The position numbers and the translations under genes were made by a program. A stretch of 64,000 bases of DNA from assembly GCA_035279405.1 (NCBI GenBank), contig DATEHU010000017.1, forward strand, positions 62,001 to 126,000, in the 5' to 3' direction. Source of the DNA: Gammaproteobacteria bacterium. Lineage in GTDB: Bacteria > Pseudomonadota > Gammaproteobacteria > Natronospirales > REEB76. Below, piece after piece: positions 1-64,000 of the stretch; the first letter of the stretch is position 1; every line of letters begins with the position of its first letter. The notes under the pieces were generated by a model that did not search any database, was not told the DNA's origin, and was given only the letters and a program-made list of their open reading frames with translations.

Positions 1-198
1 TACTCGGCAAGCGCCGGCAGTCGGAAAAAACCACGGGATTTACCGGGAGTGAAACTGAACCCGTTAGGGGATTTACCGATAGATTACCGGCACCCGGACG
101 TCCAGACTTTGAGTCACGGAAATTAGGCATCGGATGGCGACATTAGGCCAACGGTGCGCCCGAGGGCGACCGTGGTGTCGCGGCAGACGGAGACAAAC

Positions 199-615
199 AT
201 GCGCGTGATTCTGGTGGACGACAATGTTCTGTTCCTCGAGACGCTGGCGGTGGAGCTGGCGCGCAATCCCGCGATCCAGGTGGTAGGCCGCGCGAGCGGC
301 GGAGTTGAAGGCTTGCAGCTGGCGACCGCATTGCAGCCGGATGTAGTGATCTCGGATCTGGCCATGCCCTGCATGAATGGCCTGGAACTTGCCCAACATC
401 TCAAACAACTAGTGCCACCACCGCACGTGGTGATGATGTCCATGTTCGACGAGCCCGAGTATCGCGAAGGTGCGACGCTCATGGGCGTGGACGGCTACAT
501 CGCCAAGCGCGATACGCATGCGGAGCTGCTGCCCCTGCTGCGGCGACTGAATGACGAACCCGCGTTGCGCGGCACGGCCGCCACCGGGACTCAGATCGCG
601 CACGCGTCCGGATGA
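199..615 (+). CDS. Stand-alone response-regulator receiver protein
   Basis: A 138-residue CheY-like receiver domain with no output domain. The acidic pair D7/D8 follows the first strand (VILVDD), the phospho-acceptor is D53 in VISDLAMP, the switch Ser is S81, and the conserved Lys is K103 in YIAKRD. The start is the ATG at 199, which has a GGAG about 8 bases upstream and begins directly at the first beta strand; a longer frame from 154 would add a basic non-homologous tail. The best resemblance is to NarL/FixJ receivers that have lost the LuxR-type helix-turn-helix, so it probably acts by protein-protein contact or as a phosphate sink. No histidine kinase lies next to it in this window. The partner is unknown. 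Confidence 0.85.
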   Translation: MRVILVDDNVLFLETLAVELARNPAIQVVGRASGGVEGLQLATALQPDVVISDLAMPCMNGLELAQHLKQLVPPPHVVMMSMFDEPEYREGATLMGVDGYIAKRDTHAELLPLLRRLNDEPALRGTAATGTQIAHASG

Positions 616-709
616 CCGCGTGGATTTGATTATCCGGCGCTACTGACGGCCGGGGCTCCGCTCACACCAGGCAAAGCGAAGCCGCAACGCCGCACGCGTC
701 CGGCAACAT

Positions 710-1915
710 TCATTCACAACTGAGACAGGGAAACTCCCGGCGTGTCTCGACTTCGTCTTGGTAGTTGACATCGGCACGCGCAAAACCGAACAGCCGCAGG
801 AAGTCGCGCTTGTACTGCGCGTAGTCGGTCAGCTCGCGCAGATTCGCCGTAGTGACCTGCGGCCACAATTCCAGACAGGCCTGCTGTACGTCGCTGCGCA
901 GTTCGCGGTCATCCAGCCGCCAGCGACCGTGTCCGTCGTCCAGCGGCGCATGGCTGTCGGCCCGGTAGAGAAAATCGCTGAACAGTCGTTGCTGCTGCGC
1001 GAGACAATCCTCGGCGAGCGCGCGCGAGCGCAGCGCGCGTTGCACCACCGACAGGTACAGCGGCATGGCCGGAATCGCCGCGCTCGCCTGGGTGACCACG
1101 GATTTCATGATGGCGACGCCAGCCCTGAGTCCGCCTGCCGCGTAGCGCGTACCCAATTCACGCGCGGTATTTTCCAGGTCCTTTTTGGCGTGCCCGAGCG
1201 TGCCATGCCAATAGATCGGCCAGGTGATTTCCGGTCCGATGTAGCTGTACGCCACGGTGGTGGCGTCGGGGGCAAGCACCTGGGCCGCGTCCAGCGCCGC
1301 GAGCCACTGGCTCCAATTCTCGCCGCCCATCACCGAGACGGTGTCGCGGATTTCCTCCGCGCTCGCGGACGGCACGGTGACTTCGATCACCGTGTCATGG
1401 TCGGTATCGACAGTCTTGGTGGTGAACGGCGCACCGATGGGCTTGAGCGCGGTGCGCGCCGTGCGTGCGTCCGGCAGCCGACGCAGCGGTGCGGCCAGGG
1501 AATACACCACCAGATCCACCTGGCCACCGAGGTCGCGCTTGATAGCGTCGATCGCGCAGCTGCGCGTAGCGGCGGCGAACGCATCGCCGTTGATGGACAC
1601 ACAAGGCAGTCCGGCGCGCGTCGCGTACTGATGGAACGCCGCCGCGTTGTACCAGCCGGCGCTCGCGGACTTGGCGACCCGTCCCGGCTTTTCCAGGAAC
1701 ACGCCCACAGTCGCGGCGCCGTAGACAAAGGCCGCGGTGATGCGTGCCGCCAGGCCGTATCCGGTGGAGGCGCCGATGATAAGCGCGGTTTTCGGCACGC
1801 TCGCCTGTCCCGGGGCTTTGCGCGCGCGCGCGACCTGGTCGCGCACGTTGAGTTCGCAGCCCAGCGGATGCGCCGTGGTGCAGATAAAGCCCCACACTTT
1901 CGGCTGAACAATCAT
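710..1915 (-). CDS. fabV: Trans-2-enoyl-ACP/CoA reductase FabV
   Basis: Full-length (401 residues) FabV, the NADH-dependent enoyl reductase that performs the last reduction of each fatty-acid elongation round and is a triclosan-tolerant alternative to FabI. Visible hallmarks are the N-terminal MIVQPKVWGFICTTAHP, the Rossmann loop GASTGYGLA (residues 48-56), VVYSLAAP (137-143), and the family active site Tyr-x8-Lys with Y235 and K244 (YWHGTLGHAK). The C-terminus ends with the usual LFGF plus an acidic tail. It lies on the same strand as the aryl-polyene operon but is separated from it by a lipoprotein gene. An APE polyene needs no enoyl reduction, so I take FabV as general fatty-acid synthesis rather than part of the pathway. 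Confidence 0.95.
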   Translation of the reverse strand: MIVQPKVWGFICTTAHPLGCELNVRDQVARARKAPGQASVPKTALIIGASTGYGLAARITAAFVYGAATVGVFLEKPGRVAKSASAGWYNAAAFHQYATRAGLPCVSINGDAFAAATRSCAIDAIKRDLGGQVDLVVYSLAAPLRRLPDARTARTALKPIGAPFTTKTVDTDHDTVIEVTVPSASAEEIRDTVSVMGGENWSQWLAALDAAQVLAPDATTVAYSYIGPEITWPIYWHGTLGHAKKDLENTARELGTRYAAGGLRAGVAIMKSVVTQASAAIPAMPLYLSVVQRALRSRALAEDCLAQQQRLFSDFLYRADSHAPLDDGHGRWRLDDRELRSDVQQACLELWPQVTTANLRELTDYAQYKRDFLRLFGFARADVNYQDEVETRREFPCLSCE

Positions 1916-2021
1916 GCGTGCTCACCTTGTGGCAGATGCGGCGCGTGACAACCGGACTGCGTGCGCGGCCACCGCATCCCCCTGCACCGAACCCGGTTAC
2001 GCGTGCCGCGCGCTACCGCAA

Positions 2022-2447
2022 CTATTGCGGGACACACGCCGATGGCGCGCTGCACATGGTTCGCATGGCAGCGTTGATGGAATCCCTCAGGTCCGCGGTC
2101 CAGCGGTTGTAACGTGGATCGATCTTGCCGGTCGCCGCGTCGTAGTTCATGTCCTGAGTGTTTTTGTAGTGGATACTGTAAGTGTGCGCGTCATACAGGA
2201 TGTCCACGCTCACGCTGCGCGGCGTTTCGACGTGCGTGGCCACGATGTGGCCGGGCGCCACGGTCACGGCGGTCCAACCCTCGTTGTAGGCGCCGACATA
2301 TATCGCACGCTCAAGCTGTTTTATGTCGAGCGGCTGATTCTCGAAGCCGACTGCGGGCATATTGTCGTAGTGCTGCAGCGGCACCGGTATGCAGGCGGTC
2401 AGCAACAGCGCGCAGGCCAGCGCGGGAATGAGCATGGCGATTTTCAT
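2022..2447 (-). CDS. Small lipoprotein of unknown function
   Basis: A 141-residue protein with a type II signal peptide: a short basic start (MK), hydrophobic core, and lipobox LLTAC with the lipidated Cys at position 19. The mature part (about 122 residues) is polar, with a region YDAHTYSIHYKNTQDMNYD that looks like a compact beta-rich domain, and two late cysteines (in MCSAPSACVPQ) that could form a disulfide. Residue +2 after the Cys is Ile, so export to the outer membrane is likely. I do not recognise a named family. It sits between fabV and apeQ on the same strand but more than 140 bases from apeQ. Confidence 0.75.
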   Translation of the reverse strand: MKIAMLIPALACALLLTACIPVPLQHYDNMPAVGFENQPLDIKQLERAIYVGAYNEGWTAVTVAPGHIVATHVETPRSVSVDILYDAHTYSIHYKNTQDMNYDAATGKIDPRYNRWTADLRDSINAAMRTMCSAPSACVPQ

Positions 2448-2598
2448 GGTGGTGATCTCCCGGTGTGATGCGCCCTGTCCGTGGACGGCAAAATCTGTGG
2501 TGCATTATTTTCCCACAGACTCGGCAAGGTCAAACCGCGAGTATCGGCATCGGTTCCGGTGAGGGCGCGGTCGTCAGCCGGCGCGCGACGTTCAAGGT

Positions 2599-3330
2599 TC
2601 AGAGCATGCCCCCGTTGACGGCGATCACCTGGCGGGTGATGTAGGCGGCGGCCTCCGAAAACAGGAATGCCACCAGCGCCGCGACTTCCTGCGGCTGGCC
2701 CAGGCGTCCGAGCGGAATCTGCTTGAGAATCTCCGCCACCGGCGCGCCGTGCAGCATGTCGGTTTCGATCAGGCCGGGCGCCACGCAATTCACGGTGATG
2801 CCGCGGCTCGCGAGTTCCACGGCGAGTGCCTTGCTGGCGCCGATCAGCCCGGCCTTGGCCGCGCTGTAATTGGTCTGCCCGCGGTTGCCCATCTGTCCGG
2901 CGACCGAGGCGATGCTCACGATGCGTCCGCCGTTGCGCATGCGCACCAGCGGCATCACCAGCGGCTGCAGCACGTTGTAGAAGCTGTCGAGATTCGCCGC
3001 CAGCACCCGGTCCCAGTCCTCGCCCGGCATGGCGGCGAAGGTGTTGTCGGCGCTGATGCCGGCGTTGCACACCACGCCCCAATAGGCGCCGTGCTTTTCC
3101 AGGTCCGCGTGCAGCACGCGGCGCGTGGCTTCGCGGTTGGCGGCGTCGAAACCCAGGCAATGCGCCACGGCGCCGGCCGCACCGAGTTCCTGCGCGAGCT
3201 GCTCGGCCTTGGCGGAGTTGGTGTGGTAATGCAGGCCCAGCTGGAATCCGCTGGCCGCGAGTGCGCGCGCGATGGCGCGGCCGATGCCGCCGCTCGCGCC
3301 CGTGACCAAAACGCGTTTGCTTGTGCTCAT
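2599..3330 (-). CDS. apeQ: Aryl-polyene 3-ketoacyl-ACP reductase (ApeQ-type, FabG family)
   Basis: A 243-residue short-chain dehydrogenase that reduces the 3-keto group after each condensation in aryl-polyene assembly, using NADPH. The cofactor loop is TGASGGIG (residues 10-17), NAG is at 89-91, and the catalytic set is S142, Y155 and K159 (YSAAK). It is the last gene of the long minus-strand cluster; its ATG overlaps the stop of apeP by four bases. The length is typical of FabG, and position after dehydratase and ketosynthase genes is the standard APE arrangement (ApeO-P-Q). By sequence alone it could be a housekeeping FabG; the assignment rests on context. Confidence 0.9.
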   Translation of the reverse strand: MSTSKRVLVTGASGGIGRAIARALAASGFQLGLHYHTNSAKAEQLAQELGAAGAVAHCLGFDAANREATRRVLHADLEKHGAYWGVVCNAGISADNTFAAMPGEDWDRVLAANLDSFYNVLQPLVMPLVRMRNGGRIVSIASVAGQMGNRGQTNYSAAKAGLIGASKALAVELASRGITVNCVAPGLIETDMLHGAPVAEILKQIPLGRLGQPQEVAALVAFLFSEAAAYITRQVIAVNGGML

Positions 3331-3770
3331 GGCGCCAAGGCCTCGCTGGTTTCGACGACGATGAGTGTGGCGCTCGCCAGCAGCTGTCCATTATGCGAGA
3401 TGCGGCAGCGGCACGCGCCCACGCCCTGGCTGTCGCCGAATTCACGTTCGGCGCGCACCTCCAGTTGCATGTTCTCGGCAAAGTAATCGGTGTGTGCCTG
3501 ATACCGACGCGTGCCGAGCAGCATGCCGACATGCGGCGCGCCGCCGAAGCGCCGGTTGTTCAGGCCGGCATGTGCGGCCGCCGCCTGCGCCATGAATTCG
3601 ATCCCCGCCCACACGGGCACGCCGTGTCCGGCGACAAACAGCGGGTGGGTGCGCGCGATGCGCACCCGCGCCACGGTGTGATTCTCGGAATGTTCCAGCA
3701 CCGCGTCCAGCATCACCGCGCGCCCGCGATGCGGCAACAGTTCGGTTACGGGTGGAAATCCGGCGCTCAT
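3327..3770 (-). CDS. apeP: Aryl-polyene 3-hydroxyacyl-ACP dehydratase, ApeP-type hotdog
   Basis: A 147-residue single hotdog-fold protein. It starts with the family pattern LLPHRGRAVMLDAV and contains FVAGHGVPVWAGIEFMAQAA, the central helix of the hotdog. In characterised APE systems ApeP pairs with ApeI to form a heteromeric dehydratase that makes the trans double bonds. The start chosen is the ATG at 3770, which overlaps the stop of the ketosynthase gene (TGATG); a longer frame reading upstream is only a shadow of apeO. The end overlaps the apeQ start by four bases, so the genes should be translationally coupled. Confidence 0.88.
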   Translation of the reverse strand: MSAGFPPVTELLPHRGRAVMLDAVLEHSENHTVARVRIARTHPLFVAGHGVPVWAGIEFMAQAAAAHAGLNNRRFGGAPHVGMLLGTRRYQAHTDYFAENMQLEVRAEREFGDSQGVGACRCRISHNGQLLASATLIVVETSEALAP

Positions 3771-4948
3771 CAGGCGCGTCCCAGCAGTACGCAGATGTTG
3801 CTGCCGCCGAAGGCGAAGGAATTGCTGGCCGCGATGCGGCAATGTTGCGACGCGTCTGCGGCGCGACACAGCCGGAGCGGCGCGAGTGCCGGATCGGCGG
3901 CGCCGTCCCAGACGTGCGGCGGCAGCGGCGCAGCGGCCGATTCGGTGAGCAGCAGCCAGCAGAACGCAAGTTCGGTGGCGCCGGCCGCGCCCAGCATGTG
4001 GCCCACCAGCGGTTTGGTGGAACTGCACGGCGTATCGCTGCCGAACACGCGCGCCACCGCGTGGCTTTCGACGAGATCGTTCTGCACGGTGGCGGTGCCG
4101 TGCAGGTTGAGGTAATCCACCGCGGCCGCATTCACGCCGGCTTCCGACAGTGCCGCGCGCATCGCGAGTTCCGCGCCGCGCCCCTGCGGATCGGGCGCGG
4201 AGATGTGCCAGGCATCGGAAGATTCGCCGACTCCGAGTACGCACACCGGCCCGGGCTCGCGGCTCAGGAGAAATACCGCCGCGCCCTCGCCGACGTTGAT
4301 GCCATCGCGATTCCTGCTGAACGGGTTGCACAGCCCGCGCGCCACGGACTCCAGCGCCGCGAAACCGTTGAGCGTGAGCCGGCAGAGCGAATCCACGCCG
4401 CCGCTCACCACCGCGTCGCAGATACCGGCGTGCAGCAAGCGGCGCGCGGAAGCGAGCGCCTTGGCGCTCGAGGTGCAGGCGGTCGAGACCGTCCACGTGG
4501 GACCGCGCACCGAGAGCGCGTGGCGCAGGTATTCGCTCGGTCCGCTGATTTCCTGCTGGCGATAGTCGTAAGCGGCGGGGAACGCGCCGTGGCGCAGGTG
4601 ATGGGCGTAGGCCTGTTCGCCCTCGGTGATGCCGGAGGTGCCGGTGCCGAGCACGATACCGACGCGCGCCGCTCCGTACTTGTCGATGGCCGCATCCAGT
4701 TGCGGGCGGATCTGCCCGATGGCCGCGGCGAGTATGCGGTTGTTGCGCGAATTATATTCCGGCCATTGCGGTTCGATGGGCGGCAGGTCCGCGTGCACCG
4801 CGCCGACATGCACAGGACGGCCGGGAATGAAGTCGTCGCGCACCTGCATGCCTGCGGTGGATCCCTTGTACAGACCGCGGCGTACGCTCGCCGCGTCGTT
4901 GCCGAGCGCATTGAGGATGCCGAGGGCGTGCAGATACACGCGCGTCAT
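3770..4948 (-). CDS. apeO: Aryl-polyene ketosynthase, ApeO-type
   Basis: A 392-residue KAS I/II-type condensing enzyme. The nucleophile is C158 in TVSTACTSSAKA; the two catalytic histidines are in NLHGTAT and in GHMLGAAGATE; the C-terminal NSFAFGGSN glycine-rich loop is intact. In known APE systems ApeO is the active ketosynthase that pairs with the chain-length-factor-like ApeC, which is also present here (14802-15554). It overlaps apeN by four bases upstream and apeP downstream. The complete Cys-His-His triad supports an active elongating enzyme. Confidence 0.92.
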   Translation of the reverse strand: MTRVYLHALGILNALGNDAASVRRGLYKGSTAGMQVRDDFIPGRPVHVGAVHADLPPIEPQWPEYNSRNNRILAAAIGQIRPQLDAAIDKYGAARVGIVLGTGTSGITEGEQAYAHHLRHGAFPAAYDYRQQEISGPSEYLRHALSVRGPTWTVSTACTSSAKALASARRLLHAGICDAVVSGGVDSLCRLTLNGFAALESVARGLCNPFSRNRDGINVGEGAAVFLLSREPGPVCVLGVGESSDAWHISAPDPQGRGAELAMRAALSEAGVNAAAVDYLNLHGTATVQNDLVESHAVARVFGSDTPCSSTKPLVGHMLGAAGATELAFCWLLLTESAAAPLPPHVWDGAADPALAPLRLCRAADASQHCRIAASNSFAFGGSNICVLLGRA

Positions 4949-5523
4949 GGCGTTGCTCCCGGAACGTTGAGCGGCGTGAGCTGCAGCGAAAGTTTGGCGC
5001 CTGGGATCACGATACTGATGTGCGCCGTATTCAGCGCGCCGCCGGTTTTCTCAATGCGTGCGATCAGCTGTCCCTGGTGCCACAGCTCGCGCACCTGCCG
5101 GTCGCCGGCCGCGCTCACGGTCAAGCTGAGATCGTGCAACTGCGACGGCAATTCATTGGCCGGCGCCACGCTCAGTTCCAGCATCGCGAGCAGCAGTTCC
5201 GGGCGCAAGTTACCCCCGGCGCTGTGGCTGGTGAGCTGCCGGCCATCGTAATCGAGGCTGAACAGCGCGGTACCGAACAGGCTCAAGCCGACGAGCCGCA
5301 GATGGTGCGCGTCAATCTGCAGGCGGCCGAGGAAGGTCTGCGACTGGCCCGCGTGCGTGACGGTGACCAGGTGGCTCGCGCTCACTGCGGGCAGGGCGGA
5401 AGGCGGCAGCGCGCAGAACACGCCGTCGTGCCCGAGGCGCGTGCAGCCCGGCGTCGGCGGCACACTGGCGCATCCCGCGACCAGGCCCAGCGTGGCAATC
5501 ACCAGTACAGCGCGCGCGCTCAT
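4945..5523 (-). CDS. DUF3261-type lipoprotein of the aryl-polyene cluster (ApeN-like)
   Basis: A 192-residue predicted lipoprotein with lipobox LVAGC (Cys at position 18). The mature domain (about 170 residues) is rich in beta-strand pattern and resembles a LolB-like half-barrel in its alternating hydrophobicity, including VTHAGQSQTFLGRLQID. DUF3261 lipoproteins lie beside the MMPL exporter in most APE clusters and are thought to help deliver the polyene lipid to the outer membrane; this role is inferred from context. It overlaps apeM (upstream) and apeO (downstream) by four bases each. Confidence 0.85.
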   Translation of the reverse strand: MSARAVLVIATLGLVAGCASVPPTPGCTRLGHDGVFCALPPSALPAVSASHLVTVTHAGQSQTFLGRLQIDAHHLRLVGLSLFGTALFSLDYDGRQLTSHSAGGNLRPELLLAMLELSVAPANELPSQLHDLSLTVSAAGDRQVRELWHQGQLIARIEKTGGALNTAHISIVIPGAKLSLQLTPLNVPGATP

Positions 5524-7832
5524 GTGCTTTCCCGCCCGGTGGGCGGCAGAGACAGGGGTGCACTCAGATAGCTTGCCAGTATGCCGATGAGCGTCGCCAG
5601 ACCGAAGGCATGCAGCGCGGGAATGCGGCTCACGGCGAGCAGGCCGAAGGAAAACAGCATGGTGATCGCCGAGAGCGTCACGGCAAGTGCCGGCGAGCGC
5701 TGACGCGTGCCGCCTTCGCGCAGGAACACGCTGTAATCGCGCCCCAGACCCAGAATCAAAATCAACGCCACCACCACGAAAATGTTGAGCGGCTCACGCA
5801 GCCAGCCGAGCGCGCCCAGGGTGATACCGAGCGCGAGCAGCGGCGGAAACAACATGCGCAGCGCTTCGCGCCGGCCATATCTCCAGAGCAGCAGCGCGAA
5901 GATCACCAGATATCCGATCACCACCAGCCAGGTGGCGCGCACGCGGATGCGGTGAAAAGTTTCAGTTACGCGTGCCAGCGGCTGCACGAACTCGGTGCCG
6001 GGCGTGGACAATGCGGCTTGCTCCAGGGTCGCGGGATTCAGCTGGCCGTGACCGGTGACGGTCGCGAGCAGTGCTACGCCGGTGGACGTCGGAATGACCA
6101 GCTGCTTGAGATCCGGCGCGGCACTGAAAAGTTGCGCGGCGTCGAGAGGCCGGCGCGCTGCGTGCTGCCATTGCGCCTCGAGATGCGCGGTGAGTGCCGC
6201 CGGCAGGCCGAGACTTTTGAACGCGGTCTGCAACGCAGCCGGCGATGCGAGCACGCGGCTCCAGGCGGCGAGACTTGCCTGCTGCTGCGCATTGGACGGC
6301 AGAAAGCGCGACAGGCTAAGCGGCAGCGCCGACGGCACGCGCGCACCGAGCGTCACGAACAGGGCCTGCTCACGCGCGAGCGCCTGCTCGAGATCGCTGC
6401 CGGCAATCAGGAAAAATCCCGGCGGCGGCAACTGGCCGAGCGTAGTGCGGATCTCGGCATCGGTGTGCAGCAGCTTGGGTGGCAGGTGTTGCAGTTCGCG
6501 CACATCGTCGCTGGTCTGCAACCGCAGCCAGCCGGGAATGCAAAGCAGCAGGGCGAGCGCAGGCAACACGTAACGCCAGCGCGAGGGACGGCAGCCCGCC
6601 GCGATGAATTGCTGTGGCCAGCGCACGGCCGCATGTGCGGCCACGCGCGGGTTGCGCGTCAGCGTGAGCGGAAAAATGAGCGCCACCACCAGTCCGGCTT
6701 CGAGCAAACCCGCCACGGAAAACACCGCAATCTGCGTCAGGGCCGGAAAACCCGCCAGCAGCAGGAAGGCAAATGCCACCACTCCGGTGAGCAGGCCCAT
6801 GAGCAGGCCCGGCCGCACGCGGCGCCATACCGCCGGCGGCGCGCTTTCGCCGAACCAGTATTCCGCGAAATACAGGAACGCATAGTCAATGGCAATTCCC
6901 AGCAGCGTGGTGCCGAACACCAGGGTGAGAATCTGGATGGAGCCAAACCAGACAATTACCGCGGCGCTGGCCGCGAGCACGCTGGCCGCAAGCTGCAGCG
7001 CGGCGAGCAGGTGCGGCGCGAGGCTGCGGAACACGAAGGCAATGAGCAGCATGATGAGCACGGCGGAAGCCACGCTCAGCCACAGGGTTTCGCGTTGCGC
7101 TTCGCGACGCGCGGCTTGCGCGAACAGCGGTGCGCCCGTGGCCAGAAACTCGCAGTCGTCGCAGACTTTGCGCGCCGCGTTGTGCGCCGCATCCACGGCC
7201 TGCACTGCGAGTGCCGCGCCGGCTTGCGAGAAACCCGAAGTGCTCACCTGTACGCGCAGCAGGTAATCGCGCCGTCCATTGCGCAGCGCCGTGAGCAGCG
7301 GCCCATCGGGCAGGAATGCGGGGTAAGGCCGCGGCAACCGGCTGAGAAATGCGGCGAGATAACCGCCGGGGTCCGTATCGAAACTGCTGGTCAGGCCGGC
7401 GGGGCTCGCGAGCGACACGGCGACGTCCGTGGTGAGTGCCTGCGCGCCGCCGCGGGTGAGACGTGCGGTCTGGGCGGCATCAAGCATGGCAAAGTGATGC
7501 GCCTGATAGAGCGCGAGCAGTTGCTGCAGCGTCTGGCCGGTGTTTTCGGCATGCAGGCCGGCATTGAGGAGCGCCGTGTGGGCGGCGAGCGCCGCCGCGC
7601 GGGTCGCGGGCGTGTCCGCGCCGCTCACCAGGATCAGCAATTCGTTTATGAAGGCATCGCGGCTGCGCTCGTTGGCGACGCGCAGGGCGCCGGATTCCTG
7701 CTGCGCCGGCAAGGCAGCCAGGATATCGGTGTTGATCGGCTGGTGCACGTCGAGGCGCAGCCACGCGAATGCGCACAGCACAGCGAGTGACGCGAGCCAG
7801 AGCGTGCAGCGCGCGACGCTGGCGAAGCGCAT
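5520..7832 (-). CDS. MMPL/RND-family exporter of the aryl-polyene cluster (ApeM-like)
   Basis: A large inner-membrane protein (770 residues) with two repeats of one N-terminal helix, a periplasmic domain of roughly 200 residues, and a bundle of five to six transmembrane helices. The second bundle has GLGRDYSVFLREG, the acidic/Arg segment typical of MMPL-like exporters in APE clusters. It probably moves the aryl-polyene lipid across the inner membrane, working with the LolA-like and DUF3261 proteins encoded on either side. The start at 7832 (MRFASVARCTLWLASL) gives a normal signal-anchor; a GTG six bases upstream overlaps the previous stop and is an alternative. Confidence 0.9.
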   Translation of the reverse strand: MRFASVARCTLWLASLAVLCAFAWLRLDVHQPINTDILAALPAQQESGALRVANERSRDAFINELLILVSGADTPATRAAALAAHTALLNAGLHAENTGQTLQQLLALYQAHHFAMLDAAQTARLTRGGAQALTTDVAVSLASPAGLTSSFDTDPGGYLAAFLSRLPRPYPAFLPDGPLLTALRNGRRDYLLRVQVSTSGFSQAGAALAVQAVDAAHNAARKVCDDCEFLATGAPLFAQAARREAQRETLWLSVASAVLIMLLIAFVFRSLAPHLLAALQLAASVLAASAAVIVWFGSIQILTLVFGTTLLGIAIDYAFLYFAEYWFGESAPPAVWRRVRPGLLMGLLTGVVAFAFLLLAGFPALTQIAVFSVAGLLEAGLVVALIFPLTLTRNPRVAAHAAVRWPQQFIAAGCRPSRWRYVLPALALLLCIPGWLRLQTSDDVRELQHLPPKLLHTDAEIRTTLGQLPPPGFFLIAGSDLEQALAREQALFVTLGARVPSALPLSLSRFLPSNAQQQASLAAWSRVLASPAALQTAFKSLGLPAALTAHLEAQWQHAARRPLDAAQLFSAAPDLKQLVIPTSTGVALLATVTGHGQLNPATLEQAALSTPGTEFVQPLARVTETFHRIRVRATWLVVIGYLVIFALLLWRYGRREALRMLFPPLLALGITLGALGWLREPLNIFVVVALILILGLGRDYSVFLREGGTRQRSPALAVTLSAITMLFSFGLLAVSRIPALHAFGLATLIGILASYLSAPLSLPPTGREST

Positions 7833-7834
7833 GT

Positions 7835-8404
7835 TCACGGAGCACTGTGCGGCGGACTGATGGGCGTGAAGCGCAACTGCAGGCGGCCGCCCGAGGTTTC
7901 GCGGATCTCGATCTGTTCGGGCCGGCCGGGCGCGCTTTCCACGACCTCGATGCCTGCAATCGCCTGGCTCAGGGGCCCGGGCTTGGGCGTGAGCGTGACG
8001 CGCTGGCCCTGGGCCAGTGGCTGCACCTGCACGTCGAAATAGCGCTGCAGTCGCGCCATGTTCCCCGACAGCGCGCCCACGAAAATCTGTTCCACCGCCG
8101 CGAGCCACGGCGCCTGTTCGGGATCGAGCTGGCGCACGCTGCCATCCGGCAGCTCCTCGCGCGCCTCCCCGCCGTTCATCTCGAACACATAATGGTAGGG
8201 CGCGGTGATTTCCCAGCGGAAACCATGGGCCGCATCCACGCTCAGCAGGCCGTGGCTGATGAGCGGGGTGTCAAACCCCGGCAAGCTGCGGGTTTCGACG
8301 AAGCGCGCGCTGAATGCGGCCGGGATACGCGGCGTCGTGGCCGCGTGCACGCCACTGGCCGCAAGCAGGCACAAGGCTGCGAATGCGGGCATGCGGAATT
8401 TCAT
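7835..8404 (-). CDS. LolA-like periplasmic carrier of the aryl-polyene cluster (ApeL-like)
   Basis: A 189-residue protein with a cleavable signal peptide (MKFRMPAFAALCLLAASGVHA, cleavage after AHA-like VHA). The mature part has the LolA pattern: FVETRSLPGFDTPLISHGLLSVD near the start and FRWEITAPYHYVFEMNG, corresponding to the LolA strand that follows the R-F-W/Q segment. LolA-fold proteins carry hydrophobic cargo across the periplasm; here the likely cargo is the polyene lipid delivered by the adjacent MMPL exporter. The ATG overlaps the thioesterase stop by four bases. Confidence 0.87.
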   Translation of the reverse strand: MKFRMPAFAALCLLAASGVHAATTPRIPAAFSARFVETRSLPGFDTPLISHGLLSVDAAHGFRWEITAPYHYVFEMNGGEAREELPDGSVRQLDPEQAPWLAAVEQIFVGALSGNMARLQRYFDVQVQPLAQGQRVTLTPKPGPLSQAIAGIEVVESAPGRPEQIEIRETSGGRLQLRFTPISPPHSAP

Positions 8405-8820
8405 AAATAATCCTTGAGGCGCGCGCGCAGCACCGGCGGGCTTACCAGCTGCAGTTCGCCGCTGTGTGCATCCACCGCACACTGGACGGTGTAACCGCTG
8501 CTCAGGCGTTTGCCACCGACCACGTCGGCCACGCGATAGCCGATCTTCAGGCGGTTCTCCCATTCCAGCAAATCGGCGTGTACCTGAATGCGCTGCGCAT
8601 AACGCATGGGCTGCACGAAGCGCGCCTTGAGTTCGACGATCGGCCACAGATACCCCGAGGCCTGCATCTCGGGATAGTCGTAATCGATTTTGCGCAGCAG
8701 CGCGGCACGTGCGGTTTCGAAATAGCGGAAATAATTCCCGTGCCATACCACCTGCATGAGATCCACATCCTGGAACGGCACCTCGATCTCGACCTGTGCC
8801 GTGAGCACCGCGTCGCCCAC
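8401..8820 (-). CDS. apeK: Hotdog acyl thioesterase, ApeK-type (4-hydroxybenzoyl-CoA thioesterase family)
   Basis: A 139-residue hotdog thioesterase. The family active-site segment FQDVDLMQVVWHGNYFRYFETAR has the Asp-x-(D/M)-x2-V-x-H-x2-Y pattern of 4-hydroxybenzoyl-CoA/YbgC thioesterases. In APE clusters it may release or edit acyl groups on the ACPs. It lies 6 bases downstream of the ammonia-lyase gene and overlaps the LolA-like gene by four bases. Confidence 0.88.
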   Translation of the reverse strand: MGDAVLTAQVEIEVPFQDVDLMQVVWHGNYFRYFETARAALLRKIDYDYPEMQASGYLWPIVELKARFVQPMRYAQRIQVHADLLEWENRLKIGYRVADVVGGKRLSSGYTVQCAVDAHSGELQLVSPPVLRARLKDYL

Positions 8821-8826
8821 CGCCAG

Positions 8827-10383
8827 CTACCCGTACAGCGTCCAGCGGCGCTCACTGATGGCGGCGCAAAGTTGGCGCAGTTCCGTCTCCAGCGGACGGT
8901 CTTCCTCGACGTAGGCGCACACCGTGAGCACGTCGTCGAGCATCGCGAGCATCCCGGCCGGCATGTGGCGCGGCGGACGATTGCCGCGACGCCGGCGGAT
9001 TTCCATGGCCTGGGCCGCCGCCGCGAGACACGCCGCTGCCACCTGTTCGACCAGCGTGAGCACGCGCAGCGCATCGCGCGCCGCGATCGTGCCCATGCTC
9101 ACCTTGTCCTGGTTGTGGCATTCGGTGGAGCGCGAGAACACGCTCGCCGGCATGCTGAGTTTCAGCGCTTCCGCGGTCCAGGCGGAGACCGCGATCTGCA
9201 CCGCCTTGAAGCCGTGGTTGAGGCTGGCGCGTGCTTCGCTGGCGCCAGACAGGTTGCTGGGCAGGCCGTTGTTGAAGCGCGTGTCCACGAGCAGCGCCAG
9301 CTGGCGATCCAGCAGGTCCGCGATGTTGGCCACGGTGTTTTTCAGGCTGTCGGCCACGAACGCGATGTGGCCGCCGTAAAAATGTCCGCCGTGGTAAATC
9401 TCGCCGCTCTCCGGATCCACGATGGGATTGTCATTGGCGCTGTTGAGTTCATTCTCGATGTCGCGCTGCATCCAGCCGAGTGCGTCCGCCAGCACTCCGA
9501 TCACGTGTGGCGCGCAGCGGATGGAATAGCGCTCCTGGATGCGCAGCGGACTGTCCTGGCTGGTGGCGCCCATGTCGGCAAAAATCCAGGCGGCGATTTG
9601 TTGCTGGCCCGCGTGCGGCTTGACTGCGAACAGGCCGGGCGCGAAATGTTTGGGGTCGCTGCCGAGCGCAATGCCCACCATGGCGGTGATGCGCGTGGCC
9701 AGGCGCAGGAGATATTCGGCGCGTTCCCAGGCGAGGCAGGCGAGCGCGGTCATGACCGCGGTGCCGTTCATGAGCGCCAGACCTTCCTTGGGCATGAGCG
9801 TGAGTGGCGCGAGGTGCGCGGCATGCAGCGCCTGCGCGGCGGTGCACACCTTACCCTGATAGCGGACTTCGCGCTCGCCGATCATGGCCGCGGCCACGTA
9901 GGACAGCGGCGTCAGGTCGCCGCTCGCGCCCACCGAACCTTCCTCCGGAATCAGCGGTGCAATGCGCTGCTGGATCATGGATGCCAGTAGGGTTAACACG
10001 TCGAGGCGCACGCCGGAGAAACCCATGGCGAGCGAGTTGAGGCGCGTCGCCATGATGGCCACCGTGGTCGGCTCGTCGAAATGTGCGCCCAGGCCGCAGC
10101 CGTGGTAACGCACCAGATGCACGGGCAATTGCGGCAACACCGGCGCCGGTATCGGCACCGTGCAGGAATCCCCGTAACCGGTGGTCACGCCGTAAACCTG
10201 GGTGCCGGCCGCAATGCTGTCCGCCAGCACCTTGGCGCCGCGCCGGATGCGCTGTTGGAATGCCGGGCTCGCATCCAGCGCCAGGGGCATGCCGCGGGCC
10301 ACGGCGCAGACCTCGCGCAGCGCGAGACGCCGGTCGCCGACCGTTACGGGAGTTTCAAGCGGATAGTTTTCCAGGTTGCGCAT
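8827..10383 (-). CDS. HAL/PAL/TAL-family aromatic amino-acid ammonia-lyase of the aryl-polyene cluster
   Basis: A 518-residue MIO-dependent ammonia-lyase. The MIO-forming Ala-Ser-Gly is at 153-155 (GSVGASGDLTPLSY), the catalytic Tyr is Y64 in YGVTTGYG, and FNSANDN-type NSANDNPIVDP is present. The selectivity pair, which is Ser-His in histidine lyases, His-Leu in Rhodobacter TAL and Phe-Leu in plant PAL, reads Tyr-His here (Y93-H94 in LVRYHGCGLG). No other histidine-degradation gene is nearby; lyases of this type are a recurrent member of gammaproteobacterial APE clusters and could supply a cinnamate or 4-coumarate starter for ApeH. The substrate cannot be read from sequence. The start at 10383 is chosen because earlier residues are the apeJ shadow; it overlaps the apeJ end by 29 bases. 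Confidence 0.88.
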   Translation of the reverse strand: MRNLENYPLETPVTVGDRRLALREVCAVARGMPLALDASPAFQQRIRRGAKVLADSIAAGTQVYGVTTGYGDSCTVPIPAPVLPQLPVHLVRYHGCGLGAHFDEPTTVAIMATRLNSLAMGFSGVRLDVLTLLASMIQQRIAPLIPEEGSVGASGDLTPLSYVAAAMIGEREVRYQGKVCTAAQALHAAHLAPLTLMPKEGLALMNGTAVMTALACLAWERAEYLLRLATRITAMVGIALGSDPKHFAPGLFAVKPHAGQQQIAAWIFADMGATSQDSPLRIQERYSIRCAPHVIGVLADALGWMQRDIENELNSANDNPIVDPESGEIYHGGHFYGGHIAFVADSLKNTVANIADLLDRQLALLVDTRFNNGLPSNLSGASEARASLNHGFKAVQIAVSAWTAEALKLSMPASVFSRSTECHNQDKVSMGTIAARDALRVLTLVEQVAAACLAAAAQAMEIRRRRGNRPPRHMPAGMLAMLDDVLTVCAYVEEDRPLETELRQLCAAISERRWTLYG

Positions 10384-12067
10384 GGGTCTTGGTTGGCTTG
10401 CCGTGGCTGGGGGCTGGGGTAGGCACGCTTTCGCCGCCGGCCCAGAAATCAAAAAAGTTGTACCACTGTAGCGGAAATCGGCCGGCATAATCGGCGAGGC
10501 GCGCGGCATAACGGCCAGCCCAGGCTTGAGCCGCGGCCTCGCGCCCCCGGCGCGGCAGCCGGATGCGCTCGGCAAAGGGCTCGAAGTACACGCGATACCC
10601 CGGCCCTTGTCGCAGGCAAAACATCAGGTACACCGGACATTCCAGCACGTGCGCCAGCACATAGGGACCGAGCGCAAAGCGTGCCGGCCGGCCGAGGAAC
10701 GGCGCACGGACCACCGGGCTGTCGCTGGTGACCGGTGTGCGGTCGCCGACGATCACTACCACTTCACCGGCGGCGATTTTTTCCCGCAGCAGCAGCGCGG
10801 TTTCCGGACCGATGCGGTCCACTTCCAGCAGGCGCGCGCCGTAGGCATCGCTGGTCTCGGTCAGGACGGCGCCGAGTTTGCGCGCGTTGCCGGAATACAC
10901 CAGCGCGTTGATGCGCAGGCCGGCCACGCGCGTGCCGAGCGCGCGCGCCGCTTCGATGTTGCCAAGATGCGCACTCAACAGCAGCATGCCGCGCCCCGGA
11001 GCAAGTGCGGCCTGCAGCTGCGGCAGCCCGGGAAAATCCACCTGCACGCGCGCGGGATTCCGCCAGGCGGCGACCTTGTCGAGGATGCACTCGGAAAAAT
11101 TCAGGAAATGGTGGATGCTCTGCGCGCGCGATGCGGGAGCGCCCGCGGCGGTAAGGAATGCATGCGACGCACGGCGCGCGTGTGCGTGCGTGAGGAAGAA
11201 ATACGCGGTCACCGGATACAGGACCGCGAGCGTCAGCGGCCGGCCGAGCACGCGGTCCAGAAATCCGAGGAAACGCACGCCGCCCAGACTGCCGCGTTCG
11301 CCGATGCGCGCCCAGTGGCGCGCGCGCCGCCGCGCACGGTTGCGCCGCCACAGCGTGGGGCTGCGCGCCAGCATGCCGAGAAACAGGCGCAGGTGCAGCC
11401 AGGCCATGCGCGCGTTGTCGCGCAGCATGCGGAAATGCGAGACGCCGTCCGCGGGGTAGTGCACGCGCGTGGGCAGGAACAGGCTTTCGGTGCCCGCCCA
11501 GTACAGGCGCGTCATGATGTCGGTGTCGAAATCCATGCGCGCGCCGATGCGCACGCGCGCCGCCAGCGCCAGGCTCGGGGCGACCGGGTACACACGCAGG
11601 CCGCACATCGAGTCGCGCAGCGTGAACGACAACGTATGCAGCCACACGAGGGCATGCGTGAGGTAGCGGCCGTAGAAGCGCACCGCCGGCACGCTCGCGT
11701 CGTAACGCGGCAATCCCGAGACCAGATGCTGCGGATGACGCTCTGCGAGCACCAGCAGTGCGGGGATGTCGGCCAGCTCATGCTGGCCGTCGGCATCCAC
11801 GTACAGCGCATGCGTAAAGCCGCATTCACCGGCGTGCGCCATGCCGGTCATGGCCGCGATACCCTTGCCGCGGTTGCGCGCCAATGTCAGGCACTCGACT
11901 TGCGGATCGTCGGCGCTAACGTGCGCGAGCGCCTGTTTGGTGAGTGCATCGCTGCCGTCGTCCACCAGGATTACCGGCAAACCCTGGGCGCGCAGGGCCG
12001 CGACGATGGCGCCGAGACTCGCATGGTGATTGAACACCGGGATGACCGCGCAGGCATTGAAATTCAT
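10355..12067 (-). CDS. apeJ: Glycosyltransferase family 2 / LpxL-like acyltransferase fusion (ApeJ-type)
   Basis: A 570-residue two-domain protein. The first roughly 240 residues are a GT-A fold family 2 glycosyltransferase: AVIPVFNH, ILVDDGSD and the DXD-type YVDADGQHE. The remainder resembles LpxL/HtrB lysophospholipid acyltransferases: LLLSAHLGNIEAAR with the H-x4-E motif, VVIVGDRTP, and a typical ending FPLQWYNFFDFW. The fusion is characteristic of APE clusters and is thought to build or modify the lipid/sugar anchor of the polyene. The ATG at 12067 overlaps the apeI stop by four bases. A basic, proline-rich tail of about 25 residues follows the acyltransferase domain. Confidence 0.9.
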   Translation of the reverse strand: MNFNACAVIPVFNHHASLGAIVAALRAQGLPVILVDDGSDALTKQALAHVSADDPQVECLTLARNRGKGIAAMTGMAHAGECGFTHALYVDADGQHELADIPALLVLAERHPQHLVSGLPRYDASVPAVRFYGRYLTHALVWLHTLSFTLRDSMCGLRVYPVAPSLALAARVRIGARMDFDTDIMTRLYWAGTESLFLPTRVHYPADGVSHFRMLRDNARMAWLHLRLFLGMLARSPTLWRRNRARRRARHWARIGERGSLGGVRFLGFLDRVLGRPLTLAVLYPVTAYFFLTHAHARRASHAFLTAAGAPASRAQSIHHFLNFSECILDKVAAWRNPARVQVDFPGLPQLQAALAPGRGMLLLSAHLGNIEAARALGTRVAGLRINALVYSGNARKLGAVLTETSDAYGARLLEVDRIGPETALLLREKIAAGEVVVIVGDRTPVTSDSPVVRAPFLGRPARFALGPYVLAHVLECPVYLMFCLRQGPGYRVYFEPFAERIRLPRRGREAAAQAWAGRYAARLADYAGRFPLQWYNFFDFWAGGESVPTPAPSHGKPTKTHAQPGKLSA

Positions 12068-12414
12068 GCGCGCCTCCGGAAATCCAGCACACCGCTCGAG
12101 TAGCTGTGCTGGGCGTCGCGGTACTCGTAACGCAGGCGTGCGCCATCCGCCGCGCGCGTCAGGCGCAGAGTAAGGTGCGTGCCGGGCAGAATCGGGCGCT
12201 TGAATTTCACCTGTTCGAGGCCGGGCTGCGTCGGCGTGCCGGCGTGCAACTCTGCGGCGTAGTGCACGGCCCAGGCGATCTGCGCCACGCCCGGCAGGAT
12301 GGGACGCGCGGGGAAATGGCCCTCGAACCAGGGACTGTTCTCCGCCACCAGGATCTCGAGTTCGCTGCCGCCGGGGTGGGTGCGTTTGGCGAGGACCGTG
12401 GGCAGAACGTTCAT
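12064..12414 (-). CDS. apeI: FabZ/FabA-like dehydratase, ApeI-type
   Basis: A 116-residue hotdog-fold protein. It contains PWFEGHFPARPILPGVAQIAW, the FabZ-like segment with catalytic His in GHFP. Paired with ApeP in known systems, it dehydrates 3-hydroxyacyl-ACP to the trans-enoyl product of the polyene. It is shorter than FabZ (about 150 residues) but normal for ApeI. The ATG at 12414 overlaps the apeH stop by four bases, and its own stop overlaps apeJ. Confidence 0.87.
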   Translation of the reverse strand: MNVLPTVLAKRTHPGGSELEILVAENSPWFEGHFPARPILPGVAQIAWAVHYAAELHAGTPTQPGLEQVKFKRPILPGTHLTLRLTRAADGARLRYEYRDAQHSYSSGVLDFRRRA

Positions 12415-13760
12415 GCGCGCCGTGCGAACAGCTGCTGCAGGCTGGCGTGCTCGATTTTGCCCATGTCGTTGTCCGGCAGCGTGTCCGGAAATCTCCACTT
12501 GCGCGGCAGCAGCACGGGTTCGTAACTGCGGCGCAGCCAGTTGCGCAGTTCGCGGCTGATCGCCAGTCTGCCGTCCGCCGCCAGCTGCTTGCGGCCCGCG
12601 GCATTCAGGACCACCACCGCACCGATGCTGCGGCGCGATCCTGCGAGCAGCAGCAGGCGCACGTTTGCGACCCAGGTATGCGCCATGAGGCGCGTGCGCA
12701 TTTCGCTCAGCGACACGCGCTTGTCCTCGAGCTTGACCACGTCATCCGCGCGGCCCAAAAGTGTGAGCCGGCCATCGGCATGCAGATGCGCGAGATCGCC
12801 GGTGGCCATCCAGTCGGACTGCCAGGTAAATCCGGACTTGACCCACAGCCGCAAGCCGGCCGGCTCCGCGCGCAGCTCAGTTTGCACCGAGGGCAACATC
12901 CGCCAGTAGCGACGTTCGGCGCTGCCCGACCAGGCGCGCCACGCGATGCCACCGGTTTCGGTGCTGCCGTAAATCTCGATGGGCGCGTGCCCCCAATCGC
13001 GTTGCAGGCGTTCGGCGCAAGCGTCGGCGAGCGGCGCGCCCGAGCTGAACACCGCGGCCACCTGCGCCGCGGGTGGCAATTCCGCCGGCGCCGCGATGCG
13101 CTGCAGAAACGCCGGACTGCTGACGATGACGCAGCGGCGCTGCGCGGCCCAGTGGCGCAACTCCGCGGGTTGCGCGCAGGTATGCGTCACGAACGTGCGT
13201 CCCGCGAGCAGCGGCCACAACACGCGCACCAGGGTGCCGTACAGGTGGTAGTGCGGAATGGTGCCGAGCACCAGCGCGTCGCCGAGCTGTTGGCCCCATT
13301 GCTGCTCGAGGGTGGCGACTTCGCGGCGCAATTGTCCGAAAGTCTTGCGCACGCATTTCGGCATGCCCGCGGAGCCGGAGGTGTAGCACTCGATGTGAAC
13401 GTCGTCTTGCGGCAGGCTGGCCGTGTCGTCGCCGGCCGGCGGTGCATCGCCGAGCGCGAGCGTGGCAAATTCCCTGAACGCCGCCGGCCGGTCGGTGAGC
13501 ACCGCGTCCACCTGCGCGCCGCTCGCGGTGAGGCTGCCGGCCTGCGGTGCTTGCGGCACTACGCAAGTGCGCCCAGCCTGGGCCAGCGCCAGCATCCCGG
13601 CGGCAAACCAACTGCTGTCATCGCACACCAGCGCGATGCGGCGCGCCGGGTGCGACGCGAGTGCCGCACGCAAGCCGTGCACGCGTTGCCAGAACGCCGT
13701 TTGGTCCACGGCTTGGTGCTCGCTGACGGCCACGGGGCGCGCGGGAGTGAGGTTGCGCAT
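12411..13760 (-). CDS. apeH: AMP-dependent aryl-acid:ACP ligase, ApeH-type
   Basis: A 449-residue member of the ANL adenylating family. The phosphate-binding loop is YTSGSAGMPKCVRKT, the A5-type motif YGSTETGG is intact, and ATGDLA plus GRADDVVKLEDKRVS mark the hinge and C-terminal domain. The last Lys region (LPDNDMGKIEH) holds the catalytic lysine. In characterised systems ApeH activates the aryl acid and loads it on an ACP. With an ammonia-lyase in the same operon the likely substrate here is a hydroxycinnamate or a benzoate. The start at 13760 is 25 bases after the ACP stop. Confidence 0.9.
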   Translation of the reverse strand: MRNLTPARPVAVSEHQAVDQTAFWQRVHGLRAALASHPARRIALVCDDSSWFAAGMLALAQAGRTCVVPQAPQAGSLTASGAQVDAVLTDRPAAFREFATLALGDAPPAGDDTASLPQDDVHIECYTSGSAGMPKCVRKTFGQLRREVATLEQQWGQQLGDALVLGTIPHYHLYGTLVRVLWPLLAGRTFVTHTCAQPAELRHWAAQRRCVIVSSPAFLQRIAAPAELPPAAQVAAVFSSGAPLADACAERLQRDWGHAPIEIYGSTETGGIAWRAWSGSAERRYWRMLPSVQTELRAEPAGLRLWVKSGFTWQSDWMATGDLAHLHADGRLTLLGRADDVVKLEDKRVSLSEMRTRLMAHTWVANVRLLLLAGSRRSIGAVVVLNAAGRKQLAADGRLAISRELRNWLRRSYEPVLLPRKWRFPDTLPDNDMGKIEHASLQQLFARRA

Positions 13761-13785
13761 GTGCACCTGCTGCGTGCAGCGCCGC

Positions 13786-14046
13786 TCAGGTGCTGCGTTG
13801 CGCAGCGATGAACTTCGCCAGGTTTTCCACCGAGTGGAAATGCTGGCGCGTATCGGCGGAGCTGGCGTCGAGTTTGACGTGATATTTCTTCTGCACCGCG
13901 ACCCCGAGTTCCAGCGCGTCGATGGAATCGAGCCCCAGGCCGTCGCCGAACAGCGGCGCGTGCGGGTCAATGTCCGCAGGGCTCACGTCCTCAAGATCGA
14001 GCGAGGTGATGATGAGCTGCTTCAATTCTTCGATCAGGTTGTTCAT
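13786..14046 (-). CDS. Acyl carrier protein of the aryl-polyene cluster (ApeE/F-type)
   Basis: An 86-residue ACP with the phosphopantetheine attachment Ser at S41 in the motif GLDSIDALELG. Sequence is acidic around helix II, as needed for docking to ketosynthase. It is one of two ACPs in the cluster; the other is at 19089-19349. It lies between the acyltransferase and the ApeH ligase, suggesting it is the carrier loaded by ApeH. Its start overlaps the 3' end of the acyltransferase gene by 56 bases, which is unusually long but the reading frames of both proteins remain conserved-looking to the end. Confidence 0.9.
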   Translation of the reverse strand: MNNLIEELKQLIITSLDLEDVSPADIDPHAPLFGDGLGLDSIDALELGVAVQKKYHVKLDASSADTRQHFHSVENLAKFIAAQRST

Positions 14047-14818
14047 GGGCTGCCAGTTGCTGCTTGAAGAAATTCTCCAGATTGCGGTTCAAACGGCGCG
14101 CGGCCACGGTGTGCGGCAGGTCCGGCTCCGCGCCCAGAGCGTTCAGTGCCTGCGGCGGATAAAACTTTACCAGCAAGCGCCAGCGCCGGTGCGGTGCCCG
14201 ATGCCAGGGCATGCTCTTGAACAGCGCCGGCGGGTCGCAGCAGATCAGCACCGGCAGGATCTGGCAGCCGCTGCGCACCGCCACCTGGGCGGCACCGCGC
14301 CGGAAGTGCCAGTCCTGTCCGGGCTCAGTGCGCGTGCCTTCCGGAAACATCACCAAAGTGCGGCCTTGTTGCAGGACCTGTACGCACTCCTCCACGAAGC
14401 GTGCGGGATCGGCATTGCTGATGTAGCCGGCGGCTGCGACAAAGCGCTGGTACATGGGATTGCGCAACATCGCGCCCTTTACCACGCAATCGGCCTGCGG
14501 CAGCAGCGCGAGCAGCGCCACCATGTCCAGGTACATAGGGTGCGTGGCGATCAGCAGCTTGCCTTCCGTGTGCTGCAGCCATTCGCGGCCCTGCACCTCC
14601 ACGCGCCCCACGCCCAGGCCGGCAACGAACGCGAGCAACATGCGGAACGATCCGCTCACCACGCGGCGCACGCGGCGTTGCCGCTGCGCCAAACTGCCGG
14701 GCCAGAGCTGCACGAGCGGCAGCAGGGTGAAGCTGGCGACGAGGCTCAGGCCGCCGTAGAGCGCGATGCACAGGCCGGTCCCTAGCGCACGGCGCCAGCG
14801 ATCAAGCCTGGCCAGCAC
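13991..14818 (-). CDS. 1-acyl-sn-glycerol-3-phosphate acyltransferase-like protein (ApeD-like)
   Basis: A 275-residue membrane-associated PlsC-type acyltransferase. An N-terminal hydrophobic segment (LCIALYGGLSLVASFTLLPL) precedes the catalytic H-x4-D motif in ATHPMYLDM and the substrate motif MFPEGTRTEPG. In APE clusters this enzyme is proposed to esterify the polyene to a lipid anchor. The GTG start at 14818 is preceded by a good GGAG and overlaps the ApeC stop by 17 bases; a longer frame from 14884 is the antisense-like shadow of apeC. The 3' end overlaps the ACP gene by 56 bases. Confidence 0.85.
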   Translation of the reverse strand: MLARLDRWRRALGTGLCIALYGGLSLVASFTLLPLVQLWPGSLAQRQRRVRRVVSGSFRMLLAFVAGLGVGRVEVQGREWLQHTEGKLLIATHPMYLDMVALLALLPQADCVVKGAMLRNPMYQRFVAAAGYISNADPARFVEECVQVLQQGRTLVMFPEGTRTEPGQDWHFRRGAAQVAVRSGCQILPVLICCDPPALFKSMPWHRAPHRRWRLLVKFYPPQALNALGAEPDLPHTVAARRLNRNLENFFKQQLAAHEQPDRRIEAAHHHLARS

Positions 14819-15554
14819 GCTTACTCCTTTCCAGGCGCCAGCCTTGTTCTGCGCCGATGATCGCACTCGCCGAGTGCTCCACAAGGAAGCGCAGCAATGC
14901 GGCCTCCGGATTTTCCGTTGCGCGTTCGGCGCATGGAATCAACCGGCAGCACTCGCGTTCCGGCGCGGCGGGTTCGAGGAGCAGCGAGATGGAGAATGCC
15001 GCGTGTTGCACGCCGCGCCCGGGCGCCGTGTCATAGGGTGGCGGCAGGCCTTGGTCGGCGTAGCACATCACCACATGCTCCGCGCCCGCGCTCACCTGGC
15101 AGGCGGCTTCGAGCAGTCCCATGCCGAGCGAATCGCGGCCGGCGGCCACCGCCGTGGCGGCGCTGCGGTCCTTGCGCGCGATCGAACACAAACCCGTGGT
15201 GCCGTTGTGCACCGACACACTGAAGACCGTGGGCGACAGAGGCTCGTCGTGGGCAAGGGCGGCCAGCAATTCCAGCGTGCGCGCCAGTGAACCATCGCGG
15301 GAGGCGAAGACGAATTGCGCCGCGTCCAGGCCGGCGAGACAAGGCCACGCGGTGTGCAAGGCCATGCGTCCCAGCCGGTCAAGTCGGCGGCGCAGCAGCG
15401 CCGGCAACTGACTCACGTCTGCTTGTGAAACCGCCGCGTTAGGTGCTTTGCCTGCAAGCCACGCATCCCAGTCGGCTGCGGACTCCATTCCCGGCGCCCA
15501 GGCGTGCCAGCGGCTGACGGCGAAACCTCCGATGTGTTCCCCAGTTTGCTGCAT
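14802..15554 (-). CDS. apeC: Beta-ketoacyl-synthase-like chain-length-factor protein, ApeC-type
   Basis: A 250-residue protein matching the N-terminal half of ketosynthases. It begins with GFAVSRWHAWAPG, typical of ApeC-like proteins, and has VFASRDGSLARTLELLAAL and FSVSVHNGTTGL. No Cys stands in the nucleophile position, so it should not condense on its own. In characterised APE systems ApeC pairs with ApeO as a chain-length-factor-like partner. The ATG at 15554 fits the family start; an alternative at 15614 adds 20 unconserved residues. Confidence 0.82.
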   Translation of the reverse strand: MQQTGEHIGGFAVSRWHAWAPGMESAADWDAWLAGKAPNAAVSQADVSQLPALLRRRLDRLGRMALHTAWPCLAGLDAAQFVFASRDGSLARTLELLAALAHDEPLSPTVFSVSVHNGTTGLCSIARKDRSAATAVAAGRDSLGMGLLEAACQVSAGAEHVVMCYADQGLPPPYDTAPGRGVQHAAFSISLLLEPAAPERECCRLIPCAERATENPEAALLRFLVEHSASAIIGAEQGWRLERSKRAGQA

Positions 15555-15668
15555 GCCGTGACAGATTTCGAATGCCGCCTCGTGATTCAGGCCAAGCGTG
15601 CGGCTGCAGAGCATTCTAGTCTGCGCTTCTTGCAGCGTGCAAGCGCGCTTGCGCCGGAGAAAATGATT

Positions 15669-16355
15669 TCACTGATATTCCGCTGCACAAGCCAGTACGC
15701 TTCCAGCACGCAGACGATACAGGAAGGGGACGGTGACCAGCACGCCGAGCGCTGCACCCGCGACAACATCCAGCGCCACGTGTTGTTTGGTGGCCAGGGT
15801 CGAATACACGATGGCCAGGAACCACACGAGGTTGGCGATTCGCGGCCAGACCGGAGCGCGCACCTGTTTGAGCCAGTGATCCAGCCACAGGCAGGTGAGC
15901 ACGGAGAATGCTACGTGCAATGACGGGCAGGCATTGCCGGAAGCGTCCACCGATTTCAGAAACGCCACCGACGGATAGCGTGCCCAGTCGATGTCCGGCC
16001 GTGGCACCGCCGTCGGCCAAAAATAGAAAATTCCAAAACCGATGAGGCTTGCCCAGGTGACCGACCACACGTAGGCCAGCAACTCGCGGTGGGCGCGCAG
16101 TAACGCCGGTACCAGCGCTATGTAGGCCCACAGGCTGGCGTACAGCACCAGGCTCCAGGGCTGGAACGCGATCCATCGGTCCATGCGCGTGAGCGGCATG
16201 CGGGTCAGCGGAAACTGCGGGTGGCGCAGCAGCCAGAAGTACCCGAGAAAAAATACCGCCATGTACAGCAGCGTGGCGGGAGCCCGGTATGGCCAGTGGC
16301 GCTTGAGACACGCGCCCTGTTGCCACCAGATCGCTTGTGAGTGTGATGCTGTCAT
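15669..16355 (-). CDS. PAP2/AUR1-like membrane phosphatase or transferase
   Basis: A 228-residue integral membrane protein with about six helices. The family motifs are NACPSLHVAFS (PSLH type, as in inositolphosphotransferase/AUR1-like PAP2 proteins) and STLATKQHVALDVVAG, which holds the catalytic His and its Asp. The substrate is probably a lipid phosphate in the membrane. It is co-oriented with apeC (115 bases apart) and the MipA/OmpV gene, so it may belong to the polyene-lipid anchor pathway; this is inference. The ATG at 16355 avoids overlap with the upstream gene; a TTG at 16412 is possible. Confidence 0.82.
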   Translation of the reverse strand: MTASHSQAIWWQQGACLKRHWPYRAPATLLYMAVFFLGYFWLLRHPQFPLTRMPLTRMDRWIAFQPWSLVLYASLWAYIALVPALLRAHRELLAYVWSVTWASLIGFGIFYFWPTAVPRPDIDWARYPSVAFLKSVDASGNACPSLHVAFSVLTCLWLDHWLKQVRAPVWPRIANLVWFLAIVYSTLATKQHVALDVVAGAALGVLVTVPFLYRLRAGSVLACAAEYQ

Positions 16356-16408
16356 GCCGGGCGCATTGTAGTGCACGCATGACGACGGCCGGCGCAAACC
16401 AAGTGCAT

Positions 16409-17245
16409 TCAATAGTCAATGCTGCGGATCACCCAGGCCACCATGAATCCGAACGCGTTCTGGTGACGCTCGCTGACCAGTGGACTGGCGTTGAAACTCG
16501 CGCCACCCAGATTGATGTAGCGGTAAAACGCGCCGTACACCATGTTGCCCTGTCGCCAGCCGAAGCCCAGGGAAAGGCGGTAGCCGCCGCGGCCGCTGCC
16601 GGCAACGTAGGCCGGGCGCGCGGCGGTCGCAAATTGCGGCGCCACGCCATAGATGTAATTGAAATAGTCGCTGGTGGCGTACAGCGCGGAGAACGTAAGG
16701 TCGGCGTGAAACTCGCGCTGGCCGTCACGCCATGCGCGTGACAGTTCGATCCAGGGTTCGCTCACCCAACCGCGGTGGTGCAGCGCCCAGCCGTCGGTGC
16801 TGATCGCGGCGCGTACCGGCAGCCCGAGCTCGAGTCTCAGGCCCGTACGCTCGTCGCGCCGCGTGCGGAATTTGAGCGCCGGTCCGGCTTCGCCGATCCA
16901 GCCCAGATTCGGCATGCCGCTGCGTTCCGCGTCGCGCGACGAGTCCACCGGCACTGAGGCGCTGAAGTCCACGTCGATGGCCCAATGCTCGGTGTTGAGG
17001 AATTTCCCGGTGACCCCGTTGCGGTCGGCGTCGAGGCGCGGGGAATGCACGGTGATGTAGGGCAGCGGCAGCAGAAAATTCCAGTAGCGTGCCGCGCCGG
17101 GGTAGTCCGCGAAGTGCGCACCGGCGATGCCGATGCCCAACTCGATGCGGGTAGTCTGGACAGCGGCGGGCGGCGCATTGTCCGCGTGCGCGCACGGCAG
17201 GAGTCCGACGGCGGCGGCCGCCGCAATCAGCACGCGGATGCGCAT
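16409..17245 (-). CDS. MipA/OmpV-family outer-membrane protein
   Basis: A 278-residue beta-barrel protein with signal peptide (MRIRVLIAAAAAVGLLPCAHA). The mature sequence has alternating amphipathic strands, repeated aromatic positions and a C-terminal strand ending VAWVIRSIDY, with AFGFMVAW typical of MipA/OmpV. Length agrees with the family (about 250 residues). It is the first gene of the minus-strand unit that carries the polyene pathway and is divergent from the PPTase gene, so it may share regulation and help display or accommodate the polyene in the outer membrane. MipA/OmpV is not a standard APE gene, so this is context only. Confidence 0.83.
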   Translation of the reverse strand: MRIRVLIAAAAAVGLLPCAHADNAPPAAVQTTRIELGIGIAGAHFADYPGAARYWNFLLPLPYITVHSPRLDADRNGVTGKFLNTEHWAIDVDFSASVPVDSSRDAERSGMPNLGWIGEAGPALKFRTRRDERTGLRLELGLPVRAAISTDGWALHHRGWVSEPWIELSRAWRDGQREFHADLTFSALYATSDYFNYIYGVAPQFATAARPAYVAGSGRGGYRLSLGFGWRQGNMVYGAFYRYINLGGASFNASPLVSERHQNAFGFMVAWVIRSIDY

Positions 17246-17313
17246 AGACGCTCACTCCCGGTTGGCGCGCGTGCTATTGTTCTTGGCAGTACGCGGCCGG
17301 TCAAGCCAAGCGC
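17246..17313. promoter_or_regulatory. Divergent promoter region of the two aryl-polyene units
   Basis: A 68-base gap separates the MipA/OmpV start (minus strand) from the GTG of the phosphopantetheinyl transferase (plus strand). All genes of both units read away from it, so the promoters for the cluster should lie here or just inside the flanking genes. I see no convincing -35/-10 pair or operator; the region is GC-rich. The claim is based on gene arrangement only. Confidence 0.45.
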
Positions 17314-18069
17314 GTGAAAATCACCGTTCAGATAGCGCTCGCGGATTTCGTGGATGCCGATCATGGGCGGCGCGAACGCGCACTGCTGCCCGCATTGCAT
17401 CCTGCGGAACAGGCGCGCTATCGCGCGTTCGGCCATGCGCGTCGCCGCCACGTCTGGCTTGCGGGACGCGAGCTCCTGCTCGCCGCGCTCGCGCGCCAGC
17501 GGCCACAGGTGGATCCAGCGGCGTTGCGCACCGATGCGCGCGGCGCCGTCCGCTACGACGGCGGCGCGTGCGTCAGCCTGAGCCATTCCGGGAACTTGCT
17601 GGTCGCGGCGCTGGCCTCGGTCCCGGTCGGGGTGGACGTCGAGCAGCCCCGGCCGCGTGCCTGCGTGCGGCAGGCCGGACGGCTGTTCGCGCGCGCCGAA
17701 GCGCGGTACTTGCAAGCACTCGCGCCGGCCGCACAAGAGTCCGGGTTCTATGCGCTCTGGACGCTCAAAGAGGCCTTCGCCAAGGCCGCCGGCATGAGCC
17801 TGTGGGAGGCGCTGCGGGCCGCGGAATTCGATCTGCACGCGCGCCACTTGCATACGTCCGCGGCGCCGGTCGCCGACTGGAGCTGCGTACATGCGCGCAC
17901 CGCTCGCGGCGCGCATTTGGCGCTAGCCGTGCAGAGTGCCGACCATGGCGTGCGACTCGAATGCCGGCGCCGCAGCGCGACGGGCGACTGGCTTGGCGAA
18001 AACCTGATCGAGCGCACGGCCATACGCAGCGCGGAATCATCGTCATGTGTCCTGGCGCAGGTTGGCTAG
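17314..18069 (+). CDS. Sfp-type 4'-phosphopantetheinyl transferase
   Basis: A 251-residue PPTase that transfers phosphopantetheine from CoA to the Ser of carrier proteins. Visible motifs are VSLSHSGNLL, the Mg-binding VGVDVEQ (D108/E110), and WTLKEAFAKA. It heads the plus-strand unit and would activate the two ACPs of the aryl-polyene cluster. The GTG start is preceded by a weak site; there is no good upstream ATG. The C-terminal 30 residues after AVQSADHGVRLECRR are not conserved-looking. PPTases are not always part of APE clusters, so its presence may make this cluster self-sufficient. Confidence 0.88.
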   Translation: MKITVQIALADFVDADHGRRERALLPALHPAEQARYRAFGHARRRHVWLAGRELLLAALARQRPQVDPAALRTDARGAVRYDGGACVSLSHSGNLLVAALASVPVGVDVEQPRPRACVRQAGRLFARAEARYLQALAPAAQESGFYALWTLKEAFAKAAGMSLWEALRAAEFDLHARHLHTSAAPVADWSCVHARTARGAHLALAVQSADHGVRLECRRRSATGDWLGENLIERTAIRSAESSSCVLAQVG

Positions 18070-18072
18070 CCT

Positions 18073-18951
18073 ATGCGGATGAACGAAGTGGATAGCGTTT
18101 CTGCTCCCGCGATGCGCACGCGACCGGTTTTGCGCTGGCGCTGGCTGCGCTGGAATCTGCATCACCTGACGCTTGCTTACATCGTGGTGGTCACGGCCGG
18201 CATGCTGGCGTTCGCCTGGCCATGGTGGGTACTGGCGCTGCCCGGTGCCGCGCTGGTGTGGCTGGTGGCCGACGGCATGCTGCGCCCGCGGTCCAGCCTG
18301 TTTTATCCCACCGTCACCCACGGCGTGCGCAGTAGCGGCTGCGTGGCACTTACGTTCGACGACGGGCCGGACCCGGTCGTCACGCCCCAGGTTCTGGATG
18401 TACTCGCCCGCTACCGCGCCCACGCCACGTTTTTTGTAATCGGGAAAGCGCTGAGCGCGCAGCCGGATCTGGCGCGGCGCATGCTGGCCGAGGGACATGC
18501 GCTTGGCAATCATTCCTGGCAGCACTCGCGTTGGCAGAATTTCCGCCAGTTTCGCTGGCAACTGCGCGAGCTCGAGCGGGGCGAGCAGGCGCTCGCTGCG
18601 CTGCAGGGCGGCGAGCGCCCGTACCTGTACCGGCCGCCGGTCGGGCTCAAGCGCCCGGAACTTGCATGCGCCGTATGGCAGCGCGGGCTTACGCTGGTGG
18701 CGTGGTCGCTACACAGCCGCGATACTTTTGCGCGCAATCCCGTGTGCGTCGCGCGCCGGGTGCTGGGCAAAATCCGCGCCGGCGACATCGTGCTGCTGCA
18801 CGACGGTCACGACCGGGCCGGGCGGCGGCGGGAGCACTGTGTGGAGGCGGTGCGCCTGATTCTGGATGGGCTGCACGCGCGTGGTGAACGCTGCGTAACC
18901 GTGCCGGAATTGCTGCAAATTTCCCGCCGCTCAATGCCACCTGCGGCGTGA
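18073..18951 (+). CDS. Polysaccharide deacetylase (NodB-like) with N-terminal membrane anchor
   Basis: A 292-residue protein: two hydrophobic segments near residues 34-75 (LTLAYIVVVTAGMLAFAWPWW and following) anchor it, then a NodB domain. The metal-binding set is visible: TFDDGPDP (Asp), NHSWQH (two His), YRPPVG, and LHDGHD at the end. Such enzymes remove N-acetyl or O-acetyl groups from glycans. It starts three bases after the PPTase stop and precedes ACP and apeR on the same strand, so it is co-transcribed with APE genes. Its substrate could be the sugar part of the polyene glycolipid made by ApeJ; that is inference. Confidence 0.83.
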   Translation: MRMNEVDSVSAPAMRTRPVLRWRWLRWNLHHLTLAYIVVVTAGMLAFAWPWWVLALPGAALVWLVADGMLRPRSSLFYPTVTHGVRSSGCVALTFDDGPDPVVTPQVLDVLARYRAHATFFVIGKALSAQPDLARRMLAEGHALGNHSWQHSRWQNFRQFRWQLRELERGEQALAALQGGERPYLYRPPVGLKRPELACAVWQRGLTLVAWSLHSRDTFARNPVCVARRVLGKIRAGDIVLLHDGHDRAGRRREHCVEAVRLILDGLHARGERCVTVPELLQISRRSMPPAA

Positions 18952-19088
18952 CCCCCAGGTCGGCGCCACCGGGCTGGCCACCGGTGTTTGCGCCCCCGGC
19001 GGGAACCATTAACATACTCGCTGTCTTGGGTCGTGCCGCGCATGCTGGCACGCCCGGCCGCCCTCCAGTCCACAATCCGGAACTCAGT

Positions 19089-19349
19089 ATGGATTCGCAG
19101 CAGGTATTCCAGACTCTCAAGAACACGCTGGTGGAGCAGTTCGAGCTCGATCCGGCCAAAGTCACGCCGCAGGCGCGGCTGCAGGAGGATCTGGATCTGG
19201 ACAGCATCGATGCGGTGGACATGATCATCAAGTTGCAGGAAATCACCGGTCAAAAGGTGCATCCCGAGGATTTCAAGGAAGTGCGCACGGTGGGGGACGT
19301 GCAGCGCATCATCGAGAAGCTGCTGGCCACACAGGCTGCGCCGGCTTGA
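19089..19349 (+). CDS. Second acyl carrier protein of the aryl-polyene cluster
   Basis: An 86-residue ACP with attachment Ser S39 in DLDLDSIDAVDMI, very close to the fatty-acid ACP type. It starts about 140 bases after the deacetylase gene and is followed at 41 bases by apeR. Two ACPs are standard in APE clusters (ApeE and ApeF); I cannot say which this one is. The sequence before the ATG at 19089 is GC-rich with no strong ribosome-binding site. Confidence 0.9.
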   Translation: MDSQQVFQTLKNTLVEQFELDPAKVTPQARLQEDLDLDSIDAVDMIIKLQEITGQKVHPEDFKEVRTVGDVQRIIEKLLATQAAPA

Positions 19350-19389
19350 GTGCCGGTAATGCGCGCGGCCGGCACGCTGGAGGCGGGCG

Positions 19390-20619
19390 ATGCCGCAGCG
19401 TGTAGTGGTGACCGGCATGGGGGGATTGACCGCGCTCGGCCATGACTGGCCGGCCATCGCGGCGCGCCTGCACGCACGACGTTCCGGCGTGCGCCACATG
19501 AGCGAGTGGGACAGCTACGCGGATCTCAATACCCGGCTGGCAGCGCCGGTCGCAGCCTACGAACTGCCGCCGCACTACAACCGCAAGAGCATGCGCAGCA
19601 TGGGGCCGGTGGCGGTCATGTCCACGCGCGCCACCGAGCTGGCGTTGGCGGATGCGCGCTTGTTGCAGAACCCGGTGCTCAAATCCGGCCGCACCGGCAT
19701 CGCGTATGGCGCCTGCTCCGGCAGCGCGGAACCGGTGGTGGTGTTTGGCCGCATGGCGAGCACCGGCAGTCTGCGCGGTGTGACTTCCAATACCTATGTA
19801 CAGATGATGAGCCACACCGGCGCGGTCAACATCAGCCTGTTCTTCGGCATCACCGGGCGCATTATTCCCTCCAGCAGTGCCTGCACTTCCGGCAGCCAGG
19901 CCATCGGCTTTGCCTACGAGACCATCCGCGCCGGCAAGCAGACGGTGATGATCGCGGGCGGTGCCGAGGAACTGAGCATCGGGCCGACCGCGGTGTTCGA
20001 CACGCTGTTTGCCACCAGTACGCGCAACGCTGCACCGCACACCACGCCGCGGCCTTTCGACCGCGACCGCGACGGCCTGGTGGTGGGCGAGGGCGCGGCC
20101 ACGCTGATTCTCGAAGAGCTGGAACACGCGCAGCAGCGTGGCGCGCCGATCTATGCGGAAGTCGTGGGATTCGGCTGCAATGCCGACGGCGCGCATATCA
20201 CCCAGCCGCAGACCGAGACCATGGCGGTGGTCATGCAACTGGCGCTGGAGGATGCGGGCCTCACGCCGCAGGCCATCGGCTACGTCAACGCCCATGCCGC
20301 GGCCACGGAACGCGGCGACATTGCCGAATCCTTCGCCACTCACCAGGTATTCGGCAAACGCATGCCGGTGAGCTCGCTCAAGAGTTATTTCGGTCACACA
20401 CTGGGCGCGTGCGGCTCGCTGGAAGCCTGGCTGAGTATCGAGATGATGCGCGCCAACTGGTTTGCGCCCACGATCAACCTGGATAACGTGGACTCGGAAT
20501 GCGCGGAACTCGATTACCTGACCGGGGACGGGCGGAATTTTTCCGCCGAATACATCATGAGCAATAACTTTGCTTTTGGTGGCATCAATACAAGTCTCAT
20601 ATTCCGCCGATGGTCCTAA
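19390..20619 (+). CDS. apeR: Aryl-polyene ketosynthase, ApeR-type
   Basis: A 409-residue KAS II-like ketosynthase. The nucleophile C165 lies in IIPSSSACTSGSQ, the first catalytic His in NAHAAATERGD and the second in SLKSYFGHTLGACG; the C-terminal NNFAFGGINTSLIF loop is complete. ApeR in known APE systems is an additional condensing enzyme that functions beside ApeO:ApeC. The ATG at 19390 directly precedes PQRVVVTGMG, the usual first strand. A diverged duplicate of its last 14 codons lies 63 bases downstream (see 20682-20735). Confidence 0.92.
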   Translation: MPQRVVVTGMGGLTALGHDWPAIAARLHARRSGVRHMSEWDSYADLNTRLAAPVAAYELPPHYNRKSMRSMGPVAVMSTRATELALADARLLQNPVLKSGRTGIAYGACSGSAEPVVVFGRMASTGSLRGVTSNTYVQMMSHTGAVNISLFFGITGRIIPSSSACTSGSQAIGFAYETIRAGKQTVMIAGGAEELSIGPTAVFDTLFATSTRNAAPHTTPRPFDRDRDGLVVGEGAATLILEELEHAQQRGAPIYAEVVGFGCNADGAHITQPQTETMAVVMQLALEDAGLTPQAIGYVNAHAAATERGDIAESFATHQVFGKRMPVSSLKSYFGHTLGACGSLEAWLSIEMMRANWFAPTINLDNVDSECAELDYLTGDGRNFSAEYIMSNNFAFGGINTSLIFRRWS

Positions 20620-20640
20620 CCCTCCATGGTGAGCTGTCCA

Positions 20641-20682
20641 GCCCCGCCATCCTTGGCGGGGCGTGCGCCGTATACGGCGCAC
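20641..20682. repeat. Two adjacent hairpin-forming palindromes between apeR and the apeR relic
   Basis: A 9-base inverted repeat (20641-20649 with 20654-20662, loop of four) is followed directly by a perfect 20-base palindrome (20663-20682). Both are GC-rich. They may act as a terminator-like or REP-type structure after apeR; there is no T-tract. They sit exactly between the stop region of apeR and the diverged copy of its 3' end, as if inserted with or marking a recombination junction. Confidence 0.7.
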
Positions 20683-20735
20683 CCTTTGGCGGCATCCATA
20701 CCAGCCTGATCTTCCGGCGCTGGCAGGATCGGTGA
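20682..20735 (+). pseudogene. Relic of a second ApeR-like ketosynthase 3' end
   Basis: Eighteen codons in one frame read PFGGIHTSLIFRRWQDR and a stop. This matches the C-terminus of the intact apeR just upstream (FGGINTSLIFRRW) at all but one shared position at protein level (Asn to His), while codons differ mostly at third positions. The remnant therefore descends from a homologous gene rather than a recent copy. It ends directly before the stop codon of the convergent corA gene. No further ketosynthase sequence is visible upstream of it, where palindromes are found instead. Confidence 0.75.
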
Positions 20736-21736
20736 TCACAGCCACTTGGCGCGCTTCAGCACGATGAACAGCACCACGCACACCACGACGGTGACGCCGA
20801 TCACCACCGGATAAGCCCAGGGTTCCCGGAGTTCCGGCATGTCGTGGAAGTTCATGCCCCGTACCAGCTCGCGAGCAGCGTGGGTACGGCGAGCAACGCG
20901 GCCCATCCGGCCAGACGCTTGACCACTTCGTTCTGGCGCACGCTGATGAGCGAGAGGTTGACGCTCATCGCAGCATTCAGCAGCTCGCGCATGGCGTTGA
21001 CTGCGTCGCTGCTGCGCAGTACGTGGTCGTGCACGTCGCGGAAATACGGGCGTACCTCGTCGCGGATCACTTCGGGGTGCAACCGCACCAACTGGTTGAG
21101 AATGTCCTGCAGCGGCGCAGCCGCGAGTTTCAGGGTGAGCAGTTCGCGCTGCATGTCGTACAGGCGCCGGGTGACGTCGCGGTTGGAGAGTTGCGTGAAC
21201 ACGGCATGTTCCAGTTTCAGCAATTCCTGCCGGTACGCCTGCACGATCGGCAGATAGTTGTCCACGATGAAATCCAGCACCGCGTACAGCGCATAGCTTG
21301 GGCCGAGTGCCAGATGCCCGGGGTTTTGTTCGCAGGCGCGCCGCACCGCAGTGTAGGGCTGCGAAGCGCCGTGGCGCACCGTCAGCAGGTAGCGTGTGCC
21401 GATGAACAGGTGGGTTTCGCCGAACACGATGTTGCCGCCGGCAAGTTCCGCGGTCTGCACCGCCACGAACAGGGAGTTGCCGTAGGCCTCGATCTTGGGA
21501 CGCTGGTGCGCGGAGTGCGCGTCCTCGATGGCGAGTTCGTGCAGGTCAAATTCCTCCTGCATCTTGTCCAGCATCGCCGCGTCCGGCTCGACCAGCCCGA
21601 CCCATACGAAGCCGTCCGGTTGCGCGAGGAAATCGCTAATCTCGTCCAGCGTGAGGTCACGGGCCTTGCGGCCGTCTGCGCCGTACGCGACACAGTTAGC
21701 GATGGCCGGATTGAAAGTCGCAGGTGTCTGATTCAT
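20736..21736 (-). pseudogene. corA: CorA magnesium/cobalt transporter, frameshifted at the GMN motif
   Basis: The frame from 21736 encodes 294 residues of CorA (MNQTPATFNPAIANCVAYG to AVPTLLASWYGA) and stops at 20852. In the next frame the sequence continues as MNFHDMPELREPWAYP, a hydrophobic helix, and KRAKWL, with a stop at 20736-20738. Together these rebuild the whole protein: two transmembrane helices, the GMN selectivity motif and the basic C-terminus. The break is in a run of four G (coding strand; + strand 20857-20860), giving two extra bases compared with a normal Tyr-Gly-Met-Asn. Either the gene is inactive, is rescued by frameshifting, or the run is a sequencing error. Confidence 0.8.
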
Positions 21737-21968
21737 GCTTCAGGCAGCGGCGCGCACGCTGGCGAGTGGCGGAGGCATCGTGTCCTTGATGTCATGGCCA
21801 GGTAGTGGTCGCGATTGTGGCATGGCGCATAAGTTAGTGTCGAACCGCGGCAGGACGCATAATTGGAATTGGGCTAACGCGTCCAGCGGGCCAGCGTGGC
21901 TTGAAATTGCCCGGCGGAATCAGCGTCGGGTCGGCGCAGGCCGTGAACCGGAAACCAGGGGTACGGGT

Positions 21969-22598
21969 ATGAGGCTGCGGTACGCCGGGCTCGCCGTGCG
22001 GGCAGTGTTGTTGGCGGCGCTGGCGGCGCTCGGTGTTTGTGCGCCGGCGCAGGCACGCCAAGCTGCCGGCCATTTTGTACTGCAGGAATCCTGCGGTCTT
22101 CCCCATCCAGCGCAAACTACGCTCACGCTGAACGGCGCTCTGGCTACGGTGGATTTTTCGCCGGGCGGAAAGGGCGACACGCTCATTCTTAAAGCCATCA
22201 CTGAAGCGCGCACCAGCATTCGCGTGCAGGCTTATAGTTTCAGCGATCGGCGCATCCAGCGGGCGCTCGGTGCCGCGCGGGCGCGGGGCGTGGATGTCGA
22301 GGTGATACTCGACAAGTCCGATACCGAGAGCTATGAGCACCGCAAGCCGGTGGCGGCGGTGATTGCAGCCACAGGCATCCCGGTGTGGATTGACTCCTCC
22401 GTGCGCATCGCCCACAACAAGGTGATGATCATTGACAACGCCGATGTCATCACCGGCTCCTACAATTTCACCTACGCGGCTGCCTACGACAATGCCGAAA
22501 ATCTGCTCTACATCCGCAATGCGCCGGCACTGGCCCAGGAGTATCTCGCCAACTGGAACTGGAGGCGCAGCTGTGCGCAGCCGTACCGCGGCAATTGA
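21969..22598 (+). CDS. Single-HKD phospholipase D-like nuclease, secreted
   Basis: A 209-residue protein with a signal peptide (VLLAALAALGVCAPAQA) and a single PLD domain with IAHNKVMIIDNADVITGSYNFTYAA (H-x-K-x4-D then G-S-x-N-F). Proteins with one HKD motif dimerise to form the active site; the closest group is the Nuc/EndA-type endonucleases of the periplasm. The segment DTLILKAITEARTSIRVQAYSF is the usual N-terminal family region. The ATG at 21969 is chosen because upstream sequence lacks protein-like features. It is surrounded by the convergent or divergent corA and lipoprotein genes, so it appears monocistronic. Confidence 0.85.
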   Translation: MRLRYAGLAVRAVLLAALAALGVCAPAQARQAAGHFVLQESCGLPHPAQTTLTLNGALATVDFSPGGKGDTLILKAITEARTSIRVQAYSFSDRRIQRALGAARARGVDVEVILDKSDTESYEHRKPVAAVIAATGIPVWIDSSVRIAHNKVMIIDNADVITGSYNFTYAAAYDNAENLLYIRNAPALAQEYLANWNWRRSCAQPYRGN

Positions 22599-22640
22599 TC
22601 GGAGCCGTCAAGCCGGCCGCCCGGCCCACACCGGCTTGCG

Positions 22641-23147
22641 TCAGTGCGTGACGGCCGGTGGGAGCTTGATGATCTTCAGCTGCGAGCGCATGGCACTGCC
22701 ACACATTTCACGGAGTGTCATGCCGGCCACGTAGGCGGGTTGCAGCACGCCGTTGATGGTGAACGCGTGGTATTTGAAGCCGCGCTTGTCCTTGTCAATC
22801 AGGAATTGGAATATCGCGGTCGCAGGTTTGCCGCCGTAGGTAACGATGCCGCTGACATTGACGAAATCGCGACCTGTGGAATCCGCGCCGGCTTCCCAAC
22901 GCGGTGAGGCGAGGTAACTGTCCACTTGCTGTTCCACGCTGCGTTGCGTGCAGTCATTCAGCGACGAGGTTTTCACCAGCGCGATGACACCGGGGTCGGG
23001 TATCCACTGTGGAGCGGCCGTCAGCAGCGCGCTGGGGGAATGGGCGTTGGCGGGCGATTGACCGGACGTGGACTGGCCGCAACCCGCGCTCAGCCCCGCG
23101 GCCGTCACCAGCGCCGCGGCGATCACTGTCCATTGCATGCAGTACAT
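22641..23147 (-). CDS. Lipoprotein sharing a domain with the downstream membrane protein
   Basis: A 168-residue predicted lipoprotein: signal VIAAALVTAAGLSAGC with lipid Cys at about 23, then a Ser/Gln-rich linker and a C-terminal domain of about 110 residues. That domain (DPGVIALVKTSSLNDCTQRSVEQQVDSYL to VAGMTLREMC) is clearly related to the end of the neighbouring gene product at 23200-24138: both have PRWEAGADS, GRDFVN and AIFQFLIDKDKRGFKYHAF. No described function is known to me. The two genes are adjacent on the same strand and are probably a duplication followed by fusion to different N-termini. Confidence 0.75.
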   Translation of the reverse strand: MYCMQWTVIAAALVTAAGLSAGCGQSTSGQSPANAHSPSALLTAAPQWIPDPGVIALVKTSSLNDCTQRSVEQQVDSYLASPRWEAGADSTGRDFVNVSGIVTYGGKPATAIFQFLIDKDKRGFKYHAFTINGVLQPAYVAGMTLREMCGSAMRSQLKIIKLPPAVTH

Positions 23148-23199
23148 CTGCGCGTCTCGTTTTCGGAAAGCAACATGAATGTTGTCGGCGGTGCGGCGA

Positions 23200-24138
23200 T
23201 TATCGCGCGCCTCGGTCCCGGGGCGTAAGCGTCATCGGCGCACGGTTGGCGCTCGCGCACATCTCCATGAGCGTGAGTGCGGCGACGTATATGGTCTGCG
23301 GCACTCCGTTGATGGTGAAAGCATGATACTTGAAGCCGCGCTTGTCCTTGTCAATCAGGAACTGGAACACGGCCGCGGTCGGCCGTCCGTTGTAGGTGAC
23401 CCCGCCGTGGATGTTGACAAAATCGCGACCCCGGGAATCGGCGCCGGCTTCCCAGCGGGGCGCTGCCAGAAATGCGTTGACTTCCTGCTCCACGGTGCGC
23501 TGCTTGCAGTTGTCGAGATAGGAACTTTTCACCAGGGGAATGTCACCGGCGTCCGGCATCCAGCGCGGGTCGGCAGCGAGCAGCCCCTGGTTCTGCCTTT
23601 GTTCCGCCGCCACCTGCGCCGCCGTGGGTTTGGCGTAGCCGGTCTGGATGATGACCGCAGCCAGCACTACGCCCGCAATTAGCACCAACTCCACGACGAG
23701 CGCACCCGCCAGCCAGTTGCCGAGCTGCCAGCGCCGTCGCGTCCGCAGGTAGGCCGGGTAGCCGGCCGGCCAGAGCAGCGTCACCAGCGCCAGCCAGCCG
23801 AGCATGGTTTGCATGGGGCGCCCGGAGTCCCACGCGGCCGGGGACTGGAAAATCTCGCTGGCCGCGAACGCGCCGCACACCAGCACCATGAGCACCAGCA
23901 CCAGGACGAGTCCGACCGTCGAATGGGTGGCGAGCGCCACCGCCAGCAACGCCACGGCCGCCAGCACCGGCGTAGCCAGCAAGAAAATGCCGTGATCCGC
24001 ACTCGTGGTGCCCGAGGCCAATAGCTTGCGCGCCACCGGCGCGCCGGGCGAGGCGCCGCACTGCGCGCAGCGACTGCCGGGCACGGTGTGCGCGCCGCAG
24101 TGTACGCAGGTCGTCGGAGTGTTGCCGCCGGTTGTCAT
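23200..24138 (-). CDS. Zinc-ribbon membrane protein with the same C-terminal domain as its neighbour
   Basis: A 312-residue protein. The N-terminus has a double Cys-pair zinc ribbon (CVHCGAHTVPGSRCAQCG), followed by four or five transmembrane helices (residues about 50-190), then an extracytoplasmic domain from about residue 200 to the end. The C-terminal domain shares PRWEAGADS and FQFLIDKDKRGFKYHAFTING with the lipoprotein at 22641-23147. The function is unknown; a ribbon at the N-terminus plus a multi-helix region resembles many zinc-ribbon membrane proteins without assigned role. The paired genes suggest interaction or exchangeable anchoring. Confidence 0.72.
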   Translation of the reverse strand: MTTGGNTPTTCVHCGAHTVPGSRCAQCGASPGAPVARKLLASGTTSADHGIFLLATPVLAAVALLAVALATHSTVGLVLVLVLMVLVCGAFAASEIFQSPAAWDSGRPMQTMLGWLALVTLLWPAGYPAYLRTRRRWQLGNWLAGALVVELVLIAGVVLAAVIIQTGYAKPTAAQVAAEQRQNQGLLAADPRWMPDAGDIPLVKSSYLDNCKQRTVEQEVNAFLAAPRWEAGADSRGRDFVNIHGGVTYNGRPTAAVFQFLIDKDKRGFKYHAFTINGVPQTIYVAALTLMEMCASANRAPMTLTPRDRGAR

Positions 24139-24298
24139 GCGATTGTAAATACCGATGCGGCCGCAGCCGCCGGCGATCGGCGAACGCGCAGGTATTTCAA
24201 GGTTGGGTTACGTCAATCGGTTGACGGCAAACAAAAAGCCCGAACAAACGCTTCCTCCGGGCCGCGGGAATGCGCCATGCCGAGCGCACACGTGGCTG

Positions 24299-24790
24299 TC
24301 ATTTGAGCTGGTCCAGCACCTGCATTTCGGGTACTGCCAGAAACGTGTGCGGATTGTCCGGATCGTGGCTCACCGGCAGCGTGCCACACATGAGCTGCGA
24401 GAGCGCGGTCTTGCCGTCTATGCCCGGCTGCGGACTGCCGCCCAGATCGTATTTCAGTACCTGGCCGCGCGCGTTCCATTCCCTGGGCAAATCGCGTGCA
24501 CTCGGGCGCACTTCCACTGTGACCTCGATCCAGCGGTTCCAGCCCCAGGTTTCGGTGTGGAAGTTGTAGGGATTGCCGCCGTTGGACGCCTGCGTGGCGT
24601 GCCAGTTGATGAGGTCGTAGCCGCGCTGATTGAGACCAATGCAGGAAATGGTAAGTTGCTTCACGGCCCGTTGAATGATGTGCTGGTTGTCAACCGGCAC
24701 ATTCGGCGCCATGGATACGGTTTTGTCGGGAGTTTTGCCACAGGCGCCGAGCAGCAGGGTGGCAAGCATGACGATGATGAACCTGTTCAT
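24299..24790 (-). CDS. Lipoprotein of unknown function
   Basis: A 163-residue lipoprotein with lipobox LLGAC (Cys at position 17). The mature protein has a Trp-rich central part (NFHTETWGWNRWIEV) and three later Cys-poor stretches. It lies on the same strand as the two related proteins upstream but shares no visible sequence with them. I recognise no family. Confidence 0.72.
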   Translation of the reverse strand: MNRFIIVMLATLLLGACGKTPDKTVSMAPNVPVDNQHIIQRAVKQLTISCIGLNQRGYDLINWHATQASNGGNPYNFHTETWGWNRWIEVTVEVRPSARDLPREWNARGQVLKYDLGGSPQPGIDGKTALSQLMCGTLPVSHDPDNPHTFLAVPEMQVLDQLK

Positions 24791-24858
24791 GGCTACACAC
24801 TCCGTTTGCCGCCAACCTGCAGAAAGTATAGATCAGGGAATCGGGACCGGGTTGCGCC

Positions 24859-25479
24859 TCAAGGCCGGCGCCGCCGGCCATGCGCCAGCAGGTACCACAT
24901 CAATCCGCCCAGGACCACCACCAGGACCAGGATGAAATACAGACTGCCCTGATCAAAGTATCCGGCGTAGCGGCGCAGGTGACGCCCGAGGAAATAGGTG
25001 CCGAGGCCCCAGACGCCGACCCAGAGCAGGGCGCCCGTGGCATTGAAGAGCAGGAAACGCCTGAAACTCATGGCCGCGGTTCCAGCCACCAGTCCATTCA
25101 CCTGGCGCAGGACCTCGAAGAAGCGCGCAAACGTCACCACCCAGCCGCCGTAACGGGTAAAGGTCGTCTGCATGCGCTCGATCTGCGCGTCGCCGATGCG
25201 CACGTATTTGCCGAAACGCATGATCAGACGGTGGCCGCCGAAATAGCCGATGGCATACCCCAGGCTGTCGCCGATGGTCGCTGCCAGGAAGGCGATGATC
25301 AGCACCAGAACGATATTGAGCTGGCCGTGCGATGCCAGTACCGCGGCGGCAATCAGCAGGGTCTGGCCGGGGGCGGGTACACCAAAACTCTCGACGAAGA
25401 TGACCGCAAACAGGATTAAGTAACCGTACTGCGTGAGATACGGCTCGAGCCATGTCAGCGCATCATGCAGGAACCCCAT
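24859..25479 (-). CDS. DedA-family membrane protein
   Basis: A 206-residue DedA/SNARE-associated protein with about five membrane segments. The hallmark near the start is FVESFGVPAPGQTLLIAAAVLASHG, followed by GDSLGYAIGYFGGHRL and TFARFFEVLRQVNGLVAGTAAM, the re-entrant and arginine-containing segments. DedA proteins are proposed undecaprenyl-phosphate or phospholipid flippases/transporters. The usual F(G)RF-x-P motif is partly altered here to ARFFEVLR. It lies alone, divergent to the following cyclase. Confidence 0.9.
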   Translation of the reverse strand: MGFLHDALTWLEPYLTQYGYLILFAVIFVESFGVPAPGQTLLIAAAVLASHGQLNIVLVLIIAFLAATIGDSLGYAIGYFGGHRLIMRFGKYVRIGDAQIERMQTTFTRYGGWVVTFARFFEVLRQVNGLVAGTAAMSFRRFLLFNATGALLWVGVWGLGTYFLGRHLRRYAGYFDQGSLYFILVLVVVLGGLMWYLLAHGRRRRP

Positions 25480-25796
25480 GAATCTGTGCTCGGCGCGAAT
25501 CAGCGTGGCGGCATGGTAACAGATGAACCGCGGGCGCTGCCTGCGGTTGGATTACCGTACCCGGCGTACTCCCGACGTCAGACCGGACGACATTTTGCGT
25601 GTGGGCGTTGGCCGGATGACGAGCTTGCCAGGCTCAGATTGTGGTGCGCCGCGCACGCACGCGCATCCGCCCGGACCACGCAAGCCCTCGTAAAAGTGGT
25701 TTGCATGAATCACTGGGGCGCACGCCGGGGCGGCGCCCCGGGCCGTGGGCGTAGGCGGGTTCCTGACCCATGCAAGCTGCGGCGTACCGGGTATGA
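25480..25796. other. Intergenic region between dedA and the diguanylate cyclase
   Basis: About 317 bases without a supported gene. It is GC-rich and includes a GGGGCGGCGCCCCG inverted repeat near 25730-25745. I see no riboswitch consensus and no clear promoter. The true start of the following cyclase may lie inside its coding frame, so the functional intergenic region may be longer. Confidence 0.4.
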
Positions 25797-27218
25797 ATGG
25801 CGAAAAACCACCGATTAACGGTCTTGTCCCCGTTTTATGTTCAGGCGCATCATGTTGAAGCCCGTTTGGAGGGCCTGATTTCGCTTGCACCCGCGTTGTT
25901 TGGACAGGTCCCGGTTCACACCAGGGAGTCGGCCTTGGAGATTAATGCCATAGACGCCCGCTTGCTTCTTAATTTTGGCCTGTTCAGCCAGCTGGCAGCC
26001 GCTGTGCTGCTGGTCGTGTTGTTCCTGTTGCTGCGACGGCATGCGCTGCGACGGCCGTACTTCCGTGCCTGGAGCAGCGCCTGGATTGCGCTCGCCATAG
26101 GCCTGGCCGCGCTCACCCTGCGCTACAACCTGCTGCCTTTGGTCCTGGGCCAAGGCTCCGGCATGGATCGGTGGGTCACGGGCTGCAATTTCATCTATCA
26201 GTTCGGGAAGCTGGCGTTTCTGCTGCTGCTGCTGCATGGCACGCTGCTGTACCTCAAGGGCGGGGCGCATGAGTCATTTGGCTTCATGCGCTGGTTGTGG
26301 GCCGGAGTGGGTGCGATCACCCTGGCATCCGTGCTCGCGTCTTCCAGTCTGCAGGCCGTAATGTTCTGGCAGGGACTCTGCAACCTGGTGGTATTTGTGT
26401 TTTGCGCAATCGCAATGCTCGCGTTGCCCAAGTCGCGCCGCAGCTTGGGGACACGCACCACCGGCACGGTGCTGGCAGCCATGGCATTGCTGTGGTTGGC
26501 CTATCTGATGGCGTTGGCCAGTACCGTGGTACCCCAGGTACACGCGACCGCGGGCCTGGAAGCCCTGCTGAACGGCCCCAACAATTATCTGGACCTGATT
26601 CTTGGCATGTTGCTGGCGTTCGGCATGGTGCTGGTGCTGTTCGAGGACCTGCGCCGGGAGATAGACACCGCTCACCGGGAGTTGCGCGTGGCGCACGAGC
26701 AACTGCTGCGCGAGTCATTTATCGATGCGCTCACCGGCGCCTACAACCGGCGCGCGCTCAGTGAGGGTACCGGACTGGAGGACGCCAAAGGCAGTTTCGG
26801 CGTGCTGGTGGCATTGGACGTGGACAACCTCAAGGACGTAAACGACGCGTATGGCCACAAGCATGGCGACGCACTCTTGCAGCACTTGGCCTCGGTATTG
26901 CGCGCCGGCCTGCGGCCGTCCGACAAGCTGTACCGCATGGGTGGCGATGAATTCCTGGTGGTGATGCCGCGCGCGGTGGTGCGCACGGCCGCGGCGCGCA
27001 TCAAGGAAATCATCGCCAACGCCCCGCCGCTGCGACTCGCCGACAGCGACACATCGCTGGAGCTGCGCGCCAGCGTTGGTGCGGCGGAGTTCGCCAGCAT
27101 CGAGGAGCTCGACATCGCGCTGCATAGCGCGGATCGCTCCATGTACGATCAGAAGCGCGCCAGCCACCAACAGCACCCCGTGTTGCCCGGAGCCGTCAGA
27201 CTGCAGAACGGCCACTGA
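25797..27218 (+). CDS. Membrane diguanylate cyclase (GGDEF)
   Basis: Up to 473 residues. Six or seven transmembrane helices (about residues 55-285) are followed by a GGDEF domain that makes cyclic di-GMP. The active loop is an intact GGDEF, and the product-inhibition site RxxD stands five residues before it (RPSD-KLYRM-GGDEF). The N-terminal ~45 residues before EINAIDARLLLN look unlike a membrane sensor start; a TTG near 25935 could be the real initiation codon. The downstream gene, an oxidoreductase, is not related. Confidence 0.87.
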   Translation: MAKNHRLTVLSPFYVQAHHVEARLEGLISLAPALFGQVPVHTRESALEINAIDARLLLNFGLFSQLAAAVLLVVLFLLLRRHALRRPYFRAWSSAWIALAIGLAALTLRYNLLPLVLGQGSGMDRWVTGCNFIYQFGKLAFLLLLLHGTLLYLKGGAHESFGFMRWLWAGVGAITLASVLASSSLQAVMFWQGLCNLVVFVFCAIAMLALPKSRRSLGTRTTGTVLAAMALLWLAYLMALASTVVPQVHATAGLEALLNGPNNYLDLILGMLLAFGMVLVLFEDLRREIDTAHRELRVAHEQLLRESFIDALTGAYNRRALSEGTGLEDAKGSFGVLVALDVDNLKDVNDAYGHKHGDALLQHLASVLRAGLRPSDKLYRMGGDEFLVVMPRAVVRTAAARIKEIIANAPPLRLADSDTSLELRASVGAAEFASIEELDIALHSADRSMYDQKRASHQQHPVLPGAVRLQNGH

Positions 27219-27381
27219 CCATGGACTCCGCGGTCCCGACGTGCCGGCGGCGGGCGGATATGCGCTGAATCCGGAGCAAGCAGCTGTCATTTTTGGCGCG
27301 CTGGGCTATGCTTCACGGAATAGGCAGGCGCGGCGCACGGCGCCTTCCGACCTGCGGACATGGCGCGTTTCCGGAGTCCAA

Positions 27382-29184
27382 GTGAAACCTACTGATACCA
27401 CCCATCCCGACTACTTTCACAGGGTCGTGGATTGCCAATGGGCGTGCCCGGCCCACACCAACGTGCCTGAATACATACGCCTGATCGCCCAGGGGCGGTT
27501 TGCCGACGCCTACATGCTCAACCGGGAATCCAACGTGTTCCCCGGCATCCTGGGGCGCACCTGCGACCGGCCCTGTGAACCTGCCTGCCGCCGCGGGCGC
27601 GTGGATGAAAAACCCGTGGCCATCTGCCGGCTGAAACGCGTAGCCGCGGATTACAGGGAAGATATCCGTGCACGCCTGCCGAAAATCCCGCAACAGAAGA
27701 ACGGCAGGCGCATCGCCTGCGTGGGCGCGGGCTGCGCTTCACTTACGGTCGCCAACGATCTGCTGCCGCTCGGCTACCAGATCACGATGTTCGAAAAGCA
27801 GCATGAACCGGGCGGCCTGATGCGCACCAATATTCCCGCGTTCCGCCTGCCGGTCGCGGTGCTCACGGAAGAGATCGACATGATTCTCGACATGGGTGTG
27901 GACCTGAAGCTGGGTGCGCCGATCGACAGCATGCGCGCGCTGCTCGCGCAGGGTTTCGACGCCGTATTCGTGGGCAGCGGCGCACCGCGCGGCAAGAATC
28001 TCGAGATTCCCGGCCGCCACGCCGATGACGCGCACGTGCATATCGGCATTGACTGGCTGGAATCCGTGGCCTTCGGCCACATAAATTCGGTCGGCACGCG
28101 CGTGCTCATCATCGGCGCCGGCAATACCGCCATGGACTGCTGCCGTTCGTCGCTGCGCATCGGTGCCAGCGACGTGAAAGTCATGGCGCGCAAGCCGCTC
28201 ACCCTGACCAAGGCGTCCGACTGGGAACTGGAGGAGGCGGTCGAGGAAAGCGTAGCGATGGTTGAGTGCCACTCACCGAAGGAATTCGTGGTCGAGAACG
28301 GCAAGCTGCAAGGCATGAATTTCGAGGTGCTTGAGTACCACGAAGAAAATGGCCGGCTGAAATCGAAGAAAACCGGCGAGAAGTTTTTCCCGGCGGACGA
28401 CATCATTCTCGCCATCGGGCAGGAAAACGCGTTTCCCTGGATCGAAAACGATCTCGGCATCGAACTCGATCAGTGGCACGTGCCGGTGGTAAACAAGACC
28501 AGCATGCAGTCCACGCGCAATGGCGTGTTCTTCGGCGGCGACGCGGCCTTTGGTCCCAAGAACATCATTTGGGCGGTGGAGCACGGACATCAGGCGGCGA
28601 TCTCGATTCACAGGTACTGTAATGGCGAAGACATTGCCGAGCGCCCGGCGTACGGCATGAACCTCGTGAGCACCAAGATGGGAATCCACGAGTGGAGTTA
28701 CAGCAACAGCTATGACCCGTCCGCGCGGCGGCTGGTGCCGCACGTGAGCCTCAAGGAGCGCTTCAAGAAGATCAACATCGAAGTGGAACTCGGCTTCACG
28801 GCCGAGCAGACCGAAGTGGAAGTGGAGCGTTGTCTGAATTGCGACATCCAGACGGTATTCTTCGCGCCGCTGTGCATCGAGTGCGACGCCTGCATTGACG
28901 TCTGTCCCACGCACTGCCTTACCATCACCGCCAACGGCGAGGAAGCCGAGCTGCGCACACGCCTGAAAGCGCCGGCCGAGAATCTCACGCAGCCGCTGTA
29001 CGTGTCGGCAGCACTGAAACAAACCGGACGCGTCATGGTCAAGGACGAGGATCAATGCGTGCACTGCGGGCTGTGCGCTGAGCGCTGTCCCACGGCGGCC
29101 TGGGACATGCAGAAATCTACCGTGAAAATTGCCTACGCGGGCGATCTGTCAGCTCCGGTTGCGCCCGTGCGCAAGCGTGCTTGA
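27382..29184 (+). CDS. GltD-like NAD(P)H oxidoreductase fused to a 2[4Fe-4S] ferredoxin
   Basis: A 600-residue three-part protein. Residues ~1-90 are a Fer4_20 module (CPAHTNVPEYIRLI, then CDRPCEPACRRG); ~110-440 are two nucleotide-binding folds (GAGCASLT for FAD; IIGAGNTAMDC for NAD(P)H); the C-terminus holds two 4Fe-4S motifs CIECDACIDVCP and CVHCGLCAERCP. The architecture is that of glutamate synthase small subunit/NfnB-like enzymes. It is immediately upstream of a 2-oxoacid oxidoreductase alpha subunit (3 bases), so it probably passes electrons between NAD(P)H and the oxidoreductase's ferredoxin. The GTG at 27382 has a GGAG upstream; an earlier extension is not supported. Confidence 0.88.
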   Translation: MKPTDTTHPDYFHRVVDCQWACPAHTNVPEYIRLIAQGRFADAYMLNRESNVFPGILGRTCDRPCEPACRRGRVDEKPVAICRLKRVAADYREDIRARLPKIPQQKNGRRIACVGAGCASLTVANDLLPLGYQITMFEKQHEPGGLMRTNIPAFRLPVAVLTEEIDMILDMGVDLKLGAPIDSMRALLAQGFDAVFVGSGAPRGKNLEIPGRHADDAHVHIGIDWLESVAFGHINSVGTRVLIIGAGNTAMDCCRSSLRIGASDVKVMARKPLTLTKASDWELEEAVEESVAMVECHSPKEFVVENGKLQGMNFEVLEYHEENGRLKSKKTGEKFFPADDIILAIGQENAFPWIENDLGIELDQWHVPVVNKTSMQSTRNGVFFGGDAAFGPKNIIWAVEHGHQAAISIHRYCNGEDIAERPAYGMNLVSTKMGIHEWSYSNSYDPSARRLVPHVSLKERFKKINIEVELGFTAEQTEVEVERCLNCDIQTVFFAPLCIECDACIDVCPTHCLTITANGEEAELRTRLKAPAENLTQPLYVSAALKQTGRVMVKDEDQCVHCGLCAERCPTAAWDMQKSTVKIAYAGDLSAPVAPVRKRA

Positions 29185-29186
29185 AC

Positions 29187-30992
29187 ATGAACGCACGCGT
29201 CAACGACTTCGTCATCAAAATCGCCAACGTCAACGGCACCGGATCGGCGAGCGCCAACGGCCTGTTGATGAAGGCCGTCTTTCGCATGGGCATCCCGGTA
29301 GTAGGCAAAAATTTCTTTCCCTCCAATATCCAGGGCCTGCCCACCTGGTTCGAGATCCGCGTGAGCCGCGAGGGTTACCTGGCGCGCTCCGGGCGCGTGG
29401 ACCTCATGGTGGCGATGAACGCCCAGACCTATGCGCGCGATCTCGCCGAGGTCAGCGCCGGCGGCTACCTTATATATGACTCCACCTGGCCGCGCGACAA
29501 GCAACTGGTGCGCGAGGATGTAACTGTTATCGGCATCCCGTTCGCCCAACTGGTGAACGGCGAGTTCGAGAACGTGCGTGCCCGCGTGCTCATGAAAAAC
29601 GTGTGTTACCTGGGCGCGCTGGCGGCGTTGCTGGAAATCGACATGCAGGTGGTGGAGCAACTGCTCAAGGAAACCTTCGCCGACAAGCAGAAACTCATCG
29701 CCGGCAATCTCAAGGCCATCGAACTTGGCTATAAGTACACGAAGGAACACGTCACTTGTCCGTTGCCGTTGCGACTCGAGGCCATGCACAAAACCAATGA
29801 CCAGGTGATGGTGGACGGCAACATGATGGCGGCGCTCGGCTGCGTGTACGCCGGCGCCACCGTGGGCGCCTGGTATCCGATCACGCCGTCCACGTCACTG
29901 ATGGACGCCTTCAAGGAATACTGCGAGCGCTATCGCGTGGATCCGGGAACCGGCAAGCATCGGTATTGCATCGTGCAGGCCGAGGACGAGCTCGCGGCCA
30001 TCGGCATGGTGCTGGGCGCGGCCTGGAACGGCGCACGCGCCTTCACGCCCACCAGCGGCCCTGGCATCTCACTGATGAACGAGTTCATCGGCTTCGCCTA
30101 TTACGCCGAAATTCCCGCGGTGCTGTTCGATGTGCAGCGCGTGGGTCCGTCCACCGGCATGCCCACGCGCACCCAGCAGTGCGACATCCTGTTCTGCGCC
30201 TACGCCTCGCACGGCGACACCCGCCATGTGCTGCTGTTTCCCGCCGATCCGGGTGAATGTTTCCACATGGCGATCGCGGCCTTCGATCTCGCCGAACGGC
30301 TGCAGACGCCGGTATTCGTGCTCTCCGATCTCGACATCGGCATGAACGACTGGATGGTGCCGAAGATTCGCTGGGACGAGAACTACGTTCCCGACCACGG
30401 CAAGGTCTATACGCGCGCACAACTGGAGCAGATGCAGGTATTCCATCGTTACACCGACGCCGATGGTGACGGCATCCCGTATCGCACCTATCCCGGCGTG
30501 CACCCCAAGGGCGCATTCTTCGTGCGCGGCTCCGGCCATAACCGCCGTGGCGGCTATACCGAGGACGCCGACGAATATAAGGACGTGCTTGACCGGCTGC
30601 GGCGCAAGCACGACACGGCCAAGGAACTGGTGCCGGCGCCGGTCATCAAGAGCCGCAAGGGCGTCACCACCGCTGTAGTTTCGCTCGGCAGTTGCGATGC
30701 GGCGGTGCGTGAGGCGCTGGACGTGCTCGCGCGCGAAGGCACCGAGGTGAATTACCTGCGCGTGCGCGGTTTCCCCTTCAGCAAGGCGGTGGAGGAATTC
30801 TTGAGCCAGCATGAGCGGATTTTCGTGGTCGAGCAGAACCGCGATGCGCAGTTGCGATCGCTGTTATTGCTGGAAACCCACGTGGAGAAGCACAGACTGA
30901 ATTCCATCCTGCACTACGGCGGCATGCCCATGGATTCGCGCTGCATCGTCGAGGGCGTGAACCGCGCGCTCGCCAAACCTGCTGTGGCTTAG
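29187..30992 (+). CDS. 2-oxoacid:acceptor oxidoreductase, fused gamma-alpha subunit
   Basis: A 601-residue KorA-type protein. The first ~200 residues are the gamma domain (KIANVNGTGSASANGLLMKA), and the rest is the alpha subunit with YPITPSTSLMD and the SGPGISLMNE segment. Such enzymes decarboxylate 2-oxoacids (2-oxoglutarate or related) using TPP and iron-sulfur centres, making acyl-CoA and reduced ferredoxin. The substrate cannot be told from sequence. The start is the ATG three bases after the upstream stop, preceding NARVNDF. The beta subunit lies downstream but is separated by a repeat element of about 310 bases. The stop TAG lies in the degenerate end of that element. Confidence 0.9.
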   Translation: MNARVNDFVIKIANVNGTGSASANGLLMKAVFRMGIPVVGKNFFPSNIQGLPTWFEIRVSREGYLARSGRVDLMVAMNAQTYARDLAEVSAGGYLIYDSTWPRDKQLVREDVTVIGIPFAQLVNGEFENVRARVLMKNVCYLGALAALLEIDMQVVEQLLKETFADKQKLIAGNLKAIELGYKYTKEHVTCPLPLRLEAMHKTNDQVMVDGNMMAALGCVYAGATVGAWYPITPSTSLMDAFKEYCERYRVDPGTGKHRYCIVQAEDELAAIGMVLGAAWNGARAFTPTSGPGISLMNEFIGFAYYAEIPAVLFDVQRVGPSTGMPTRTQQCDILFCAYASHGDTRHVLLFPADPGECFHMAIAAFDLAERLQTPVFVLSDLDIGMNDWMVPKIRWDENYVPDHGKVYTRAQLEQMQVFHRYTDADGDGIPYRTYPGVHPKGAFFVRGSGHNRRGGYTEDADEYKDVLDRLRRKHDTAKELVPAPVIKSRKGVTTAVVSLGSCDAAVREALDVLAREGTEVNYLRVRGFPFSKAVEEFLSQHERIFVVEQNRDAQLRSLLLLETHVEKHRLNSILHYGGMPMDSRCIVEGVNRALAKPAVA

Positions 30993-31301
30993 GGTAACGG
31001 AAATGCACATTGCGGAAAAATCCCCCCGCGCGCCAAACGCTTGCCCCCCTTTGCAAAGGGGGGCGAGGAGCGAAGCTCAGAGCGGGCAGCCAGGGGCGAG
31101 TTGCGCCGCGATGAGCGGGCGGCCATGGATGGCCGCCCTGGACCCGGACACGGAGCAGGATTGCGGAGTGTTCGAGGCTGCCCTGGACTTTCGGGCGAAG
31201 CAGGATTGCGAAGCTCGAAAGAGAGGGGATTTCGGCAGCGCACAACGTGATGTCACGTTCAACTTGGCGGCCATCATTCACTTTGTTCGCACGAGAATTG
31301 T
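30988..31301. mobile_element. Dispersed MITE-like repeat, copy 1 (degenerate), between the alpha and beta oxidoreductase genes
   Basis: A non-coding stretch of about 310 bases that shares its core with the elements at 43770-44143 and 49990-50289: a run of C (AATCCCCCCGCGCG), a palindromic CCCCCCTTTGCAAAGGGGGG, GAAGC, GGGCAGCCAGGGGCG, GCGGGCGGCCATGGATG and CCCTGGACTTTCGG. Its left end reads CTTAGGG followed by TAACGGAAATG, a decayed version of the terminal repeat; the right end (CACTTTGTTCGCACGAG) is also decayed. The stop codon of the upstream gene is inside the left end. The element has no coding capacity and probably was mobilised in trans. Confidence 0.72.
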
Positions 31302-32357
31302 ATGAGTTTCATGCGCAAACCCGCGGTCAGCCACTCCATGCTCGCCAAGAACGAGCGTGGCCTCACGGTGCGCGACTACGAGGGCAGCATGTCCACGCTG
31401 TGCGCCGGCTGCGGCCACGATTCCATCACCGCGGCCGTGATCCAGGCGTTCTGGGAACTCAACATCGAGCCCTACCAGGTCGCCAAGATGAGCGGTATCG
31501 GCTGCTCTTCCAAGACGCCGACCTATTTTCTGTCCGAAGCCCACGGCATCAATGCGGTGCATGGCCGCATGCCGTCCATCGCCACCGGCGCCAACGCCGC
31601 TGACCGCAACCTGTATTACATCGGTATCTCGGGCGACGGCGATTCGCTGTCCATCGGCTTGGGACAGTTCATCCATGCGATGCGCCGCAACCTCAACATG
31701 CTTTATATAATCGAGAACAACGGTGTCTACGGTCTGACCAAAGGCCAGTTCTCGGCCTCGGCCGACGTCGGCAGCAAGGCCAAGAAGGGCGAGGTCAACC
31801 AGCAGCCGCCGATCGATCCGGTAGTCGCGGCGCTGACGCTCGGCGGCAGTTTCGTGGCGCGCAGTTTTTCGGGCGACAAGGCGCAACTGGTACCGCTCAT
31901 CAAGGCGGGCATCATGCACAACGGCTTTGCGTTGCTCGATGTGCTCTCGCCCTGCGTGACCTTCAACGACCACGAAGATTCCACCAAGAGCTACGCCCAT
32001 ACCCGCCAGTTCTATCATCCGGCCGTGCACGCGGATTTCATTCCGCCGAGAAAGCCCATCCGTGCGGCCTACGACGAGGGTGAGGCCATGCCGGTGGAAC
32101 TGCACGACGGCAGTACAGTGCTGCTGCGCAAAGTGTCGCGCGACTACAATCCCAAGAGCCGCGGCGACGCTTATTCCTATCTGTACGAGCACCAGAAGCA
32201 GGGCGAGATCGTTACCGGCCTGCTTTATATAGATGAAGATCAGCGCGAAATGCACGACATCAGCAACACCGTCAGCCAAGCGCTGCGTGATTTGCCGTAC
32301 GCCGAGCTCTGCCCCGGCGCCAAGGCCCTGGACGAAATCCAGAACCTGTATCGCTGA
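31302..32357 (+). CDS. 2-oxoacid:acceptor oxidoreductase, beta subunit
   Basis: A 351-residue KorB-type TPP-binding subunit. CAGCGHDSIT holds the cluster/TPP cysteines, GIGCSSKTP follows, and the TPP/Mg motif is GDGDSLSIG then ENNGVYGLTKGQ. It completes the enzyme started by the gamma-alpha gene upstream. Separation by the dispersed repeat should not prevent co-transcription but may change the ratio of subunits. The last ~85 bases overlap, antisense, the 3' end of the convergent monooxygenase-like gene. Confidence 0.9.
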   Translation: MSFMRKPAVSHSMLAKNERGLTVRDYEGSMSTLCAGCGHDSITAAVIQAFWELNIEPYQVAKMSGIGCSSKTPTYFLSEAHGINAVHGRMPSIATGANAADRNLYYIGISGDGDSLSIGLGQFIHAMRRNLNMLYIIENNGVYGLTKGQFSASADVGSKAKKGEVNQQPPIDPVVAALTLGGSFVARSFSGDKAQLVPLIKAGIMHNGFALLDVLSPCVTFNDHEDSTKSYAHTRQFYHPAVHADFIPPRKPIRAAYDEGEAMPVELHDGSTVLLRKVSRDYNPKSRGDAYSYLYEHQKQGEIVTGLLYIDEDQREMHDISNTVSQALRDLPYAELCPGAKALDEIQNLYR

Positions 32358-32868
32358 GCCTGCGCCGCACTGCGGCCTGACCCGACCGCGTCACCACCTG
32401 GTAATGGCGCAAGCGCCGCGGCATCGCGAGTAGAAAGCCTGCATCCTTCGGATAGTAGCGCGCGCGTCCGATATCCTCGCCGGCAAATGCGCGGATGGCC
32501 TGGGGCGAATCCCACAGGCTCAGCAGCACGATCTCGCTTTCCTTGACGCCTTCATCCAGCAGTACCCAGGTGCCCAGATGGCCGGGCGTGGCGGCATAGT
32601 CGCGCAGGCCGGTGCGGCGCAGGTACCTGAGGTAGGCACCGGCTTTATCCCGCGGCACACGTCCGCGCCACTCCCGCAGGATTGTCGGGTGATCCGCGGC
32701 GAACACCGGGGCGCGCGGCAGCCGGGCATGGGCCAGCACGATCGGCGGGTAGCTGCGGAAATACGCCACCAGCGCCAGCCACAGCGGCCGCGGGTATTGA
32801 CGGACATAATCCGCGAGGGTGTGCCACAGGGGCAGGAAGTAATTCAGGTCCAAGTCAGAAATATTCAT
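32272..32868 (-). CDS. Antibiotic-biosynthesis-monooxygenase (ABM)-like protein
   Basis: A 198-residue protein. An N-terminal ~65 residues resemble an alpha-helical, membrane-proximal segment (YFLPLWHTLADYVRQYPRPLW). The middle is an ABM-type ferredoxin-like fold (REWRGRVPRDKAGAYLRYLRRTGLRDYAATPGHLG to SLWDSPQAIRAFAGEDI), seen in small monooxygenases and heme-degrading enzymes. The C-terminal ~35 residues are low-complexity and lie antisense over korB, so the protein may have been extended by readthrough into neighbouring sequence. It is divergent from a CGNR regulator and shares an operator region with it. Confidence 0.75.
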   Translation of the reverse strand: MNISDLDLNYFLPLWHTLADYVRQYPRPLWLALVAYFRSYPPIVLAHARLPRAPVFAADHPTILREWRGRVPRDKAGAYLRYLRRTGLRDYAATPGHLGTWVLLDEGVKESEIVLLSLWDSPQAIRAFAGEDIGRARYYPKDAGFLLAMPRRLRHYQVVTRSGQAAVRRRLSDTGSGFRPGPWRRGRARRTANHAALG

Positions 32869-32883
32869 GATGGGGCCCTCGCC

Positions 32884-32919
32884 GCTGTAACCGTCTAGCT
32901 ATAGCTAGACGGTTACAGC
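32884..32919. promoter_or_regulatory. 36-base perfect palindrome, likely operator between the ABM-like and CGNR genes
   Basis: Every base from 32884 to 32901 pairs with 32902-32919, giving an uninterrupted palindrome built from the half-site CTGTAACC ... GGTTACAG with TCTAGCTATAGCTAGA at its centre. It lies in the 116-base gap between the divergent genes, 16 bases from the ABM start. Such long perfect palindromes at a regulator gene typically bind the regulator as a dimer or tetramer. A direct link to the CGNR protein is inference. Confidence 0.8.
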
Positions 32920-32931
32920 ATAGACTGGACA

Positions 32932-32965
32932 CTGTAACTAGTCAAGTGTGATACACTGGTTACAG
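32932..32965. promoter_or_regulatory. Second operator-like pair of half-sites upstream of the CGNR gene
   Basis: CTGTAACT (32932-32939) and GGTTACAG (32958-32965) form an inverted pair spaced by 18 bases, repeating the half-site found in the perfect palindrome at 32884-32919. The pair ends 20 bases before the CGNR ATG. Together the two pairs would allow autoregulation and control of the divergent gene. Confidence 0.65.
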
Positions 32966-32984
32966 GTAAAAATTGTGGAAGCTT

Positions 32985-33602
32985 ATGAATACCCCGATTC
33001 GTAATCTGGAGACCCTGGATTGGGTGGCCGGCCACCCGGCCCTGGACTTCGTCAATACCGTTTCCTGGGCGTCCGCGGGGCATCCCGACTACCTGCACGG
33101 TTATGCTGACCTGCTGGCCTGGACGGCGCAGGCTGATCTCATCAGCCCCCAGGGCCGGCGCGCACTCAGCGAAGGCAGCGGGCACGCCCAGACGAGCGCC
33201 TTCAAGGAAGCCCAGACCCTGCGGGAATCCCTGCGCGCCATTTTCCAGGCGATCGCAGAGGGGCGGGGTCCGCCGCAGGCGGCGCTCGACCATCTGAATG
33301 CCGTGGTGCAAAAAACCGTGGGGTGGCGGAGGCTCAGCCTTGAGGGGCGTAAAGTGCGCAGCGATTGGAACTTCGCGGGCGCACCACCTGGCGCTCTGCT
33401 CGGCCCTGTCGCGTGGAAAGCAGTGGAGCTGCTGGAAGACGGCCCGCTGGAACGTGTCAAGGAGTGTCATCCCGGCTGCGCCTGGCTGTTCCTGGACACC
33501 TCCAGGAACAGCTCGCGTCGCTGGTGCAGCATGCAAACCTGTGGGAATGACGCCAAGGTGCGGCGCTTTCGCAAGCGGCTGAAAGCCGCTGCAGTGACTT
33601 AG
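32985..33602 (+). CDS. CGNR zinc-finger transcription regulator
   Basis: A 205-residue protein of the ABATE/CGNR family. The N-terminal stress-response domain (residues ~1-130) contains AGHPALDFVNTVSW and DLLAWTAQADLIS; the C-terminal zinc finger is CHPGCAWLFLDTSRN...RRWCSMQTCGND. The signature CGNR reads CGND here, with K/R residues following. The ATG at 32985 has a GGA about 8 bases upstream; a GTG at 32973 is an alternative. It is probably the repressor or activator of the divergent ABM-like gene through the palindromes at 32884-32965. Confidence 0.83.
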   Translation: MNTPIRNLETLDWVAGHPALDFVNTVSWASAGHPDYLHGYADLLAWTAQADLISPQGRRALSEGSGHAQTSAFKEAQTLRESLRAIFQAIAEGRGPPQAALDHLNAVVQKTVGWRRLSLEGRKVRSDWNFAGAPPGALLGPVAWKAVELLEDGPLERVKECHPGCAWLFLDTSRNSSRRWCSMQTCGNDAKVRRFRKRLKAAAVT

Positions 33603-33658
33603 AAATGATTTCGGACCGTCGAAGCTTGCGCGGGTTTTGCTTCGGCCCCCGGTAGCCG

Positions 33659-33685
33659 GAAGACATCCACAACCTGTATCACTGA
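33659..33685 (+). pseudogene. Relic duplicate of the korB 3' end
   Basis: Nine codons reading EDIHNLYH-stop match the end of the beta subunit gene at 32331-32357 (DEIQNLYR-stop) in 23 of 27 bases. No further korB sequence precedes it. The relic and the intact 3' end flank the ABM/CGNR cassette (about 1.3 kb), as imperfect direct repeats. This is the same configuration as the apeR relic at 20682-20735. Confidence 0.6.
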
Positions 33686-33862
33686 CCGTCGCCTGCGCGC
33701 GCTGAGGGGAACAAAATTCAGCCGAGCTGGTATCAAGAGCAAGCCGGATTCCATGCGCAGCGAACTTCTCCAGCGACCGTCCTGACACGCACGCGCGCGG
33801 AAGGCGTAAAATTCCCCGCTTTCCCGGTTCCGAAAAACAATCCATCTGTCTGGAGGTGTCCC

Positions 33863-34366
33863 ATGTCGCTGTCCATGTACCAGGCGTCCGTGCCGGTGTT
33901 CATCCGTGCGCTGACCAATTTGTCCGCCATCCTCAAGAAGGGCGACGCTTACGCGCAGGCGAAAAAAGTTGAACCTGCGGTGCTAGTCAACGCGCGCCTG
34001 TATCCGGATATGTTTACGCTGGTGCGCCAGGTGCAGATCGCGAGCGATACCGCCAAGGGCTGCGCTGCGCGCCTCGCCGGCCAGGAGCCACCGAGCTTTG
34101 CGGATCAGGAGCAAACCTTTGCAGAGCTGTACGCGCGCCTCGACAAGACCATTGCCTTTCTCAAGACTCTGAAACCCGCGCAAATCGACGGCTCGGAGGA
34201 ACGCGCCATCGAATTGAAGATGCGCGACCGCACGCTGCACACCAAGGGCCGCGAGTATCTGCTGGAACGGGCGCTGCCGAACCTGTTTTTCCACGTCACC
34301 ACGGCCTACGGCATACTGCGTCACAACGGCGTGGAAGTCGGCAAACACGATTTCCTGGGTGCGTAA
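33863..34366 (+). CDS. DUF1993-family protein
   Basis: A 167-residue DUF1993 protein. The family pattern is visible: MSMYQASVPVFIRALTNLSAILKKG, ARLYPDMFTLVRQVQIASDTAKGCAARLAG, and LPNLFFHVTTAYGILRHNGVEVGK. The four-helix arrangement resembles DinB-like proteins, though without a visible metal triad. A clear ribosome-binding site GGAGG precedes the ATG. The function is not known. A strong bidirectional terminator follows. Confidence 0.88.
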   Translation: MSLSMYQASVPVFIRALTNLSAILKKGDAYAQAKKVEPAVLVNARLYPDMFTLVRQVQIASDTAKGCAARLAGQEPPSFADQEQTFAELYARLDKTIAFLKTLKPAQIDGSEERAIELKMRDRTLHTKGREYLLERALPNLFFHVTTAYGILRHNGVEVGKHDFLGA

Positions 34367-34380
34367 ATCCCGGTTACGCA

Positions 34381-34415
34381 AGCAAAGGCCGCTCCCTGCT
34401 GGAGCGGCCTTTGCT
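34381..34415. terminator. Bidirectional rho-independent terminator
   Basis: A perfect 15-base inverted repeat (AGCAAAGGCCGCTCC, loop of five, then its complement) with A-rich left and T-rich right arms. It sits between the convergent stops of the DUF1993 gene (34366) and the peptidase gene (34433). Confidence 0.9.
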
Positions 34416-34432
34416 TATCAACACACTTCGCG

Positions 34433-37400
34433 CTACTGGATCGGCGGCAAGTGCGGGTGGTGGTTGGGGTAGGGCGGCCGCGGGAACTCCGCTGCCGGAT
34501 GTGCTTTCAGTTCCTGCATCAGTACTTCCACGGTTTTTTCCAGTTGCGGGTCGTGGCCTTGGCGCACCAGCTTCGGATCCTGCCAGACCTCGACGTTGGG
34601 CGCGATGCCGTGGTTCTCCACTTCCCAGTGGCCGTGCAGGCCGTAGATCGCCCAGCGCGGCGCGGTGATGCGCCCACCGTCCATAAGCACCGGATAGCCG
34701 CCGATACCCACCAGCCCGCCCCAAGTGCGTTCGCCGATGAGCGGTCCGATGTCCATGCGCTTGAAATACCACGGCATGGCGTCACCGCCGGAGCCGGAGA
34801 ACTGGTTGATGATCATGGCTTTGGGGCCGAAGATTGCCTGCGTCGGCTCGGTGTAATCTTCGCCCTCACGCGTGGCCACGCGGCTCATCGGCTTACGCAT
34901 CAGGTAATCCACGATGTAATCCGCCAACTGGCCGCCGTGGTTGTAGCGTTCGTCAATCACCGCGCCCAGTTTGTCGGTCTGCGCGAAGTAATAGCGGTTG
35001 AAGCTGGTGAAGCCGCCGCCGGCGGTGTCCGGCAGATGCACGTAGGCGAGCTTGCCGCCTGATAGCTTGTCCACCAGGCGCCGATTGCCTTCCACCCAGT
35101 CGAGATTACGCAAGGGGAATTCATTCGCCACCGGTACCACGGTCACGTCGCGCGCGCCCGTGCCGTCCGGATTCGGCCCCACGCGCAACACCGTCTGCTG
35201 GCCGGCGGTGCCGACGAAGTAGCTGTAGAGATTATCCCGCGCGGTGAGTGCCCGGCCGTTCACCGCCAGCAAATACTCACCGGCCTTGACGTTCACGCCC
35301 GGTTGGGTAAGGGGCGCCTGCAATTGCGGATTCCAGTTCTCGCCGCTGTAGATCTTGGTGAAGCGGTAGCGGTCGTGCTCGACCGTGTAATCAGCGCCCA
35401 GGAGACCGATGTTGAGTTTCTTCATCTCCGGTTCGGCGCCGCCGCGCACGAACATGTGGCCCACGGACATGTAGGACAACATCTTGCGGAACAGGAAATT
35501 GAGATCATCGCGGCTGGCGATGCCGGGCAGATACACGGCAAAGCGCTGTTCCGCGAGCTTGAGATCCAGGCCGTGGTAATGTGGGTCATAAAAGAAATCC
35601 CGCTCGATGCGCCACACCTCGCGGTACATCTGGTTCCATTCCTGCCGCGGCACTACCCACACCTGCATGCCGGCGGTATTGATCTGGCCATCGCCGGGTT
35701 TCGGCGGCGCGTCGCTCTTGGCAATGAACCAGTTGTCCTTGACCTGGTAAAGCATCTTCTCCCCGTTGAAGGACAAGGTAAATGTCGCGACACCGCTTAA
35801 CAACGGTTTGGTCTCGCGGTCCTTAAGCGTGAATTTCTGGACGCTCAGAGGCGCGGGTCCGCGGCCCATGAATACCAGCGGCGCTTCCTGCAGATACAGC
35901 ACGCCGGATTCGCCGGCGGTCAGGCCCACGTAATTCGCCGCCTGGATCGGCAGCGCCAGGGTGCGTTGCAACAGACCCTGGAAATCAATGCTCACCGTCA
36001 CGGGTTTTTCTGCGGTTTTTCCCGTGCTCTTGTCTTCGGGCGGTTTGGGGGATGCGGCGGGTTTTTCATCGTCGCTCAGGGGCGCGATGGGCGAGGGCAG
36101 GTCGCGGCGCAACACCGCCACGTACACGCTGCGCGTGACCGGATGCGCTTCGCTGGTCATGTCCAGCCAGCCGGTGGAAAGTCCCATGTCGGTGCTGGCG
36201 GTGAAATACAGATACTTGCCGTCCTTGTCCCACACCGGGTACAGGCAGTCGCTCATGCCGTCGGTCACCTGATGGGCCTTGCCGTCGGCGAGCGAATACA
36301 CGAACACCGCGCGCAGGTGATTTGGCAGTTGTTTGGTGTAGGCCAGCCACTTGCCATCCGGTGACCAGGACTGGTCAAACTCGTGCAGCGGCGTGTCGAA
36401 CAGATCGGTATCCACTTTCACCGGCGCGGGATGATCCAGGTCCACATACCAAAGATTCAGACGTTTGTCGCTGTAGGCAATTTTCCTGCTGTCCGGTGAC
36501 CAGCTCGGCGAATAAAAGAACGACGGTGGCTGGCCGAGATTGATCACGCGCGGCGGTTTCAGGCCGTCCTGATCGCGGATGTACAGCGCGTATTCGCCGG
36601 AAGCGTCGGAGAAATACGCCACGGATTTACCATCCGGCGACCAAGAAGGGTCGCGCTCCGCGGCGCCGGGCGTTGCGCTGATGTCGCGGATATCGCCTTT
36701 TTCCGCCGGCACCGTGAGAATCTCGCCGTGCGCTTCAAAAACCGCGCGCGCCCCGGTCGGGGAAATTTCCGCAGTGAGAATATCCTTCGCCACCTTGACG
36801 AAATGCGGCGCCAGCTGCGGCATGTCGCCCGCCACGTGCAGGTTCAGCGGCGTAGCGAGGTGCGACTTGAGGTCGAACAGGTACAGTTTGCCCATCTGCG
36901 AATACACGATGGCGCCGGGCCCGGCCGAGGCGGAGTCAATGTCAAAGCCGTCGTTGTTCAGCAGTTTGGTTACCTTCCCGGTTTGTGTGTCATAGGCGAA
37001 CAGCGTCACCGGTCCGTCACGGTCGGAAAGGAAATACACCGTGTTGCCCACCCACATGGGATCGCGGTCATTGGAATTGTCACGCGGAATCTTCACTACG
37101 CTGGAATCCGAGAGCCGCGCGATCCAGATGGGCGTGGTCTGGCCGCCGCGATAACCTTTCCAGTCCGGCTCCCACTGGAATACCGGACTGTAGGCGAGAT
37201 GCGAGCCGTCGGGAGAGTGCGCACCGTCCTCGGCCATGGACAGTGGCAATTGCGTGGGCAATCCGCCGGTTACCGGCACTGTGAACAGGCGGTTGGAATC
37301 GGTGTTGCTGTCGCGGTGCGAGTTGAACAGCACCTGCTGGCCGTCCGGTGTCCAACCCACCACCCCGTTGTCATTGGGGTGCCAAGTGAGCCGGCGCGGC

Positions 37401-37690
37401 TCACCGCCGGCCGCCGGCACCACATACACATTGTCGCTGCCGTCGTAATTGCCGGTATAGGCCACCAGATTGCCATCGGGCGAAAACTTGGGATCGCGCG
37501 CGAGGCCGTTGCCGCCCACCAGTACGCGCGCATCACCGCCCGTGCGTGGCGCGATCCAGATCTCGTCTCCGTAGGCAAATGCGATTTGCGTCCGCGACAG
37601 TGTCGGGGTCTGCAGGAGCAAGGGCGGATTGGCCGTGGCAGCAAAAGGCGCAAACAGAATGAACAACAGGGCAACGAGGGCGACGCGCAT
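34433..37690 (-). CDS. Tricorn-like S41 peptidase, secreted
   Basis: A 1085-residue protein. A signal peptide (VALVALLFILFAPFAATA) is followed by WD40-like PD40 beta-propeller repeats (residues ~30-640, many with GxxPxWSPDG), a PDZ-like region, and an S41 peptidase domain near the C-terminus. The likely nucleophile is in NQFSGSGGDAMPW (residues ~962-974). Such peptidases degrade peptides in the periplasm or are bound to the membrane. The start is the ATG at 37690, since the additional upstream 44 residues do not resemble a signal. The 3' end abuts the bidirectional terminator. Confidence 0.92.
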   Translation of the reverse strand: MRVALVALLFILFAPFAATANPPLLLQTPTLSRTQIAFAYGDEIWIAPRTGGDARVLVGGNGLARDPKFSPDGNLVAYTGNYDGSDNVYVVPAAGGEPRRLTWHPNDNGVVGWTPDGQQVLFNSHRDSNTDSNRLFTVPVTGGLPTQLPLSMAEDGAHSPDGSHLAYSPVFQWEPDWKGYRGGQTTPIWIARLSDSSVVKIPRDNSNDRDPMWVGNTVYFLSDRDGPVTLFAYDTQTGKVTKLLNNDGFDIDSASAGPGAIVYSQMGKLYLFDLKSHLATPLNLHVAGDMPQLAPHFVKVAKDILTAEISPTGARAVFEAHGEILTVPAEKGDIRDISATPGAAERDPSWSPDGKSVAYFSDASGEYALYIRDQDGLKPPRVINLGQPPSFFYSPSWSPDSRKIAYSDKRLNLWYVDLDHPAPVKVDTDLFDTPLHEFDQSWSPDGKWLAYTKQLPNHLRAVFVYSLADGKAHQVTDGMSDCLYPVWDKDGKYLYFTASTDMGLSTGWLDMTSEAHPVTRSVYVAVLRRDLPSPIAPLSDDEKPAASPKPPEDKSTGKTAEKPVTVSIDFQGLLQRTLALPIQAANYVGLTAGESGVLYLQEAPLVFMGRGPAPLSVQKFTLKDRETKPLLSGVATFTLSFNGEKMLYQVKDNWFIAKSDAPPKPGDGQINTAGMQVWVVPRQEWNQMYREVWRIERDFFYDPHYHGLDLKLAEQRFAVYLPGIASRDDLNFLFRKMLSYMSVGHMFVRGGAEPEMKKLNIGLLGADYTVEHDRYRFTKIYSGENWNPQLQAPLTQPGVNVKAGEYLLAVNGRALTARDNLYSYFVGTAGQQTVLRVGPNPDGTGARDVTVVPVANEFPLRNLDWVEGNRRLVDKLSGGKLAYVHLPDTAGGGFTSFNRYYFAQTDKLGAVIDERYNHGGQLADYIVDYLMRKPMSRVATREGEDYTEPTQAIFGPKAMIINQFSGSGGDAMPWYFKRMDIGPLIGERTWGGLVGIGGYPVLMDGGRITAPRWAIYGLHGHWEVENHGIAPNVEVWQDPKLVRQGHDPQLEKTVEVLMQELKAHPAAEFPRPPYPNHHPHLPPIQ

Positions 37691-37858
37691 GACAGACTCC
37701 GTAAGGTGTGGGTAGTGATGGCGCAAAGCCGGGTGAGTATAGGCTATGCTAACGGCAAGGTTGCGGAAACCGGCGCACGAAAGAGATGGAACTGCTGGAA
37801 CTTCATGAGCCTGTCCGGTCAAATACCATTTCCCCTAGCAAGGAACAGAAGAAATTTC

Positions 37859-38278
37859 ATGACCTTCAAGAACTTTCTGGAGTGCAGCGCGCCGCGCATG
37901 TTGAGCGTGCTGCGCATCGTTGTCGGCCTGATGTTCATGCAGCACGGCACCTCCAAGCTGTTTCACTATCCCGCATCCATGGGCCACATAGAATTGTTCT
38001 CGCTCATTGGCCTGGCCGGCGTCCTGGAAACCTTCGGCGGCGCGCTGATCGCGCTCGGTTTGTTCACCCGCCCGGTGGCCTTCATTCTTTCCGGTGAAAT
38101 GGCGTTTGCGTATTTCATGGCACACGCGCCGCGCGGTTTCTTCCCGTTGGTGAATGCCGGAGAGGCGGCGGTGTTCTATTGCTTTGTGTTCCTGTATTTC
38201 GCCGCGGCCGGAGGCGGAACCTGGGGATTGGATGCGTGGCTGTGGCGGCCGCGTGCGGCCAAGGTTGCGGTGAGCTGA
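37859..38278 (+). CDS. DoxX-family membrane protein
   Basis: A 139-residue four-helix DoxX protein: SVLRIVVGLMFMQHGTSKLF, GVLETFGGALIALGLFTRPVA, MAFAYFMAHAPRGFFPLVNAGEAAVFYCFVFLYFA. The family includes subunits of quinol-linked oxidoreductases and proteins of unknown function. It starts with an ATG at 37859 behind a weak purine-rich site and is divergent from the peptidase gene. Confidence 0.88.
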   Translation: MTFKNFLECSAPRMLSVLRIVVGLMFMQHGTSKLFHYPASMGHIELFSLIGLAGVLETFGGALIALGLFTRPVAFILSGEMAFAYFMAHAPRGFFPLVNAGEAAVFYCFVFLYFAAAGGGTWGLDAWLWRPRAAKVAVS

Positions 38279-38296
38279 GGCACGCTGGCAGCCAGC

Positions 38297-38557
38297 ATGA
38301 AGGAGTTGAAGCACGAGGCCGAGTTGGTGAAAGCCGCGATTCTCGCCGGCGTGAAATATGCCGAGCAGCGCGGCGCCGCGGTGTTTGAGCCGACGGACTC
38401 GGCCAGCGAGAAGATTCTGTACATCTACCGCCTGCTGGTGCACGACAAGCTCATGCAGCCGTTGCCCGAGGACCAGGTGTCGCAGCAGTCCATGCGCCAC
38501 AAGCTCGCTATCTGGTATGCCAGGCAGTTGCCTCAGGACCATCCACTGCTGAAATGA
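38297..38557 (+). CDS. DUF5062-family protein
   Basis: An 86-residue protein typical of DUF5062: MKELKHEAELVKAAILAGVKYAEQRG, KILYIYRLLVHDKLMQPLPEDQ, and MRHKLAIWYARQLPQDHPLL. It is almost wholly helical and has no signal peptide. The function is unknown. It is 18 bases after doxX and 19 before the GIY-YIG gene, so the four genes 37859-40441 may form one transcript. Confidence 0.85.
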   Translation: MKELKHEAELVKAAILAGVKYAEQRGAAVFEPTDSASEKILYIYRLLVHDKLMQPLPEDQVSQQSMRHKLAIWYARQLPQDHPLLK

Positions 38558-38576
38558 ATCGCCTGGCGAGAGCGTT

Positions 38577-38873
38577 ATGAGTGCCGCGGCGCATCACTGG
38601 TACGTTTATTTGCTTGAATGCCGCGGCGGACGGTTGTACGCCGGCATCACCACCGATGTTGCACGGCGCCTGCGTGAGCATCGCGCGGGGAAGAAAGGCG
38701 CGCGTTTCACGCGTGCGCATCCACCGGTGAGGCTCGTGGCCGCGGTGCATGTCGCATCCAGGGCAGCGGCGCTCCGGCTGGAGGCGGCCGTCCGGAAACT
38801 GCGCCACGCGCAGAAACTGCGCTGGGCGGCCGTGGTGGGGATCGGGAGCACGTGGACCAGTTCGATTACGTGA
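38577..38873 (+). CDS. GIY-YIG nuclease-family protein
   Basis: A 98-residue single-domain GIY-YIG protein (UPF0213/YhbQ-like). WYVYLLECRGGRLYAGITTDVARRLREHRAGKKGARFTR is the whole catalytic half with the Arg in VARR; the conserved Glu expected later is less clear and may be E in LEAAVRKL. Its last 22 bases overlap the start of the GMC oxidoreductase gene. Biological role is unknown; family members act on DNA or RNA. Confidence 0.88.
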   Translation: MSAAAHHWYVYLLECRGGRLYAGITTDVARRLREHRAGKKGARFTRAHPPVRLVAAVHVASRAAALRLEAAVRKLRHAQKLRWAAVVGIGSTWTSSIT

Positions 38874-40441
38874 TCGTGGGTGGTGGCGCGGCGGGCTGCG
38901 TGCTGGCGAGCCGGCTGTCCGAGGACCCGGCTGTGCGCGTGTGCCTGCTGGAAGCGGGTGGCGAAGGCCGCAACTGGCTGGTGCGCGTGCCCTTCGGCAT
39001 GGTGTTGAGCGTGCCGACGCCGCTCATCAATTGGGGATTCAAGACGGTTCCGCAAAAAGAGCTGAACGGCCGGCGGCTGTATCAGCCGCGCGGGCGCGTC
39101 TTGGGCGGCTCGAGCGCCATCAATGCCATGATCTACACGCGCGGCCACCCCTCCGATTATGACGCGTGGGCCGCGGCCGGAAATCGCGGCTGGTCCTGGA
39201 GCGAGGTGCTGCCGTACTTCAAGCGCGCCGAAGCCAACGCACGCTGGAGTAACGCGTACCACGGCGCCGACGGACCGCTGCCGGTGAGCGATGCGTTCAC
39301 GGACAATCCGATGCACACGGTGTTTCTGGAAGCGGCGCAGCAGGCGGGGTTTCCGTTGACCGAGGATTTCAACGGCGCACGGCAGGAAGGCGTGGGGGTG
39401 TATCAGGTAACGCAGCGCCAGGGCGAGCGCTGGAGTGCCGCGCGGGCCTATCTCGAGCCGCAGTTTTCGCGCCCAAACCTGTGTGTGCTTACCGGGGCGC
39501 GTGCGCGGCGTGTGCTGTTCGAAGGTCGGCGCGCACACGCCGTAGAATTCCGCCGCGGCGGACGGGTAAAAACGGTTGCCGCGACGGCGGAAATCATCGT
39601 GTGCGCCGGCACTTTCCAGTCGCCACAGTTATTGATGCTCTCGGGCATCGGCGACGGCGAGGCGCTCAGGCGCTATGGCATCGCCCTGGTGCAGCACCTG
39701 CCGGGCATGGGCGAAAATCTCCAGGATCATCTTGACTACACGCTGATCCAGCGGGCGAAGAGTCCGGATCTCATCGGCTTCTCACCGGGTGGAATTGCGC
39801 ACCTGTTGCGCGAATTCGGCCGTTACCGTCGCGAGCGTCGCGGCATGTTGGCCACGAACGTGGCCGAAGCGGGCGGCTTCCTCAAGACCGATCCCGCGCT
39901 GGAGAAGCCGGACGTGCAACTGCATTTCTGCGTGGCCATCGTTCACAACCACGGTCGCACGTTGCGTCACCTGTTCCACGGCTATTCGCTGCACGTGTGC
40001 GTACTGCGTCCGGCAAGCCGCGGGCGCGTGCGGCTCGTGAGTGCCGATCCCGAAGCGGCGCCCGCGATTGATCCTGCCTACCTGAGCGATGCACGCGATT
40101 TGGACGTGCTGGTGCGCGGCTTCCGGCTGGCGCGTCGCATTCTCGATGCGCCGGCGTTCAAACCCTACCGTCGCCGCGAACTGTTTACCGCGGATGTGCA
40201 TTCCGACGAGGACATCCGTGCCGCCATTCGTGCGCGCGCCGAGACTATTTATCACCCGGCGGGCACCAGCCGCATGGGTAGCGACAGAAGCGCAGTAGTG
40301 GATGCGGAGCTGCGCGTGCGCGGCGTTGAGGGTTTGCGGGTTGTGGATGCCTCGGTCATGCCGACGCTCATCGGCGGCAACACCCAGGCGCCCACCATGA
40401 TGATTGCCGAGAAGGCTGCGGATTTATTGCGCCGCGCGTAA
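38852..40441 (+). CDS. GMC-family FAD oxidoreductase
   Basis: A 529-residue flavin-dependent alcohol dehydrogenase/oxidase-like protein. The FAD site is YVIVGGGAAGCVLASRLSED, followed by the GMC signature GRVLGGSSAINAMIYTRGH and a C-terminal catalytic HPAGTSRMG. Substrate is probably an alcohol or polyol; family members include choline and PEG dehydrogenases. The GTG start at 38852 overlaps the GIY-YIG gene and begins exactly at the FAD fold. Confidence 0.93.
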   Translation: MDQFDYVIVGGGAAGCVLASRLSEDPAVRVCLLEAGGEGRNWLVRVPFGMVLSVPTPLINWGFKTVPQKELNGRRLYQPRGRVLGGSSAINAMIYTRGHPSDYDAWAAAGNRGWSWSEVLPYFKRAEANARWSNAYHGADGPLPVSDAFTDNPMHTVFLEAAQQAGFPLTEDFNGARQEGVGVYQVTQRQGERWSAARAYLEPQFSRPNLCVLTGARARRVLFEGRRAHAVEFRRGGRVKTVAATAEIIVCAGTFQSPQLLMLSGIGDGEALRRYGIALVQHLPGMGENLQDHLDYTLIQRAKSPDLIGFSPGGIAHLLREFGRYRRERRGMLATNVAEAGGFLKTDPALEKPDVQLHFCVAIVHNHGRTLRHLFHGYSLHVCVLRPASRGRVRLVSADPEAAPAIDPAYLSDARDLDVLVRGFRLARRILDAPAFKPYRRRELFTADVHSDEDIRAAIRARAETIYHPAGTSRMGSDRSAVVDAELRVRGVEGLRVVDASVMPTLIGGNTQAPTMMIAEKAADLLRRA

Positions 40442-40463
40442 ACAGCGCGTAGAGGGGTTCGGG

Positions 40464-41810
40464 TCAGTCTGTATGCGCAGGCGACTGTGCGGGGATAGGC
40501 ACGGTTGCCTGCTTGAAACCCGGCGGACGGACGTTCGGCAGGAACACGGCGAATATTCCGAGCAGCGGCAGGAACGCACACACCTGATAGACAAAGACGA
40601 TACTGAATTTGTCGGCCAGCGCCCCGAGTATCGCGGCGCCGATGCCGCCCATGCCGAAGGCCAGTCCATAGAACAGTCCGGATACCACGCCGATGCGGTG
40701 CGGCATCATGTCCTGCGCGTACACGATGATCGCGGGGAATGCCGAGGCGAGAATCACGCCGATCACCACGCTCAATACGCCGGTCCACAGCAGGTCCACG
40801 TGCGGCAACAGCAGCGTGAAGGGCGCCACGCCCAGAATGGACACCCAGATCACCGCCTTGCGGCCGATGCGATCGCCGAGCGGTCCGCCGATCAGCGTGC
40901 CGGCCGCTACCGCAGCCAGGAACACGAACAGGTGGTACTGTGCATCGCGCACTGACGTACCGAAATGGTGGATCAGGTAAAACTCGTAGTAGCTGCTGAT
41001 GCTCGCCAGATAAAAGAACTTGGAGAAAATCAGCACCATCAGCACCGCCAGCGTGCGGGCAACCAGCTTGCGCGGGTAGCGCGATCCGGCCGCTCTGATC
41101 CTGTGTGGTATGCGTTCTGCGATGTGGCGCCGATACCAGCCGCCGACCTGGATGAGCACGACGATCGCAAGCAACGCAGCGAGCGCGAACCACGCGACCT
41201 CGCCGCGGCCGTGGCGCAATACCACCCAGGCCGCCAGCAGCGGACCGAGGGAGGCGCCGAAGTTGCCGCCGATCTGGAACACCGATTGCGCCAGACCAAA
41301 GCGACCGCCCGACGCCATGCGCGCCACGCGCGAGGACTCGGGGTGGAACACCGAAGAGCCGCTGCCGATGAGCGCCACCGCGATCAGCAGGATCGCAAAG
41401 CTGGGCGCCACCGCGAGCAGCACCAGCCCGCTCAGCGTGAAGCACATGCCGACCGGCAATGAATAGGGCATCGGGCGTTTGTCGGTGATCACTCCGACCA
41501 CCGGCTGCAGCAGTGAGGCGGTCAATTGAAACGTCAGGGTAATCAGCCCGACCTGCAGAAAGCTCAGGTGGAAATCGCCTTTGAGCAGCGGGTAGATCGC
41601 CACAATCAGCGACTGCATCATGTCGTTCAGCAGGTGCGAGAAGCTGATGGCGCCGAGCACGTCGTAGCGCGTGACGCGTTTGGGCTGAATCAACTGGTCG
41701 GCCGCGGGCTCAGCCACTGCCGGCGATGGGTGCGAGGCGATTTCGTGCATGGAGGGTCCAATCAGCCTGGCACAGTCCGGCGCAGAAGGCGCGGTCGTCA
41801 TGCTGGGCAA
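40464..41810 (-). CDS. MFS transporter of the fosmidomycin-resistance type
   Basis: A 448-residue 12-helix MFS protein. The start is YDVLGAISFSHLLNDMMQSLIVAIYPLLK, the characteristic beginning of Fsr-like transporters, and the mid-loop region is PLGDRIGRKAVIWVS. It probably exports a small compound; the substrate is unknown. An ATG at 41750 (MHEIASHPS) is a possible alternative start. It is convergent with the GMC oxidoreductase and divergent from the peptide/acyltransferase unit. Confidence 0.88.
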   Translation of the reverse strand: MPSMTTAPSAPDCARLIGPSMHEIASHPSPAVAEPAADQLIQPKRVTRYDVLGAISFSHLLNDMMQSLIVAIYPLLKGDFHLSFLQVGLITLTFQLTASLLQPVVGVITDKRPMPYSLPVGMCFTLSGLVLLAVAPSFAILLIAVALIGSGSSVFHPESSRVARMASGGRFGLAQSVFQIGGNFGASLGPLLAAWVVLRHGRGEVAWFALAALLAIVVLIQVGGWYRRHIAERIPHRIRAAGSRYPRKLVARTLAVLMVLIFSKFFYLASISSYYEFYLIHHFGTSVRDAQYHLFVFLAAVAAGTLIGGPLGDRIGRKAVIWVSILGVAPFTLLLPHVDLLWTGVLSVVIGVILASAFPAIIVYAQDMMPHRIGVVSGLFYGLAFGMGGIGAAILGALADKFSIVFVYQVCAFLPLLGIFAVFLPNVRPPGFKQATVPIPAQSPAHTD

Positions 41811-42080
41811 GCTGGCGGAGTTCTCTGGGGCGTGGATGCTGGCGTGCCGTTATGTAATGGCCGGCGCCATTATATCGCCGCAACAGGTTTGCACGGTATG
41901 TCGTTGCCGCCGGATTCAGGCGGCACAATTACCTGTGGGCGGCTGCGGAGCAGCTCCTTATTTTGTAACGTGTTTGACCGTGCGTCTTCCGTTCCAAAAC
42001 TTCCGAACTTTTGGCACCAAAACTGTCGTGTGGCTGTGGTGTTACATAAATTCGGCGGCGGATTTCACTGAGTCAATCAA

Positions 42081-42109
42081 GGCGTAAATACGCCGACGTG
42101 TGGTATAAA
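42081..42109 (+). promoter_or_regulatory. Extended -10 promoter with an overlapping inverted repeat for the small-peptide unit
   Basis: TGGTATAAA at 42101-42109 is a good extended -10 (TGn plus TATAAA). Immediately upstream, 42081-42094 is a perfect inverted repeat GGCGTA-AA-TACGCC that could be a regulator site in the spacer. No -35 is clear. If used, transcription starts near 42116, giving a leader of about 125 bases with a small palindrome (42123-42134) before the peptide ATG. The larger intergenic region 41811-42243 is otherwise gene-free and lower in GC than its surroundings. Confidence 0.55.
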
Positions 42110-42243
42110 ACCCCCGATGTACGGAGCTAGCTCCTACAGTGCGCTGCGTGGTAAGGGCCACACCGTGTGTATATCAACCTCTCACAGGAGGCCCGGATCA
42201 TTCGGCGATAGGTCAAATCATTGGTAATTCGGAGGTTTCACCA

Positions 42244-42408
42244 ATGAACGTCAATCTTTTCGCTGCAAAAAAGACTCAGGGTGTCACATTCAGGATCGGC
42301 AAGCCGGTCCTTCATCGGGATCTGGGAATCCAGAAACTGGTCGGCCCCGCCAAGGACAAGCTCATAATGAAAGTTAATTCTTGTAACAATGCCTTGGCTA
42401 CAGCTTGA
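42244..42408 (+). CDS. Small 54-residue peptide, candidate precursor peptide
   Basis: A short frame with an excellent ribosome-binding site (GGAGG, 8 bases before the ATG). The peptide starts MNVNLFAAKKTQGVTFRIG, has a basic middle with seven Lys in total, and ends KVNSCNNALATA with one Cys. There is no signal peptide or membrane helix. It precedes an acyltransferase with a PqqD/RRE-like domain by 150 bases containing a stable hairpin, the arrangement of peptide-modification operons. It has no Glu/Tyr pair, so it is not PqqA. Homology and function are unknown. The longer reading frame starting at 42139 has no start signal near its beginning. Confidence 0.6.
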   Translation: MNVNLFAAKKTQGVTFRIGKPVLHRDLGIQKLVGPAKDKLIMKVNSCNNALATA

Positions 42409-42472
42409 GCTTCAGCTCTGCAATTACAAAGGAAATAGGCGACTGATCAGTGCCGTTTAATCAGGGACTTAT

Positions 42473-42513
42473 GGGCCCGTCCGGATTTACAATCTGCAAG
42501 TCCGGGCGGGCCC
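42473..42513 (+). terminator. Strong hairpin between the peptide and acyltransferase genes
   Basis: Two 16-base arms (42473-42488 and 42498-42513) pair fully with two G-T wobbles and a nine-base loop. No T-run follows, so it may be an attenuator or an mRNA-stability element rather than a full terminator. The position after a short highly translated gene and before a single enzyme gene would give more peptide mRNA than enzyme mRNA. Confidence 0.65.
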
Positions 42514-42558
42514 GATTCTTGGAATGCAGTATTACTCCCGTCTGACAAAAGGACGTTC

Positions 42559-43776
42559 ATGCGAAACGCGCAGGAATATCTCGATGCGCTTGCGCGCCTG
42601 CCGCGCCCTTACCGTCTTATGCCGCCGGCGCGGGACGGTGCCGGTCAGCACGAAGCCGACACGGTAGAGGCCAACACCCGCGAATTCGCCTCCGCCAATC
42701 TGCACCATCTGCTGCCGGATATCCCGATGGCGGCACATCCACAAATCATTGATGAGATCCTGTTGCACCGGCTCATGGCGGAACTCGATGAGGACGGGTT
42801 ATTTCTATTGGGTAATACTCATATTGAAGACCCGCATTCGGTGCTAGCTGCAGCCAAGAACACGCCGGTCATATTCTGCACGTTCCACTTTGGGTCGTAT
42901 CGGCTGATTAATATGCTTCTGATGAGTCGAAGCTTTAACTATTTGCTCCCCGTGGAAGACCATATTTACACCGCTCAGAAAGCCATATTTATGGATCATA
43001 CCGAGGGATACAAGAAGCACTTCCATAGTACGCCCCAATTTGTGGTGGTAAATGCCGAGGAGCCTACGGCTGCGCTGACGATGGCGCGTAAGGCCAGAGC
43101 AGGCTGGTCATTGCTGGCTTACATAGACGGCAATACCGGCGTGCAGGGCGCGGCCAGGAAAGACGCCAAGATGCTCAAGGTTCCGCTACTCGGCCGACCG
43201 ATGTATGCGCGCAGGGGGATTGCCTTTCTGTCGCATTTCCTCAAACTGCCGATCGTGCCGGTCTTCTGCGAATTCACGGGCCCGGTGGAGAGACGTCTGA
43301 TTTTTCATGATCCGATCCAGCCGGGCGGAGCTGATACCGAGCGGGATGCGTATTGCCAATCCGCAACCGAACGGCTGTACGCGTTGCTCGGCACGTATCT
43401 CAAAAAGTCTCCTTCGCAATGGCTGGGCTGGCTGGACATGCAAATGTATCTTGATTTGGATGCTACTACTTCGCTCGAAACCATGGAAAACATGGGCACG
43501 GCCATGGATTCCGAAGGCGATGAAGTCGTGGCGCAGCGGCTGGTGTTCAATCATGAGCGCTTCGGATTTATCGTGCGCGAAGGCGAGCGCGTGCTGCTCG
43601 ATAAGTTTAACTACGAATTTCTGTCGGTGCCCGAAAGTGTATTCGCGGTGCTGGACGCGTGCCGTGAACCGGTGGCGGTAACCCGCCACATGCCGGAAGA
43701 ACACAGGGAAACCATCGAACAATTGTTATCGCTCAACTTGCTGTCGCCGGTCACGGACACGGTGCGCGGCACTTAG
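42559..43776 (+). CDS. LpxL-like acyltransferase fused to a PqqD/RRE-like C-terminal domain
   Basis: A 405-residue protein. Residues ~95-300 resemble the LpxL/HtrB lysophospholipid acyltransferase fold: CTFHFGSYRLINMLL, LLAYIDGNTG, VPLLGRPMYARRGIAFLSHFLKLPIVPVFCEF, and SPSQWLGW. The motif H-x4-(D/E) is H110-FGSY-R115, so the acidic residue is missing. Residues ~328-400 form three predicted strands (FGFIV, RVLLDK, YEFLSV) followed by helices (PESVFAVLDAC and EEHRETIEQLLSLNLLSPV), the pattern of PqqD-like peptide-binding domains. Codon use in the first third is AT-richer than neighbours, suggesting transfer. The ATG has AAGGA nine bases upstream. The TAG stop lies in the end of the dispersed repeat (copy 2). 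The assignment of the C-terminal domain is inference. Confidence 0.72.
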   Translation: MRNAQEYLDALARLPRPYRLMPPARDGAGQHEADTVEANTREFASANLHHLLPDIPMAAHPQIIDEILLHRLMAELDEDGLFLLGNTHIEDPHSVLAAAKNTPVIFCTFHFGSYRLINMLLMSRSFNYLLPVEDHIYTAQKAIFMDHTEGYKKHFHSTPQFVVVNAEEPTAALTMARKARAGWSLLAYIDGNTGVQGAARKDAKMLKVPLLGRPMYARRGIAFLSHFLKLPIVPVFCEFTGPVERRLIFHDPIQPGGADTERDAYCQSATERLYALLGTYLKKSPSQWLGWLDMQMYLDLDATTSLETMENMGTAMDSEGDEVVAQRLVFNHERFGFIVREGERVLLDKFNYEFLSVPESVFAVLDACREPVAVTRHMPEEHRETIEQLLSLNLLSPVTDTVRGT

Positions 43777-44143
43777 AGCGTCTAACGAAATGTGTGAAGA
43801 TGAAAATTCAATACGTCTGAAATCTCCCCTCTTTCGAACTTCGCTTGTTGGCTGCGCAGTCCTGCTTCGCCAAAAGTCCAGCCCATACATCCTGTATGGG
43901 CGTTCGCGGCGTTGCCGCTCACCCTGCTTCGTCCGAAAGTCCAGGGCAGCCCCGATCCTTTCGCCATCCTGCTCCGTGTTCGGGCCCGGGGCGCCCATCA
44001 ATGGCCGCCCGCGCATCGCTTCGCGATGTGCCCCTGGCTGCCCGCTCGGGGCTTCGCCCCTCGCCCCCCTTTGCAAAAGGGGGGCGCGCTTTGCACGCGG
44101 GGGGATTTGTCAGGAATGGTCATTTTGTTAGGTGCCCTTAGGA
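43770..44143. mobile_element. Dispersed MITE-like repeat, copy 2
   Basis: About 374 bases with terminal inverted repeats of 23 bases: 43770-43792 and 44121-44143, both containing the core CTAAC(A/G)AAATG (inverted at the right end). The inside matches copy 3 (49990-50289) in reverse orientation, including the CCCCCCTTTGCAAA palindrome region; an internal partial duplication of about 70 bases makes it longer. It has no coding capacity. The TAG of the acyltransferase gene (43774-43776) and the TAA of the GGDEF-EAL gene (44138-44140) both lie in its two terminal repeats. Confidence 0.82.
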
Positions 44144-46267
44144 GATGCGAAGCTCCGGAATCGGCTGAGACGGTCCGTTTGCCGGCATTTTGCTCAGCCA
44201 GTCCATGAATGTGCGTGCGTTCATCGGCTTGCTGATGAGATAACCCTGGAATCCCGGGCAGCCTAACAGGACCAGTGCGCTGCGCTGCGCTTCGGTTTCC
44301 ACGCCTTCCGCGATCACGTACAGCCCCATATTCTCGGCCATGGTGATGATGGTGCGGATGAACTGGTCGGGCAAGTCCAGTCGCATTTCGCTCACGAACA
44401 TGCGGTCAATCTTGAGCTCATGCAGCGGCAGCTTTTTGAGCGAGGCCAGCGCCGCATAGCCCGAGCCGAAATCGTCAATCGAGAAGCGTACGCCCAGGGC
44501 ACTCAGTTCGAGGATGGTCCGCGTGACTTCGGCGATATCCTGCAGTACCGCGCTCTCGGTGATTTCAAGCGTCAAACACGCCGGGTCAATGCCGCTCCGC
44601 GCCAGGCTGCGTTTTACCTTGCGCGCGAAGCCCGGTGTTGCGAGCTGCCAGGGACTGACATTGATTGCTAAGCGCGGCGGCGTGGCCAGGGTACCCCCGT
44701 TCCATTCCCGCAGATAGCGGCAGGCGCTTGTCAGCACGAACTCGCCGATGTCGTGAATCAATCCGGTCTCCTCGGCCACGGGAATGAATTGCTGCGGCTC
44801 GATCAAGCCGTAGCGCGGGTGGTTCCAGCGCAACAGGGCCTCGGCGCCAATCAGTTGGCCCTGGAAATCCATCTGCGGCTGGAAGTAAAGCTCAAGCTCG
44901 CCGCGATCCAGAACCGTGCGCAGTCCTTCCTCGATCACGAGGCGCAGGCGCGCATCCTGCTGCATCTGCGTGGCAAACAGCGCCGCGCGGTTGCGCCCCG
45001 TGGCCTTGGCGCGGTACAGGGCCATGTCGGCCTGACGGAACAGGGCGCCGACATCCGCCTGCTCGTCGCTGCTTTGGGCTTCCGGGAATACCGATACTCC
45101 TACGCTGCCACCCACCGAGAACTGCTGACCGTTGACGGCAAAAGGCTCGCCGAGCTTGTCACGCAAGGTATCCGCGGCCCGCATGGCTGCGGCCTCGGCC
45201 TGAGTGCGGTCCCGCCCGAGATTTCCGATCACCACCGCGAATTCGTCGCCGCCCAGGCGGCTGACGCAGCGTGTTTCCGGCAAGGCGTTGCGCAGGCGTT
45301 CGGCAATCAGGCGCAACAGCTTGTCGCCGACCTGGTGGCCGAGCGAATCGTTGATGGTTTTGAAATGATCGAGGTCCAGGAACACGATGGCGCCGAGATC
45401 GCCGCTGGTCTGATATTGCTGCAGGGTGGTATCGAGTATGGTGCGCAATTGCCGCCTATTCGGCAGGTCGGTCAGGGGATCGTGCGTCGCAAGATAATTC
45501 AGCCGCGCCTCGTAGCGTTTGCGCTTCGCGGTCTCCGCCTGCAGGGCGCCCACGGTTTTGTAGAATGCTTCTTCCCGGCGCCGCGTTTCAAGAATCAACG
45601 ACACGCCCATGATTACCACCAAACCCAGGAACGCGAATTGCCCGAGTTGGATGTATGGCTCATGCTTTGTACTCATAAGCTGGTCGCTTACCACTGCGGC
45701 AGCCTGGAGCAAAAAATAGGTGGTGAGCGGAAGCGCTTTGTAGTTCAGGCCCGCGTACCACATGGCCGCGCAGCGCCATAACGCCCACACGAATACTGCA
45801 TCATGCGTAGAACTGAAATACACAAAAAGCGGTCCGGCGGCATTATTCGCCCAGGAAAGCTTCTCACCAAAGAATACGAACGATGGCTCCATCACCCAAT
45901 CAGTGATAAACCAGTCACCTCCCGACCACAGGTAGGCGATAAGAAAACCAGCATAAATAACGCCGCAGGTTGCTACCCAAGATGAAAGCTTTCGCACTCT
46001 GGTGTATGTGCCGATGAACCAGACCGCCACGGGGAAAATAATGCAAATGAGGATGTTACGCAGGTCATATACCATCTTCATCAATGTCAAGGAATCGAGG
46101 GAGTAGTATTCTGCGGTCAGCGCCAAATCGGCGGCGATCAATATGGCGAGTACGCCAAACGACAGAAATGCAGTGTGCTGGGCGCGGATGTTTCCCGAGA
46201 TGCACCATACGCCGGCGGCCAGCGTGAAACCGGCGATGATCCACACGATCGGCAAAAACAATGGCAT
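44138..46267 (-). CDS. Membrane GGDEF-EAL protein, cyclic di-GMP turnover
   Basis: A 709-residue protein with seven predicted membrane helices in the first ~225 residues (starting MPLFLPIVWIIAGFTLAAGVWCI), a coiled segment, an intact GGDEF (SRLGGDEFAVVIGN) and an EAL domain (GAEALLRWNHP, then SIDDFGSGYAAL). Both catalytic motifs look complete, so it could make or break cyclic di-GMP. No RxxD inhibition site is evident. The protein is a paralogue of the neighbour at 46307-48448 along its full length. The stop is provided in the terminal repeat of the dispersed element. Confidence 0.9.
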   Translation of the reverse strand: MPLFLPIVWIIAGFTLAAGVWCISGNIRAQHTAFLSFGVLAILIAADLALTAEYYSLDSLTLMKMVYDLRNILICIIFPVAVWFIGTYTRVRKLSSWVATCGVIYAGFLIAYLWSGGDWFITDWVMEPSFVFFGEKLSWANNAAGPLFVYFSSTHDAVFVWALWRCAAMWYAGLNYKALPLTTYFLLQAAAVVSDQLMSTKHEPYIQLGQFAFLGLVVIMGVSLILETRRREEAFYKTVGALQAETAKRKRYEARLNYLATHDPLTDLPNRRQLRTILDTTLQQYQTSGDLGAIVFLDLDHFKTINDSLGHQVGDKLLRLIAERLRNALPETRCVSRLGGDEFAVVIGNLGRDRTQAEAAAMRAADTLRDKLGEPFAVNGQQFSVGGSVGVSVFPEAQSSDEQADVGALFRQADMALYRAKATGRNRAALFATQMQQDARLRLVIEEGLRTVLDRGELELYFQPQMDFQGQLIGAEALLRWNHPRYGLIEPQQFIPVAEETGLIHDIGEFVLTSACRYLREWNGGTLATPPRLAINVSPWQLATPGFARKVKRSLARSGIDPACLTLEITESAVLQDIAEVTRTILELSALGVRFSIDDFGSGYAALASLKKLPLHELKIDRMFVSEMRLDLPDQFIRTIITMAENMGLYVIAEGVETEAQRSALVLLGCPGFQGYLISKPMNARTFMDWLSKMPANGPSQPIPELRIS

Positions 46268-46306
46268 AGGGCTGCGCCCGCCTGTGGTTGCGGCTAGCCG
46301 CGGTTG

Positions 46307-48448
46307 TCAGCGGCCCCGGGTTTCGATCTTTACGTTTTGTTGCTGAACGTTCAACGTCGCGGGCGGCCGTGGCCGAGTGCCCAGCAGCCAATGCTCGAAT
46401 TCACGCACCGACAACGGCGCACTGATCAGATAACCCTGAAAGCCCAGGCAACCCATGGACATCAGCGCGGTGCGCTGCGCCTCGCTTTCCACGCCTTCGG
46501 CGATTACCAGCAGATTCATGGTCCGCGCCATGGCGATGATGGTCTCGATGAAATTGTCCTTGTGATCCAGATTCATCTCGTTGATGAACAGGCGGTCAAT
46601 CTTGAGTTCCCGCAGCGGCAGTTTCTTGATCGAGGCGAGTGCCGAATACCCGGAGCCGAAATCGTCTATCGAAAACCGCGCACCCAACGCGCTCAATTCC
46701 CGAATCGCATGCACCACTTCGTCCATGTCCTGCAGCAGGGCATGCTCGGTGATTTCCAGGGTCAGCCGCGTCGGCTCGATCCCGGCTGACTGTGCCGCGG
46801 ATTGCACTTTGGCGGCGAAGCCGCGCGTCGCCAGTTGCCAGGGGCTGATATTCAGCGACAGGCGCTCCGGTGCCGGCATGCGATCTTCATCCCAGGTGCG
46901 AATCTGCGTGCACACGTTGTGCAGGACAAAATCGCCGATGGCGTGAATCAGGCCGGTCTCTTCCGCCACCGGCACGAAATGCCGCGGCTCGATAAAACCC
47001 AGGTCCGGGTGAAACCAGCGCAGCAAGGCTTCGGCGCCGATCAATTTGCCCGTGACATCCACCTGCGGCTGGTAATACAGTTTGAGCTCACGGCGTTCGA
47101 GTGCGACGCGCAGCCCCTTTTCCACCACCATGCGCCGGCTGGCCTCGGCCTGCATCTGGCTGGCAAACACCGCGGAAGTGTTGCGGCCCGCGGCCTTGGC
47201 GCTGTAGAGTGCCATGTCCGCCTGCCGCAGGATGCCGCTTTCGTCGGCGTTGCTGTCCGGAAACACGCTGACACCGGTGCTGGCGCCGATGGTGAGTTCG
47301 CGTTGACCGATTTTGAACGGTTGCGCCAGGCTTGCGGTCAAGGTGTGTGCCGCGTGCAGAGCACGTGTGCGCGCCAAATCCCGGGTCTTTTCCAGGTTGC
47401 CCAGCACCACGGCGAACTCATCGCCTCCCAACCGGCAGACAAAGCGGCTCTCCGGCAGGGTACCGCGCAGGCGCGTGGCGACGAGTTTCAGCAGCTCATC
47501 ACCGGTGTGATGACCAAGGGAATCGTTGATGGTTTTGAAATGGTCCAGGTCCAGGAACACGATGGCGCCGAATTTCCCGGAGAGGCGATGCTGGGTCAAC
47601 GCTCCGCGCAGGACCTTGTGCAGCAGCCGGCGGTTCGGCAAGTCCGTGAGGAAATCATGGAAGGCCATGTGCTGCAGGTGCTCTTCGACGCGCTGACGCT
47701 GCAGGGTTTCGGTCTGCAGCGCGTCCACGTTCCGATCCAGCGCGCGGGCGCGTGCCTGCATCTCGCGCGGCAATGCAAAACTCATGATCAGGACCAGCGC
47801 CAACAGGGCAAAATCCGAATACGCCGGGCCGTGCAGATTCAGCGGGGCGATGATCTGGTCATGCAGTATGGCGGCCGACTGGATGATGAGGTACAGCGTG
47901 AGGGGCCAGGCGTTAGCCACCTGATCCCGGCGCCACAAAAGCACGCAGCGCCACAGCACCCAGATGAAAAATGCGGAAACGGCCGCGTGATAAAGATAAG
48001 CAAAAGGCCCTGGGTTTCCCGAAAACCCGGTCAGCATTTCATGCCAGGGCAATGCCAGCGGTTCCCCGGCGGTGATGGCGGAATACCACAGGCCGCGGAA
48101 CGGCAGGAGGTCCGCTATAAAAAGTGTGCCGAATAACAACCACGCACCGATCAACCAGTATCTGCGATGGCGCAGTTGTGTGAACTCGGCCAGGAACCAG
48201 ATCGCGGTGGGATAGGCCAGACACAGAACGGCAATCTTGATGTGTGCCAGCACCATAGCCGCTTCAATGGATTGCATTGCATAGAACGCAGCTGTCACCA
48301 CCATGCACAAGGCAATTAACACGCACAACAATCCGAACGCCAGAAAGCCGGGTTCACGGCGGCGCCACACACCCGAGATGATGAAATAAGTTCCCGCGAA
48401 CAGCGTGAAACCGGACGCCATCCAGATTGCTGGTATAAACAGGTGCAT
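46307..48448 (-). CDS. Paralogous membrane GGDEF-EAL protein
   Basis: A 713-residue protein with the same layout as the gene downstream: N-terminal membrane sensor of seven helices (MHLFIPAIWMASGFTLFAG), GGDEF (CRLGGDEFAVVLGN), and EAL (GAEALLRWFHP, SIDDFGSGYSALASIKKLPL). Both active sites appear complete. The start at 48448 aligns with the paralogue's start; an ATG at 48496 would add 16 unmatched residues. Its stop is 40 bases before the paralogue's start; the pair probably arose by tandem duplication and could sense different ligands with the same membrane domain type. Confidence 0.9.
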   Translation of the reverse strand: MHLFIPAIWMASGFTLFAGTYFIISGVWRRREPGFLAFGLLCVLIALCMVVTAAFYAMQSIEAAMVLAHIKIAVLCLAYPTAIWFLAEFTQLRHRRYWLIGAWLLFGTLFIADLLPFRGLWYSAITAGEPLALPWHEMLTGFSGNPGPFAYLYHAAVSAFFIWVLWRCVLLWRRDQVANAWPLTLYLIIQSAAILHDQIIAPLNLHGPAYSDFALLALVLIMSFALPREMQARARALDRNVDALQTETLQRQRVEEHLQHMAFHDFLTDLPNRRLLHKVLRGALTQHRLSGKFGAIVFLDLDHFKTINDSLGHHTGDELLKLVATRLRGTLPESRFVCRLGGDEFAVVLGNLEKTRDLARTRALHAAHTLTASLAQPFKIGQRELTIGASTGVSVFPDSNADESGILRQADMALYSAKAAGRNTSAVFASQMQAEASRRMVVEKGLRVALERRELKLYYQPQVDVTGKLIGAEALLRWFHPDLGFIEPRHFVPVAEETGLIHAIGDFVLHNVCTQIRTWDEDRMPAPERLSLNISPWQLATRGFAAKVQSAAQSAGIEPTRLTLEITEHALLQDMDEVVHAIRELSALGARFSIDDFGSGYSALASIKKLPLRELKIDRLFINEMNLDHKDNFIETIIAMARTMNLLVIAEGVESEAQRTALMSMGCLGFQGYLISAPLSVREFEHWLLGTRPRPPATLNVQQQNVKIETRGR

Positions 48449-48711
48449 ATTCCGCCTGTAACTACCTATGGAATATGAAGTTGTAAGCCTTGGCATGCTA
48501 CGCTAACAGCCGTATCCCTGCCAGCCTCTGCGCGCGGCCGTTGACAGGTCCCGCGGGCACAACGCAATGGATTGAAGGCATCGGCGTTTCGGCTAGACTC
48601 GCGCTTCAAGCCCGGTGCGGGCCTGCCCGGTGACGTTGGCCGTTTCGGCCGATTTGCCACGGGTCGCGGATATCAAAATGTTGTCTGACTCAGGAAATAT
48701 CTGAGCAGGTT

Positions 48712-49722
48712 ATGGCCATCGTGATGGAGAAAACGCTTTTGACCGAGCGCATTTCTTCCCGCAAGACCAAAGCCAAACGCCTGCCGGTGCGCCGGGCGGA
48801 ACGTGGTCTGGATGCCGGGCAGATTGTGCTGCCAACGGATGCCGTCGAGTTGGCGCCGCTCACTGCGCAAGTACAACACCTGGGCGGTACCGCCATCGGC
48901 GGATACCGCGAACCGTTTTCGGGACGTCCGGTGCTGCTCGCCACGCTGCCCATTGCCGCGGTCGCGCCCACACCATTCCAGCGCGATCTTTCACCCACGC
49001 ACACCAAGCGTCTGGCGCAGAAGATTGAAGAGAGCGGTTCGTTTCTCGATCCCATCATCGTGGTGCGCGGTGCGGACGGCAAACTGTGGACACCCAACGG
49101 TCGCCATCGCCTGGCTGCCGTCAAAGTGCTCGGGCTGAAACAGATCACTGCGCTGGTTTCGCCGGACGAGGCACTTGCGTTCCGCATTCTCGCGCTCAAC
49201 ACCGAGAAGGCCCACAATCTGAAGGACCGTGCACTGGAAGTGATCCGCATGGCACGCACGCTCGCCAAGAGCCGGCCGCGCGCCAGGGAAACGGAATTTG
49301 CGGCGGAGTTCGAGGCGCCGGAATTTCTCACTCTCGGAATTCTCTACGAGGATGACAGCCGTTTCGCGGGCGGCGCCTACAGTTCTTTCCTGAAGAAACT
49401 CGATCGTTTCGACGAGCACACGCTCACGGCGAGTCTTACCCGGCGGCAGGATTATGCCGCGCGCTTGCGCCAGATTGATGCGCAGGTCAAAAAGATCGTG
49501 GCGAAATTGCAGGCGCGCGGCTTCAAGTCGCCGTACCTACGCAACTACGTGGTAGCACGTATCAATCCGGTGCGCTGGGTGCGATTGAAGAAGAATGACA
49601 GGAAGCCGCCCATGCCACTGGCCGCGGCGCTCACGCGCATGGCGGCGGGGGCGCGTGATTTCAACGTGGAGTCGGTAAAGCCATCCGATCTCGCCATCGT
49701 CGCGGCCTTGTCTTCAGAATAA
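48712..49722 (+). CDS. ParB/sulfiredoxin-fold DNA-binding-like protein
   Basis: A 336-residue protein with a ParB-like N-terminal nuclease/CTPase-type domain from about residue 75: FQRDLSPTHTKRLAQKIEESGSFLDPIIVVRGADGKLWTPNGRHRLAAVKVLG. The GRHRLAA box is the typical nucleotide-binding segment. The C-terminal half is helical and unlike plasmid or chromosomal ParB. No parS-like sites or ParA are nearby, so it is not the partition system of this replicon. It is bordered by intergenic repeats. Confidence 0.83.
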   Translation: MAIVMEKTLLTERISSRKTKAKRLPVRRAERGLDAGQIVLPTDAVELAPLTAQVQHLGGTAIGGYREPFSGRPVLLATLPIAAVAPTPFQRDLSPTHTKRLAQKIEESGSFLDPIIVVRGADGKLWTPNGRHRLAAVKVLGLKQITALVSPDEALAFRILALNTEKAHNLKDRALEVIRMARTLAKSRPRARETEFAAEFEAPEFLTLGILYEDDSRFAGGAYSSFLKKLDRFDEHTLTASLTRRQDYAARLRQIDAQVKKIVAKLQARGFKSPYLRNYVVARINPVRWVRLKKNDRKPPMPLAAALTRMAAGARDFNVESVKPSDLAIVAALSSE

Positions 49723-49737
49723 TAAATTGCGGGAGCG

Positions 49738-49976
49738 ACTACATGTAGTTCTGTGGGAGCGGCGATATTCGCCGCGATTCCTGTATCACGGAATCGCTGC
49801 TGGGGCAGGCTCCTACTGCAGCCGCCGCGAAGCAATCGCTGCGCCGATTCAGGGAGCCTCTGGTTCATACCCCGTTCGCCCTGAGCGTAGCGGAGCGAAG
49901 TCGAAGGGTGAACGGCAGCCCCCCGAATCTCAAGGCGCAATTCCGTCCGTACTTCGACAGGCTCAGCACGAACGGA
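49738..49976. repeat. Cluster of intergenic palindromic repeats
   Basis: Three REP-like signatures in a row: GGAGCGGCGATATTCGCCGC (stem GCGGCGA with its complement, near 49755-49775), a related AGGCTCCTACTGCAG region, and the pair TTCGCCCTGAGCGTAGCGG (from 49874) with CTTCGACAGGCTCAGCACG (from 49950), which are common intergenic palindromes of proteobacteria. They precede dispersed repeat copy 3. No gene is present in this stretch. Confidence 0.7.
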
Positions 49977-49989
49977 ATTGATCAGAGTT

Positions 49990-50289
49990 TCCTTGGGGCA
50001 CCTAACAAAATGACCATTCCTGACAAATCCCCCCGCGCGTAAAGCGCGCCCCCCTTTGCAAAGGGGGGGGCGAGGGGCGAAGCCCCGAGCGGACAGCCAG
50101 GGGCACATCGCGAAGCGATGCGCGGGCGGCCATGGATGGGCGCCCTGGGCCCGAACACGGAGCAGGATGGCGAAGGGATCGGGGCTGCCCTGGACTTTCG
50201 GACGAAGCAGGGTTGCGCAGTCCGAAAGAGGGGGGATTTAACGTGTGCCTGGTGATGACCACCGTACATTTTGTTAGACGCTCTTAGGA
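49990..50289. mobile_element. Dispersed MITE-like repeat, copy 3
   Basis: A 300-base element, the cleanest copy. Terminal inverted repeats are 49990-50012 and 50267-50289 and share 18 of 23 positions, with the inner core CTAACAAAATG identical. The interior contains the C-rich AATCCCCCCGCGCG, the CCCCCCTTTGCAAA palindrome, GAAGCCCCGAGCGG and CCCTGGACTTTCGG, and ends GAAAGAGGGGGGATT. It has no coding capacity. The stop codon of the CBS gene (TAA, 50284-50286) is inside the right terminal repeat. Confidence 0.83.
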
Positions 50290-50715
50290 ATTGATGTACT
50301 GGCGCAGGGATTCCGCTTCCGCGGTTTTTTCCTGCAGGATGGCTTTGACCAAATCGCCGATGGACACGATGCCCACCAGCCGGCCCCGGTCCACCACCGG
50401 CAGGTGGCGGAAGCGTTTCAGGGTCATGCGCTGCAACAGATCCTCGATACGCGCGTCCGGGTGCACGGTCTCGACCGGTGTGCTCATGATTTCCGCGAGC
50501 CGCATGCCGCCGAGCTGAGCGCCGTGGCGCGCGAAGCGCCGCAGGATGTCGCGCTCGGTGACGATGCCGGCTATGTCACCGCCGCGTCCGAGCACCACCA
50601 ATGCGCCCACGCCACGCTCGGTCATGAGTTGCGCAGCGGCCGCGGCGCGAGTGTCTTCCCCGGAAGTGACCACCTCGTGGACCGGCTTGTTCTGCAATAC
50701 TTGCGATACGAACAT
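50284..50715 (-). CDS. CBS-domain pair protein
   Basis: A 143-residue stand-alone protein of two CBS motifs. The first is HEVVTSGEDTRAAAAAQLMTERGVGALVVL with GIVTERDILRRFARHG; the second is MSTPVETVHPDARIEDLLQRM with RHLPVVDRGRLVGIVSIGDL. Such proteins bind adenine nucleotides and regulate partner enzymes; the partner is unknown. The stop lies in the end of repeat copy 3 (final residues INS). Confidence 0.92.
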   Translation of the reverse strand: MFVSQVLQNKPVHEVVTSGEDTRAAAAAQLMTERGVGALVVLGRGGDIAGIVTERDILRRFARHGAQLGGMRLAEIMSTPVETVHPDARIEDLLQRMTLKRFRHLPVVDRGRLVGIVSIGDLVKAILQEKTAEAESLRQYINS

Positions 50716-50831
50716 GATTTTGCCCTCCCTGACCCGGTAAAAAGTTTAGTCCAATTGGGGCTGCACGGCGCAGCGCCCAAACACCCCAGCCGCCACTGGC
50801 TGTCACGCGGGAGTCAGTGGGACCGGGATTC

Positions 50832-51194
50832 TCACACAGCGCCGCGCCGCACGAATTCGTGGGCTTCCCTGGCCAATTTGAGCCAAGCGGATTTAGGGAG
50901 CTTCACCACCAACCATTCCTTCATGAGCCGGCCGCGCGCAGGTTCGAAATACTCACCTTTGCCGGATTGCACCAGCTCATCCACGCGCTCACCGGACAGT
51001 TTGACCACGAACCGCCCTTTAGAAGACAGCATGGCAAAAATCCTGCCGTTCACCTTCAGGGCGGTAGAACCGAAACCCTTGCCGCCGTAGGTGACGTCGC
51101 GATTTTGCTTGAATGCCTTGACGAGTGCGGTCAGGTCCGCGTCGCCGGCGCTTGTGGCCGGCCGTTTTGCTTTGCGCTTCGGGGCGCTTTTCAC
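50832..51194 (-). CDS. TfoX/Sxy-like N-terminal-domain protein
   Basis: A 120-residue protein whose core resembles TfoX/Sxy N-terminal family: KGFGSTALKVNGRIFAMLSSKGRFVVKLSGERVDELV, then GEYFEPARGRLMKEWLVVKL. A basic tail of ~15 residues (MKSAPKRKAKRPATS) precedes it. No C-terminal helical domain is present, so it may not act in competence. It lies 17 bases downstream of the gene at 51212-51622 on the same strand. Confidence 0.78.
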   Translation of the reverse strand: MKSAPKRKAKRPATSAGDADLTALVKAFKQNRDVTYGGKGFGSTALKVNGRIFAMLSSKGRFVVKLSGERVDELVQSGKGEYFEPARGRLMKEWLVVKLPKSAWLKLAREAHEFVRRGAV

Positions 51195-51211
51195 GGCAAC
51201 CGCTTGCTCAA

Positions 51212-51622
51212 TTACGGCAGCTTGATCTTGCCGCCGCCGGGCAGACCGCCTTTTCCCCCGAGCCCGCCCAAGCCACCATTGCCCGCGCCGGGCAACACGA
51301 TCGAAGAAGCCGCCTCGCGACGCATTTCTTCCAGGCGCTTCATGGTCTGCTCGATGGCGGCCTTGGCCCCATTGCCGAATTTCTCCGCTGCTTCCTTCAG
51401 CGACTTGGCTTCGATGTCGAAGCTGATGGGCAATGTACCGAGCGGCGTGAGCACCTGGGTCTGACCGCTGTAAATCACCGGCCGTGTCTGATCGGGACCG
51501 CCATCGCGCGTAATCGGCGTGAGCCGCTGAATGGTGCCGATGTTGCGGTCGGTGAATACCTCTTCCTGATAAAGCTGTTCGGGTGACATCTGGATGTCGA
51601 GGTCTTTGGCTTCGGTGGCCAT
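51212..51622 (-). CDS. Conserved-looking cytoplasmic protein with a glycine-rich tail
   Basis: A 136-residue soluble protein. The N-terminus MSPEQLYQEEVFTDRNIGTIQRLTPI and the middle GQTQVLTPLGTLPISFDIEA look conserved and beta-rich; a helix (EAAEKFGNGAKAAIEQTMKRLEEMRREAA) follows, then a short glycine-rich tail. I do not recognise a family or function. It is co-oriented with the TfoX-like gene and probably forms a transcript with it. Confidence 0.75.
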   Translation of the reverse strand: MATEAKDLDIQMSPEQLYQEEVFTDRNIGTIQRLTPITRDGGPDQTRPVIYSGQTQVLTPLGTLPISFDIEAKSLKEAAEKFGNGAKAAIEQTMKRLEEMRREAASSIVLPGAGNGGLGGLGGKGGLPGGGKIKLP

Positions 51623-51752
51623 GGCGGTGTGTCCGGTGAGTTTGCTTGCGCGACTAGGTTAGCAGAAATGTGTGCGGCCCCTACAGCGCTTGCGATAGGC
51701 CGATTTCTGCAACAAGATGGGGCCAGGCAATGCAACAACAAGGGCAAGCGAC

Positions 51753-52880
51753 ATGCAAATCTGCGTACTGGGCGCCGGCATGGTGGGTGGTGTCATGGCC
51801 CGCGATCTGGCGGGTCGCCATGAGGTCACTGCGGCCGACCGCAGTGAGACGGCGCTCGCGCGGCTCGCGGCGTACGGCATCCACACGCAGCAACTGGATC
51901 TCACGGATGTGAGCGCACTCGCGGGTTTCGTCCGGCCCTTCGACCTGGTGGTCTCGGCGGTCCCGGGGTTCATGGGCTTCCGCACTCTCAAGGTGCTCAT
52001 TGAAGCTGGCAAAAATATCGCGGATATCTCGTTCTTTCCCGAGGACGCGCTGGATCTCGATGCGCTGGCCAAACGCCGAGGGGTTACTGCGCTGGTGGAT
52101 ATCGGCGTGGCGCCGGGCATGGACAACCTGATCCTGGGCCATCACGACGCCCACATGCGGGTAACGCGGTTCGAATGTCTGGTGGGCGGATTGCCGCAAC
52201 ATCCGCAGCCGCCGTTCAACTACAAGGCACCGTTTTCTCCGATAGACGTGATCGAGGAATACACCCGGGCAGCACGTTTGCAACGTGCCGGCAAGGTAGT
52301 GACATTACCGGCATTGAGCGAGCGCGAAACCGTGGAGTTCGACGGTGTGGGCCGGCTCGAAGCCTTCAATACCGACGGCCTGCGTTCACTCCTCAAGACC
52401 ATGGCGCACATTCCGGAGATGGCGGAAAAGACCCTGCGTTATCCCGGCCACGCGGCGCTGATTGAAGCTCTTGAACAATCCGGGTTTTTCTCCACGGAAA
52501 TGCTGGATATTGGTGCCGTCAAAGTGCGGCCGCTGGATCTGGCGGTGAAGCTGCTGCTGGAGCAGTGGAAGCTGGCGCCGGACGAGCCGGAATTTACCGT
52601 CATGCGCGTCACTGTCGAGGGTGAAGAAGACGGCAAGCGCCTGCGCCACGTGTGGGAAGTGCATGACGAGTACGATGCAGCCACCGGTTTTTCCTCGATG
52701 GCGCGCACCACCGGGTTCACCTGCACGGCCGCCGCGAATCTGCTGCTGGACGGCAGGTTCCGCGAACCCGGCGTGCATCCGCCGGAAATCGTGGGGCGCG
52801 ATGCCGGCTGCTTCGATTACATCGTGGCCCATCTCAAAGAACGCCACGTGAATTACCGCCATCGTGCAACTGCCCTGTGA
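51753..52880 (+). CDS. Saccharopine dehydrogenase-like oxidoreductase
   Basis: A 375-residue Rossmann-fold dehydrogenase. The nucleotide loop is CVLGAGMVGGVMARDLAG and the rest agrees with saccharopine dehydrogenase/lysine-type enzymes: PFDLVVSAVPGFMGFRTLKVLIEAGKNIADISFFPEDA, GVAPGMDN, and a C-terminal EVHDEYDAATGFSSMARTTGF. Substrate and direction are uncertain; it could act in lysine or carboxynorspermidine-type metabolism. The start at 51753 is chosen since MQICVLG begins the Rossmann strand. The downstream small genes are close but not overlapping. Confidence 0.87.
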   Translation: MQICVLGAGMVGGVMARDLAGRHEVTAADRSETALARLAAYGIHTQQLDLTDVSALAGFVRPFDLVVSAVPGFMGFRTLKVLIEAGKNIADISFFPEDALDLDALAKRRGVTALVDIGVAPGMDNLILGHHDAHMRVTRFECLVGGLPQHPQPPFNYKAPFSPIDVIEEYTRAARLQRAGKVVTLPALSERETVEFDGVGRLEAFNTDGLRSLLKTMAHIPEMAEKTLRYPGHAALIEALEQSGFFSTEMLDIGAVKVRPLDLAVKLLLEQWKLAPDEPEFTVMRVTVEGEEDGKRLRHVWEVHDEYDAATGFSSMARTTGFTCTAAANLLLDGRFREPGVHPPEIVGRDAGCFDYIVAHLKERHVNYRHRATAL

Positions 52881-52938
52881 GCGGCGGCTGAGCCCGGTCT
52901 GTTAGAATACCCGCCCTTTTTTGGTGCCGGATTACGCC

Positions 52939-53238
52939 ATGAATACCGAGATTACGTCCTTCGAATCCACCGCCGAGCAGGTGGTGGAGCTTGCCAATCA
53001 AGTCAGCGACGAGCATCCCGAAGCGGATCTCTGGGACATCGCGGACGGCCTGCTGGCCGGTGCGGTGCACTTCTGGCTGTACTCGCGCCAGCCCTGCGAG
53101 GATCCCATGTGCGAGGATTGCGCGCCGGTGTCCACCTCGGGGCTGCGCCAGGCGGAACTTGAAAAGCTGATACGCGAGTTCGCCGAGGACAGCGACTACT
53201 ACCACGCGCCCACCGATTCCAACGCTGCGCGGGCTTGA
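52939..53238 (+). CDS. Small acidic protein of unknown function
   Basis: A 99-residue acidic protein: MNTEITSFESTAEQVVELANQVSDE, DLWDIADGLLAGAVHFWLYSRQP, then a Cys cluster CEDPMCEDC that may bind metal. It starts 58 bases after the dehydrogenase and is followed by another Cys-rich gene. I know no named family. Confidence 0.72.
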   Translation: MNTEITSFESTAEQVVELANQVSDEHPEADLWDIADGLLAGAVHFWLYSRQPCEDPMCEDCAPVSTSGLRQAELEKLIREFAEDSDYYHAPTDSNAARA

Positions 53239-53280
53239 TTTCCTCACCCTGCCTCGTCCTCAGGGACGGGGTGACGTAGC

Positions 53281-53586
53281 GTGAGATCAGATAGTTCACT
53301 CGTCTGCTGGAAATGCGGCGCGTCGCTCAGGGATGTGCCGATGCCACTGTCGCGCCTTTCCGAGTGCCTTGCCTGTCACGCCGAGCTGCACGTTTGCCGG
53401 CAGTGCCGCTTTTATGACCCACGCAAGCCGGAAAGCTGTGCCGAGGAACGCGCCGACCCGCCCAAGGACAAGCAGCGCGCCAATTTCTGCGATTATTTCG
53501 ATCCGCGTCCGAATGCTTTTCAGCCGGCCGACCCGGGTCCCACCGACCGGGCCAAGACGGAATTGGACAAATTATTCGGGAAATGA
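53281..53586 (+). CDS. Small cysteine-rich zinc-binding-like protein
   Basis: A 101-residue protein with four Cys pairs: VCWKCGASL, ECLACHAELHVCRQC, and later CAEE and FCDYFD. The arrangement suggests one or two zinc ribbons. The GTG start at 53281 is the first in frame near a weak site; start uncertain. It is probably cytoplasmic. The function is unknown; it is adjacent to greB and the preceding small acidic gene. Confidence 0.72.
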   Translation: MRSDSSLVCWKCGASLRDVPMPLSRLSECLACHAELHVCRQCRFYDPRKPESCAEERADPPKDKQRANFCDYFDPRPNAFQPADPGPTDRAKTELDKLFGK

Positions 53587-53612
53587 ACCTGTGCGCATCG
53601 GCGCCGCGCTCG

Positions 53613-54110
53613 TTACCATTTATAACTTACTTCCATCACGTAATAACGCATCTTGCCAGCAGGCGTAACCACTTCGACTTCGTCGTCCACAGTTTTCTTG
53701 AGCAGAGCCTGCGCGAGCGGCGAGTCAATGCTGATGCAGTGCCCGGCGGGGTCGAATTCATCTGCGCCCACGATGCGATACACGGTCTGCGTTCCCTGAT
53801 TGTCTTCCAGCGTTACCTGTGCGCCGAAAAACACCCGCGTCCGGTCGGGCGGCGAATCGGAAATGACATGCAAATCAGGCATGCGCCTTTGCAGGTAACC
53901 GATGCGCCCGTCCATCTCGCGCAATTGCTTTTTGCGATAAATGTATTCCGCGTTCTCCGAGCGGTCGCCTTCGGCGGCGGCGGCCGACAGCGCCTGCACC
54001 ACCTCGGCGCGCTGCTGCCACAGTTGCTGCAACTCGGTTTCCAGCCGGCGATACCCCACCGCGGTGATATAGGGTGAGGACTTGGGCGGAGGAGGACGCC
54101 AGCGGCTCAT
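53613..54110 (-). CDS. greB: Transcription elongation factor GreB
   Basis: A 165-residue Gre factor. The N-terminal coiled coil is visible (YRRLETELQQLWQQRAEVVQALSAAAAEGDRSENAEYIYRKKQLREMDGR) with acidic tip residues D-R-S-E, and the C-terminal domain has FFGAQVTLED and GKMRYYVMEVSY. GreB stimulates transcript cleavage by stalled RNA polymerase. A leading extension MSRWRPPPPKSSPYIT is normal for GreB. Confidence 0.93.
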   Translation of the reverse strand: MSRWRPPPPKSSPYITAVGYRRLETELQQLWQQRAEVVQALSAAAAEGDRSENAEYIYRKKQLREMDGRIGYLQRRMPDLHVISDSPPDRTRVFFGAQVTLEDNQGTQTVYRIVGADEFDPAGHCISIDSPLAQALLKKTVDDEVEVVTPAGKMRYYVMEVSYKW

Positions 54111-54143
54111 GGATGTTGCGGCGATGCGGAAAGATACGGCAAA

Positions 54144-54776
54144 TTATAGTTGCCGCCGGTGATACGGCGGCAATTGCAGCCACCGGGCCGCCAGCGCCAG
54201 CCACAGCAGAATCAGCAGGATGGTGAGCTTTTCCATGAAACCACGCGCCGGAAAGTGCAGCAGGGCGTACCACCAGAGTACCGCGAATTCAAACACCGCG
54301 AGTTCCATGGCAGGACGGAAATGCGGCCGCCAGCGGGGCGTGCGACGGAAATACCAGGATTGAATCAGCATGGCAACGCTGGTGCACAGGAAGGCGACGA
54401 CAGCTGCGAAAATGTGGATAGCTCCATCAAGGGTGAGCGCGGCAGTCTTGTCAGTGGGGAAAATGGCCGTGACTGCCACGCCCGCAGCGCCCAGGGTGAA
54501 CAGCAGCAGGGTCGCGGCAGTGCGCGCCCCCTGTTCACTGCCGAGATACAGTCCGGTCGCGAGCAGCGCGATGGCGGCAGCGAGGGCGTAGAACGCAGAA
54601 TGCAACCAGCCGCCGTAAGGGCCGAGCAGGTAAAAGCTCAGTGGCGTGCCCATGAAGCTGTAATCCGGCCGCAGAAATTGCACCCCTGCCGAGGCCAGGA
54701 AGAAGTACAGCACTCCGAGCAGCGCCAGCCTACCGAGCCAGGGCGTCAAACCTGTCACTCGAGCCGAAGTCAACAT
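54144..54776 (-). CDS. DUF998-like integral membrane protein
   Basis: A 210-residue protein with six predicted transmembrane helices. The second half (GAAGVAVTAIFPTDKTAALTLDGAIHIFAAVVAF) has the DUF998 pattern of a conserved Pro-Thr-Asp and His in helix 4. No function is known. It is divergent from the metalloprotease-like gene with only 20 bases between them. Confidence 0.8.
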   Translation of the reverse strand: MLTSARVTGLTPWLGRLALLGVLYFFLASAGVQFLRPDYSFMGTPLSFYLLGPYGGWLHSAFYALAAAIALLATGLYLGSEQGARTAATLLLFTLGAAGVAVTAIFPTDKTAALTLDGAIHIFAAVVAFLCTSVAMLIQSWYFRRTPRWRPHFRPAMELAVFEFAVLWWYALLHFPARGFMEKLTILLILLWLALAARWLQLPPYHRRQL

Positions 54777-54796
54777 CTGACTATTATAGGTAGCGC

Positions 54797-55351
54797 ATGC
54801 CCTTCAGCTATTACGCTCGTCTAAGCGCTGGCAACAAACGCATTTACGATGCCAGTGAGTGCATCGTCGCGTTACAGTTGCAGGCCGCCGCAGAGTTGTG
54901 GGCATGCGTGTCGGTACTGGAGGCCGCGCTCGAATCCACGCAGTCGGCCGCGGTGCGGCAGGCCTGTCAGGTTCTGGCGGACGGACTTTGCGGTCAGTTG
55001 CAGGCGCCGCCGGTAGTGGTCAAGGTGCTGGCGAAACGACCGTCCAACAGTTACGGTGAGCTGCACGGCCTGTATGAAGGCGTGGAGGGCGCCCTCAAAG
55101 TGGCGAAGATCACCTTGTGGATGCGCACCGCCCAGCGCCGGCAGGTGGTCGCGTTCCGCAGCTTCCTGCGCACCTTGCTGCACGAGTTGTGCCATCATTT
55201 CGATTACACCCATTTCAAGCTTGCCGACTCATTTCATACCGCGGGTTTCTACCAGCGCGAGTCCTCGCTGTTCCACCAACTGGTGACGGATGCCACCAAG
55301 GCTGATGGTGCCGAGTTGTTCCCTGCGAGTGGGGGCGAGACTGTAAAATAG
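54797..55351 (+). CDS. SprT-like zinc metalloprotease-fold protein
   Basis: A 184-residue protein with the zinc motif HELCHHFDY (HExxH) near residue 130, preceded by RQVVAFRSFLRTLL. The preceding ~100 residues are helical. Proteins of this type are SprT-related putative metallopeptidases; no C-terminal zinc ribbon is visible. It is followed by an acyl-CoA dehydrogenase gene after 43 bases. Confidence 0.78.
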   Translation: MPFSYYARLSAGNKRIYDASECIVALQLQAAAELWACVSVLEAALESTQSAAVRQACQVLADGLCGQLQAPPVVVKVLAKRPSNSYGELHGLYEGVEGALKVAKITLWMRTAQRRQVVAFRSFLRTLLHELCHHFDYTHFKLADSFHTAGFYQRESSLFHQLVTDATKADGAELFPASGGETVK

Positions 55352-55394
55352 GCGTATCGGCGCCAGCCGTGGTCTTTATGTCAGGAGCTTTCCC

Positions 55395-57188
55395 GTGCCC
55401 AGCTATACCGCCCCCCTGCGCGACATGAAATTTGTCCTGACTGAACTGGCCACCCTGGACGAAATGGCGCGCTTGCCGGGTTGCGGCGAAGTCACACCGG
55501 ATCTGCTGGACACCGTGCTGGACGCCGCCGGCAAGTTTGCTGCGGAAGTGCTGGCACCGCTCAATCAGACCGGCGACCAGCAAGGTGCGAAATTCAGCGG
55601 CGGCGCCGTCACCACTCCCAAGGGCTTCAAGGGAGCCTATCAACGCTTCGTGGCCGACGGTTGGAATGCGCTGTCGCTGCCGGCGGAATTTGGCGGCCAG
55701 GGACTGCCAGAGGTGGTGTCCGCGCCGGTGCAGGAGATGTGGCAGTCGGCAAACATGTCCTACGCACTCTGTTCGTTGCTGACCCAGGGCGCGGTCCATG
55801 CCTTGCTGTTGACAGGCAGCGATGCGCTCAAACAGCGCTTCCTGCCGAAAATGGTTTCGGGCGAATGGACCGGCACCATGAATCTTTCCGAGCCGCAGGC
55901 CGGCTCCGATCTGGCGGCAGTACGCTGCCGCGCGGTGCGTGAAGGCGATCACTACAAGCTCACCGGCCAGAAGATCTTCATCACCTATGGCGAGCATGAC
56001 TTTACCGAAAACATCATCCACATGGTGCTGGCGCGCACTCCGGATGCGCCCGCGGGCGTCAAGGGTATTTCCATGTTCGTGGTGCCCAAGGTGCTGGTGA
56101 ACGCGGATGGCACACTCGGCAAGCGCAACGACGTGCAGTGCGCGTCCATAGAGCACAAGCTTGGCATCCACGCGAGTCCCACCGCGGTGATGAGTTACGG
56201 AGAGCACGGGGGCGCGGTGGGTTACCTGATTGGCGAGGAAAACCACGGCCTGGAATACATGTTTGTCATGATGAACATGGCACGTTTTGCCGTGGGCGTG
56301 CAGGGGCTGGGCATTGCCGAGCGCGCCTGGCAGCAGGCGCGCGATTATGCCAAAGAACGCGTGCAGAGTGCGGATATCGGCGTGCGCCACGGCGCACCCG
56401 TAACCATCATCCATCATCCGGACGTGCGCCGCATGTTGATGAGCATGAAGGCGCGCAACGAGGCGATGCGCGCCGTGGCTTATGTGACGGCGGCACATCT
56501 GGATCGCGCCATGCGCCACGTGGATGCCAAAGAACGTGAACGGGCGCAGGAATTCGTGGACCTGATGATTCCGGTGGTCAAGGGCTGGTGCACCGAGAAT
56601 GCGGTGGAGATCGCTTCGCTCGGCGTGCAGGTGCACGGCGGCATGGGTTATATAGAGGAAACCGGCGCCGCGCAATATTATCGCGATGCGCGCATCAGCA
56701 CGATTTACGAAGGCACCACGGGCATCCAGGCAAAGGACCTGCTGGGCCGCAAGATCGCGCGTGACCAGGGCAGGGCCGTCAAGACGCTGATCGTCGAGAT
56801 GCGCAAACTCGATGCGCAACTCTCCAAGGCAAGCGGTGAGGATCTGATCGCCATCCGCATGCGACTGACCGCCGGCATCAACGCGCTGGAAGAGTCAGTC
56901 AACTGGCTGGTAACGAATTACGCCGCCAACGTGCGCGCTGCGGCGGCGGGCGCGGTCCCGTTCCTGATGTTGCTGGGCACGGTCGCAGGCGGCTGGCTCA
57001 TGGCCCAATCCGCATTGATCGCGCAGCAACGCTTGGCGGAAGGGACAGGGGACGCGGCGTTTTACCAGGCCAAGATCGACACTGCGCGTTTCTATGCAGA
57101 CTACGAGTTGACCAGGGTATCGGCGTTCAAGGAGTCCATCGTGGCCGGTGCCGCAGGCGTCCTTGCGCTTACCGAAGACCAATTCTGA
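55395..57188 (+). CDS. Acyl-CoA dehydrogenase (FadE/DmdC-type)
   Basis: A 597-residue flavoprotein of the long acyl-CoA dehydrogenase group with an extra C-terminal domain. Motifs include MNLSEPQAGSDLAAVRCRA (substrate/FAD), FITYGEHD, and YYRDARISTIYEGTTGIQAKDLLGRK, with the catalytic Glu in YEGTTGIQ. It probably oxidises a fatty acyl-CoA or methylmercaptopropionyl-CoA-like substrate. The GTG at 55395 fits the start MPSYTAPLRDM. Confidence 0.92.
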   Translation: MPSYTAPLRDMKFVLTELATLDEMARLPGCGEVTPDLLDTVLDAAGKFAAEVLAPLNQTGDQQGAKFSGGAVTTPKGFKGAYQRFVADGWNALSLPAEFGGQGLPEVVSAPVQEMWQSANMSYALCSLLTQGAVHALLLTGSDALKQRFLPKMVSGEWTGTMNLSEPQAGSDLAAVRCRAVREGDHYKLTGQKIFITYGEHDFTENIIHMVLARTPDAPAGVKGISMFVVPKVLVNADGTLGKRNDVQCASIEHKLGIHASPTAVMSYGEHGGAVGYLIGEENHGLEYMFVMMNMARFAVGVQGLGIAERAWQQARDYAKERVQSADIGVRHGAPVTIIHHPDVRRMLMSMKARNEAMRAVAYVTAAHLDRAMRHVDAKERERAQEFVDLMIPVVKGWCTENAVEIASLGVQVHGGMGYIEETGAAQYYRDARISTIYEGTTGIQAKDLLGRKIARDQGRAVKTLIVEMRKLDAQLSKASGEDLIAIRMRLTAGINALEESVNWLVTNYAANVRAAAAGAVPFLMLLGTVAGGWLMAQSALIAQQRLAEGTGDAAFYQAKIDTARFYADYELTRVSAFKESIVAGAAGVLALTEDQF

Positions 57189-57530
57189 AATTGAAATTCT
57201 TTATTTCACGTGGGGCAAATGGGGCTTGATCAGGCTGCGAGATTCGACGGAATCACGGGAGGACTGAGGAATTAAGAAATGTATGTTCTCCCACCCGTAG
57301 CGCGAGCCGAGCACTGAAGCGAGCAAGGTCAGCCTGAAGGGGCGCCCCAGGGATGGCGGCGATCCGGCCGCGAGGCGAGGGACTGCCTCTCGGCCGGGCT
57401 CCGAAGCGAGCGAATCGCGCAGGGCAGTTGCGGCTCCCGCGACCCGCGCTCCGGGGGAATGGTTTTGGTGACTTTTGCCGAAACAAAAGTCACCCGTCGC
57501 GCGGGGCGGAACCCCGCACTGAAATAAACA
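57189..57530. repeat. Intergenic region with a palindromic repeat upstream of arsR
   Basis: About 340 bases without a gene. The clearest structure is an 11-base inverted repeat (57467-57477 with 57484-57494; loop CCGAAA), part of a common intergenic GTGACTTTTG-type palindrome of gammaproteobacteria. GC-rich clusters (GGCGCCCC, GCGGGGCGGAACCCCGC) flank it. No start codon with a supported frame was found. Confidence 0.6.
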
Positions 57531-57558
57531 TTGACATATCGGAAAAAGCCGATATACT
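57531..57558 (+). promoter_or_regulatory. arsR promoter with overlapping operator
   Basis: TTGACA (57531-57536) and TATACT (57553-57558) form a near-consensus sigma-70 promoter with a 16-base spacer. An inverted repeat ATATCGG-N6-CCGATAT (57536-57555) lies between the boxes, a typical ArsR operator position. The predicted start of transcription is at or next to A57566, the first base of an ATG. Confidence 0.85.
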
Positions 57559-57565
57559 GATGCAC

Positions 57566-57868
57566 ATGGAACAGGTAGAAGTCTTCAAGGCATTGGCCAA
57601 TGAATCTCGGCTCAAGATCCTGCAGTGGATGAAGGAGCCGGGCAAGCACTTTGGCGACTGCCCCACGGGCGGAGCCCGCGGCCGCAAAGTGTGCGTGACG
57701 GAAATCCAGTCGAAGCTGGGTCTTTCCCAGTCCACCGCCTCGCAGTATCTCGCCACCTTGGAGCAGGCGGGCTTGGTGGTGGCGCGGCGCGAGGGCCAAT
57801 GGACCTTTTACGAGCGCAATGAGGAAGCCCTCAAGGAACTGGGGGATTTTCTCAAGAAGGATCTGTGA
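57566..57868 (+). CDS. ArsR-family repressor, probably expressed from a leaderless mRNA
   Basis: A 100-residue winged-helix ArsR/SmtB protein: MEQVEVFKALANESRLKILQWM, the recognition region VTEIQSKLGLSQSTASQYLATLEQAGLVVARREGQWTFYE. A Cys is present in HFGDCPTGGARGRKVC, between helices 2 and 3, so thiol or electrophile sensing is possible. The ATG at 57566 fits the predicted transcript start; an ATG at 57560 would lie before it. The downstream alkene reductase and glutathione transferase are on the same strand, so the regulator may control electrophile-detoxification genes. Confidence 0.87.
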   Translation: MEQVEVFKALANESRLKILQWMKEPGKHFGDCPTGGARGRKVCVTEIQSKLGLSQSTASQYLATLEQAGLVVARREGQWTFYERNEEALKELGDFLKKDL

Positions 57869-57880
57869 GCCGCCCAAGAC

Positions 57881-57901
57881 AACCCCGCAAGGGTTTTTTT
57901 T
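57881..57901 (+). terminator. Short rho-independent terminator after arsR
   Basis: A small stem (AACCC with GGGTT, loop CGCAA) is followed by a run of seven or more T. It lies 12 bases after the arsR stop and 60 before the alkene reductase gene, so it may partially separate the regulator from the downstream genes. Confidence 0.65.
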
Positions 57902-57963
57902 GGACTTGTAATATCGAGATTATCAAATATGCAAAAACATCTGAATAACAACAGGAGACGCGC

Positions 57964-59061
57964 ATGAGCACGCAACCGCTGCTGACGCCGGTGAAACTCG
58001 GCCGCTACGAACTTCCCAACCGTGTGGTGATGGCGCCGATGACGCGCTCGCGCGCCTACAACCGCGACCGCGTGCCCACCGAGCTGCATGCCGAGTACTA
58101 CGCGCAGCGGGCCTCGGCCGGCCTCATTGTCACCGAGGGCAGCCAGATTTCTCCGCAGGGCGTGGGCTATGTGTACACGCCCGGCATTCATTCAAACGCG
58201 CAGATCCGCGCCTGGCAGAAAGTCACCGCTGCGGTACACGCGCGCGCTGGCCACATTTTCAGCCAGCTCTGGCACACGGGCTACGTGTCGCATCCGGATT
58301 TTCACGACGGTGCGCTGCCGGTGTCGGCCTCGGCCGTTAATCCGCGCACCAAATCGTTCACACCGCAGGGTCTGAAGGACACGGTCACGCCGCGCGCATT
58401 GGAAACCCGCGAAGTGCGTGCCGCGATACAGGACTACGTGCAGGCGGCTAGGAACGCCATCGAAGCGGGATTCGACGGCGTGGAGGTCCACGGCGCCAAT
58501 GGCTATCTCGTCGAGCAGTTTTTACGTGACAGCAGCAATCATCGCGGTGATGAGTACGGCGGTAGCATTCCGAATCGTGCACGCTTTCTGTTCGAAATCG
58601 TGGACGGCATCGCCGACGACATCGGCGCGGACCGCCTGGGCGTAAGGTTGTCGCCCGCCAATACCTTTGACGTGCCGGCCGATTCCGACACGCGCGCGCT
58701 CTACGATTTTGTGATCGGCGCGCTTTCCAGTTACGGCCTGGCGTATCTGCACCTGCGCGAAGCCCAGGGCGATCTCTCGGCGATTCCCAACATGGTGCAG
58801 AACGTGACGGCACACTACCGCACGGTGTATCGCGGCACGCTCGTCACCAACACCGGCTTTGACCGAGAGCGCGGTAACGCCGTGATTGCACGCGGGGACG
58901 CGGACCTTGTGGCCTACGGCGTGCCGTTCATTGCCAACCCGGATCTGGTCGAGCGCTTTCGCGCCCATGCGCCGTTGGCGCAGGCCGACAAAAATACCTT
59001 CTATCAGGGCGGCGCGCGCGGTTACACCGATTATCCGTCATTGCAGGCGGAGGCCGCCTGA
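57964..59061 (+). CDS. NemA-like alkene reductase (Old Yellow Enzyme family)
   Basis: A 365-residue FMN-dependent ene-reductase: LLTPVKLGRYELPNRVVMAPMTRSRA, the active-site VEVHGANGYLVEQFL (His/Asn pair), and NTGFDRERGNAVIARGDADLVAYG for FMN. It reduces activated alkenes such as maleimides, quinones or nitroesters with NAD(P)H. The gene follows the ArsR repressor and is followed at 37 bases by a glutathione transferase, a common electrophile-detoxification arrangement (nemRA-like). I infer, but cannot confirm, regulation by this ArsR. Confidence 0.92.
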   Translation: MSTQPLLTPVKLGRYELPNRVVMAPMTRSRAYNRDRVPTELHAEYYAQRASAGLIVTEGSQISPQGVGYVYTPGIHSNAQIRAWQKVTAAVHARAGHIFSQLWHTGYVSHPDFHDGALPVSASAVNPRTKSFTPQGLKDTVTPRALETREVRAAIQDYVQAARNAIEAGFDGVEVHGANGYLVEQFLRDSSNHRGDEYGGSIPNRARFLFEIVDGIADDIGADRLGVRLSPANTFDVPADSDTRALYDFVIGALSSYGLAYLHLREAQGDLSAIPNMVQNVTAHYRTVYRGTLVTNTGFDRERGNAVIARGDADLVAYGVPFIANPDLVERFRAHAPLAQADKNTFYQGGARGYTDYPSLQAEAA

Positions 59062-59098
59062 GCGGTTTTGTTCCTCAACTCAACGCAGGAGAATGAAA

Positions 59099-59713
59099 AT
59101 GAAGCTGTACTTTTCCCCCGGCGCCTGCTCGATGGCGCCCCACATCGTGCTCAACGAACTCGGTTTGCCTTACGAGCCGGTGGAAGTGGATATCGCCAAG
59201 ACCCACACGCTGGTGAAAACCGGTGAGGATTATTTGCGGATCAATCCCAAGGGATATGTGCCGGCCATTCAACTGGACGATGGCTCAGTGCTTACGGAAG
59301 TGGCCGCCATTCTCCAGTACCTCGCCGACCGCAAACCGGAAGCGGGTCTGTTGGCCGCGCCCGGCAGCATGGAGCGTTACCGCACCATCGAATGGCTGAC
59401 CTTCATCAGCAGCGAGTTGCACAAGGGTTTCGGCGTGCTTTGGCATCCGCCGGTCGCGGAAACCGACAAACAGTATGGACTCGACAAACTCAAAAAGCGT
59501 TTCGCATTGCTCGACAAGCATCTCGCCGACAACGAGTATCTGATGGGCAAGAAGTTCACGGTGGCGGATGCTTACGCCTACACCATCATCAACTGGAGCT
59601 ACTACCACAAGCTGGACCTCGGCGCCTACAAGCACTTGCAGGCGTACATGCGGCGTATCGCCGCGCGTTCCTCGGTGCGCAGCACCGCACACCAGGAAAA
59701 ACTGGCGGCTTGA
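59099..59713 (+). CDS. gstA: Beta-class glutathione S-transferase GstA
   Basis: A 204-residue glutathione transferase. MKLYFSPGACSMAPHIVLNELGL holds the beta-class Cys at position 10; the G-site region is NPKGYVPAIQLDDGSVLTEVAAILQYLAD; the C-terminal helical domain has FTVADAYAYTIINWS. It conjugates electrophiles to glutathione. The second ATG (59099) has better Shine-Dalgarno spacing than the first (59093). The gene is the third of the arsR-reductase-gst group. Confidence 0.92.
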   Translation: MKLYFSPGACSMAPHIVLNELGLPYEPVEVDIAKTHTLVKTGEDYLRINPKGYVPAIQLDDGSVLTEVAAILQYLADRKPEAGLLAAPGSMERYRTIEWLTFISSELHKGFGVLWHPPVAETDKQYGLDKLKKRFALLDKHLADNEYLMGKKFTVADAYAYTIINWSYYHKLDLGAYKHLQAYMRRIAARSSVRSTAHQEKLAA

Positions 59714-60045
59714 GTTTCAGGCGCATCGCCGGCCAGGGACGGCCGACCTTGCTGGAATCGAGATTTCGCATGAGCAAGAGACAACCAACACTTCTATACG
59801 ACAGGCATCACGGCCGCTACCGAAGCACGTTTTGATCCCCGGCTGAAGGCGCGCTCCGCGCCGCCATTTCACCCAAGCTGAATCGGGCTCTGAAACGCAC
59901 GGAGATGAGCCGTTACGCCCATTTATATCGGGAGTTTCCGATAAATGAATATCTGAACATTTTTTCCCGTCCCCGAACGTTGCCGCAATGCGCGGTGCCG
60001 TTCCCGACTTCGCAACAACAACCCAACCCCAAGGAGGTTAGTGTC
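59714..60045. other. Intergenic region before the PagL-like gene
   Basis: About 332 bases with no supported gene; composition is lower in GC near the end. A strong AAGGAGGT ribosome-binding site ends it. No repeat or promoter stands out. Confidence 0.4.
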
Positions 60046-60498
60046 ATGAATAGCATCCTAAATCACAAAATCACAGTTATTTTCGCCGCACTTCTGGCGG
60101 CCTTATTGCTGGCGGCGCCCGCGGTGCATGCGCAGACCGGCATCAGCATCGGCTACACCGGCATGCACGACGGCCAGCGCGGCCGCGCTTTGATCTTTGA
60201 TTACCGTCCCGAGGGCACACACTGGAATTTCAGTGCCGGCAATATATCTCACACACTCAACCGCGACACGACCTGGGCGGGCGTGCAATACATGATTGTT
60301 GACCGTGATCTGTTTGCCGGTTTTGGCCCGGCCCTGATTACGCGGCAGACATCCACGCTTACCAGCCAGTACCAATTCATCACCACTTTCGGTTGGCACC
60401 ATGGCCACTGGGAGCTGGCGGTGCGCCACATTTCCAACGGCGGCACCCGTGGCGACAACATCGGTGAAAATCTGGTGACGCTGGGATGGAGCTTCTGA
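60046..60498 (+). CDS. PagL-like lipid A 3-O-deacylase
   Basis: A 150-residue outer-membrane protein with a signal peptide (VIFAALLAALLLAAPAVHA). The mature protein has the size and strand pattern of the eight-stranded PagL barrel. Active-site-like residues occur near the C-terminus: AVRHISNGGTRGDNIGENL gives H128, S130, N131 and a Glu at 141. PagL removes the 3-hydroxyacyl chain of lipid A. Similarity is limited to this motif and overall pattern, so the assignment is moderate. The gene has one of the strongest ribosome-binding sites in the window. Confidence 0.75.
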   Translation: MNSILNHKITVIFAALLAALLLAAPAVHAQTGISIGYTGMHDGQRGRALIFDYRPEGTHWNFSAGNISHTLNRDTTWAGVQYMIVDRDLFAGFGPALITRQTSTLTSQYQFITTFGWHHGHWELAVRHISNGGTRGDNIGENLVTLGWSF

Positions 60499-60729
60499 CG
60501 CGTCTTGCTTCGCGCGGAACTCCACTGCGCGGCCGGCTTTCGTTCCCTCTTTGAGAGCCGGCCGGACGTCCCCCCAACGTCCGCAGCTTGCCGGTGCGCC
60601 GCCCGTTCCACGGCGCGCCGGCATTTTTATGCGCGGCGCAAACACGTGGCACGTGTAACGCGTCGGGCCTTGGTCTGGAAATCAGGGGAATCGGGCTTAT
60701 ATTAACGACTGGTGGCAGGTACTTTATAT

Positions 60730-61374
60730 ATGAGGAATCCGGTGCTTAATATTCACAAGACATCCATGCTTTCCCGCGACCAGATGCTGCCGGGGCGCGC
60801 CCAGCCAATCCACACGGCGGAGCGCCACTTCGTCAACGGACATTCGCTCATGCCGCCGTTCCCCGACGGGATGGAGGATGCGACGTTTGGTCTCGGATGT
60901 TTCTGGGGAGCGGAGCGCATGTTCTGGCAGCAGCCGGGTGTGTACGTGACGGCCGCCGGTTACGCAGGCGGCCACACGCCCAACCCGACCTACGAGGAAG
61001 TCTGCAGCAATCGCACCGGCCACGCCGAAGTAGTGCGCGTGGTGTTCGATCCCCAGGTCATTGGCTACAAACAGTTGCTGAGTATTTTCTGGGAGGCGCA
61101 CGACCCGACGCAGGGCATGCGTCAGGGCAACGACGTCGGCGCACAGTATCGCTCCTGTGTATTTACATATAACAGCGAGCAGCAGTGTGCCGCGGAGCAA
61201 TCGCTGCAACAGTACCAGCAGGCGTTGGGCGCCGCCGGGTATCCGACGATCACAACGGAAATCCGGACAAACGGCGAGTTTTATTACGCCGAGGATTACC
61301 ACCAGCAATATCTTGCGAAAAATCCCGACGGCTATTGCGGCCTGCGCGGCACCGGGGTGCGCTGTCCGGGCTGA
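60730..61374 (+). CDS. msrA: Peptide-methionine (S)-S-oxide reductase MsrA
   Basis: A 214-residue MsrA. The active site [11 protein letters not shown] contains the catalytic Cys; [45 protein letters not shown] and the C-terminal [12 protein letters not shown] with resolving cysteines are all present. It repairs oxidised methionine. The ATG at 60730 gives the normal E. coli-like N-terminal extension; a GTG at 60712 is possible. Confidence 0.94.
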
Positions 61375-61427
61375 ACATGCTTTGCGCTTGTGCTATGTTG
61401 ATTTCCCGCCCATCCTTTCGGGGTCGC

Positions 61428-62735
61428 ATGAACGCAAAGACACATTCACGTTCTGCCGCGCCCCTGTCGGAAGCCGATAAGCGGCTCGCCGCCGCGCCCT
61501 CGGCGTGGCGGTATTTCCCAAGCCTCGCGCACTACCCGCTGCACCGCGATGCGCTCATCGTGGTCTTGATTTTGGGTCTAGGCCTGTGGCTGATGCAGTT
61601 CAGCAGTACATATATCGTGTTGCTGCTGGCTCTGGGCATGGCGTTCGTGACGCAATATCTGCTGGGCGTAGTGCAGAGCACAGCTCTGGGTTACGCTGCG
61701 CCGCCTCCGTTCGTCAGGGAAATCCTGTCCCAGCCGAATTATTTTCGCCTGCTGGCGCTCGCGCTCTACCTCGTGCCGCTGACGCTCTTGGTATTGTTCG
61801 CGGCGCATTTCCGGCTTGCTTGGCTGGCCTATCCATTGCTTGCAATCGGTGCATTCCTGTTGCCGGCATTCATCGCGGTGCTGGCGCTGGCGGACGACGT
61901 GCGCGAGGCCGGCCAGCCCCTGAAGCTCAGGCATTTCATCCTCCAAGCTGGCGATGCGTATCTGGTCGTCGGCCTGCCAATGGCGGCGCTGGCATTGGCC
62001 GCCTATGCGTTCGGCGGAAGCATGTTTTCTCTGCTGGCCGCGCTGGGTGCGATCTGGTTGCTGATGATGAGCTGCCACCTTTTGGGTTTTGTCGCGTTCC
62101 ACGGTTATGCGCAAATGAACGTGGGCATGGAAGAACTGAAGAAAACCGAGGATATACGCCGACTGGAAAATCAGCAAGCGAAGCTCGGGGAGCTGCTGTT
62201 GCAGGTGGATCTACTGCTGGCCGCGGGCGATCAGCGCGCCGCCTGTGATGCCATGTTCCTTGACCCCGGACCGCTGCATGATGCGCAGAAGTTCCATGAG
62301 GATCTGTATGAAGCATTGCGCAGCCGCGGGCAAGTTATCCTCGCGCTGGTCCAGGGCAAGCGACTCATGCACTTGTTGATGCATCAAAACAAGACGGGGC
62401 GTGCGCTCACGGTGTATGAGCAATGCCTGAATCTCTGCGGCTTCTTCGAGCCCCGCGAATTGCTCGAAGCGCTGCAACTCGCGGAATCGGCCTTGCAGGA
62501 AGGGCGCCTGCCGCTGTTCGACAAGATCGCCGCCGGTATAGTGCAGCAGCATCCAGGATCGGACGAGGCAGTGGGTTTACAGTTTCGCCGCGTGCGTTAC
62601 CTGATTGAGGCCCAAAAGGACGAAGCCGGCGCGCTCCGGGATCTTGAAGCGCTGCTTTCCGAAACCGACAATCCTCTCTATCCGCGCATCGCCGCGCTGC
62701 ACAAAACGTTGAGCGCTCCGCGTTCGTCGCGCTGA
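61428..62735 (+). CDS. Membrane protein with a C-terminal TPR-like helical domain
   Basis: A 435-residue protein. Five or six transmembrane helices occupy about residues 45-230 (ALIVVLILGLGLWLM to IWLLMMSCHLLGFVAF); the C-terminal 190 residues are helical (GMEELKKTEDIRRLENQQAKLGELLLQVDLLLAAGDQRAA and repeats), suggesting tetratricopeptide-like repeats in the cytoplasm. I do not know a named family. The ATG at 61428 follows a GC-rich leader; ATG at 61395 is possible. It is downstream of msrA on the same strand. Confidence 0.75.
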   Translation: MNAKTHSRSAAPLSEADKRLAAAPSAWRYFPSLAHYPLHRDALIVVLILGLGLWLMQFSSTYIVLLLALGMAFVTQYLLGVVQSTALGYAAPPPFVREILSQPNYFRLLALALYLVPLTLLVLFAAHFRLAWLAYPLLAIGAFLLPAFIAVLALADDVREAGQPLKLRHFILQAGDAYLVVGLPMAALALAAYAFGGSMFSLLAALGAIWLLMMSCHLLGFVAFHGYAQMNVGMEELKKTEDIRRLENQQAKLGELLLQVDLLLAAGDQRAACDAMFLDPGPLHDAQKFHEDLYEALRSRGQVILALVQGKRLMHLLMHQNKTGRALTVYEQCLNLCGFFEPRELLEALQLAESALQEGRLPLFDKIAAGIVQQHPGSDEAVGLQFRRVRYLIEAQKDEAGALRDLEALLSETDNPLYPRIAALHKTLSAPRSSR

Positions 62736-62744
62736 TAGCCCTGC

Positions 62745-63038
62745 CTATTTGAGATAGGTGTCGTCCGGATAGCACCAGGCCCAGTCCGGTTCGGCTTCGA
62801 TGGTCTTGATGATGGGGTGCTGGCTGCTCGCGTAATGCGCGCGCGCGTGGCGGTTCCTGGAGCTGTCGCAGCAACCCACATGTCCGCAGATCATGCAGAT
62901 GCGCAGATGCACCCAGGTGTCGTCCTGGGCGACGCATTCCGGGCACACGTGCGCCGTGTAGCTCACTTCACGGGCCTGACCGGTGTGTTTGCAGAGTTTC
63001 GAGTGGAGTTGTTGCGCGGTCAATTTCACGCTGGGCAT
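62745..63038 (-). CDS. UBP-type zinc-finger protein
   Basis: A 97-residue protein that is nearly all a ZnF-UBP domain: KHTGQAREVSYTAHVCPECVAQDDTWVHLRICMICGHVGCCDSSRNRHARAH. The paired Cys and His residues for three zinc sites are present. Bacterial members are uncharacterised; in eukaryotes the domain binds ubiquitin C-termini, which is not relevant here. It is convergent with the TPR-membrane protein. The ATG at 63038 is preceded by a purine-rich site on the minus strand. Confidence 0.87.
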   Translation of the reverse strand: MPSVKLTAQQLHSKLCKHTGQAREVSYTAHVCPECVAQDDTWVHLRICMICGHVGCCDSSRNRHARAHYASSQHPIIKTIEAEPDWAWCYPDDTYLK

Positions 63039-63138
63039 ATTGGCCTCCGGTGACAATGTTGCATGAGGACTCTGGGGTACCCTCACCCGGCGCTTCGCAC
63101 CACCCTCTCCCGGAGGGAGAGGGGGTTCTGTAAGGGGG

Positions 63139-64000
63139 CTATTGACTGGCGATCGGCCGCACGGTGAAGGACGGCGCCTTGAGCCGCTCGCCCTTGTACG
63201 CTTTGACTTCGCCAAAATGCCGCCGGGCTTCCCAGTCATCGCGCGCCGCGCGGATTTCCTCGGCGGTGCGCGCCACGAAATTCCACCAGATGATCACAGC
63301 CTCGCCGAAGGGCGCACCGCCGATGAGCACCGCGTGCGCGGGTGCCTTGCTCGTCAATTCCAGGCCACTGCGGTGGGTGCCGAGGTAGTGCAAGGCGCCG
63401 GGCGTGAGGCGCGTGCCTTCCAGGTCAAGTTCGCCCTCGATGATTACCAGCGCGTGCTCCCAAGCGGGATTGAGCGGCAATCTGAGTTTGCCGTTGGCGC
63501 CCATCCTGAGTTCTGCTCCCACCAATGGCGAAAATTCCCGGGCTCGGACGCGCACGTCGTGCAGTTCGCCCATGAATATCTGTACGCGCCCGCCGCCCGG
63601 CTCGAGCACCGGCAGGTCCTTGTAGTGATCGAATGCGGGTTCGCGTCGGCGCTCCGCTTCCGGCAGCGCCACCCACAACTGCAAACCGTGCAGCTTGCCG
63701 GAATTCTGCGGCGGAGTTTCTTCCGAATGCGCAATCCCGCGTCCGGCGGTCATCAGGTTCAATTCACCGGGACGCGCCATGCCGGTGAACCCCAGGCTGT
63801 CGTTGTGCAGGACTTCACCCGAGAACAGCCACGACACGGTTTGCAGGCCGATGTGCGGGTGTGGCGCCACATCCATGGCTTTGCGGCCGCTGAATGACAG
63901 CGGCCCGTAGTAATCGAAGAAGCACCACGGTCCCACCAGGCGGTGCTGGCGCAGCGGCAGCGCGCGTACCACCGTCAGGCCGCCGCCCAGTTCGGCGTTG
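63139..64000 (-). CDS. Pirin-family protein (5' end outside the window)
   Basis: At least 287 residues of a pirin. The N-terminal cupin has WCFFDYYGP, PHPHIGLQTVSWLFSGEVLHNDSLG and a metal set (His pair in PHPHIG, His/Glu in AHSEETP); the C-terminal cupin has PSFT-like ending. The frame is open to the window edge and reads NAELGGGLTVVRALPLR before the first in-frame Met, so the start lies beyond 64000. Pirins can be quercetin dioxygenases or regulators; function here is not determined. Confidence 0.9.
   Translation of the reverse strand, partial: NAELGGGLTVVRALPLRQHRLVGPWCFFDYYGPLSFSGRKAMDVAPHPHIGLQTVSWLFSGEVLHNDSLGFTGMARPGELNLMTAGRGIAHSEETPPQNSGKLHGLQLWVALPEAERRREPAFDHYKDLPVLEPGGGRVQIFMGELHDVRVRAREFSPLVGAELRMGANGKLRLPLNPAWEHALVIIEGELDLEGTRLTPGALHYLGTHRSGLELTSKAPAHAVLIGGAPFGEAVIIWWNFVARTAEEIRAARDDWEARRHFGEVKAYKGERLKAPSFTVRPIASQ

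Follow-up and report, generated by a model that had tools for sequence, protein, structure and literature searches.

The 64,000-nt stretch of DNA that we analysed (hereafter the window) comes from a 2.46-Mb genome assembled into 59 contigs. On its forward strand lie two adjacent genes: a gene for a 54-aa putative precursor peptide (42244–42408; MNVNLFAAKKTQGVTFRIGKPVLHRDLGIQKLVGPAKDKLIMKVNSCNNALATA) and a gene for a 405-aa acyltransferase of the LpxL/PatA (LPLAT) fold with a C-terminal domain resembling RiPP recognition elements (RREs; 42559–43776). The peptide gene runs from an ATG at 42244 to a stop codon at 42406–42408, with a GGAGG ribosome-binding site 8 nt upstream of the ATG; Cys47 is the only cysteine of the peptide and is conserved in 5/5 genus members. 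Between the two genes lies a 43-nt hairpin (42472–42514, forward strand; −34 kcal/mol, z −6.8 against shuffles), which may act as an attenuator or terminator. No T-run follows the hairpin in the window, while in two sister genomes (G007 and G010) a hairpin at the equivalent place is followed by 7–8 T, as is typical of an intrinsic terminator; the relatives' hairpins share the position of the window's hairpin and differ in sequence. GC content is lower at the pair (0.479 for the peptide gene and 0.559 for the enzyme gene) than in the window as a whole (0.631), which is compatible with horizontal acquisition without being proof of it. A reading made earlier from sequence alone, without database searches, had claimed this layout (i.e. 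a small peptide with its ribosome-binding site, a hairpin and an acyltransferase) and the lower GC relative to the neighbouring DNA; both claims held.

The region upstream of the peptide gene also appears to be organized. A −10-like promoter element, TATAAA (42104–42109, forward strand), is inferred from the sequence; TATAAA or TATAAC is retained at the equivalent place in sister genomes, and a sigma-70 scan reported no site at 42104–42109. It is followed by a structured 5′ untranslated region (42110–42243, forward strand) that has almost the same sequence in the sister genome G004. Within 42219–42246, TTGGT/ACCAA arms form a hairpin whose loop contains the GGAGG ribosome-binding site, and a ribosome-binding site in a hairpin loop at the end of the untranslated leader is found in 5/5 genus members. 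The layout of the leader as a whole (42110–42246) is alike in three further species beyond the window and G004. No Rfam family matched the leader, and no known RNA families were found over the locus. Among the ORFs surrounding the pair there is no adjoining protease or transporter gene, and no LanB, LanC or LanM. Elsewhere in the window (10400–12200, minus strand; locus L002), one frame encodes both an LPLAT domain and a glycosyltransferase of the family-2 type; such a fusion is known from aryl polyene clusters.

The peptide–enzyme pair is also present in four other species of the genus (i.e. G004, G007, G010 and G005). The enzyme is 92% identical to that of the window in G004, where the contig ends inside the enzyme gene, and 54–57% identical in G007, G010 and G005. 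In all four sister species an ORF of 47–53 aa with a strong ribosome-binding site lies upstream of the enzyme gene, with a hairpin in between (4/4), and the single conserved Cys sits 8 or 9 residues before the C-terminus in 5/5 genus members. Because the peptide frame is unbroken in the four other species and its dN/dS values are 0.24, 0.11, 0.19 and 0.06 in four pairwise comparisons, the 54-aa ORF is a real gene under purifying selection rather than a chance ORF, and the pair is a conserved and selected unit. A GMC oxidoreductase gene occurs near the pair in 5/5 genomes, yet on differing sides. Two other genomes of the genus that lack the pair (G001 and G006) contain a remote homologue that adjoins a radical SAM gene and, in G001, is flanked on its other side by a gene for an M50-type protease.

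We then examined the enzyme. Its Pfam match, to Lip_A_acyltrans, is marginal, the NCBIfam equivalog for LpxL (lipid A lauroyl acyltransferase) scores 21.5 bits, far below the cut-off of 350, and no GNAT match was obtained in Pfam or NCBIfam. An AlphaFold2 model built from 26 homologues (mean pLDDT 87.6, pTM 0.87) predicts that the main domain (residues 30–314; 42646–43500, forward strand) has an acyltransferase (LPLAT) fold, and this domain matches LpxM (5kn7, E 5e-11) and PatA (5f2z, E 1e-10). Its signature comprises H110-x-G112-x-Y114, D190-G191, W288 and W291; together with P231, these residues are invariant in the 26 aligned members. In an alignment with E. coli LpxL, H110 corresponds to H132, while R115, at the end of the catalytic-motif segment H110-F-G-S-Y-R115 (42886–42903, forward strand), stands at the position of the catalytic E137. 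No member has the complete H-x4-(D/E) motif: Arg, Asn, Gln, Trp, Ser, Leu or Pro takes the place of the acid. The catalytic base His is therefore kept and its usual acid partner is absent, as had been claimed for Arg115. With the acid missing from every member, the enzyme may instead catalyse some different reaction, or none. We infer that a His without an acid is easier to reconcile with a thiol acceptor than with a hydroxyl acceptor.

The C-terminal domain consists of three strands (327–330, 335–340 and 343–348) and two helices (359–367 and 380–391) in the model. Residues 322–405 were also modelled alone (pLDDT 84, pTM 0.70). A Foldseek search with this segment is headed by TbiB1, PbtF, TigE, SuiB, ThcOx and TruD, with a modest best E of 0.07. 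VIA-align returns TigE (Z 7.4), TbtB (6.9), MccB (6.5), TbiB1 (6.2), MadB (6.1) and PqqD (4.5), and also lists human NO66 and MINA53, which have a look-alike C-terminal winged helix. A Z below 8 is weak by itself. The domain is nevertheless read as an RRE because the leading VIA-align rows are mostly RiPP enzymes, in which the alignment falls on the peptide-binding domain or close to it. By sequence, there was no match in the PDB and none to the Pfam or NCBIfam RRE models; a single comparison of the domain profile with a profile of the domains at the N-termini of radical SAM, M50 and arginase proteins from the neighbourhoods gives weak support (P 3.6e-4, probability 37%). Residues 327–397 (43537–43749, forward strand) thus have the fold of an RRE as predicted by the model, an assignment that rests on the fold matches and the weak profile comparison, without binding data.

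We also compared the neighbourhoods of relatives of the enzyme, in which several genes were named by Pfam or NCBIfam match and the FabZ, PPTase and ACP genes by eye. The simplest arrangement is found in 12 loci of the order Cytophagales (L047 and L049–L059), in which a peptide gene lies directly upstream of the enzyme gene (12/12 of one clade), mostly at a distance of 11–27 nt. The Cytophagales peptide is Lys-rich, 50–66 aa long (typically ∼54) and of the form MKKQFAIK...ESANLLKFLKP..CC..., and it occurs in two or three tandem copies in L054, L057 and L058. Homology between the precursors of the two phyla is not claimed: the likeness of KDANKMKF to ESANLLKF plus Cys is no better than that of shuffled sequences (hhalign P 0.7). 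In the same 12 loci (12/12), the divergent neighbour of the peptide, ∼0.2–0.6 kb upstream, encodes a homologue of one LytTR-domain protein of ∼340 aa with apparent membrane segments, which could be a regulator or sensor of the peptide.

Other relatives reside in recognized RiPP clusters. Locus L061 contains two FlmA-family precursors with DDVLF ends (40 bits, cut-off 30), an FlmR/OhkR peptide arginase (405 bits, NCBIfam cut-off 350), an FlmE/OhkG radical SAM enzyme (718, NCBIfam cut-off 500) and a JmjC protein. In locus L064, two precursors and an M50 protease accompany grasp-with-spasm ATP-grasp and SPASM genes, both of which score slightly under the NCBIfam cut-offs. L046, L080 and L081 combine a radical SAM enzyme and an M50 protease with one to three Cys-rich precursors that carry the leader motif LEERLEM/LEERLEL, and L078, from a gammaproteobacterium, contains two precursors of this type, an M50 protease and an arginase/agmatinase-like protein. 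M50 proteases are thus found in L046, L064, L078, L080 and L081. In L014, L045 and L048 a LanB dehydratase is accompanied by a ketosynthase, an AMP-ligase, a PPTase and a FabZ-like dehydratase; L045 additionally has an ACP and a match to a class I lanthipeptide leader. No recognized precursor was found nearby in L060, L062, L063 and L079. One enzyme type recurs in at least five RiPP contexts.

Several features of these neighbourhoods deserve mention in their own right. Precursors with LEERLEM, LEQRLEM or LEERLEL before a Cys-rich core (L046:6691–6858; L080:6724–7322; L081:2309–2452; L064 reverse complement, 5924–6076 and 6188–6337; L078 reverse complement, 9856–9984 and 10033–10161) occur in two phyla beside M50 proteases, mostly together with radical SAM or grasp-with-spasm genes, and the five representatives scanned gave no NCBIfam model match. 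The arginase/agmatinase-family protein of L078 (8802–10061, minus strand) has an RRE-like N-terminal extension, unlike the known UPF0489 peptide arginases. L014, L045 and L048, where the LanB genes are interspersed among the ketosynthase, dehydratase, AMP-ligase, PPTase and (in L045) ACP genes, look like class I lanthipeptide clusters with a dedicated fatty acyl group.

Relatives of the enzyme were sought in samples of genomes. The class sample yielded the window's own genome only (1/369), the phylum sample 2/398 genomes (its own and G1373) and the Bacteroidota sample 6/395 genomes with a relative; in the Bacteroidota order that contains L014 (a Cyclobacteriaceae MAG), 26 of the 291 genomes have a relative bearing the C-terminal domain. 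Searches of 72,556 plasmids, of 50,697 phages and of the viral contigs gave no relative, so that an origin from such mobile elements is unsupported. Long branches in the enzyme tree make its deep order unsafe, and we claim neither a direction nor an age of transfer.

These results bear on the remainder of the sequence-only reading, which took the locus for a RiPP operon. It had described the C-terminal domain as three strands plus helices, which the model secondary structure bears out. It had also named three outcomes that would refute it: (i) no structural match of this domain to an RRE, (ii) no conservation of the small ORF next to homologues, or (iii) a peptide frame broken in relatives. 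None of these occurred: the structural match was found by fold and is weak by profile, a small ORF stands beside the homologues in the window's own genus (with a different peptide family in Bacteroidota), and the frame is whole in relatives. The RiPP-operon reading is supported, and homologues also lie within recognized RiPP clusters. Its guess that an acyl group is transferred remains inferred and unproven.

Possible acceptors can be narrowed from the precursors themselves. Cys is present in the C-terminal half of 23/23 non-lanthipeptide precursors and never in the N-terminal half, while the two lanthipeptide candidates have no Cys. Lys is missing from the C-terminal half of four precursors (L061, L064, L078 and L081), and Ser or Thr is present in 25/25, as composition alone predicts. 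Because Cys is found in the C-terminal half of all 23 and Lys is absent there in four, Cys is preferred; for the window we infer that Cys47 is the first choice, whether as a thioester or in a form changed further. The alternatives are Ser/Thr, Lys and an N-terminus that has been freed. Lys or the N-terminus, the acceptors guessed earlier, thus remain possible, yet the distribution of Lys and Cys in the other precursors points elsewhere. An amine acceptor is conceivable in the arginase-bearing clusters. The donor is likely to be acyl-ACP, both because LpxL enzymes use it and because one group of relatives comes with genes of its own for acyl-ACP synthesis.

Taken together, the locus is likely a minimal two-gene RiPP pathway in which the enzyme acylates a precursor held by its RRE, although the acyl transfer, its donor and its acceptor are inferred. 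In this view, the 54-aa peptide is the precursor and would be made in excess over the enzyme, because a hairpin precedes the enzyme gene. The RRE-like domain would bind the precursor (binding being inferred), and the LpxL/PatA-like domain would move a fatty acyl group, probably from acyl-ACP, onto the C-terminal part of the peptide, with the invariant H110 acting as base in the absence of its usual Glu partner. Any cleavage or export is likewise only inferred, and no acylated product is known. The pair and the RRE-like domain are well supported, the pair by its recurrence in five genomes of the genus despite differing flanking arrangements.

Three other explanations could be considered. The enzyme may belong to a RiPP pathway without acylating anything, being a repurposed LPLAT that forms another bond (e.g. 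peptide-to-carrier, or an internal ester or thioester) or a silent chaperone that presents the peptide. Replacement of the H-x4-(D/E) acid in all members speaks for this possibility, as does the lack of dedicated acyl-supply genes in the minimal loci. However, H110, G112, Y114 and D190-G191 are invariant in the 26 aligned members, which suggests that catalysis is retained, and some relatives have a dedicated ketosynthase, ligase, PPTase and ACP; we thus regard it as unlikely. Less likely still is that the peptide serves as a carrier or scaffold, on whose Cys an acyl or lipid intermediate is held and passed on, so that the product is a small lipid. Cys is the sole notable side chain in the C-terminal half of the 23/23 non-lanthipeptide precursors (and never lies in the N-terminal half), and no transporter or protease gene adjoins the pair, both of which would fit a carrier. 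By contrast, most relatives accompany peptide-modifying enzymes (radical SAM, arginase and grasp-with-spasm), which fits a peptide product.

An ordinary lipid or LPS acyltransferase preceded by a short regulatory leader ORF, with no functional pairing between the two, is the least probable of the three and is already disfavoured by the data. The Pfam match is indeed to Lip_A_acyltrans and a hairpin separates the two ORFs, but selection acts on the amino-acid sequence of the peptide, the peptide is present in tandem copies in Bacteroidota, and the enzyme has an RRE domain and relatives that adjoin RiPP precursors. Acylation of an RRE-held precursor is therefore the reading that we prefer. A bolder version of it is that RRE-fused LPLATs constitute a general and undescribed RiPP lipidation module, shared by class I lanthipeptide, grasp-with-spasm, peptide-arginase and radical SAM/M50 clusters, together with a stand-alone two-gene class (in Cytophagales and in this gammaproteobacterial genus) in which a conserved Cys of the core is acylated although the usual catalytic acid is missing. 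On balance we lean slightly against this extension.

Whether a peptide antibiotic or signal is active, and whether it is targeted to the membrane, often depends on its lipidation. In the literature that can be searched, lipids are added to ribosomal peptides by GNAT enzymes, by prenyltransferases or through the lipoprotein pathway. If our reading is true, a second and unrelated acyltransferase fold, which brings its own peptide-binding domain, would offer a new way of placing fatty acids on gene-encoded peptides, and a number of orphan clusters from two phyla would become readable. A RiPP pathway testable by a single co-expression could hardly be smaller than the two-gene form. In the open-access literature searched (subscription journals and supplements were outside its scope), no RiPP pathway with an LpxL-like enzyme came up.

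The nearest known systems are the GNAT-lipidated RiPPs, i.e. selidamides, nostolysamides, goadvionins, lipoavitides and microvionin (PMC13060382). As in the window system, selidamides and nostolysamides (kamptornamide and phaeornamide; NpuN) have a dedicated acyltransferase encoded beside the precursor, and theirs adds a fatty acyl group to a RiPP (PMC13060382). Their enzymes, however, are GNATs that act on lanthipeptides and related leader families, whereas the window enzyme, the sole maturase of its locus, joins an LpxL/PatA fold to a C-terminal RRE. The relatives in L061 and L078 are accompanied by an arginase-type enzyme, which would be in keeping with ornithine acylation (cf. selidamides). 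Lipolanthines, goadvionins and lipoavitides are class III lanthipeptides lipidated at the N-terminus by GNATs. They are alike in bearing a fatty acid on a ribosomal peptide and in having acyl-supply genes in some clusters, as in L014, L045 and L048, but they have no LPLAT with an RRE, and the window has no lanthipeptide machinery. Accordingly, the ORFs around the pair do not fulfil the lanthionine synthetase criterion of lanthipeptides, while LanB is present in L014, L045 and L048.

Outside the lipidated lanthipeptides, the flm/ohk peptide-arginase RiPPs with DD(I/V)LF precursors are represented by L061, where two DDVLF precursors, an arginase and a radical SAM enzyme lie beside a relative of the window enzyme; an acyltransferase is unmentioned in the main text that describes this orphan family (PMC12703449; its supplementary gene tables were outside our scope). 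A Chryseobacterium RiPP is lipidated via the lipoprotein pathway of the cell (PMC12636315, per its title), and is thus a lipidated ribosomal peptide in Bacteroidota, but one without a dedicated RRE–LPLAT enzyme. LpxL/LpxM and PatA resemble the window enzyme in catalytic-domain fold, in the catalytic His and in the D-x-x-x-G loop, but their acyl acceptors are lipid A precursors or mannosyl lipids, they retain the H-x4-(D/E) acid and they have no RRE. In brief, although the window system fails the GNAT enzyme criterion of selidamides by its LPLAT fold, and the motif and score criteria of LpxL, it resembles the lipidated RiPPs.

Follow-up and report, generated by a model that had tools for sequence, protein, structure and literature searches.

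Non-autonomous IS5-family elements at gene stop codons in a gammaproteobacterial genome: a probable outcome of target sequence and loss of genic insertions

Why should genes end exactly where a dispersed repeat begins? The question is raised by four junctions in the stretch of gammaproteobacterial DNA analysed here (64,000 nucleotides, referred to as the window), at which the stop codon of a gene coincides with the edge of a repeated sequence. We consider it very probable that the repeats are non-autonomous IS5-family MITEs, and that their CTWAG target, together with the loss of insertions within genes, explains the position of the stops, with no recognition of stop codons being required. The features concerned are the following.

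29181 to 30992, plus strand: 2-oxoacid:acceptor oxidoreductase alpha gene, ending at MITE C
30989 to 30991, unstranded: left duplication TTA of MITE C
30990 to 30992, plus strand: TAG, the stop codon of the oxidoreductase alpha gene
30992 to 31283, unstranded: MITE C, an old, decayed copy (right boundary set by hand, approximate)
42559 to 43776, plus strand: lipid A acyltransferase-like gene (weak Pfam match), ending at MITE A
43773 to 43775, unstranded: TTA duplicated at the left of MITE A, identical to the right copy
43774 to 43776, plus strand: stop TAG of the acyltransferase-like gene, of which TA belongs to the duplication and G opens the element
43776 to 44137, unstranded: MITE A, 362 bp, with inverted ends GAGCGTCTAACGAAATG / GGGCACCTAACAAAATG
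44138 to 44140, minus strand: right duplication TTA of MITE A, which is the stop TAA of the GGDEF-EAL gene
44138 to 46267, minus strand: GGDEF-EAL gene, ending at MITE A
49993 to 49995, unstranded: TTG immediately left of MITE B, a degenerate duplication
49996 to 50283, unstranded: MITE B, 288 bp long and in the opposite orientation to A
50284 to 50286, minus strand: right duplication TTA of MITE B, which is the stop TAA of the CBS-domain gene
50284 to 50715, minus strand: CBS-domain gene, ending at MITE B

All four stop codons lie where the preliminary description had placed them, and two of the junctions indeed read TCC-TAA (the other two being ACT-TAG and GCT-TAG). Its further statement that the stops are situated inside the terminal repeat and in a single register has to be corrected: the duplicated target contains the whole of TAA, and of TAG only the G comes from the element, while TAA starts at position -3 and TAG at position -2 from the element boundary. 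The region 44138-48496 carries two adjacent GGDEF-EAL paralogues, both on the minus strand, with DNA stretches 71-76% identical.

One MITE family accounts for repeats A, B and C; its intact ends carry the terminal inverted repeat GRGCRYCTAACAAAATG. The family is dispersed in the window's own genome (G000, 2.46 Mb), where 56 matches to A, complete or partial and including A itself, were counted. MITE C is common to G000 and the sister genome G004, where it occupies the same place, and its right end is decayed. The span 44121-50289 stretches between the right-hand ends of A and B; a composite A-B element was ruled out, since A and B have separate boundaries and hence represent two insertions.

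The RNA of these elements is predicted to fold into one long hairpin from either strand (-159 kcal/mol for A and -150 kcal/mol for B), and that of a 130-bp copy (L037, 1505-1634) into a hairpin of -60 kcal/mol. Such a structure could serve as a terminator between convergent genes. Other repeat-like stretches, one palindromic and GTGGGAGCGGCGATATTCGCCGC-like, another CTTCGACAGGCTCAGCACGAACGG-like, adjoin MITE B at 49740-49985. Elsewhere in the window (22676-23531) there is a 300-bp direct repeat, 71% identical and 556 bp apart, which probably represents duplicated gene segments.

The same terminal repeats were found in sister genomes, where pairs lying 891 bp apart (G001 and G008) flank two ORFs. 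PF13340 and PF01609 are matched by these ORFs, of which the second also satisfies the NCBIfam model NF033580 (“IS5 family transposase”) with 134.8 bits against a cut-off of 110. A search at E 1e-12 returned seven transposase matches, located in three of the 11 genomes of the genus, and none in G000, so for the latter genome we infer mobilisation from the shared ends. The transposase of the parent IS (L073, 758-1531) is split over two overlapping ORFs with an A-rich stretch, GGGGGAAAAAAAC; judging from this arrangement, it is possibly produced by programmed frameshifting.

Relatives of the parent IS in other bacteria were examined at 41 of 80 loci. The best-scoring pair of ends was bordered by identical 3-bp repeats in 28 of the 41 (a scoring which favoured identical repeats), and in 27 of these the repeat was TTA or TAA. 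The relatives with identical repeats come from Burkholderiales genera, from Latescibacteria, from Planctomycetales and from others. The parent element may belong to a subgroup of the IS5 family with a TNA or YTAR target, for which IS427 and IS1031 are candidates.

Within the genus, flanking trinucleotides were identical in 20 of the 29 paired elements and were TTA or TAA in 19 of those, whereas the outer bases beside the duplication were mostly C and G, which gives the context C-TWA-G. Searching with joined flanks revealed element-free alleles in relatives, as listed below, the clean ones with a single copy of the target.

C33:188815: clean empty site in G004 (some 300 bp at 95%)
C26:162124: clean empty site in G002
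g4_C150: clean empty site in G002
g7_C72: clean empty site in G010
g7_C74: clean empty site in G008
g7_C88a: less clean empty site, the G010 allele being substituted at the target
IS_g8_C31 and C34:189199: less clean empty sites, the empty allele differing at the target
g4_C177: less clean empty site, the G000 allele having TAA with differing bases before it

An element-free allele of MITE A itself was not found in the relatives. In the reconstructed MITE A site, CACTTAGGAG, two convergent genes share four bases, and each of them retains its stop. CTTAG and CTAAG spell a stop on both strands, TAG in one direction and TAA in the other. Once 3 bp have been duplicated, TNA still adjoins the first G of the element on either side, which accounts for TAA at -3 and TAG at -2. 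Because the preferred target bears a stop on both strands, insertions are often located exactly at gene ends and leave the genes intact.

The stops might have arisen in another manner, also put forward in the preliminary description, namely that the termini of the element have evolved to supply a stop, so that an element entering near a gene end truncates it cleanly. The sequence of the element is compatible with this: it begins with G, so that a TTA target yields TAG in one frame, and a TAA target in frame yields TAA. The C-termini of 14 junction genes and of the oxidoreductase were compared with those of orthologues, and 11 of them were countable (outside this number were A right, C11:80221 and g4_C30, which are without a close orthologue, and C21:48546, whose sole orthologue seems to carry the element too). 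For nine of the 11 (C33:188815, C26:162124, C33:67770, C17:184351, g4_C150, g7_C62, g7_C88a, B and C) at least one element-free orthologue ends at the same codon (net difference of 0). Two other orthologues of C33:67770 stop two codons later, and another orthologue of C17:184351 stops two codons earlier. In the tenth gene (g7_C72) the end of the orthologue is one codon away.

The remaining gene is the acyltransferase at A left. Its homologues, 43-49% identical in their C-terminal portion, stop 5 to 6 codons sooner; this junction is thus not a clean match, and it speaks for stop-supplying termini. At the B and C junctions relatives use TGA where G000 has TAA (B) or TAG (C), which leaves the target at the time of insertion unproven for these two. 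On the other hand, the stop is already present in empty sites: at five sites that are element-free in relatives (C33:188815, C26:162124, g4_C150, g7_C72 and g7_C88a) a natural stop lies at the insertion point or at most one codon from it. The agreement of orthologue ends indicates that natural stops were the landing sites and that the genes were not truncated; the preliminary description had itself named such agreement as a result that would speak against it. With no truncation among the 11 genes, an origin of the stops in the termini of the element appears very improbable.

Two of these loci deserve separate mention. The C21:48546 insertion seems to be common to G000 and G004 (L307 and L043), one genome having TAA as the stop and the other TGA, which seems to reflect drift of the stop codon within the target duplication. 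At the g4_C150 site, which carries a MITE in G004, the G000 orthologue has TAG followed by decayed sequence resembling the terminal repeat (L192 and L205); this may reflect two separate hits at one place or an insertion common to both genomes.

The four cases in the window were picked after the fact and, taken alone, might be attributed to chance. We surveyed 104 terminal-repeat ends (at most 3 mismatches) in the genus loci examined. At 49 of them a codon-scored ORF stopped close to the boundary, and 47 of these 49 stops were placed between -90 and -1. Exactly at -3 or -2 were 20 of the 47, compared with about one expected under an even spread over 90 positions (P = 5e-21). The claim that the overlap exceeds coincidence is borne out by this survey, and chance as its cause is scarcely conceivable.

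The insertions were also set against real CTWAG sites. A control with simulated insertions was dropped, since it creates stops inside genes and is therefore no measure of natural stops. The background comprised the CTTAG and CTAAG sites outside elements in 864 kb of G000, annotated with one gene caller: of these 106 sites, 16 lay on a gene stop, 51 inside genes and 39 in intergenic DNA. On the side of the elements, g2_C39 was left out of 30 (it is the same insertion as g0_C21_74116), which gave 29 independent insertions; MITE C was added by hand, its ends being too decayed for the terminal-repeat search. Exactly on a gene stop were 9 of the 15 insertions in G000 and 14 of the 29 in the genus. 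Compared with all CTWAG sites (16/106), this corresponds to P = 8.5e-5 and P = 2.6e-5, respectively; compared with the sites outside gene interiors (16/55), P = 0.012 and P = 0.023. It should be borne in mind that the genus-wide values set insertions in G001, G004, G007 and G008, genomes of unchecked composition, against a background from G000 only.

Could the transposase or a partner seek gene ends (terminator hairpins, convergent junctions) beyond the CTWAG sequence? The G000 comparison with non-genic CTWAG sites (9/15 against 16/55) points in this direction, as do several insertions between convergent genes (A, C26:162124, C11:80221 and C21:48546). However, when the copies that prompted the analysis (A, B and C) were removed, 6 of 12 insertions in G000 and 11 of 26 in all remained on stops, with P about 0.10 each against 16/55. 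The baseline itself rises from 29% with the gene caller to 41% (23/56) under a looser ORF criterion. At the level of ends, moreover, exact stops were found at 23 of 41 background CTWAG ends outside gene interiors, compared with 20 of 47 at element ends (P = 0.29). Among the relatives of the parent IS in other bacteria, an ORF of at least 100 aa stops at the junction in only 4 of 41 (L226, L239, L242 and L277; composition uncontrolled), so autonomous copies elsewhere are not strongly bound to gene ends. Active seeking of gene ends is, in our view, distinctly unlikely. With A, B and C counted, the insertions on stops still exceed the 16/55 baseline modestly; without them the excess is weaker.

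Given the 16/55 baseline and the absence of an end-level excess over real CTWAG sites, target sequence and the loss of genic insertions explain most or all of the pattern. The notion that the element targets sequences around stop codons is thus valid as a description, in view of the five empty sites, and not as special recognition, since the CTWAG pentamer and the loss of genic insertions suffice. The MITEs would owe their movement to an IS5-type transposase provided in trans; insertion duplicates 3 bp of target, mostly TTA or TAA and usually within C-TWA-G. In this genome of 62% GC the CTTAG and CTAAG sites are rare, and half of them are outside genes or on gene stops. Insertion into a stop codon leaves a stop on either side, rebuilt from the duplication and the first base G, so that even convergent genes overlapping by four bases, as at the reconstructed MITE A site, keep both. 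Selection would then remove insertions inside genes and thereby enrich those at stops. The coincidence with stop codons is real, and the effect is tidy, if mostly ordinary.

This offers a simple reason why some bacterial mini-transposons occupy stop codons: the target is a stop on both strands, repaired by its own duplication. It also calls for caution, as a stop codon at the edge of a repeat need not imply truncation of the gene. A bolder possibility, which we regard as unlikely, is that the C-TWA-G specificity of this IS5 group is an adaptation, combining the stop on both strands with the first base G; the gene ends of GC-rich genomes would then be safe harbours, where even overlapping convergent genes can be entered without damage.

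The elements are of a known kind, IS5-derived MITEs. They resemble IS5-family ISs (NF033580, PF13340 and PF01609) and the MITEs derived from them in the transposase domains of the parent and in inverted ends starting with G, and they share with the family a short, A+T-centred target duplication, the MITE ends matching those of the parent IS. In the open-access literature we found no description of IS5-type elements landing on stop codons. The term “stop codon” occurs nowhere in a review of MITEs (PMC10969869), and the portions considered of PMC2229807 and PMC12730594 contain nothing bearing on such landing. Another MITE gave one gene a premature stop, as related in part of PMC6382973. MITEPsy1 of Pseudomonas syringae (100 nt) inserts at CTAG or YTAA and duplicates its target (PMC3189936); it differs from the present MITEs in its terminal repeats and in a duplication of 4 nt instead of 3 bp. 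Two of its six genomic copies interrupt loci, and the sections of that article dealing with the element mention no link to stop codons. A published precedent, judging by its description, for repeats with natural stops is provided by the pneumococcal BOX repeats (PMC3049150): of 58 CDSs that they overlap at the extreme 3' end, 36 have their stop encoded by the repeat. According to the relevant part of that report, repeats are enriched between convergent genes, with no strong evidence that the gene ends bearing them are truncated. The stop is there said to be encoded by the repeat, whereas in the MITEs described here it resides in the duplicated target at the boundary of the element.
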